Shown: positions 1 to 20,829 of the stretch, one piece after another | Layout of the letters: every line of letters begins with the position of its first letter | How positions within the stretch are numbered: position 1 is the stretch's first letter | IMG/VR virus record: IMGVR_UViG_3300006947_000114 | Location: 1 to 20,829 of that record | Reading direction: 5' to 3' (one strand) | Length of the DNA: 20,829 nt | Origin: a virus | The notes under the pieces: model-generated | The model's database searches: none | Seen by the model: only the letters and a program-made list of their open reading frames with translations | Told to the model about the DNA's origin: nothing | Translations under genes and position numbers: made by a program

Positions 1-2
1 CC

Positions 3-494
3 GATGACTTTGCGGCCCTACGATCTGAAGCAAAAGCAGCAGAGGATGACCTTAAGTTTCTCACTACAGAAGCCGATTCTTTCTACGGTGACATTCAGCA
101 AAAACAAGCAGCGCAACAGCAAGATAACGCCAAGCATTGCATTGAAGTCCTAAAGAAAGAGATACCCGAATGGTCTACTGACCTTTATAACGACATTCGG
201 AAACACGCTATTGAAAGTGGGCTACCTGAAGAGTCTGTCAATCAGTTTACCGATCCTACTGTGATCCAACTGCTTCACAAAGCAATGCTGTTTGATAAGA
301 CAAAGCAAGTGGCTAAAACTAAGAAGTCCAAAGCACCCACGAAGATCCTGCGTTCTAAGAAAGCTCCACCTTCCAAGGCTGATGTAAAACTCAGTAAACA
401 AAAGGCAGCTAGAGATAGACTGAATGCTAATCCTCCGAAGGGTAATGACCTCGACTCAATTGCTGACTACCTAGTGTCAAGTTGGGATAGCTAA
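3..494 (+). CDS. Probable capsid scaffolding/assembly protein, C-terminal part (5' end outside window)
   Basis: The reading frame is open from the first base of the window and ends with TAA at 492-494, giving about 163 residues of a C-terminal part. The start codon is off the left edge. The visible protein is highly charged and helical: an acidic/Gln-rich stretch (EAKAAEDDLKF, QQKQAAQQQD) followed by a Lys-rich basic segment and a short acidic end (DLDSIADYLVSSWDS). No enzymatic motif is seen. Scaffold genes in T7-like phages sit immediately before the major capsid gene, and coiled-coil, charged, low-complexity proteins are typical of scaffolds. The role is therefore inferred from position and composition, not from a recognised domain. 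It could instead be another head-assembly protein. Confidence 0.6.
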   Translation, partial: DDFAALRSEAKAAEDDLKFLTTEADSFYGDIQQKQAAQQQDNAKHCIEVLKKEIPEWSTDLYNDIRKHAIESGLPEESVNQFTDPTVIQLLHKAMLFDKTKQVAKTKKSKAPTKILRSKKAPPSKADVKLSKQKAARDRLNANPPKGNDLDSIADYLVSSWDS

Positions 495-537
495 ACCAAA
501 CCCTTTCTCAATATGAAAACCCATAGGAACTATTAAC

Positions 538-1416
538 ATGGCAATTTATCAATCGTACCAAGTTGTGGGAGCAGCAGAGGACGTTTCTGACGTTTTAAGC
601 ATGATCTCTCCAACCGCTACACCTTTCCAAAGCCTAGTCAAAAGCGAGAAGATTCACGCTCGTACATTTGAATGGCTTGAAGATTCACTACGAGCTTCTG
701 CTCAAACTGCATTGGTTGAAGGGGCTGACGCTTCTGCAATCACTATCTCTCCTGCTGTATCACGCTCTAACACCACTCAGATCATCGGTGAAGCCTTTCA
801 AGTATCAGCTACTTCTGATGCTATTAAGACTTATGGCGCTGCAAAGCAGACGGCTCTACAACTATCTAAGACCCTTAAGGCTCTTAAGAATGACGTAGAA
901 AAGTGCTTCGTAGGTGTTGACCAAGCTGCTGTTGCAGGCAGTGCTTCTGTTGCTCGTAAGATGGCTTCTGTATCTTCACAGATCAGCACCACTTTAGACG
1001 CAGGCGCTAATGCAACTGATGCTCTAACTGAAGCAAAACTCTTGACTCTAAGTGAGACTTGCTACAACAACGGTTCTGAGCCTTCAGTACTAATGGTTAA
1101 GCCTGCTGATGCGTCTATCATTGCAGGATTCGCTACAGCTACAGGCCGCCAACGTGACATCGACCGTACTATCACAAACACGATAGACGTACTCGTAACT
1201 CCGTTCAACGAAGTAAAAGTCGTAATCAACCGCAGTAACTTAAGTACTCATGCGTTCTTGATTGATCCGTCTACCTTTAAGCAAGCTGTATTGCGTCCAT
1301 TTACACGCACTCTACTTGCCAAGCAAGGCGATTCTGACAAGCACTTTGTTGTCGGTGAAGTATCGGTAAAACACTCTAACTTTGGTGACTCAGGAATGAT
1401 CATCGGTCTTTCTTAA
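538..1416 (+). CDS. Major capsid protein, SU10/DUF5309-like HK97-fold
   Basis: This 292-residue protein forms the icosahedral head shell. It starts with ATG 538 after a weak GGA-type ribosome site. The N-terminal part (YQSYQVVGAAEDVSDVLSMI then SPTATPFQSLV) and the ALVEGADASA and QIIGEAFQVSATSDAIKTYG segments match what I know of the DUF5309/SU10 major head protein family. This is not the T7 gp10 type of capsid sequence, although the replication genes in the window are T7-like. Position supports the call: it follows a probable scaffold gene and precedes a head-tail adaptor. A strong compound terminator lies 30 nt after the stop, just as terminator Tphi follows gene 10 in T7, which would give this gene the most abundant transcript of the region. 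Family assignment is from memory of sequence features. Confidence 0.88.
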   Translation: MAIYQSYQVVGAAEDVSDVLSMISPTATPFQSLVKSEKIHARTFEWLEDSLRASAQTALVEGADASAITISPAVSRSNTTQIIGEAFQVSATSDAIKTYGAAKQTALQLSKTLKALKNDVEKCFVGVDQAAVAGSASVARKMASVSSQISTTLDAGANATDALTEAKLLTLSETCYNNGSEPSVLMVKPADASIIAGFATATGRQRDIDRTITNTIDVLVTPFNEVKVVINRSNLSTHAFLIDPSTFKQAVLRPFTRTLLAKQGDSDKHFVVGEVSVKHSNFGDSGMIIGLS

Positions 1417-1445
1417 GACTATTAGTTAGTAGTACCACCTGAATT

Positions 1446-1513
1446 AGGGGGTGGGGTTTACAGTAAGGGTTTTGCTCTCCTTAACTTACTGTCGGCCTCA
1501 CTCCCTTTTTTTT
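1446..1513 (+). terminator. Compound intrinsic terminator after the capsid gene
   Basis: An outer 11-bp stem pairs 1446-1456 (AGGGGGTGGGG) with 1496-1506 (CCTCACTCCCT), with two G-U pairs. Inside it an 8-bp stem pairs ACAGTAAG (1460-1467) with CTTACTGT (1485-1492). Eight T residues follow at 1506-1513. It ends 22 nt before the next start codon. The place and likely role match Tphi of T7: partial termination so that capsid mRNA exceeds that of the downstream tail and lysis genes. Confidence 0.8.
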
Positions 1514-1535
1514 ATGTAACGTAAGGAGCAGCCAA

Positions 1536-1841
1536 ATGTCAGACCAAATAATTCACGATGTCCAGAACAATCTTCTCGACGATCAAGATGATAAGAACTT
1601 CAATATCATCCACCACCAGAACATATCAAAAGAGTTCTTAGATAGCACAAAGATAGCTAGAGAGGACTCTTTAAACCACAAAGAGGGTGACTACATGAGA
1701 GTTGCCTCAGTCCCTGTGGTAGTCCATGAGCAGTGGCTAAGAGAGGGCTTCGACATGATGAAAGAGCCTGCTAAAGCCATCCTCATGCGCCTTAAGACAC
1801 AAGACCTACATGCCTTTATAACCACTAAGAAACAGGTGTAA
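1536..1841 (+). CDS. Small conserved-looking phage protein between capsid and adaptor, function unknown
   Basis: This 101-residue ORF has a good ribosome site (AAGGAG at 1522-1527) before ATG 1536 and is the first gene after the capsid terminator. Its N-terminal half is acidic and Asn/Asp rich (QNNLLDDQDDKNFN), and its C-terminal half looks folded (VASVPVVVHEQWLREGFDMMKEPAKAIL then MRLKTQDLHAFITTKK). No membrane segment, signal peptide or known motif is visible. Only 3 nt separate it from the adaptor gene, so both are probably co-translated. The place between capsid and connector genes suggests a head or connector component, but this is position-based inference only. Confidence 0.75.
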   Translation: MSDQIIHDVQNNLLDDQDDKNFNIIHHQNISKEFLDSTKIAREDSLNHKEGDYMRVASVPVVVHEQWLREGFDMMKEPAKAILMRLKTQDLHAFITTKKQV

Positions 1842-1844
1842 CCT

Positions 1845-2447
1845 ATGAACCTTGGAAGTATTAGAACCCATTTTAAAGCCTTATTAAACCGAAGTGATGT
1901 CACAGACTCACTCGCTACTACTTTCATTGACCAGGGTATCACTAGGATTCAAAGATCACTCAGAGTCCCTTCAATGGAAAAGAAGCATACTTATACCTTT
2001 AGTGCTGAAGCAAGCCAAGTGTCTCTACCTACAGACTTCCTAGAAGCTATCGATGTCTACTACGATCATACGGCTCTCACTAGACTCCCTATGTCAGAGA
2101 TGGCTGCTCGTAAGGAAGGTAACGAGACAGGTATACCCTCGTATTTCACTAGAGAGCAGGGCGCACTACTACTGTACCCACACCCTTCCTCTGGTAGCTT
2201 AACTCTGAATTACTACGCTACGTTTACTGACATGGTGAGTGACTCCGATGAAAGCATCCTTGCACAGATAGCCTCCGACTTAATCATCTACTCAGCGTTA
2301 ACCTATGCGGCTGACTATTACCTAGATGAGCGTTCTCCAGTGTTCTCAAACAAGTACTTAGAGTTTATGAATGAGCTTCAAGAGCAAGCTAATGACGCTG
2401 AGACAAGTGGCTCTCTACAGAGCATTCGTCCTTCCTATACATACTAA
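1845..2447 (+). CDS. Head-tail adaptor protein, SU10-adaptor-like
   Basis: This 200-residue protein probably forms the ring between the portal and the tail, the role that gp11 has in T7. It begins with the typical adaptor pattern, a short helix-rich start (LGSIRTHFKALLNRSD) followed by a helix with FIDQGITRIQRSLRVPSME and then the phrase VSLPTDFLEAIDVYYD. The central GALLLYPHPSSGSLTLNYYA and the C-terminal helical region with LTYAADYYL complete the pattern I recall for the phage adaptor (SU10-type) family. It sits 3 nt after the small preceding gene and just before the tail fibre gene, consistent with a connector/tail role. Portal, nozzle and internal core genes are not adjacent here. Family assignment is from memory. 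Confidence 0.72.
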   Translation: MNLGSIRTHFKALLNRSDVTDSLATTFIDQGITRIQRSLRVPSMEKKHTYTFSAEASQVSLPTDFLEAIDVYYDHTALTRLPMSEMAARKEGNETGIPSYFTREQGALLLYPHPSSGSLTLNYYATFTDMVSDSDESILAQIASDLIIYSALTYAADYYLDERSPVFSNKYLEFMNELQEQANDAETSGSLQSIRPSYTY

Positions 2448-2472
2448 GAACAAACTGAGGTTGTAGATAACA

Positions 2473-5400
2473 ATGAGTAAATCTTCCTTTTACGCTGAGA
2501 GTGGTGCGTCACCTACGGCCACCAATGCCATAGAAAATTCAGTTAGTGGAGCAGCAGCTTCAGCAGCAGCCAGTGCAGCCTCTGCCACAGCAGCAGCTTC
2601 TAGTGCAACCACAGCCAGTGCAGACATTGCGGCTAACACAGCCTCTGCTGCTGCAAGTGAAGCATCCAAAGTTACATCTGTAGCAGCTAAAGTTGCCGCA
2701 GTAGCAGCCCAAGGATACGCAGAGACTGCTGAGACTAACGCTGAGACTGCTGAAGCAGCAGCCCTAGTTAGCCAGAATGCTGCCTCTGCTAGTGCAACCG
2801 CAAGTGAAGCCTCTAAAGTAACCAGTGTCTCTAGTGGCACTACAGCGACAACCAAAGCCTCTGAAGCAGCCTCTTCAGCTACTAACGCATCCTCAAGTGC
2901 TTCACTGGCAGCTTCTAGTGCCACAGCAGCAGCTTCGAGTGCTACCGCAGCAGCCAGTGAGCTAGTAGCGTCTGCTCTTAAAGCTAACAACCTCTCTGAC
3001 TTAGCGAGTGCAACAACTGCCAGGACAAACCTAGGGTTAGGCACAGCGGCTACTACAGCCTCTACTGCTTATGCTACGGCTGCTCAAGGTACTAAGGTTG
3101 ACGGTATAGAGACAAGTGCTACAGCCGACCAGACTGCTGCTGAGATAAGAGCCTTAGTTGAATCTGCTACTGACTCTACTGTATTCACAGATGCTGACCA
3201 CTCAAAGCTAGATGCTATAGAAGCGAGTGCTACAGCAGATCAAACTGCTGCACAGCTACTGACTGCTATCAAGACAGTCGATGGTACAACCTCTGGTTTA
3301 GACTCAGACTTACTCGATGGACAGGAAGGTACTTATTACACAGGCTACACTGATACTGCTGTAGCAGCACTTGTAGATTCATCTCCTGCTACTCTTAATA
3401 CCTTGAATGAACTAGCGGCTGCTCTGGGTGATGACCCAAACTTTGCTACTACTACAGCTACCTCTATAGGTAACAGAGCAGAACTAGCAGGCGCGGCTTT
3501 CACTGGAGCAATCACCACTACCTCAACCTTTGATGGGCGCGATGTTGCTACTGATGGCACTAAGTTAGATACCATAGAAACCTCCGCAGATGTAACCGAT
3601 GCTACCAATGTCACAGCGGCAGGGGCATTAATGCTCTCTGGCGGCACGGTGACAGGCACTTTAACACTGTCCTCAACGTACCCGCGATTAAACTTTACGG
3701 ATACTGATAGCAACTCTGACTTTTCAATTATTAATGCTAATGGGCTTTTGTCAGTCTATGACGTAACAAATGCTGCAAACAGATTTACTATAGCCTCAGA
3801 TGGCACGTCTACATTCGCAGGAGAAATCACAGCCAACGGCGGTATAGCTCTGGGTGACAGTGATGTAGCTACTTTTGGTGCTAGTGATGATCTCAAGATT
3901 CACCACAATGGTTCTAATAGCTATATTCAAGATTCAGGTACTGGTGATTTAATTATAGCAGGAACAAACCTCTCCCTGCGTAATTATGCTACTGACGAGA
4001 TATTCTTGGATGGTACTTCTAATGCGGCTGTTAGGGTTTTCTACAACGGAGCCGCCAAACTAGCCACCACCGCCACAGGCATAGATGTCACTGGTACTGT
4101 GGTAGCTGATGGTTTGACTGTTGGCGCAAGCGCACCGCCAACTTGGGGTACATATCAAGCGGTTGCAACTGTTGGTGATTCAACAATTGTAAATTACCAA
4201 ACATCAAACAGACAAGACTTAGAATTAGTTTCAAATGCTTATTACAATGCAGGATGGAAATTAATTAAAGCATGGGATGCTTCAAGGTATACACAAATTG
4301 ATGGCGCTCATTCGTTGCAGATAGCGGCAAGTGGTGTGGCAGATTCAGCCATTACTTGGAAAGACGCATTAAATATAGACAACAACGGCGACATATCCTT
4401 CTACGAAGATACAGGTACAACGGCTAAGTTCTTCTGGGATGCTAGTCTTGAAAGATTGGGATTAGGCACTGCAAGCCCCCAAACAGATTTACATGTCAAA
4501 GGTGGTTCTGACATGGGTATTAGGATCGAATCAGCTAATGATGGATACGCCAGCTTACAGTTTGGAGATGCAGACGATACTGTTCGCGGGGCTATTACTT
4601 ATAATAATGCAGACGATACTTTACAGTTGAGAGGCTATAACAATACAACTCGCATGACTATAGATAGCTCTGGTAACGTAGGTATAGGCGGCACCCCGTA
4701 TACCAAGGTGGATATAAGAGGCACAAGTGCAACTTCTAGTGCCACCCTCCAAATTGTTGGCACTGGGGTTTCTGGTTTATTATTAGGGCAAGATGCTGAC
4801 GGTGGCGTGATTCGTGGGCAAGGGGGAAACAATGCTCTAAAGTTCTACACTGGTGGTGTAGGAGATAACGCGGCCAGTGCGTCTGGTACGGAACGTATGC
4901 GCATCAATTCAGCGGGTGCAGTTTCCATAGGAACCACGGCCACTAACGGTAAAGTCAGCATCCAAGGTAGTGGTAGTTATAACTCTAGCAACTGGGGCAT
5001 ACCCTCAGACCTGACAATTCGCTCTAGTGAGATGAGTGATACTGCTTATCATTCCATTCTTCAATTAGTATCTATTAGGCAATCACTGGGAACAGGTAAC
5101 ACGGCTAATGGATTCTTAGGGTTTTCAACTATTGATGACTCCAACGGTCAAGGAATTAATGATGCTTGTCGTATTGCAGTAGTCAATGAAGTGGGTAGCT
5201 CAAGAAACTCCGCGACTGCTTTAAGTTTCTGGACAAACGCGGGTGGAACCGCTACCACAGCCCCAACTGAGAAGATGAGGCTCGATAGTAACGGAACCCT
5301 ACTACTAAGCACTCCCGCAAACGGAGCATACGGCTACCTAAACATCAAAGAAGCGGGTGGTGGTGATGTTCGCTTTGGTAAAGGCGCGGGTAATAACTAT

Positions 5401-6396
5401 GATGCCATATTGGGTACTTGGTCAAATAATGATATTGTATTTTATGCTAACTCAGTAGAAAAAATGCGAGTTAAGGCATCAGGTAATGTAGGCATAGGTA
5501 CAACAAGCCCAGACACACAACTACACATTCAAAACCCAAGTACTAGTTGGGGGCAGTACTCAACAATAAGGCTAGGGAGTGACATAGAGGGTACAAACTA
5601 CGCTGACTTAAAGTATTACAGGGGTGCTAGTTCAGCATCTGAGGCCTTCAAGCTTAACGTAGCAGGAACCGATGCTTTAACAGTATTGAAGAGCGGCAAT
5701 GTTGGAGTAGGTACAACAACCCCAGACGCCCCTCTTTCAATTTATGCCCCTAGTGTAACTACAGTAGGCTCTGGATTAGGAGGACTAAGAGTACATAGAC
5801 CGGGCTCAGAGGGCCAGTTTGGTTACTTTGAATACGGCTATGGGTCAGGCACTACCTATATTGGATCATCTTATACTGGAGGCAGTGCGGCCACCTATGG
5901 CAATATCCAGTTTAGACAGCATAGCAATGGTGGCACCCCTATAAACTCGCTCTTACTAGATGGTGCGGGCCGCGTGACCATGCCTTATCAGCCTGCTTTC
6001 AGAGCGGCGGGGAATAACTCTTGGCAAGCCCTGACTAGCAACGTACAAGCGCCCTTTAACGTCGCAGTGGTCAATACAGGTGGTCACTACAGTGCCGCTA
6101 ATAAAAGATTTACTGCCCCAGTTGCAGGAAACTATTACTTTGCTTGGCACACCTACAATGACCATACGCATAATAACGCAATAGTCCCTAGGGTTAATGG
6201 TACTGGACTATCAGGCGGCGGTGGCGATGCCATAGTTGCGTACCAGTCTAATTCCGTGACAGGCAATTTAACAATCAGCGCATCAGTTGTGCTTGCACTT
6301 TCGGCCAACGACTATGTAGATATAGCAAGCCGAAGCAATCATACATCTAATATATATATGCCTCACTCACAATTCTCAGGCTACTTAATAGGATAA
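2473..6396 (+). CDS. Tail fibre / receptor-binding protein with C-terminal C1q-like domain
   Basis: This 1307-residue protein is the likely host-recognition fibre. Residues about 20-175 are an Ala/Ser/Thr-rich, probably coiled-coil stretch. A fibre-type linker (SDLASATTARTNLGLG) follows near residue 180, then paired TSATADQTAAE/ASATADQTAAQ repeats. From about residue 660 to 1080 there are six degenerate repeats of the SGNVGIGTTSP kind (near 662, 734, 814, 937, 1003 and 1074), most preceded by a KMR/RMR-like strand; these usually form trimeric beta structure. The last part, about 1172-1307, carries the C1q/TNF-like pattern: N-TGG-YSAANKRFTAPVAGNYYFAW, and an FSGYLIG ending. No S74-type chaperone and no T7 gp17 N-terminal attachment domain is visible. 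The ribosome site (GAGG at 2456-2459) is weak and far from the ATG. Confidence 0.87.
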   Translation: MSKSSFYAESGASPTATNAIENSVSGAAASAAASAASATAAASSATTASADIAANTASAAASEASKVTSVAAKVAAVAAQGYAETAETNAETAEAAALVSQNAASASATASEASKVTSVSSGTTATTKASEAASSATNASSSASLAASSATAAASSATAAASELVASALKANNLSDLASATTARTNLGLGTAATTASTAYATAAQGTKVDGIETSATADQTAAEIRALVESATDSTVFTDADHSKLDAIEASATADQTAAQLLTAIKTVDGTTSGLDSDLLDGQEGTYYTGYTDTAVAALVDSSPATLNTLNELAAALGDDPNFATTTATSIGNRAELAGAAFTGAITTTSTFDGRDVATDGTKLDTIETSADVTDATNVTAAGALMLSGGTVTGTLTLSSTYPRLNFTDTDSNSDFSIINANGLLSVYDVTNAANRFTIASDGTSTFAGEITANGGIALGDSDVATFGASDDLKIHHNGSNSYIQDSGTGDLIIAGTNLSLRNYATDEIFLDGTSNAAVRVFYNGAAKLATTATGIDVTGTVVADGLTVGASAPPTWGTYQAVATVGDSTIVNYQTSNRQDLELVSNAYYNAGWKLIKAWDASRYTQIDGAHSLQIAASGVADSAITWKDALNIDNNGDISFYEDTGTTAKFFWDASLERLGLGTASPQTDLHVKGGSDMGIRIESANDGYASLQFGDADDTVRGAITYNNADDTLQLRGYNNTTRMTIDSSGNVGIGGTPYTKVDIRGTSATSSATLQIVGTGVSGLLLGQDADGGVIRGQGGNNALKFYTGGVGDNAASASGTERMRINSAGAVSIGTTATNGKVSIQGSGSYNSSNWGIPSDLTIRSSEMSDTAYHSILQLVSIRQSLGTGNTANGFLGFSTIDDSNGQGINDACRIAVVNEVGSSRNSATALSFWTNAGGTATTAPTEKMRLDSNGTLLLSTPANGAYGYLNIKEAGGGDVRFGKGAGNNYDAILGTWSNNDIVFYANSVEKMRVKASGNVGIGTTSPDTQLHIQNPSTSWGQYSTIRLGSDIEGTNYADLKYYRGASSASEAFKLNVAGTDALTVLKSGNVGVGTTTPDAPLSIYAPSVTTVGSGLGGLRVHRPGSEGQFGYFEYGYGSGTTYIGSSYTGGSAATYGNIQFRQHSNGGTPINSLLLDGAGRVTMPYQPAFRAAGNNSWQALTSNVQAPFNVAVVNTGGHYSAANKRFTAPVAGNYYFAWHTYNDHTHNNAIVPRVNGTGLSGGGGDAIVAYQSNSVTGNLTISASVVLALSANDYVDIASRSNHTSNIYMPHSQFSGYLIG

Positions 6397-6410
6397 CAAA
6401 GGAAAATCAA

Positions 6411-6674
6411 ATGAGTATTACAATTGAACTAACAGCTACACAAGAAAAAGCACTAGCCTTTGTTGCACTATCGCCACAAGAGTGGGTAGAGAACGCAGTC
6501 CATAACCGATGCCGCATTGCAATAGACGAGATATATGCAACCGAAGTTGCTCGCATGACAGCCGACCCAGAGATTACTTCTATCCCTGCTGACAAAGATG
6601 CTGTGGTATTAGCGGCAGATATACAGTCAGCGGCAGAGCGTCAAGCGGCCAGCGAAGCAGAGCGGGCAGAGTAA
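6411..6674 (+). CDS. Small conserved phage protein next to tail fibre, function unknown
   Basis: This 87-residue ORF starts at ATG 6411, with AAAGGA a few bases upstream and 14 nt after the tail fibre stop. The protein starts SITIELTATQEKALAFVA and continues with SPQEWVENAVHNRCRIAIDEI, then an acidic, Ala-rich helical end. I recall similar short proteins with a QEWVxNAVxNRCRIA core beside tail fibre or lysis genes of other podoviruses, without a known function. No transmembrane segment is seen. Its stop codon overlaps the next start by 1 nt (TAATG), so expression is coupled with the membrane-protein gene. It could be a fibre-assembly helper, but nothing in the sequence proves this. Confidence 0.82.
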   Translation: MSITIELTATQEKALAFVALSPQEWVENAVHNRCRIAIDEIYATEVARMTADPEITSIPADKDAVVLAADIQSAAERQAASEAERAE

Positions 6675-6868
6675 TGGAACTAATACTAAAGAGCCTCAAG
6701 TCTAAGACAGTACAGTTCTCTATAGCCCTAGCTGTACTCTCGATACTCCAAGGCTACGTTAACCTGTTGCCAGTGTCAGCAGGAGGACAAGCGATGGTAG
6801 GTTGCCTCATAGCAGCCTGTGTGACGGTATTGCGCTTTGTAACTACAGCACCAATATCATCTAAGTAG
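6674..6868 (+). CDS. Small two-segment membrane protein, holin-like candidate
   Basis: This 64-residue protein starts in a TAATG overlap with the previous gene. Residues about 12-32 (TVQFSIALAVLSILQGYVNLL) and about 39-58 (QAMVGCLIAACVTVLRFV) are hydrophobic and probably cross the inner membrane, with basic residues at both ends (KSLKSK). This is the size and topology of a class II holin. It begins the block that holds the endolysin. A family of small phage membrane proteins with a LKSKTVQF start is known to me only as hypothetical or holin-like, so the lysis role is inferred from size, topology and place. Confidence 0.65.
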   Translation: MELILKSLKSKTVQFSIALAVLSILQGYVNLLPVSAGGQAMVGCLIAACVTVLRFVTTAPISSK

Positions 6869-6910
6869 CCACTAACCACCCACCAATAACACAACACTAT
6901 GGAGATCCCA

Positions 6911-7093
6911 ATGGATGACCCTCATGTCGCCAAAGATACCATTGATTTACTCGCAGCAAGTACAGGGATACTCTCTATGGCAAGCTACTTACCCCCTATG
7001 GCTTCCATCTTTACAATCGTTTGGTTAGGCATACGGATCTATGAGTCACCTACAGTTCAAGCTATTGTTCACAGACGGAGGCCCAAGAAATGA
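6911..7093 (+). CDS. Small single-span membrane protein, holin/antiholin-like candidate
   Basis: The preferred start is ATG 6911, because GGAG at 6901-6904 lies at normal distance before it; the in-frame ATG at 6899 has no ribosome site. The product is 60 residues long. One hydrophobic segment (about residues 15-42, with LSMASYLPPMASIFTIVWLG) is followed by a basic tail (HRRRPKK), which should stay in the cytoplasm. The last 4 nt (ATGA) overlap the start of the endolysin gene, so the two are translationally coupled. Pairing with an endolysin and the other small membrane proteins suggests a holin, antiholin or pinholin role. The function is inferred. Confidence 0.62.
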   Translation: MDDPHVAKDTIDLLAASTGILSMASYLPPMASIFTIVWLGIRIYESPTVQAIVHRRRPKK

Positions 7094-7452
7094 CCCCTGA
7101 GAAATACCAGTACTTCAACCTTGGTGACTTCGACTGCCAAGAGACTGGGGAGAACAAGATGTTACCCCAGTTCATCCATAAGTTAGACCACCTAAGAGCA
7201 GCTTGCGGTTTCCCCTTCAACATAACCTCTGGCTACCGCAGTATCAAACACAGTGCAGAGCGCTCTAAGGCAGTACCAGGCGGCACTCATTCCCAAGGTA
7301 TAGCCGCAGACATCTATGTCAACGGTGGACGACAGAGGATGCAGATAGTCAAACATGCGGCTGCTCTAGGCTTTAATGGCATAGGTGTAGCTAAGAGTTT
7401 TGTACATGTTGATATGCGAGATGGAGACAAAAGTGTTCTTTGGTGCTACTAA
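7090..7452 (+). CDS. Endolysin, peptidase M15 family (L,D-/D-Ala endopeptidase type)
   Basis: This 120-residue protein is a zinc peptidase that cuts the peptide part of peptidoglycan at lysis. The family features are all visible: SGYRS (47-51), the first zinc motif GTHSQGIAADI with His67 and Asp74, and the second FVHVDMRD with His106 and Asp108. The length is normal for the single-domain M15_3 phage endolysins, and there is no signal peptide or cell-wall-binding domain, so it needs a holin to reach the periplasm. It overlaps the upstream small membrane gene by ATGA and the downstream exported-protein gene by 1 nt. T7 uses a different lysozyme (an amidase, gp3.5) encoded among the early genes, so this lysis module is not T7-derived. 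Confidence 0.88.
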   Translation: MTPEKYQYFNLGDFDCQETGENKMLPQFIHKLDHLRAACGFPFNITSGYRSIKHSAERSKAVPGGTHSQGIAADIYVNGGRQRMQIVKHAAALGFNGIGVAKSFVHVDMRDGDKSVLWCY

Positions 7453-8177
7453 TGTGGAAACCAATAGTAGTACTCATGTTTCTCTCTACTACCTTAGTAG
7501 CCCAAGAGTCAGAACCAATGGGCGATACATCCTCAGATAACCTACAGGACGGCTCACTGAATACCAATACTGTTGGTTCTACTGTGAGTTCAAACAACAA
7601 CAGTAAAGATGATAGCGTCACTAACACCTACAACGGTGCAGGCTCAAGTTCAGATATGCCTGTAGGTTCAGCCATAGCACCTTCGTATATGTCTAACGGT
7701 ATGGAAACATGCTTACAAGGCTCTGGTAGATCCTTACAGACAGGTCTAATAGGTTATACCAGTGGTAGCTACCAAGCTGATGTTGACTGTAACAGACGTA
7801 GAGATGCCAAGGTTCTATCAGACCTAGGTATGAAGGTAGCGGCTATCGCAAGGATGTGTGAAGACGTACTAGTCTGGCGTTCTCTCTTTATATCAGCCAC
7901 CCCTTGTCCTATCTTAGTTAGCGGTAGGTTAGTCGTAGGTAAGAGAGCATTCTTAGTGATGAAACGAGAGCCATCTCTTTACATACCAGACTACGGTGAA
8001 GTGGCTATGCGTGTAAGAGCTACTTGGTCTAAGAAGCCACCCACCCCTCGATACACCAAGACACAACTTTGGTACAACTCTATCCTAGACATTGGAGCGC
8101 AAGATAATGAAATTGCAATTGAAGACAATAGCTCTACTAAGTCTGTGTCTGAGCAGTTCCGTAGTTCACTCGACTGA
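7452..8177 (+). CDS. Exported protein with signal peptide, function unknown
   Basis: The start is taken as ATG 7452 (overlapping the endolysin TAA), giving 241 residues; a TTG 12 nt upstream would add four residues with no better ribosome site. The first residues (MWKPIVVLMFLSTTLVAQES) form a signal peptide with probable cleavage after VA or AQ. A Ser/Asn/Thr/Asp-rich linker covers about residues 20-75. The folded part has four Cys residues (in ETCLQ, DVDCN, ARMCE and TPCPIL), which could form disulfides in the periplasm, and ends with a GRLVVGKRAFLVMK strand pair, an LYIPDYG segment and a Ser/Asp-rich tail. I recall similar proteins near lysis genes of other marine podoviruses, always as hypothetical. 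It might be a periplasmic lysis helper, a virion surface protein or an exclusion factor. Confidence 0.68.
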   Translation: MWKPIVVLMFLSTTLVAQESEPMGDTSSDNLQDGSLNTNTVGSTVSSNNNSKDDSVTNTYNGAGSSSDMPVGSAIAPSYMSNGMETCLQGSGRSLQTGLIGYTSGSYQADVDCNRRRDAKVLSDLGMKVAAIARMCEDVLVWRSLFISATPCPILVSGRLVVGKRAFLVMKREPSLYIPDYGEVAMRVRATWSKKPPTPRYTKTQLWYNSILDIGAQDNEIAIEDNSSTKSVSEQFRSSLD

Positions 8178-8970
8178 GTTAGATACCCTGATAGAAACCT
8201 CTGCTCAGATAGTGGGACAGATAGATCGTGGTATCTTAATGACAGGTGCTGCAATGGGCTACTCCCACACTGGCACTGGTGTCTCCGATGGCACACTAGC
8301 AGGAACAGCTTACATCTCAGTAGATCAAGTACAGGCTTACAATCTGGCTCTCACTGGCATGGTGGCTTACCTACCTTATGGTTCAGCCCAAACATACCTA
8401 GAAGAACAGGCCCAAGCTGAACTAGCGTTAATGGAAAGTGCTATAGATACGTTTACATCGGTTGTTGTCGATATGCTTGCTGTGGTTCAGGTAGCAGAGA
8501 TTGCAGCCGCAGCAGCTACCCCAGATGATGAAGCAGCAGTACAAACCTATGTTGCTAACAATACAGATGCTCTAACTATCAACCAAGATGATGCTGACAC
8601 TTACAACCAAAGTCTGGATGACATAGAGATTCACGCTAATGCCGCAGGAGCTTTCTTAGGTGTTGCAGCCAACGCAGATGCCGTAGCTTTCTTAGATCAA
8701 GGTGCTATGGATAACAACACTACAGTTGAGAGTAATACTCTTAGTTACAGTGCGTCTAACCAGGCAGTGAGCATAGCGTGGTCATCTTCTAATACAGTGA
8801 GTGATGTCTATGTCAACGGTACAGACCAATTCAGTATCAATCTGTACATGAGTCATGCAGACATTCTGACAGCAGGAGCAAGCAGCAGCTTGTATCTTAC
8901 TGGGCCAACTGCACTAGGTTACTGTATGTTTATCTACGCGGGTGAATGCCCTGAAGGTGATGGTACATGA
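8107..8970 (+). CDS. Exported Ala/Asp-rich protein with signal peptide, function unknown
   Basis: The start is taken as ATG 8107 (GGAG at 8093-8096), giving 287 residues; an in-frame TTG at 8092 would cover the ribosome site. It overlaps the 3' end of the preceding gene by 71 nt in another frame. The N-terminus (MKLQLKTIALLSLCLSSSVVHS) is a clear Sec signal peptide, cleaved near HS-TELD. The mature protein is acidic, with Ala-rich probable helices up to about residue 190, then a Ser/Asn-rich beta-like part with two Cys six residues apart near the end (GYCMFIYAGEC). No lipobox, enzyme motif or C-terminal anchor is seen. It is co-transcribed with lysis genes and ends in an ATGA overlap with the next gene. 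I do not recognise the family. Confidence 0.68.
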   Translation: MKLQLKTIALLSLCLSSSVVHSTELDTLIETSAQIVGQIDRGILMTGAAMGYSHTGTGVSDGTLAGTAYISVDQVQAYNLALTGMVAYLPYGSAQTYLEEQAQAELALMESAIDTFTSVVVDMLAVVQVAEIAAAAATPDDEAAVQTYVANNTDALTINQDDADTYNQSLDDIEIHANAAGAFLGVAANADAVAFLDQGAMDNNTTVESNTLSYSASNQAVSIAWSSSNTVSDVYVNGTDQFSINLYMSHADILTAGASSSLYLTGPTALGYCMFIYAGECPEGDGT

Positions 8971-9482
8971 GTCTAGAAACCACTGAACTAAAGATAGGTG
9001 ACACCTCCTTTAAGGGTGTCTACATAGCGATACTGTTTTCACTGGCGACTACCCTAGGGGGTGGCGTATGGACGGCTAGTAGCTTGTATGGGCGCTTAGA
9101 AGCACAAGAGTCCAGGGTTATCCCAGACATAACATCTATTGAAGAAACTATAGCGTTAAACAGGCAAGAACTAAACGCTCAGATACTTTTGATAGAGCAG
9201 CAACTCAGTGCAAACGATGTGAGTCAACTACAAGGCAAGTTAGCCACCCTAGGTACTAACCTTGTAACCATCATGGAGCAGCAAGAGAAGTTACTGTTGA
9301 TTGATGCAAACGTACAGAAGTTAGCTCTAGATAGTGAATCTATGAAAGCCACAGTAGCTAAAGCTGAACTCATTACCCAAGCAATGTCCGGTGTTAACTC
9401 TGAGATGAAAGTTATCAAGAGAGAGATCACTGACCTTTGGAGTGGGCTAGATTATGTCACTGAGAGTAACCCCTTAAAGTAA
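8967..9482 (+). CDS. Membrane-anchored coiled-coil protein, possible inner-membrane spanin
   Basis: This 171-residue protein starts in an ATGA overlap with the previous gene. After a short N-terminal tail there is one transmembrane segment at about residues 17-40 (GVYIAILFSLATTLGGGVW), and then about 130 residues of charged heptad-like helix (IEETIALNRQELNAQILLIE, QQEKLLLID). This is the topology of an i-spanin, with the N-terminus inside and a long periplasmic coiled coil, which would join inner and outer membranes at the last stage of lysis. No lipoprotein (o-spanin) gene with a lipobox was found beside it. The exported proteins just upstream are the only candidates for a partner. A virion or signalling role is also possible. 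Confidence 0.68.
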   Translation: MSLETTELKIGDTSFKGVYIAILFSLATTLGGGVWTASSLYGRLEAQESRVIPDITSIEETIALNRQELNAQILLIEQQLSANDVSQLQGKLATLGTNLVTIMEQQEKLLLIDANVQKLALDSESMKATVAKAELITQAMSGVNSEMKVIKREITDLWSGLDYVTESNPLK

Positions 9483-9495
9483 CTAGGAGAGTAAA

Positions 9496-9870
9496 ATGCT
9501 ACAAGCACTACTAGCACCAGTAGCTAACCTTGTCGGTGGCTACCTTAAAAACAAATCTGAAGAGAAGCAGGCCGTACACCAAGCCAAGATCACAGCCATA
9601 CAAAGTGATGCTGACTGGGAATCAAAGATGGCAGGAGCCTCTGGAGCCTCATGGAAAGATGAGTATCTAATTGTACTCCTAACGTCACCAGTGATAGCCA
9701 TCATGTATGGTGCTATGACAGATAGCCCAGAGATCATTGAGCGCGTTAAGTACGGCTTAGAGACTCTTGAGTTACTCCCTGATTGGTTTTCCTACATGTT
9801 AGGTGTAGGTGTAACAGCTTCCTTTGGTATCAAGGGTGCTGACAAGATCATGAAGCTAAGGAGTAAGTAA
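9496..9870 (+). CDS. Holin, GTA-type 3TM family-like
   Basis: This 124-residue protein has a good ribosome site (AGGAGAG before ATG 9496). It shows an amphipathic or weakly hydrophobic start (LLAPVANLVGGYL), a charged helix, and then the SWKDEYLIVLLTSPVIAIMY segment and a second hydrophobic segment (DWFSYMLGVGVTASFGI), ending in a basic helix. The pattern of W-DE before a membrane segment with TSP, and a P-WF segment before FG-K, fits the GTA_holin_3TM family as I remember it. Such holins make inner-membrane holes that release the endolysin. It is followed by a 1-nt overlap (TAATG) with a 49-codon gene. It is separated from the endolysin by three other genes, which is unusual. Confidence 0.72.
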   Translation: MLQALLAPVANLVGGYLKNKSEEKQAVHQAKITAIQSDADWESKMAGASGASWKDEYLIVLLTSPVIAIMYGAMTDSPEIIERVKYGLETLELLPDWFSYMLGVGVTASFGIKGADKIMKLRSK

Positions 9871-10019
9871 TGAGTGGCAAAGGTTCAACCCCAAGACCTA
9901 TCCCTAACCGTGACCAGTTTACGGCTAACTGGGATGCAATCTATGCAAAACCGAAAGTAGAAACTACAGAAAGCATAGGTAAGAAAACCCCCTCCAAAGT
10001 AGCACCAAAGCTACTCTAG
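9870..10019 (+). CDS. 49-residue conserved phage protein, function unknown
   Basis: The ORF starts in a TAATG overlap with the holin stop, with AAGGAG at 9858-9863 as ribosome site, and ends in TAG at 10017-10019. The start MSGKGSTPRPIPNRDQFTAN followed by WDAIY resembles a widespread short phage protein with the pattern GKG-xPRP, an (S/R)xxxFxxNWDxI(F/Y) core and a free tail. The second half is basic and Thr/Lys rich. The function of the family is unknown to me. It is the last gene before the promoter and attachment region, and so the last gene of the late operon. Confidence 0.72.
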   Translation: MSGKGSTPRPIPNRDQFTANWDAIYAKPKVETTESIGKKTPSKVAPKLL

Positions 10020-10022
10020 ATT

Positions 10023-10040
10023 ATTAATGGTGACCTTTAG
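10023..10040 (+). promoter_or_regulatory. Phage RNA polymerase promoter candidate 1 (before attP/int)
   Basis: ATTAATGGTGACCTTTAG is the first of three near-identical copies (others at 11446 and 14375), identical except at one base. It lies 4 nt after the last late gene and points into the attachment region and integrase. It resembles the SP6 promoter (ATTTAGGTGACACTATAG) in the GGTGAC block and the closing AG, so initiation near G10040 is inferred. The sequence is far too long and too conserved to recur by chance in gaps only. Confidence 0.78.
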
Positions 10041-10051
10041 CACCAAACCAG

Positions 10052-10080
10052 TAGACAGCCATAAAACCTTTGTGTATCCT
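10052..10080 (+). promoter_or_regulatory. Possible host sigma-70 promoter upstream of the tRNA-Leu half
   Basis: TAGACA (10052-10057, five of six consensus bases) is followed after 17 nt by TATCCT (10075-10080, four of six), then a GC-containing discriminator (TTGCGG). Transcription would start near 10087, about 39 nt before the first base of the tRNA half at 10126. A phage promoter in this place could express the tRNA gene rebuilt after integration. Such matches occur by chance, so the call is tentative. Confidence 0.35.
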
Positions 10081-10251
10081 TTGCGGCATCGGAGTCACAC
10101 TCCAGTGTAAATCCTTGAATTCCCTGCCCGGGTGGCGAAATTGGTAGACGCAACGGACTTAAAATAGAAATTCCTAGCGAAAACAAGGACTTAGAGAGCG
10201 CAAAGGACATATTCCTGAGTAGCTCCCCCCAATCAAAACCAGTGTGACTCC
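10075..10251. repeat. Two nested inverted repeats flanking attP (possible integrase arm sites)
   Basis: Pair one: GGAGTCACACT (10091-10101) and its exact reverse complement AGTGTGACTCC (10241-10251). Pair two: TATCCTTTGCG (10075-10085) and CGCAAAGGACA (10199-10209), complementary at 10 of 11 positions. Both pairs enclose the tRNA-like core at 10126-10165. In addition GGACTTA occurs in the core end (10155-10161) and again at 10187-10193. Arm-type integrase sites commonly lie on both sides of the core as short repeats, so these are candidates. The 11/11 pair might instead fold in RNA. Confidence 0.5.
10126..10165 (+). other. attP: attP core: 5' half of a tRNA-Leu(UAA) gene
   Basis: The 40 nt read as the 5' part of tRNA-Leu: acceptor strand GCCCGGG, TG at positions 8-9, a D arm (GCG/CGC) with GG in the loop, anticodon-stem strand ACGGA, and a loop with the TAA anticodon. 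The resemblance stops one base into the 3' anticodon strand; the following AGAAATTCC cannot close the stem or make a T arm. By eye, 33 of 40 bases match the E. coli tRNA-Leu(UAA) I remember. It lies 116 bp upstream of a tyrosine integrase, the standard place for attP. T7-like cyanophage P-SSP7 and some pelagiphages are known to carry such tRNA segments. Confidence 0.85.
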
Positions 10252-10271
10252 TTAAACTTAAGTGTTAAAGG
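10250..10271 (+). promoter_or_regulatory. Hairpin covering the integrase ribosome binding site
   Basis: CCTTAAAC (10250-10257) pairs with GTTAAAGG (10264-10271) with one A-A mismatch, across the loop TTAAGT. The 3' arm includes most of the AAAGGAG ribosome site (10267-10273) that sits 7 nt before ATG 10281. The fold could limit integrase translation. The stem is short and AT-rich, so its stability is doubtful. Confidence 0.35.
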
Positions 10272-10280
10272 AGATACATC

Positions 10281-11240
10281 ATGTCGTACAACCCCGAAAA
10301 ACAACTAGAGTTATACATTAGCAATACAGAAGTACATAGCCACACCCCCATCGACTTCGACAACAGTTACACCATAGAGAAAATACCTTCACTACTTCAG
10401 TTCACCCAAGCTCACTATAAGAGAATCTGGGATACTGACAGCCACAGAAAAGAATCACTAGCGAAAATAGTTCGGCTATCAGAATTTGCCGACAATGAGT
10501 TTCGCCCAATCACCCAGTACCGCCCCTCGTACATCTACGACTTCCTAGAACATAGGCGAGAAGACTTCGGTAACAAAGAAGGAACACTCAACAGATACAT
10601 AGCTTGTCTCAGTAAAATCTTTAGGTTCTATGAAGATGAGTATAACGTCCAGATAGCCCCAAGGTTACGCTATAGACGCGATCCTAACAGTAGAGGCAGA
10701 CCTAGAGTCTTCTCCAAAGTTGAACAGAGTCAGATTCTAGAGATGCTATCAACCAGTGAGTACCCTTGGGCTGCACACATGGTTACCTTCGCTTTAAAGT
10801 CTGGTATGCGTAAGGGTGAGATCTTAGGTATCGGTAAGACAGCCGCTGAAGTCAAGAGAGATGAAGTCTACGGTCGCATCATGTCTGAGGGTGGCCTCCA
10901 TAAGATACACCTATACAGTACTAAGAATGGTGATGAACGCATAGTTCCCCTACAGCCCGCCGCATGGGCGGCTCTACAGGCTCTAAAGGAGCGTCCCTCT
11001 ACAGACTTTGATCACCACCAGTTCTACAGGGTGTGGGACAGGGTGCGTAGGAGGTTAGCCCCCAACGATGAACACTTTGTATTCCATGTCTGTAGGCATA
11101 CAGCCGCAACTGAACTTGCTCTCAAAGGTTTCAACATGAAGCAGATAGGTGACTTCTTAGGTCACAAAGCAATCGTAACTACAGCTAAGTACATTAAGAG
11201 TACTGAAGAAAGTACCCATGAAATGGCTATGGCTTTGTAG
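10281..11240 (+). CDS. int: Tyrosine recombinase (phage integrase)
   Basis: This 319-residue protein inserts and possibly excises the phage at the tRNA-Leu site. A good ribosome site (AAAGGAG) precedes ATG 10281. The N-terminal part (about 30-145) looks like a SAM-like core-binding domain with an arm-binding start. The catalytic domain has all expected residues: Arg177 in SGMRKGEI, Lys215 in the STKNGDER beta-hairpin, His269 and Arg272 in HVCRHTAATELAL, His295 in FLGHKA and the nucleophile Tyr304 in TAKYIK. The length is usual for the family. attP lies directly upstream, and a phage-type promoter lies farther upstream. In a prophage the gene would be cut off from those promoters and placed behind the host tRNA promoter. 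No excisionase gene was recognised. Confidence 0.93.
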   Translation: MSYNPEKQLELYISNTEVHSHTPIDFDNSYTIEKIPSLLQFTQAHYKRIWDTDSHRKESLAKIVRLSEFADNEFRPITQYRPSYIYDFLEHRREDFGNKEGTLNRYIACLSKIFRFYEDEYNVQIAPRLRYRRDPNSRGRPRVFSKVEQSQILEMLSTSEYPWAAHMVTFALKSGMRKGEILGIGKTAAEVKRDEVYGRIMSEGGLHKIHLYSTKNGDERIVPLQPAAWAALQALKERPSTDFDHHQFYRVWDRVRRRLAPNDEHFVFHVCRHTAATELALKGFNMKQIGDFLGHKAIVTTAKYIKSTEESTHEMAMAL

Positions 11241-11279
11241 TACCCATAGTTATTTTAAGGTTATTTAACTTAAGGGGTA
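11241..11279 (+). other. Imperfect AT-rich hairpin after the integrase stop
   Basis: TACCC (11241-11245) pairs with GGGTA (11275-11279), and inside it TTAAG (11255-11259) with CTTAA (11269-11273). No T run follows, so this is not a standard intrinsic terminator. It may protect the int mRNA end or be chance. The rest of 11280-11352 shows nothing I can name; no convincing sigma-70 promoter was found there. Confidence 0.25.
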
Positions 11280-11352
11280 TCTATTCACAATTTACAAGAG
11301 CATATTACATGATCGAATAAACACATGAATACACACAGAGGAGTAGTAGCTT

Positions 11353-11442
11353 ATGGAATACGCAGTCGAACAAATAGACACAACAATTGATGCCGTAATG
11401 GCCTGGTGGATACACGATGTTATCCCACGGCAAACCAACTGA
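11353..11442 (+). CDS. Micro-ORF of 29 codons between int and RNA polymerase
   Basis: ATG 11353 follows a strong ribosome site (GAGGAG at 11338-11343, 9 nt away) and the frame ends with TGA at 11440-11442. The product would start MEYAVEQIDTTIDAV and continue MAWWIHDVIPRQTN, a short amphipathic helix with two Trp. It ends 3 nt before phage promoter 2. It has no relative that I know. The good ribosome site favours translation; the short length argues for caution. A tiny host-takeover or RNA-polymerase-modulating peptide is possible but unproved. Confidence 0.4.
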   Translation: MEYAVEQIDTTIDAVMAWWIHDVIPRQTN

Positions 11443-11445
11443 TTT

Positions 11446-11463
11446 ATTAATGGTGACCTTAAG
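11446..11463 (+). promoter_or_regulatory. Phage RNA polymerase promoter candidate 2 (before the RNA polymerase gene)
   Basis: ATTAATGGTGACCTTAAG, the second copy of the motif, differs from copies 1 and 3 only at the base before AG. The closing G is 38 nt before the RNA polymerase ATG. If used, the polymerase would drive its own gene (positive feedback). In T7 the polymerase gene is read mainly by the host enzyme. Confidence 0.78.
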
Positions 11464-11500
11464 GTAATACCGCAAGCGTCACTTCAAGGGGAAACACAAG

Positions 11501-14116
11501 ATGACAGATTTAACTACTCACGCAAGAGACCTACATTTAGAAGAGTTGCAACGTGAAGATCAAATGCGCCAAGGAGGCATCCAAAGATACAACAACCGTC
11601 AAGCCAAACAGAAACAGCTATCTAAAAGTAACACCCACCATAGTTTTATAACTAATGCTCTAACCAAAGTATCAGAGGGTATAACCCAATACATAGACCT
11701 AGAGTTAGCCAAAGGAAGAGGTAAGCCCTATCGTTGGGTTGAGACACTTAAAGACCTTGACCCAGATAAACTAGCTTACATTGGTCTTAACACATTCATG
11801 GATGCAGTAGGTCAAAGCTCAAGTCTAACTGCTTGTACCGCTAAGATAGCCAAGAGGGTAGAGTTAGAGGCTTGGAGTCGTGACCTCAAGAGATACAACT
11901 CTAAGTTACACCGGAAAGCCGAACAGTTAGCCACCAAAGGACACCAGACAGACCGTAAGAGAATAGCCGCAGTAAAGAGTATGGTTTCAAACCACTCAGC
12001 AAAATCCAAAGTTAAATTCACACCACAGAACCTAGATGTAGCCATAAAAGCCTTTGCAGAACCTGTAGTTAACGCTGTACTAGAGTTCTCTGATATCTTT
12101 GAGGTCTATACTGAGTTCATGGCTAATCGCACTAAGAAGATGATTGGGCTTACTCCAGAGGCATCGGCTGAAATCGTTAGACAGGACATCCAGGCATCTT
12201 GGAGGCAACCCATGTTTGCCCCTATGATTACACCCCCAGTACCTTGGACTAGCCTACTGGATGGTGGCTACGCAAGTGAAGAGCTATCACACTTAGTTCC
12301 CCTAGTGAGAGGCTCTTGCTATGAGCAGAGTGGACACATAAAGCATGACTTTGCTAAAGCAGCTACTGAAGGTGAAGTTCCTGCTTATGTTGAAGCCTTG
12401 AATGCACTACAGGCTGTCCCATTGAAGATCAATACGGCTGTCCTAGAGTTAGTACAACACTGTTGGGATTCAGGAGAGTCCTTCAAGAAGTTTCCACTAC
12501 AGTATCAAATGGATCTACCAGAGAGTCCTACTACAGAGGCTTGGGAAGCTCTGACTGTATTCGAGAAGAATCTACTCAGGATGGAACGTACCAAGATCAT
12601 GAAGAAGAACCGTGAGATCACTGGTCGTTCTTGCATGATGGAACAAGACTTAAGTACTGCTACAGAACTTGCTTCAGAAGACCAGTTCTACTTAGTGTGG
12701 AATATGTGCTTCAGAGGTAGGTTTTATCCTGTGTCGAACTTTAGCTACCACAGAGATGACCACATTAAAGCCTTAACACTACTCAAGAATGGTTCTCTGG
12801 TTACTTCAGATAACTGTGAGTGGTCGGCTATCCATTTAGCTAACTGTGGAGACTTTAATAAGATCAGTAAGCAAGACTTGTCTGATAGAGTTCTTTGGGT
12901 AGAGTTCAATGAACCCATGATCAGATCCATAGTAAAAGACCCTGTAGCTAACCTAGAGTTAATCCAGTCAGCCGACAAACCCTTTCAGTTCTATGCAGCC
13001 TGTGTTGATTGGGTTGGCTACCTAGAGTCAACTGGAGACTACATAAGCTGTCTACCTCCGGCACTAGATGGTAGTAACTCAGGAGTACAACACTACAGTG
13101 CATTATCTCTGAATGAAGTCGATGGTGCTTTAGTTAACTTAGTACCTAGTGACATACCTCAAGATGTATACCAAACAGTGGCTGATAGAGTGAATACGAA
13201 GCTACAAAGGATAGCCCTAGCAAGCACTGTAGAAGCCAACCTAAAGCCTCGTAGAGATGCCGATGGTAACGTGAAGATGCCTGTAGAAGAGGTGCGTAAG
13301 GAGCGTAAGGAGGGCGCTAGGCTATGGCTAGATCATGGTGTCACCCGATCCACTGTAAAAAGAAACACAATGACTTACCCATACTCAAGTAACCAATACG
13401 GTTTTGCTGACCAGGTAACTGAAGACCTAATGAAACCTTTAGCTGACAGAGAGTTAGTTTACAAAGAAGTACACCCCTTTGGCACAGTAGATCAACAGTT
13501 TCATGCTACTAGACTCTTTGCTGAGATTAGCTATGAGAGTGTACAAGAGGTTATCTCTAGTGCAGCCCAAGGCATGAAGTTCTTACAGAGTGTCTCTATA
13601 GCGTTATCAAAAGAGAATAAGCCGACACACTGGAGAAGTCCTGTAGGTTTCCCTGCTGTACAGAAGTACACCAAATGGAAGACTAAGAAGGTACGGCTGT
13701 ATCTCTACGATAGAGAAGCCAAAGTAAAGACTAGAGCGCAGATGTCTGTACGCAGAGAAGATAAGTTCAAGATAGACACCGCTAAGTCTAAGGCAGGCAT
13801 TGCGGCTAACTTCGTACACTCTCTGGACTCAGCGCACCTAGCGAACACAGTGCTATCTCTAGTAGACAATGGCATTACTGACTTCATGGTGATCCACGAT
13901 AGTTTTGCTGTAGGTGTAGAGGACACTTGGACTCTATTTGATACTGTCAGAGCTACTTTCGTAGACCAGTACCAAGACACTTGCCTCTATACAGAACTAA
14001 AGAGTACTGCTGAACAGAATTTGGCTGAACCAGATTTAGCTAAGTTTGAACCTATACCTGTGAAAGGTAATTTAGATATGACGGAAGTAATGGCTTCGGA
14101 TTATTGCTTTGCTTGA
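11501..14116 (+). CDS. T7-type single-subunit DNA-directed RNA polymerase
   Basis: This 871-residue enzyme (T7: 883) would transcribe the phage genes from phage promoters without host subunits. Motif A is LDGSNSGVQHYSAL with catalytic Asp523. Motif B is GVTRSTVKRNTMTYPYS followed by SNQYGF, with Lys620 and Tyr628 in the place of T7 Lys631 and Tyr639. Motif C is IHDSFAV with catalytic Asp800. The C-terminus ends in the FA pair typical of the family. The residue after Tyr628 is Ser where T7 has Gly (AYGS against PYSS). The ribosome site is AAGGGG before ATG 11501. A copy of the putative phage promoter lies just upstream, so autogenous activation is likely. A long hairpin follows the stop codon. 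Confidence 0.95.
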   Translation: MTDLTTHARDLHLEELQREDQMRQGGIQRYNNRQAKQKQLSKSNTHHSFITNALTKVSEGITQYIDLELAKGRGKPYRWVETLKDLDPDKLAYIGLNTFMDAVGQSSSLTACTAKIAKRVELEAWSRDLKRYNSKLHRKAEQLATKGHQTDRKRIAAVKSMVSNHSAKSKVKFTPQNLDVAIKAFAEPVVNAVLEFSDIFEVYTEFMANRTKKMIGLTPEASAEIVRQDIQASWRQPMFAPMITPPVPWTSLLDGGYASEELSHLVPLVRGSCYEQSGHIKHDFAKAATEGEVPAYVEALNALQAVPLKINTAVLELVQHCWDSGESFKKFPLQYQMDLPESPTTEAWEALTVFEKNLLRMERTKIMKKNREITGRSCMMEQDLSTATELASEDQFYLVWNMCFRGRFYPVSNFSYHRDDHIKALTLLKNGSLVTSDNCEWSAIHLANCGDFNKISKQDLSDRVLWVEFNEPMIRSIVKDPVANLELIQSADKPFQFYAACVDWVGYLESTGDYISCLPPALDGSNSGVQHYSALSLNEVDGALVNLVPSDIPQDVYQTVADRVNTKLQRIALASTVEANLKPRRDADGNVKMPVEEVRKERKEGARLWLDHGVTRSTVKRNTMTYPYSSNQYGFADQVTEDLMKPLADRELVYKEVHPFGTVDQQFHATRLFAEISYESVQEVISSAAQGMKFLQSVSIALSKENKPTHWRSPVGFPAVQKYTKWKTKKVRLYLYDREAKVKTRAQMSVRREDKFKIDTAKSKAGIAANFVHSLDSAHLANTVLSLVDNGITDFMVIHDSFAVGVEDTWTLFDTVRATFVDQYQDTCLYTELKSTAEQNLAEPDLAKFEPIPVKGNLDMTEVMASDYCFA

Positions 14117-14135
14117 CTGGAGTATTAGAAGCCGA

Positions 14136-14205
14136 TAGTGAGGCAACCTAGGGTGTCCAAATTGATGCCCGAAGAGATCAGGACTGCTCTCAGGCCGCCT
14201 CACTA
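14136..14205 (+). ncRNA. Long imperfect hairpin after the RNA polymerase gene (possible RNase III processing site)
   Basis: TAGTGAGGC (14136-14144) pairs perfectly with GCCTCACTA (14197-14205). Above it CCT/AGG (14147-14149 with 14192-14194), GGG/CTC (14151-14153 with 14089-14091 plus 100, i.e. 14189-14191), GTCC/GGAC (14155-14158 with 14181-14184) and TGAT/ATCA (14163-14166 with 14177-14180) extend the arm to about 23 pairs with asymmetric internal loops. No T run follows, so it is not a terminator. T7 has RNase III sites of similar shape between early genes, including behind gene 1 (RNA polymerase). Function is inferred from shape and place. Confidence 0.45.
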
Positions 14206-14374
14206 CCAACAACTGATGATTCTATTCCCCTCGATACCTCAAAGTCTATAGCCAGCCCAATGCTAAACGTAGTCTTTTTAGACTATCTGGTCATAAAGTT
14301 ATAGCCAACAGCACCAACAGTACGAACCCCCTAGTAAAACCCCGCCAGAAGCAGCTCTAAGCACCTTTATATCG
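14206..14374 (+). other. Non-coding stretch with a short direct repeat and a small hairpin
   Basis: No credible gene is seen here. AAAGTCTATAGCCA (14241-14254) recurs with a one-base deletion as AAAGTTATAGCCA (14295-14307). Between the copies TAGTCT-TTTT-AGACTA (14270-14285) can form a 6-bp hairpin. The stretch ends at phage promoter 3. It could carry the mRNA end of the RNA polymerase unit. Confidence 0.4.
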
Positions 14375-14392
14375 ATTAATGGTGACCTTCAG
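14375..14392 (+). promoter_or_regulatory. Phage RNA polymerase promoter candidate 3 (before the SSB/replication operon)
   Basis: ATTAATGGTGACCTTCAG is the third copy of the motif. Its closing G is 27 nt before ATG 14419. It would start the SSB and endonuclease I unit, which ends at the terminator at 15539-15568. Confidence 0.78.
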
Positions 14393-14418
14393 AGAATGAC
14401 AGAAGCGAAATTTCCACT

Positions 14419-14601
14419 ATGCATCCAAGAGAACGCTGCTTGGCGCTTGCTGAACTCCTTTTCAAAAGGAAAGAGCAATTGCCATTGCCCCTAATTGATG
14501 AAGCAAAGAGATTAAACATTAGTCTTGACCGTTTCATCGTAACCGAAGAAGAGAAAACTAAACCCACAATTAAGGAGAGACCAGATGTCTCAGAGAGTTA
14601 A
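14419..14601 (+). CDS. Small phage protein upstream of SSB, function unknown
   Basis: This 60-residue ORF is the first gene behind promoter 3. It reads MHPRERCLALAELLFKRKEQ then LPLPLIDEAKRLNISLDRFI and ends in a charged Lys/Glu-rich tail; two short helices are likely. I recall comparable short proteins (xPRERLLxLAxLL...PLxLxxEAxxLGI) next to SSB genes in related phages, without a known role. No good ribosome site precedes ATG 14419, so translation may start from a near-leaderless mRNA or the start may be wrong. The 3' end overlaps the SSB gene by 17 nt. Confidence 0.65.
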   Translation: MHPRERCLALAELLFKRKEQLPLPLIDEAKRLNISLDRFIVTEEEKTKPTIKERPDVSES

Positions 14602-15136
14602 ATTTGTAACACCAATCGGAACAGCCGTTTACCCCCATCTTAACCACCCAGACACACAGTTTAATCCAGAGGGTGTCTATAAGACCGCCTTATCTATGGA
14701 TAACTGTGAAGAGCTAATAGATGCCTGCAATAACCTAGCAGTGGCAGAGTTCGGTAAAGGCACTAAGTTCAAGATGCCGTTTACCCAAGATGAAGAGACT
14801 GGCAACACCATCATGAAAGTTAAGTCTAAGTATGCCCCTAAGATTTTCGATAGCCAAGGCCAAGTCATGGTAGGCGATCAGATCCCAAGACTATGGGGTG
14901 GCTCAACTCTTAAGGTTGGTGGCTATATAACAACGTATTCCGTGAGTGGTTCAAAAGGTGTCTCACTCCAGTTAGTTAAAGTCCAAGTGATTAACCCTGT
15001 TGGTGGTAACGGTGGTGATGACGAAGGTTTCGATAATTTCGAGGGTGGCTTTGTAGCCGCTGAGATAACTAAAGAGGCTTTTGAAGATGTACAAGAAGAA
15101 CCACCGATGGAATCGGCAACGGCTGACCGCTTCTGA
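14585..15136 (+). CDS. Single-stranded DNA-binding protein, T7 gp2.5-like
   Basis: This 183-residue protein coats single-stranded DNA at the fork and helps organise polymerase and primase-helicase. An AAGGAG ribosome site stands before ATG 14585. The OB-fold part covers about residues 1-135, with the gp2.5-like start (RVKFVTPIGTAVYPHLNHPD), FNPEGVYKTAL, and the closing strands QIPRLWGGSTLKVGGYITTY and VSLQLVKVQV. The tail from about 139 on is Gly/Asp/Glu rich and ends in the aromatic residue Phe (ATADRF), as in T7 gp2.5, whose acidic tail binds the partner proteins. The gene is followed by endonuclease I in an overlapping frame, the same order as genes 2.5 (2.8) and 3 of T7. Confidence 0.87.
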   Translation: MSQRVKFVTPIGTAVYPHLNHPDTQFNPEGVYKTALSMDNCEELIDACNNLAVAEFGKGTKFKMPFTQDEETGNTIMKVKSKYAPKIFDSQGQVMVGDQIPRLWGGSTLKVGGYITTYSVSGSKGVSLQLVKVQVINPVGGNGGDDEGFDNFEGGFVAAEITKEAFEDVQEEPPMESATADRF

Positions 15137-15524
15137 GCAAGGCATTAAGCACGGATATCGCTCTGGTCTAGAGGATACTATTTCTAAGCAGATTACTTCA
15201 GCAGGACTTCAAGTCGAGTATGAGACTGACAAGATAGAATACGAAGTTCCACTACGCAAAGCTAAGTACACGCCCGACTTTAAGTTACCTACTAAAACAG
15301 GTGGCTTTTTTTATGTCGAAACCAAAGGCATCTTTGATCTAGAAGACCGCAAGAAGCACCAATTCATCCGTGAGCAACATCCCGGCATTGACTTGAGATT
15401 CGTCTTTAGTAATGCCAACCACAAACTCTATAAGGGATCGAAAACCACCTACGCAAACTGGTGTGATAAGCACAACTTTGTGTGGGCACATAAAACGATC
15501 CCCGATGAGTGGCTACGAGAGTAG
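15087..15524 (+). CDS. Endonuclease I (Holliday junction resolvase), T7 gp3-like
   Basis: This enzyme cuts branched DNA, resolves junctions and helps degrade host DNA. The start is taken as ATG 15087 (145 residues; AGAGG upstream); a TTG at 15081 would add two residues. The gene overlaps the SSB gene by 50 nt. The family core is clear: RSGLED with Glu29, KYTPDF with Asp64, and VETKG with Glu78 and Lys80, equivalent to T7 Glu20, Asp55, Glu65 and Lys67. The RKKHQFIREQHPGIDLRFVF segment and KLYKGSKTTYANWCDKH are near copies of the T7 pattern. T7 gp3 is 149 residues, so the length is normal. An intrinsic terminator follows 14 nt after the stop. Confidence 0.93.
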   Translation: MYKKNHRWNRQRLTASEQGIKHGYRSGLEDTISKQITSAGLQVEYETDKIEYEVPLRKAKYTPDFKLPTKTGGFFYVETKGIFDLEDRKKHQFIREQHPGIDLRFVFSNANHKLYKGSKTTYANWCDKHNFVWAHKTIPDEWLRE

Positions 15525-15538
15525 TTAAGGAGAGCTTG

Positions 15539-15568
15539 GGGGGGTGTCCGAAAGGGCATCCCCTTTTT
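15539..15568 (+). terminator. Intrinsic terminator between endonuclease I and primase-helicase
   Basis: GGGGGTGTCC (15540-15549) pairs with GGGCATCCCC (15554-15563), with two G-U pairs, closing a C-GAAA-G tetraloop, and five T residues follow (15564-15568). The stem is 10 bp and GC-rich, so it should be effective. It ends 22 nt before the primase-helicase start, whose ribosome site is AAGGGG. Confidence 0.85.
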
Positions 15569-15590
15569 CCAACACAAGGGGTAAACCAAC

Positions 15591-17183
15591 ATGGAACAAG
15601 AACACGATGAAACAACAAAGGTAGCCCACATACCCTGTGAAGCCTGTGGTAGCAAAGATAACGCGGCTGTCTTCAGTGACGGTCATACCTACTGTTTCGG
15701 CTGTAAGGACTTCCAAGCAGGCGAAGAGGGTGCAGAGGTTCAAGCCCAAGCACCCAAGAGGCCAACAGATCTCATTGATGGCTACTACACGACACTCAGT
15801 GTCCGTGGTATATCCGAAGAGACTTGCCGTAAGTTTGATTACCAAGTCACTGACAACTACAGAGGACGACCACAACAGATAGCTAACTACAGAAACTCAG
15901 ATGGCTTAGTGGTAGCCCAAAAGATACGAGATGCAGATAAGAACTTTAGCATCTTAGGTGACGCTAAGAAGATGACACTGTTCGGCCAACACCTATGGAA
16001 CGGTGGTCGTAAGCTAGTGATTACCGAAGGTGAAATTGACTGTATGTCAGTCTCTCAGATCCAAGGTAATAAGTGGCCTACTGTCTCTCTAGGGCAAGGT
16101 GCAAGTAGCGGTAAGAAAGCACTAATAGGCGCTTGGGATTACCTACAGCAATTTGAAGAAGTAATACTGATGTTTGACCAAGACGAGGTGGGCCAGAAAG
16201 CCGCCTTAGAGTGCGCTGAAGCGTTGCCAGTAGGTAAGGTCAAGATTGCTAAGTTACCCCATAAGGATGCCAATGAGTGCCTCCAGAGGGGTGAAGGTAA
16301 GGCCATCATAGATGCTATTTGGAGAGCCAAGAGTTGGAGGCCAGATGGCATAGTTTCTAGTGATGACTTTAGAGATATCATTGGTAAATCAGACTCAACA
16401 TCTACTGTTAGTTATCCCTATCCAAAACTCAATGAAATGACTCGTGGTATACGCACTGGCCTTGTCACTATCTGTGCAGGATCTGGTGTCGGTAAGAGTA
16501 CATTGATTAGAGAGATAGCGTACCACCTACACACCCACGGTCAGACTGTTGGGATGCTCATGCTAGAAGAGACTAACAAGAGGACACTACAAGGTCTTGT
16601 TGGGCTTCATATGGATAAGAACATCACCATTGATGAGTCAGCAGCAGGAGAGGAAGAGGTTATAGAAGCCTATGACAGCCTACTGGGTGAACATCCTGTT
16701 TATCTATTTGACCACTTTGGTTCAACTGCTGTAGACACCATCGTTAACCGTATCCAATACATGGTTAAAGGCATGGGTTGTAAGCACATCTTTCTAGACC
16801 ATGTGAGTATCTTGGTGAGTGGCTTAACAGGTCAGGTGACTGATGAAAGACGGCTAATAGATCAGATAATGACTACCTTACGAAAGCTAGTACAAGAGTT
16901 AGATATCTGTCTGTTCCTAGTGAGTCACTTAAAGAGGCCAGAGGGAGCCAAAGGCCATGAGAATGGTGCAAAGGTTCAACTCAGCCAACTCCGTGGTAGC
17001 CATGCTTTAGCTCAGTTAGCTGACTTTTGTATTGGCTTACAAGTGAATGAGGAAGACCCCAGTGATGACTCTAGAGAGATAGTGCTGTTAAAGAACAGAT
17101 TTACGGGAGAAGTGGGACAAGCAGACACACTTCAATATGACCGAAATACTGGAAGGCTGATCGAGGCCGACTCCAGATTCTAA
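15591..17183 (+). CDS. DNA primase-helicase, T7 gp4-like
   Basis: This 530-residue protein (T7: 566) makes primers and unwinds DNA as a hexameric ring. The N-terminal zinc domain has Cys16, Cys19, Cys35 and Cys38 (CEACG and CFGC). The TOPRIM primase part has VITEGEIDCM (Glu146) and ILMFDQDEVG (Asp196, Asp198). The RecA-like helicase part begins near 260 with Walker A GSGVGKST (297-304, Lys302), EETNKRT, Walker B HIFLDHVSIL (Asp403), LVSHLKRPEG, and the QLRGSHALAQLADFCIGLQ motif. The C-terminal tail is short and acidic-free compared with T7, ending EADSRF; the last residue is Phe as in T7 gp4. The gene stands alone behind a terminator, so either read-through or an upstream promoter not seen here must supply it. 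Confidence 0.94.
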   Translation: MEQEHDETTKVAHIPCEACGSKDNAAVFSDGHTYCFGCKDFQAGEEGAEVQAQAPKRPTDLIDGYYTTLSVRGISEETCRKFDYQVTDNYRGRPQQIANYRNSDGLVVAQKIRDADKNFSILGDAKKMTLFGQHLWNGGRKLVITEGEIDCMSVSQIQGNKWPTVSLGQGASSGKKALIGAWDYLQQFEEVILMFDQDEVGQKAALECAEALPVGKVKIAKLPHKDANECLQRGEGKAIIDAIWRAKSWRPDGIVSSDDFRDIIGKSDSTSTVSYPYPKLNEMTRGIRTGLVTICAGSGVGKSTLIREIAYHLHTHGQTVGMLMLEETNKRTLQGLVGLHMDKNITIDESAAGEEEVIEAYDSLLGEHPVYLFDHFGSTAVDTIVNRIQYMVKGMGCKHIFLDHVSILVSGLTGQVTDERRLIDQIMTTLRKLVQELDICLFLVSHLKRPEGAKGHENGAKVQLSQLRGSHALAQLADFCIGLQVNEEDPSDDSREIVLLKNRFTGEVGQADTLQYDRNTGRLIEADSRF

Positions 17184-17217
17184 GTAAGCAAACCTCGAAT
17201 AACTAAGGAGAGACACT

Positions 17218-17541
17218 ATGTCTTTAGCACAAACTCGTCTTGAAAAAGACTTCCAACAGTTTCACAAGAAGAACCCCCATGTCTGGGAATTGTTTAAGCA
17301 CTACAGTTTAATAGCTATCAAGTCTGGTAGAGAGCATTACTCAGCTAGAGCCGTCATTGAGAGAATACGGTGGCACTCTGATTCTGATACTCAGGCTGAT
17401 TCTTTCTTTAAGATACCTAATGCCACCATTGCTTACTACGCCAGGTTATTCCATGCGGCTTACCCCAAGCACAAGGGCTTCTACCGTACTGGTGTTGTAG
17501 CCACTACGCCAAGACCACTACAAGTAGAGATGGTGCTATGA
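17218..17541 (+). CDS. Conserved phage protein between primase-helicase and DNA polymerase, function unknown
   Basis: This 107-residue ORF has a strong ribosome site (AAGGAGAG) before ATG 17218 and overlaps the DNA polymerase start by ATGA. It reads FQQFHKKNPHVWELFKHYSL, IAIKSGREHYSARAVIERIR and WHSD...FKIPNATIAYYARLF, then HAAYPKHKGFYRTG. I recognise the FxxFHxxNPxVWxLF...SGRxHYSAxxIxERIRW...NNxxxYYARLF pattern as a widespread phage and prophage protein, but not its function. The small, basic, helical build might suit nucleic acid binding. Coupling with the polymerase gene suggests a replication-related role. Confidence 0.82.
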   Translation: MSLAQTRLEKDFQQFHKKNPHVWELFKHYSLIAIKSGREHYSARAVIERIRWHSDSDTQADSFFKIPNATIAYYARLFHAAYPKHKGFYRTGVVATTPRPLQVEMVL

Positions 17542-19304
17542 AACAGGCTATCTTTGATATTGAGACTAATGGTCTACTCAAAGAACTCACGACCATCCAC
17601 TGTATTGCTATTAGAGACTCTAGTACTGGCTCAGTCGTAAGCTATAGACCTGACCAGATCAAAGAGGCTATTGGTGTACTAGAGAATGCAGAAGAGATCA
17701 TAGGCCATAACATCATTGGCTTTGATATCCCGGCTATCCAAAAGTTATACCCAGAGTGGAAACCTAAAGGCAAAGTAACAGATACCTTAGTCTTATCCAG
17801 ACTAATCAAAGCTGACTTAATGAGTGACGACGCAACCTCCGTCGTACTCCCCGACGGCTTCCAAAAGAGACTCTGGGGATCACACTCTCTAAAGGCTTGG
17901 GGTTTACGCCTAGGCAACGCCAAAGGTGACTACGATGGTGGTTGGGAGACTTTTAGTGAAGCCATGCTTGAGTACATGGAGCAAGACGTTCATGTCACCT
18001 ATGACCTCCTACAGCTACTACAAAGAGACAAAGACTTCTCTCAGCGCAGCATTGATCTTGAGCATAACCTAGCGGAAGTGTGCTACCGGATAGGTAACAA
18101 CGGTTGGACTTTTGATGAAGACAAAGCCGGTGAGTTTTATGCCACGTTGTCCCAGAGACGACTTGAGTTAGATACTCAACTAGCCACTCTGTTTGAACCG
18201 TGGGAGATACGCACACCGTTCACACCCAAGGTTAACAATGCCACTAGAGGTTACATAAAGGGTGAGCCTACAGAGAAGGTAAAGGTAGTCCACTTCAACC
18301 CTAACTCTCGCAAGCACATTGCTAGATGTCTCACTGCTAAATACAAGTGGAAGCCCAAAAGCTATACCCCCAGTGGTGAACCTAAGATCGATGAAAACGT
18401 CCTGATTGACCTACCTTTTAGAGAAGCCAAATCACTGGCTGAATACTTCCTGGTACAGAAGCGTATTGCTATGTTAGCAGAGGGTGGATCCGCTTGGATG
18501 AAGATGGTAGATAGTGACGGTAAGATCAGGCACAACCTAGTGTCGTCAGGCACTGTCAGTGGTAGATGCGCCCATCGTTCACCTAACTTGGGTCAAGTAC
18601 CATCGACTCGATCTGTCTACGGTAAAGAGTGTCGTGATCTATTCACTGTGCCTAAAGGTTGGACTCTATGTGGTGCAGACTTATCAGGGATAGAACTTAG
18701 GTGTCTCGCACAACTATTAGATGACGATGGTGAATACGCCAAGCAGATCATGGAATCAGATATCCATACGTTTAACCAAATGGCAGCAGGATTACCTGAC
18801 AGGGATTCTTCAAAAACCTTCATCTACAGCACTATCTTTGGCGGGGGTGATGCTCTCATTGGCAAGATAGTAGGAGGCACTGCTAAAGACGGTAAGAGAC
18901 TCAAAGCTGACTTTGAAAAGAATGTACCCGCGTTTAAAAGACTCAAAGCTGAACTTAAAGGTGCTTACAAAAGGCGTGGCTTTATCAAAGGCATCGATGG
19001 CCGCAAGTTGTACGTCAGAAGTGAACACCGTTGTCTCTCTCAGATTCTGCAAAATGCAGGCGCTGTGATAGCCAAAAGTTGGGTTTTCATGATAGATCAA
19101 GAAATAACTAACCAAGGTCTAGCGGCTTACATAGTGGGTTTTATCCATGATGAAGTGCAGATCGCCTGTAAAACTAAAGAGGTAGCAAAGTATGTCGGTG
19201 ATATCACTGGAAGAATGGCGGAAGAGGTTGGAAGAGAATTCAACTTCAGACTCCCGATCGAAGCTGAATACAAACTGGGAAACACTTGGAGTGACACCCA
19301 CTGA
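17538..19304 (+). CDS. Family A DNA polymerase with 3'-5' exonuclease, T7 gp5-like
   Basis: This 588-residue replicative polymerase (T7: 704) starts in an ATGA overlap. Exonuclease residues: FDIETNG (Asp7, Glu9), IIGFDIP (Asp63) and EQDVHVTYDLL (Asp150). Polymerase residues: motif A ADLSGIELRC (Asp381), O helix RDSSKTFIYSTIFGGGD (Arg422, Lys426, Tyr430, Phe434), motif C IHDEVQIAC (His537, Asp538, Glu539). The thumb insertion that binds thioredoxin in T7 is much reduced: about 30 residues separate Trp222 and FNPNSR at 253, where T7 has roughly 80-85. The second O-helix aromatic residue is Phe where T7 and E. coli Pol I have Tyr. The 3' end overlaps the next gene by 113 nt. Confidence 0.94.
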   Translation: MKQAIFDIETNGLLKELTTIHCIAIRDSSTGSVVSYRPDQIKEAIGVLENAEEIIGHNIIGFDIPAIQKLYPEWKPKGKVTDTLVLSRLIKADLMSDDATSVVLPDGFQKRLWGSHSLKAWGLRLGNAKGDYDGGWETFSEAMLEYMEQDVHVTYDLLQLLQRDKDFSQRSIDLEHNLAEVCYRIGNNGWTFDEDKAGEFYATLSQRRLELDTQLATLFEPWEIRTPFTPKVNNATRGYIKGEPTEKVKVVHFNPNSRKHIARCLTAKYKWKPKSYTPSGEPKIDENVLIDLPFREAKSLAEYFLVQKRIAMLAEGGSAWMKMVDSDGKIRHNLVSSGTVSGRCAHRSPNLGQVPSTRSVYGKECRDLFTVPKGWTLCGADLSGIELRCLAQLLDDDGEYAKQIMESDIHTFNQMAAGLPDRDSSKTFIYSTIFGGGDALIGKIVGGTAKDGKRLKADFEKNVPAFKRLKAELKGAYKRRGFIKGIDGRKLYVRSEHRCLSQILQNAGAVIAKSWVFMIDQEITNQGLAAYIVGFIHDEVQIACKTKEVAKYVGDITGRMAEEVGREFNFRLPIEAEYKLGNTWSDTH

Positions 19305-19587
19305 CTCCAAGGATATCGATGGCTACTCTGTCGAGCATATCGTGGGCTTTTACATTGTCTTAGACAAGGCATGGCGTAACCCTTTCAAACTCAAATCTAA
19401 CTTTGCACGACAAGCCGCGCTCTATGTAGCCACTTGTTGCAGCCTAGGTTTTATCACTAACCAGGTGGAAGAAGAGTTATTCGTAGATAGATTCAACATC
19501 ACGCCTTTGGGCATGGATTACAAGGACACTCTAGATGAAATACTTGAAGAAATTGCAGGGAGTTTCGACCCCAACACTACTCATTGA
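19192..19587 (+). CDS. Small phage protein overlapping the DNA polymerase end, function unknown
   Basis: The 131-residue ORF from ATG 19192 (AGAGG about 9 nt upstream) overlaps the polymerase gene by 113 nt in another frame. The protein starts SVISLEEWRKRLEENSTSDS, and then has DGYSVEHIVGFYIVLDKAW and a helical region with ARQAALYVATCCSLGFI, ending in an acidic helix. No motif is recognised. The part after the polymerase stop (19305 on) has no early ATG, so either this start or a GTG/TTG at 19291/19285 is used; I prefer the ATG because of its ribosome site. It in turn overlaps the exonuclease gene by 53 nt. Confidence 0.65.
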   Translation: MSVISLEEWRKRLEENSTSDSRSKLNTNWETLGVTPTDSKDIDGYSVEHIVGFYIVLDKAWRNPFKLKSNFARQAALYVATCCSLGFITNQVEEELFVDRFNITPLGMDYKDTLDEILEEIAGSFDPNTTH

Positions 19588-20296
19588 TGCCGACCTGTTC
19601 CTGTTCAGGGCGTCAATAATTGCAGAGGATGAACAAGATTGGGGTGACGACATATGGTCATTATCCACTGATCTTAAAGTAGCAAAGCAGATATTCACTG
19701 ACCAAATAAACGGTTTCCACGAGAGACTAGGAACAAGTGAAGCTCTAATGTGTATTAGTGACTCTGTTAACTTCCGTAAAGCCGTATCACCTCAGTACAA
19801 AAGTAACCGCAAGAAGTCTCGTAAGCCTGTTGGCTACAAAGCAATGGTTGAATGGTGCGAAGCCACTTGGCCTAGTCATAGGCAGGCTACGTTAGAGGCT
19901 GATGATGTCATGGGCATCTTAGGTAGCGACCCAAGCATTGACACTGTAATAGTCTCTGATGACAAAGACATGAAGACAATACCTGGTCGGCTGTTTAGGC
20001 CAAATGATGGTGACCTATTAGATATCACTTTAGAAGTGGCTGACTTGAATTTCTACACTCAGACACTACAGGGTGACCCTACCGATGGTTACTCAGGTTG
20101 TCCCAAGATAGGTGCGGTAACTGCTGCCAAAGTATTAGGCAATAGACCTGACTGGTCGCTAGTAGAGAGCCAGTTTATCAAGGCAGGGCTGACCAAAGAC
20201 GAAGCCATCATCCAAGCAAGACTTGCTCGAATCCTACGCAGAGAAGATTGGAATGCAGAGGATGAACGCATAAAGCTATGGAGTCCCAAGCGATGA
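19535..20296 (+). CDS. 5'-3' exonuclease, T7 gp6 / flap-nuclease family
   Basis: This 253-residue nuclease removes primers and trims DNA for recombination. It starts at ATG 19535 inside the previous gene, with AAGGA 9 nt upstream. The metal-binding set is visible in order: LIDADLFLFR (Asp18, Asp20), the basic helical-gate-like SNRKKSRKPVGYK (90-102), LEADDVMG (Glu121, Asp123, Asp124), VIVSDDKDMKTIPG (Asp142, Asp143, Asp145) and QGDPTDGYSGCPKIGAVTAAKVL, which holds Asp181, Asp184 and the helix-3-turn-helix DNA clamp. T7 gp6 has about 300 residues and also follows the polymerase. It ends in an ATGA overlap with the next gene. Confidence 0.9.
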   Translation: MKYLKKLQGVSTPTLLIDADLFLFRASIIAEDEQDWGDDIWSLSTDLKVAKQIFTDQINGFHERLGTSEALMCISDSVNFRKAVSPQYKSNRKKSRKPVGYKAMVEWCEATWPSHRQATLEADDVMGILGSDPSIDTVIVSDDKDMKTIPGRLFRPNDGDLLDITLEVADLNFYTQTLQGDPTDGYSGCPKIGAVTAAKVLGNRPDWSLVESQFIKAGLTKDEAIIQARLARILRREDWNAEDERIKLWSPKR

Positions 20297-20517
20297 TTAC
20301 TCTAACCAAGCGATCACCCCTGACTGGCTTTAAGAACACTCTGTCTGTTGACTGTGATGTCATCGATTACGCACTGTGGAAACGCGGCATGAAGATACAA
20401 GACGCTATGCCTCATGTACCCACAGATCACCGCGAGTTTCTCATGACTGGTATTTATCCGGGTGAATGGGAAGAGTTTGCAACCGTAGGAGGTGCTGTTC
20501 ATGATCCTGACTACTAG
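20293..20517 (+). CDS. Conserved short phage protein (QDAMP type), function unknown
   Basis: The start is taken as ATG 20293, in an ATGA overlap with the exonuclease stop and with GGAG at 20280-20283 upstream; ATG 20278 lacks a ribosome site. The 74-residue product reads ITLTKRSPLTGFKNTLSVDC, then KIQDAMPHVPTDHREFLMTG and IYPGEWEEF. Short proteins with the RSPLTG...IQDAMPxLxxDxREFxMTGxxPxEW pattern are common in phages of many kinds; their function is not known to me. The position next to the exonuclease suggests an early gene. Confidence 0.8.
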   Translation: MITLTKRSPLTGFKNTLSVDCDVIDYALWKRGMKIQDAMPHVPTDHREFLMTGIYPGEWEEFATVGGAVHDPDY

Positions 20518-20731
20518 AGAACTACTGCAGCTTACTACGCCTCGCTTTGCTGAATCGCAAGGCACTAAAACGAATACCAACTACTTTGCTAACTTAGAGG
20601 ATGGCGGTGCGTATTTCCCCAGAAAACACACTACGCACAAGACTCAGCGCAACATTGAGAAAGTCCGCAAAAACAACGACAGGAGATTCCTAAGTTATGC
20701 ACAAGCTAACCCACCCAGACCCATTAGGTGA
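20501..20731 (+). CDS. Small basic phage protein, function unknown
   Basis: The start is taken as ATG 20501, which has a near-perfect ribosome site (GTAGGAGG at 20485-20492, 8 nt upstream); the GTG at 20492 would destroy it. The 76-residue protein overlaps the previous gene by 17 nt. It starts MILTTRELLQLTTPRFAESQ and ends in a strongly basic region (KHTTHKTQRNIEKVRKNNDR, RFLSYAQANP), with a Tyr/Phe-rich middle. No known motif is recognised. The basic C-terminus could bind nucleic acid. Confidence 0.6.
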   Translation: MILTTRELLQLTTPRFAESQGTKTNTNYFANLEDGGAYFPRKHTTHKTQRNIEKVRKNNDRRFLSYAQANPPRPIR

Positions 20732-20829
20732 GCCGACACTAGCTGACCTGGCGGCGGCTGTAGATAGAGCCAGACACACTCGTAAAAAGATGCTTGAAGC
20801 GTACCAGTGTGCCGACCATAAGCTAGATC
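20697..20829 (+). CDS. Partial gene at right edge, function unknown
   Basis: ATG 20697 follows AGGAG (20681-20685) and overlaps the previous gene by 35 nt. The frame stays open to the end of the window (44 codons). The product starts MHKLTHPDPLGEPTLADLAA and continues AVDRARHTRKKMLEAY, a helix-rich, charged sequence. Too little is visible for a family call. The C-terminal part lies outside the window. Confidence 0.55.
   Translation, partial: MHKLTHPDPLGEPTLADLAAAVDRARHTRKKMLEAYQCADHKLD

Follow-up and report, generated by a model that had tools for sequence, protein, structure and literature searches.

The window in this study is the whole 20,829-nucleotide stretch (positions 1-20,829) of the IMG/VR virus record IMGVR_UViG_3300006947_000114, and this record is a fragment. 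Capsid-like, tail-fibre-like, integrase-like, T7-type RNA polymerase and DNA polymerase genes were read from the ORF list, and the T7-type RNA polymerase was confirmed by tblastn. The tail-fibre-like ORF (2473-6396) is long, and its N-terminal part is repetitive and rich in Ala, Ser and Thr. Positions 10125-10200, just 5' of the integrase-like ORF (10281-11240), resemble the 5' half of a tRNA-Leu gene and may be an attachment site; neither ARAGORN nor Rfam returned a match for this stretch. The genes of the region analysed here, including those designated A, B and C, are as follows.

6674-6868, plus strand: small membrane ORF, possible second holin (weak holin match to phrog_9752, E=0.049)
6899-7093: small membrane ORF upstream of the endolysin, read from the ORFs
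7090-7452, plus strand: endolysin of the Peptidase_M15_3 type, directly 5' of A (Peptidase_M15_3, 3e-10; phrog_894 endolysin, 8.7e-26)
7452-8177, plus strand: gene A, predicted exported protein of 241 aa (ATG at 7452, stop at 8177)
8107-8970, plus strand: gene B, predicted exported protein of 287 aa (ATG at 8107, stop at 8970)
8967-9482, plus strand: gene C, single-span protein of 171 aa (ATG at 8967, stop at 9482)
9496-9870, plus strand: 3TM holin-like protein of 124 aa, 13 nt 3' of C (phrog_2524, 2e-33)

The endolysin stop overlaps A by 1 nt, B starts inside A with an overlap of 71 nt, and B and C share 4 nt (ATGA), in agreement with the overlaps of 4-71 nt given by the original prediction. 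Within the B type of the window, the A/B overlap was mostly 56 or 71 nt in a redundant set of loci. The original prediction had also placed two exported proteins and a single-span coiled-coil protein between an endolysin and a 3TM holin, and the ORFs, the Peptidase_M15 match and our reading of the sequence agree with this arrangement, the coiled coil being judged by eye. The product of 9496-9870 is called a holin from its position and its resemblance to 3TM proteins that elsewhere neighbour lysozymes, because phrog_2524 has no function label; its relatives adjoin lysozymes in pelagiphages. A, B and C do separate the endolysin from this 3TM gene, but two further small membrane ORFs (6674-6868 and 6899-7093) lie 5' of the endolysin. 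As the first of these has the weak match to a holin, the endolysin perhaps still has a holin nearby.

The N-termini of A (MWKPIVVLMFLSTTLVA) and B (MKLQLKTIALLSLCLSSSVVHS) are signal-peptide-like, as read from the sequences themselves and not by a trained predictor. In A, this segment is followed by a disordered region rich in Ser, Thr and Asn (about residues 17-76) and by a four-cysteine core. The cysteines C87, C113, C136 and C152 of the window protein were invariant in 43 aligned rows, and the core was the most conserved part of the module: in 35 modules with the long, pelagiphage type of B, designated Bp, its mean identity was 64%, versus 37% for C and 26-30% for the ends of Bp. The AlphaFold2 model of A (mean pLDDT 64.6) has low confidence at 17-76 and contains fairly confident helices and a hairpin at about 110-180, preceded by a beta hairpin at 88-109. 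A sequence search of A against PDB gave no match, and none of the 87 matches in a fold search against PDB reached E<=0.001. Pfam, NCBIfam and PADLOC gave nothing significant for A, B or C. The original view that A and B have no known domain needs one correction, as A, the sole member of the trio with a PHROG match, hits phrog_20531 (4.4e-9), whose function is unlabelled.

B was modelled at low confidence (pLDDT 55) with a helical domain (about 72-202), followed by a beta segment with C-terminal cysteines. Two unrelated main types occupy the B slot, namely the helical type of the window and Bp, which has a Glu-rich middle. In a fold search of B against BFVD, three phage proteins without known function reached E<=0.001. 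The likeness of B to chemoreceptors in a PDB sequence search (0.048 and 0.084) was weak and was taken as a chance match of helical bundles. C has one N-terminal membrane span, read from the sequence, and then a long polar, coiled-coil-like part, judged by eye and unscored. The net charge of C was more positive before the span than after it in 50/68 modules. The window C ends in NPLK, and N168-P169-L170 are invariant in 47/47 rows. All 68 non-redundant modules have a Pro-Leu/Ile/Met end in C, of which 57 are NPL or NPM and 11 are SPL, NPI or KPL. Against PHROGs, C reached the Rz-like phrog_7686 at E=0.092 only.

A tblastn search of 50,697 phage records detected 11 with relatives of A, as listed below.

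Roseobacter phages: CRP-207 and CRP-810
Pelagiphages: HTVC023P, HTVC033P, HTVC115P, HTVC202P, Baldr and Mosig (Kyanoviridae)
Further records: two Manatee Spring genomes and the Autographiviridae phage MedDCM-OCT-S28-C10

Direct reading of the ORFs revealed the same order in 11/11 isolates: A comes first, another predicted exported protein follows, and the last is a single-span protein with an NPL or NPM end. The carriers are podoviruses, Autographiviridae and one Kyanoviridae myovirus. The module genes are annotated in these records as 'OmpA family', 'lysozyme', 'TonB', 'carbohydrate binding', 'DUF2730' or hypothetical, and these names are mutually inconsistent. The window and these isolates supplied the sequences for the A, B, Bp and C models, and the HMM detection of the genes in 11/11 isolates is therefore circular.

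The linkage of the genes was analysed in loci sampled as close relatives (the best 80 of at least 599 and the best 80 of at least 385) and partly redundant, with 70 clusters at 80% A identity. By HMM, all three genes were present in order in every locus with room: 18/18 in the A-baited scan (23 loci), 54/54 in the A1-baited scan (80 loci, the best 80 of at least 599 relatives) and 54/54 in the C-baited scan (78 loci). The A7 scan together with six other loci gave 66/66 (86 loci; the best 80 of at least 385 relatives). With Bp as bait (40 loci), A was found upstream in 28/28 and C downstream in 29/29. The genes were never apart in any sampled locus with enough flank, in line with the predicted co-occurrence in relatives. 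Since their order was kept in every such locus, whereas the lysis neighbours vary (30/40, see below), A-B-C can be regarded as one unit. The pN/pS values were 0.04-0.52 in 34/34 pairwise gene comparisons, indicating purifying selection, and together with the conserved gene order they argue that A, B and C are more than chance ORFs. The statement that export of two such proteins at this position is rare in phages proved too narrow, as the module occurs commonly among marine phages, with at least 599 and at least 385 relatives of A in the two scans. An A7 scan of genome contigs for prophage copies gave 18 pattern matches and no relatives.

The Roseobacter-phage branch contains an additional gene of 70-86 aa, designated L, directly 5' of A in CRP-207, CRP-810 and MW202675 (3/3 isolates of the branch).

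CRP-810 (OR671924), 4639-4899: L, unannotated in the record
CRP-207 (MZ892987), 1728-1940: L, unannotated in the record
MW202675, 886-1101: L, annotated as hypothetical

As read from the sequence, L has a lipobox followed by four cysteines in the pattern of A and is an outer-membrane-type lipoprotein. An HMM made from the three L proteins alone recovered A across the family, including the window A at 2.5e-5. Among the best 80 of at least 385 relatives in IMG/VR, L was located 5' of A in 70/70 loci with at least 700 nt upstream, the lipobox being found by script in 61 and by eye in 9. A tblastn search of the 50,697 phage records did not find L outside its three phage records. In the branch of the window the endolysin takes the place of L, and the pelagiphage branch is also without L. 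No plausible lipobox gene was detected in the 20.8-kb window, itself a fragment, by strict and looser lipobox scans. The annotated start of A in MW202675 (1266) appears truncated. In CRP-207, the membrane protein after C, gp72 (3870-4226), has by eye an EF-hand-like motif, DEDGDGIITDDE, before its spans, and it is possibly a calcium-binding holin-like protein.

The module is often close to lysis genes. Of 40 flanked, non-redundant modules, 30 have an endolysin or a 3TM holin-like gene no more than 2.5 kb away, and 21 of the 40 have an endolysin. Among the isolates, a lysis gene lies within 1.5 kb in 6/11 versus 0.89 expected (P about 1e-4, from a random placement that ignores late-gene clustering). 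In the other five (HTVC202P, Baldr, HTVC115P, CRP-207 and CRP-810), the nearest lysis gene found is 7-26 kb away from the module. The Mosig module starts 254 nt after a GTA_holin_3TM gene, and that of S28-C10 is situated between a 3TM gene and TerS/TerL. In its relatives HTVC200P, HTVC119P, HTVC031P and HTVC019P, that region holds different small membrane genes, and the corresponding order in T7 is holin, TerS, Rz, Rz1, TerL.

From these features we tentatively propose, at somewhat less than an even chance, that A, B and C constitute a trans-envelope, spanin-like complex for outer-membrane lysis. A-B-C, with L in the sister branch, would be a late complex made by the phage that spans the host envelope and performs or completes lysis of the outer membrane. 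C would be anchored in the inner membrane, its coiled coil reaching into the periplasm, and the exported partners would dock at its conserved Pro-Leu end. The core of A, probably rich in disulphides, would be the conserved working part and act where the outer membrane faces the periplasm. L, as a lipoprotein copy of the A domain, would anchor this core to the outer membrane in the Roseobacter-type phages. B, with its unrelated types and fastest divergence, may be a tether that fits the complex to the host envelope. After removal of the peptidoglycan by holin and endolysin, the complex could collapse or rearrange and thereby open the outer membrane.

The term 'spanin-like' fits best because of the predicted inner-membrane coiled-coil partner, the position in the lysis region and the lipoprotein partner in the sister branch. 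The two-component spanins (lambda Rz/Rz1 and T7 gp18.5/18.7) likewise have overlapping genes and a lysis/terminase neighbourhood, their single-span coiled-coil protein of the inner membrane has a putative counterpart in C, and the Roseobacter-type branch shares with them a small cysteine-bearing lipoprotein of the outer-membrane type. The available text of PMC6139136 describes binding of Rz and Rz1 via their C termini. Unlike these spanins, the module has two extra secreted proteins, A and B, between the putative arms. We keep A-B-C apart from Rz/Rz1 because no lipoprotein was found in the lineage of the window (nor in the pelagiphage branch), the module has no match to a spanin or Rz family, and its lytic function is a prediction; PF03245 (Rz) was above the cut-off in 0/11 isolates. 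The unimolecular spanins such as T1 gp11 would act at the same step as A-B-C, but no module protein joins a lipobox to a C-terminal span, and the span of C is N-terminal. A lipobox-like regular expression matched 4/68 A and 3/68 B proteins, and neither A nor B of the window. The length of C argues against the spanin-like reading in some phages, since the shortest C has 48 aa after the span and such proteins cannot cross the periplasm alone. Compensation between the lengths of C and B, which is expected for a fixed span, was not found (Spearman +0.73 and +0.34 within types). The fold searches of A against PDB and B against BFVD gave no match that supports a membrane-active role.

Other factors for the outer-membrane step were searched for in the carriers. 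The lipobox scan recovered lambda Rz1 and Bor, T7 gp18.7, and T1 gp11 and Cor; of the three known L proteins, its strict version found one and the looser version all. In 6/8 Bp-type isolates the scan gave no plausible lipoprotein, and thus no o-spanin or u-spanin is evident there; Baldr has one candidate and Mosig two. This absence of lipoproteins and Rz is compatible with a role of A-B-C in the outer-membrane step but is no proof of it. The absence is not specific to module carriers, because the module-free HTVC019P, HTVC031P, HTVC119P and HTVC200P also showed no clear lipoprotein in the stretches read. HTVC115P carries, in addition to A-B-C, another pair consisting of a 1TM coiled-coil protein and a small cysteine protein, and A-B-C is therefore not the sole candidate for the step in this phage. 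Near TerS-TerL, several pelagiphages encode phrog_20984, which is coiled-coil-like with one TM segment, together with phrog_24646, a small protein with two cysteines (L195:8641-9215, the L197-L199 equivalents and L010:5872-6439); the two look like another unrecognised spanin-like pair. This pair, found in Pelagivirus and Votkovvirus, resembles the module in its composition and its position before TerS-TerL, and the C model weakly matched it in HTVC200P (E=6.6e-5). It differs in having no A or B and no NPL end, and it coexists with A-B-C in HTVC115P. HTVC119P has a different 62-aa 1TM gene at this site.

Among the functions originally guessed for the genes, a new spanin-like system is the one that fits best; an exclusion system and a virion or exit coat are less probable alternatives. 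T5 Llp and T1/N15 Cor are lipoproteins in superinfection exclusion and receptor blocking. A late envelope complex may similarly act on an outer-membrane receptor or entry path and spare the cell or the new virions wasteful adsorption, a role that we consider unlikely but worth weighing. L, as a small cysteine-rich lipoprotein of the outer-membrane type, would resemble Cor of T1, and the lineage-variable B, with the lowest mean identity among A, B and C, behaves as expected of a receptor-facing part; one Bp member has a weak match to CBM_4_9 (E=0.0089, below the cut-off). To our knowledge, however, the exclusion lipoproteins work alone, whereas C and B are always present here, and the lysis genes beside the module in 30/40 cases also speak against exclusion. 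PADLOC gave no significant match, a weak argument as its library covers host defence. A regulator of lysis timing, for which the T4 antiholin RI is the model, seems improbable. A or L would serve as a periplasmic cysteine-rich sensor that acts upon the neighbouring 3TM holin-like protein, and C would be the membrane partner. The 3TM gene does often adjoin the module, and A and L are predicted secreted cysteine-rich domains, but in several isolates even the nearest holin found is distant from the module, and three or four proteins exceed what a regulator needs.

A surface or virion role is about equally improbable, in which the proteins would be exported as fibres or a coat, aggregate cells ('sibling capture') or be acquired by virions at exit. 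The low-complexity, Ser/Thr/Asn-rich N-terminal part of A would suit it. Related pelagiphages also have curli-like clusters (CsgF-CsgG-curlin; HTVC008M and Melnitz), which, like the module, are multi-gene exported sets of related marine phages with a putative envelope role, and the accessible parts of PMC7029224 and PMC9599517 propose them as lysis regulators or fibres. Against this role, CsgG and curlin repeats were found in 0/24 records with the module, the A, B, Bp, C and L models had no match in the HTVC008M curli stretch, and C is a protein of the inner-membrane type. On the first two of these results, we rejected membership of A-B-C in the curli clusters. Mosig has A-B-C and HTVC008M has csgFG, and the two kinds of clusters may exclude each other. 

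No title or abstract in the open-licence literature searched named the A-B-C set, and the portions available of PMC9038755, PMC11288001, PMC12753301, PMC6139136, PMC9599517, PMC7029224 and PMC9004378 do not describe it. Little is understood of the way in which the most abundant phages of the ocean breach the outer membranes of their SAR11 and Roseobacter hosts. According to the available part of PMC6139136, a spanin was not found in 91 of 677 surveyed phages, and that of PMC12753301 attributes about 7.59% of viromic reads to HTVC023P-type phages, whose type phage HTVC023P carries the module. A conserved set of unannotated, predicted envelope proteins that was never found separated provides named genes for testing the outer-membrane step, and the A core, the Pro-Leu tail and L are sequence-defined handles to annotate many loci that are now nameless or have conflicting names.

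Follow-up and report, generated by a model that had tools for sequence, protein, structure and literature searches.

Why would a T7-like phage carry, right beside a tyrosine integrase gene (int), what looks like the beginning of a host tRNA gene? The window analyzed here, that is, the whole IMG/VR record IMGVR_UViG_3300006947_000114 of 20,829 bases, probably a phage genome fragment, contains 40 such bases (GCCCGGGTGGCGAAATTGGTAGACGCAACGGACTTAAAAT; coordinates in Table 1), spanning the 5' strand of the acceptor stem to the first base after the anticodon loop. The original prediction, i.e., that these bases are the 5' half of a tRNA-Leu(UAA) gene ending one base past the loop, was confirmed base for base. 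Based on the sequence comparisons reported here, the 40 bases are very probably the core of a phage attachment site (attP), used by a T7-like phage that integrates in the tRNA-Leu(UAA) gene of a SAR92/Porticoccaceae-type gammaproteobacterium.

Table 1. Features of the attachment region of the window, its polymerase gene and repeats, and the prophage ends of a related element.
Feature	Position	Strand	Basis or remark
Probable attP core, first 40 bases of tRNA-Leu(UAA)	10126..10165	+	Exact genome matches; same place in relatives
Sigma-70-like promoter, TAGACA - 17 bp - TATCCT	10052..10080	+	Directed through the half tRNA toward int
Putative arm 1, left copy, TATCCTTTGCG	10075..10085		Overlaps the -10 box; distance kept in relatives
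Putative arm 1, right copy, GCGCAAAGGA	10198..10207		Inverted repeat of TATCCTTTGCG
Putative arm 2, left copy, GGAGTCACACT	10091..10101		11/11 complementary to 10241-10251
Putative arm 2, right copy, AGTGTGACTCC	10241..10251		Just upstream of the int ribosome-binding site
Putative arm 3, left copy, TAAATCCTTG	10108..10117		Adjoins the core
Putative arm 3, right copy, CAAGGACTTA	10184..10193		Inverted repeat of TAAATCCTTG
Tyrosine integrase, 319 aa	10281..11240	+	Pfam PF00589, E 3.6e-18
Single-subunit T7-like RNA polymerase	11501..14116	+	Alignment to autographivirid RNA polymerases
Phage RNA polymerase promoter-like repeat, TTAATGGTGACCTT	10021-10040 (+), 11444-11463, 14373-14392		Repeat search
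L088-like prophage ends in G116	L078 (G116:C29) 10150-10290; L167 (G116:C23) 1295-1320		Shared core

A search of the core against bacterial tRNA genes found it to be identical to the 5' ends of tRNA-Leu(UAA) genes in 34 genome contigs, so the predicted host counterpart does exist, and ARAGORN called a tRNA-Leu(taa) at the matching genome loci wherever tested. The identical stretch runs from base 1 of the mature tRNA to the T that follows the anticodon loop; the flanking bases differ, with the host genes reading CCGTC or CCGTT after the core and the window reading AGAAA. The 3' half of the tRNA is absent from the window, and ARAGORN found no tRNA gene in it. Judged from the sequence, an exact match of 40 bases cannot be due to chance. 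The window also has the combination by which a tRNA-targeting attP is recognized, namely an exact, phage-borne tRNA fragment adjoining a tyrosine integrase gene. The latter, placed next to the half tRNA by the original prediction as well, begins 115 bases farther downstream, is read in the same direction, and encodes a protein with conserved residues R177, K215, R272, H295, and Y304.

The genes recognized in the window encode a major head protein, a virion structural protein, a tail fibre, an endolysin, the tyrosine integrase, a T7-like RNA polymerase, a gp2.5-like SSB, a primase-helicase, and a DNA polymerase (the head protein, SSB, primase-helicase, and DNA polymerase were assigned via PHROGs). 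This gene content bears out the earlier view of a T7-like phage, and the single-subunit RNA polymerase and T7-type replication genes lie on one strand, as in Autographiviridae-type phages. The RNA polymerase shares ~30% identity with the best named autographivirid RNA polymerases over 99% of its length, and the integrase 23-30% with those of T7-like pelagiphages, cyanophages, and others (one short match apart); therefore, the window phage is a divergent T7-like phage. T7-type tail tube B and internal virion proteins were not recognized within the window. A structural gene (1845-2447) is directly followed by that of the 1307-aa tail fibre (region 1845-6396). The three copies of TTAATGGTGACCTT are probably promoters for the phage's own RNA polymerase, and one copy lies ~90 bases upstream of the half tRNA.

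Relatives were found among viral contigs with a three-integrase alignment plus the core pattern; searches of viral contigs with int alone or the RNA polymerase alone gave no matches, and a looser motif-plus-core pattern added nothing to the known group except unrelated tRNA-Leu genes, or fragments lacking the genes of the window. The group has a common gene order (a small phrog_2524 gene, attP, int, RNA polymerase, SSB, endonuclease, primase-helicase, polymerase, exonuclease), and the relatives show a conserved array of sigma-70-like promoter, inverted arms, half tRNA, inverted arms, int, and phage RNA polymerase. The integrase tree pairs the window with L120 and groups both, with full support, with L081, L083, L084, L119, and L125; every member of this clade has the 5'-half tRNA upstream of int and in the same orientation. 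Although the integrases of the relatives that share the array are only 50-63% identical, the 40 bases are the same in L120, L083, L084, and L125, while L119 and L081/L082 carry a core variant with another anticodon-stem base, as found in other Porticoccaceae, and L109/L118 carry ~70 bases of the tRNA. Further, L114, L116, L124, L126, and L130-L132 carry the whole tRNA-Leu(UAA) gene in this place, but on the other strand; in these phages, and also in L111 and L088, the gene includes CCA and lies on the opposite strand with the phrog_2524 gene on one side and int on the other, and several of these full-tRNA sister phages have a host-like leader before the tRNA. Another T7-like phage, L123 (7396-11133), has a tRNA-Leu 5' half in reversed orientation between int and the RNA polymerase.

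Three inverted-repeat pairs at fixed spacing flank the core and represent putative arm-type integrase sites. Inverted repeats within single members are often only marginally beyond those of shuffled sequences; hence, the case for the arms rests on their repeated position. The left copy of arm 1 starts at -50/-51 from the core and the right copy at +34/35 in most members (the left copy has one mismatch in L109/L118). In L119 and L125, both copies have moved outward by ~19-20 bases on each side (left copy at -69/-70), a joint shift that would fit protein-binding sites holding their helical phase. Arm 3 is longer in L119, L125, L083, L081, and L084. The right copy of arm 1 is similar to the core's anticodon-stem half-site and is, in most relatives, an extra copy of that half-site, bearing the core's own variant base in 8/10 members (C with C, G with G; the exceptions are the window and L125, both with A). 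Since the members are related rather than independent events, this agreement is suggestive and does not amount to a formal test.

Upstream of the core, the window, L120, and L081 have TAGACA exactly 17 bases before TATCCT, and the -35 hexamer of other members is TTGAAA, TTGTAA, TTTACA, or TTGGCT; that is, a promoter hexamer is found at exactly 17 bp in nine of the ten members, L119 being the exception. With a spacing of 17, the mean match to TTGACA is 4.5/6; for all other spacings between 8 and 30, it does not exceed 2.5, and none of 20000 shuffles reached the family mean for promoter match, although the window's own score is modest (single-site p ~0.03). As for previously described phages, the half tRNA of P-SSP7 is preceded by a good sigma-70-like promoter (TTGTTA-16-TATAAT), and the promoter score of the pelagiphage half tRNA is no better than chance.

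In the mechanism that we propose, the integrase would bind the inverted arms on both sides of the core and exchange strands within the 7-bp anticodon loop, and the phage 5' half, joined to the host 3' half, would restore tRNA-Leu. With a 5' half supplied by the phage, the host's original 5' half and its promoter would be displaced to the far end of the prophage. When the junctions were constructed in silico with the exchange in the anticodon loop, the phage left flank and core joined to the 3' half of each of six hosts gave a tRNA-Leu called by ARAGORN; that is, attR gives a tRNA-Leu(UAA) and attL none. In the same junctions, the 5' flank of the rebuilt gene is the phage arm with the promoter-like element, and int lies behind the host tRNA leader. 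Accepting the promoter, the left arm of free phage DNA would be read through the half tRNA into int, and after integration the same promoter would read the rebuilt tRNA-Leu, with int presumably coming under the host tRNA promoter. It is intriguing to hypothesize that attP is a portable promoter switch, with one phage promoter driving first int and then, once the phage has integrated, the host's essential tRNA-Leu(UAA), int and the early region passing to the host tRNA promoter, and that 5'-half attPs of T7-like phages generally need such a promoter. We regard this hypothesis as tentative, with the chances tilted slightly against it; if true, integration would take int from its own promoter and tie its expression in the prophage to host growth.

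Which host is involved is answered in part by the core itself. The original prediction held that the exact bases would identify the host; they narrow the host range but do not fix it, since several gammaproteobacterial families match. Specifically, the 34 exact-match contigs belong to Porticoccaceae/SAR92 (including HTCC2207, H231, and H921) and also to Alcanivoracaceae, Arenicella, Sulfurimicrobium, a Solemya symbiont, and others, and a single anticodon-stem change (AAGGGA for AACGGA) is all that distinguishes the 40 bases of many other Porticoccaceae. It follows from these matches that an attP for tRNA-Leu(UAA) might serve a host outside Porticoccaceae (Alcanivorax or Arenicella, for example), an alternative that concerns the host only and that we consider unlikely. 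In tetranucleotide usage, eight Porticoccaceae contigs rank first among the exact-match genomes, with HTCC2207 at the top, whereas the correlation with Alcanivorax is low; this comparison carries limited weight because the host loci are at most 8 kb long. Further, the relatives are tied to Porticoccaceae by a prophage in genome G116 and a locus in genome G109 (both described below), and the full-tRNA group has host-like leaders of the type CTTCAGTAT. Hence, while the 40 bases alone do not decide, composition and relatives favor a SAR92/Porticoccaceae host.

Alternatively, the half tRNA might be a leftover of imprecise excision or capture that no longer serves as attP, the phage being lytic or integrating elsewhere. 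The relative most pertinent to this alternative is L088, a viral contig of 37.4 kb with a 33% identical integrase, whose int and upstream DNA match Porticoccaceae genome G116 without a difference for 995 bp and there adjoin rpiA. A second G116 contig carries 289 identical bases of the other side of L088, abutting the end of a gene that, on inspection by eye, we take to be DUF2333-like. Both ends share GGGAATCACTACCCC, with a core of 15-17 bp located 100 bp upstream of int, and rpiA and the DUF2333-like gene are neighbors in most relatives checked; the shared sequence at both ends and the neighboring host genes therefore identify the L088-like element in G116 as a prophage. No base-for-base match to its empty attB was found in relatives, where the site was matched by gene order only. 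Since L088 has a complete tRNA-Leu(UAA) yet integrates between rpiA and the DUF2333-like gene, a tRNA-Leu piece near int is, by itself, no proof of the integration site, and we set aside the complete tRNA-Leu of the sister group as an attP core given where these junctions map. (The L088-like prophage carries the only tRNA-Leu(UAA) found by pattern in the G116 assembly.)

The search for lysogens is also compatible with a leftover. Among 112 Porticoccaceae genomes, no lysogen of the window phage or its close kin was found in tRNA-Leu, one suggestive but ambiguous locus (G109) apart, and among the 51 readable Porticoccaceae genomes with a core match, none except G109 had a phage left arm before tRNA-Leu. 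In G109, a 37% identical integrase and a complete attP-type array lie right after tRNA-Cys, where relatives have tRNA-Leu; phage arms are present on both sides, and the assembly holds no tRNA 3' half. We rejected this locus as a clean attL because its left side has a phage arm too and the spacer matches other loci only in tRNA-Cys; it may have been left behind by serial integration in tRNA-Leu, or it may be misassembled. After the integrase and array comes a giant gene that encodes a flagellin C-terminal domain (L077 7600-13264; G109:C37). In T7-like cyanophages, the same equipment gives integration without stable lysogeny (PMC8776855).

Several lines of evidence make a leftover quite improbable, however. 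Five phages have kept the 40 bases intact while their integrases diverged to 50-63% identity, the core variants follow the variants of real hosts, the arm distances are kept, and the right-arm half-site mostly follows the core. L088 itself, as a prophage, offers the strongest indirect evidence that the site is used: its real core sits apart from its tRNA, beside inverted arms and at the very place (100 bp upstream of int) that the half tRNA itself occupies in the window. Integration in a host tRNA-Leu gene, as the original prediction read the locus, is thus supported, with 34 exact matches on the host side and no lysogen of its own clade found. Finally, it is hardly credible that the half tRNA acts as an RNA, i.e., as a tRNA-like 5' fragment of the int transcript (e.g., a decoy or regulator), since, even though the promoter-like element reads into the half tRNA and int and would place the fragment in an RNA, such a role would not need arms at fixed spacing, half-site copies, an end exactly at the anticodon loop, or a match to particular hosts, and no tRNA 3' half follows the fragment in the window's clade.

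Reading the half tRNA as an attP core also agrees with known systems. In P-SSP7 and S-TIP37, the first half of tRNA-Leu (39-42 bp) is a working attP with proven integration (PMC8776855). Deletion of attP from S-TIP37 abolished integration and had no other effect. The window phage resembles these Autographiviridae in its T7-like gene set, its tyrosine integrase next to the phage RNA polymerase, and its tRNA-Leu 5'-half core, but their attP lies downstream of int, between int and the RNA polymerase (PMC8776855), whereas that of the window and its relatives lies upstream; also, their integrases are ~22-29% identical to the window's and their hosts are cyanobacteria. The T7-like pelagiphages HTVC105P and MedDCM-OCT-S35-C6, among the nearest named integrase relatives (27-30% identity), likewise have a tRNA-Leu(UAA) 5' half beside int (PMC3861242), but with attP downstream of int, a MarR-type gene preceding int (none was recognized in the window), and SAR11 hosts. 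That P-SSP7-like cyanophages and pelagiphages carry such elements, as noted at the outset, is therefore correct, and the window shares their 5'-half core and lacks their placement of attP directly downstream of int and before the RNA polymerase. Pseudomonas phage LUZ100 is also T7-like and has an integrase with tRNA-Leu beside it (PMC10134795), although its tRNA-Leu is complete and on the opposite strand, as in L114/L126/L130 and L088.

Comparison with more distant elements is also instructive. As in the tRNA-dependent lysogeny of mycobacteriophages (PMC10865867), the phage must compensate for a disrupted essential tRNA gene; however, the core there is ~10 bp and accompanied by a whole phage tRNA, whereas the window, with no tRNA gene within its 20.8 kb, brings half a gene in a 40-base core from which the tRNA would be rebuilt. 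Such rebuilding is standard for tRNA-integrating elements, and 5' fragments are the rarer kind: Islander lists 3760 islands with a displaced 3' fragment vs. 159 with a 5' fragment (159/3919; PMC4383910). The window shares with the 3'-half attPs a tyrosine integrase and a core in a tRNA gene rebuilt on integration, but a 5'-half attP must also replace the promoter. The half tRNA of the window suggests that T7-like phages favor the rare 5' side of tRNA genes, for which the putative promoter carried on the attP arm offers a testable reason.

While 5'-half tRNA-Leu attPs were known before in T7-like cyanophages and pelagiphages, what is new is the phage group and its probable host, together with an attP that precedes int and has a conserved promoter and arms. 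Our literature search found no such phage for SAR92/Porticoccaceae, which are marine bacteria. Attachment through the tRNA-Leu 5' half is thereby extended from phages of cyanobacteria and SAR11 to a divergent group with no named phage above ~30% identity, and the exact junction sequences and host list are now at hand for finding lysogens. The gap between tRNA-Cys and tRNA-Leu in SAR92 genomes (L005, L010, L022, L023) varies from ~0.2 to 2.4 kb, possibly reflecting relics of insertions 5' of tRNA-Leu. In addition, SAR92 genome H921 (L171; G003:C7:296000-315000) contains a more distant T7-like prophage, with an integrase, RNA polymerase, SSB, primase-helicase, and ribonucleotide reductase-like gene, located beside tRNA-Arg(UCU) and tRNA-His.
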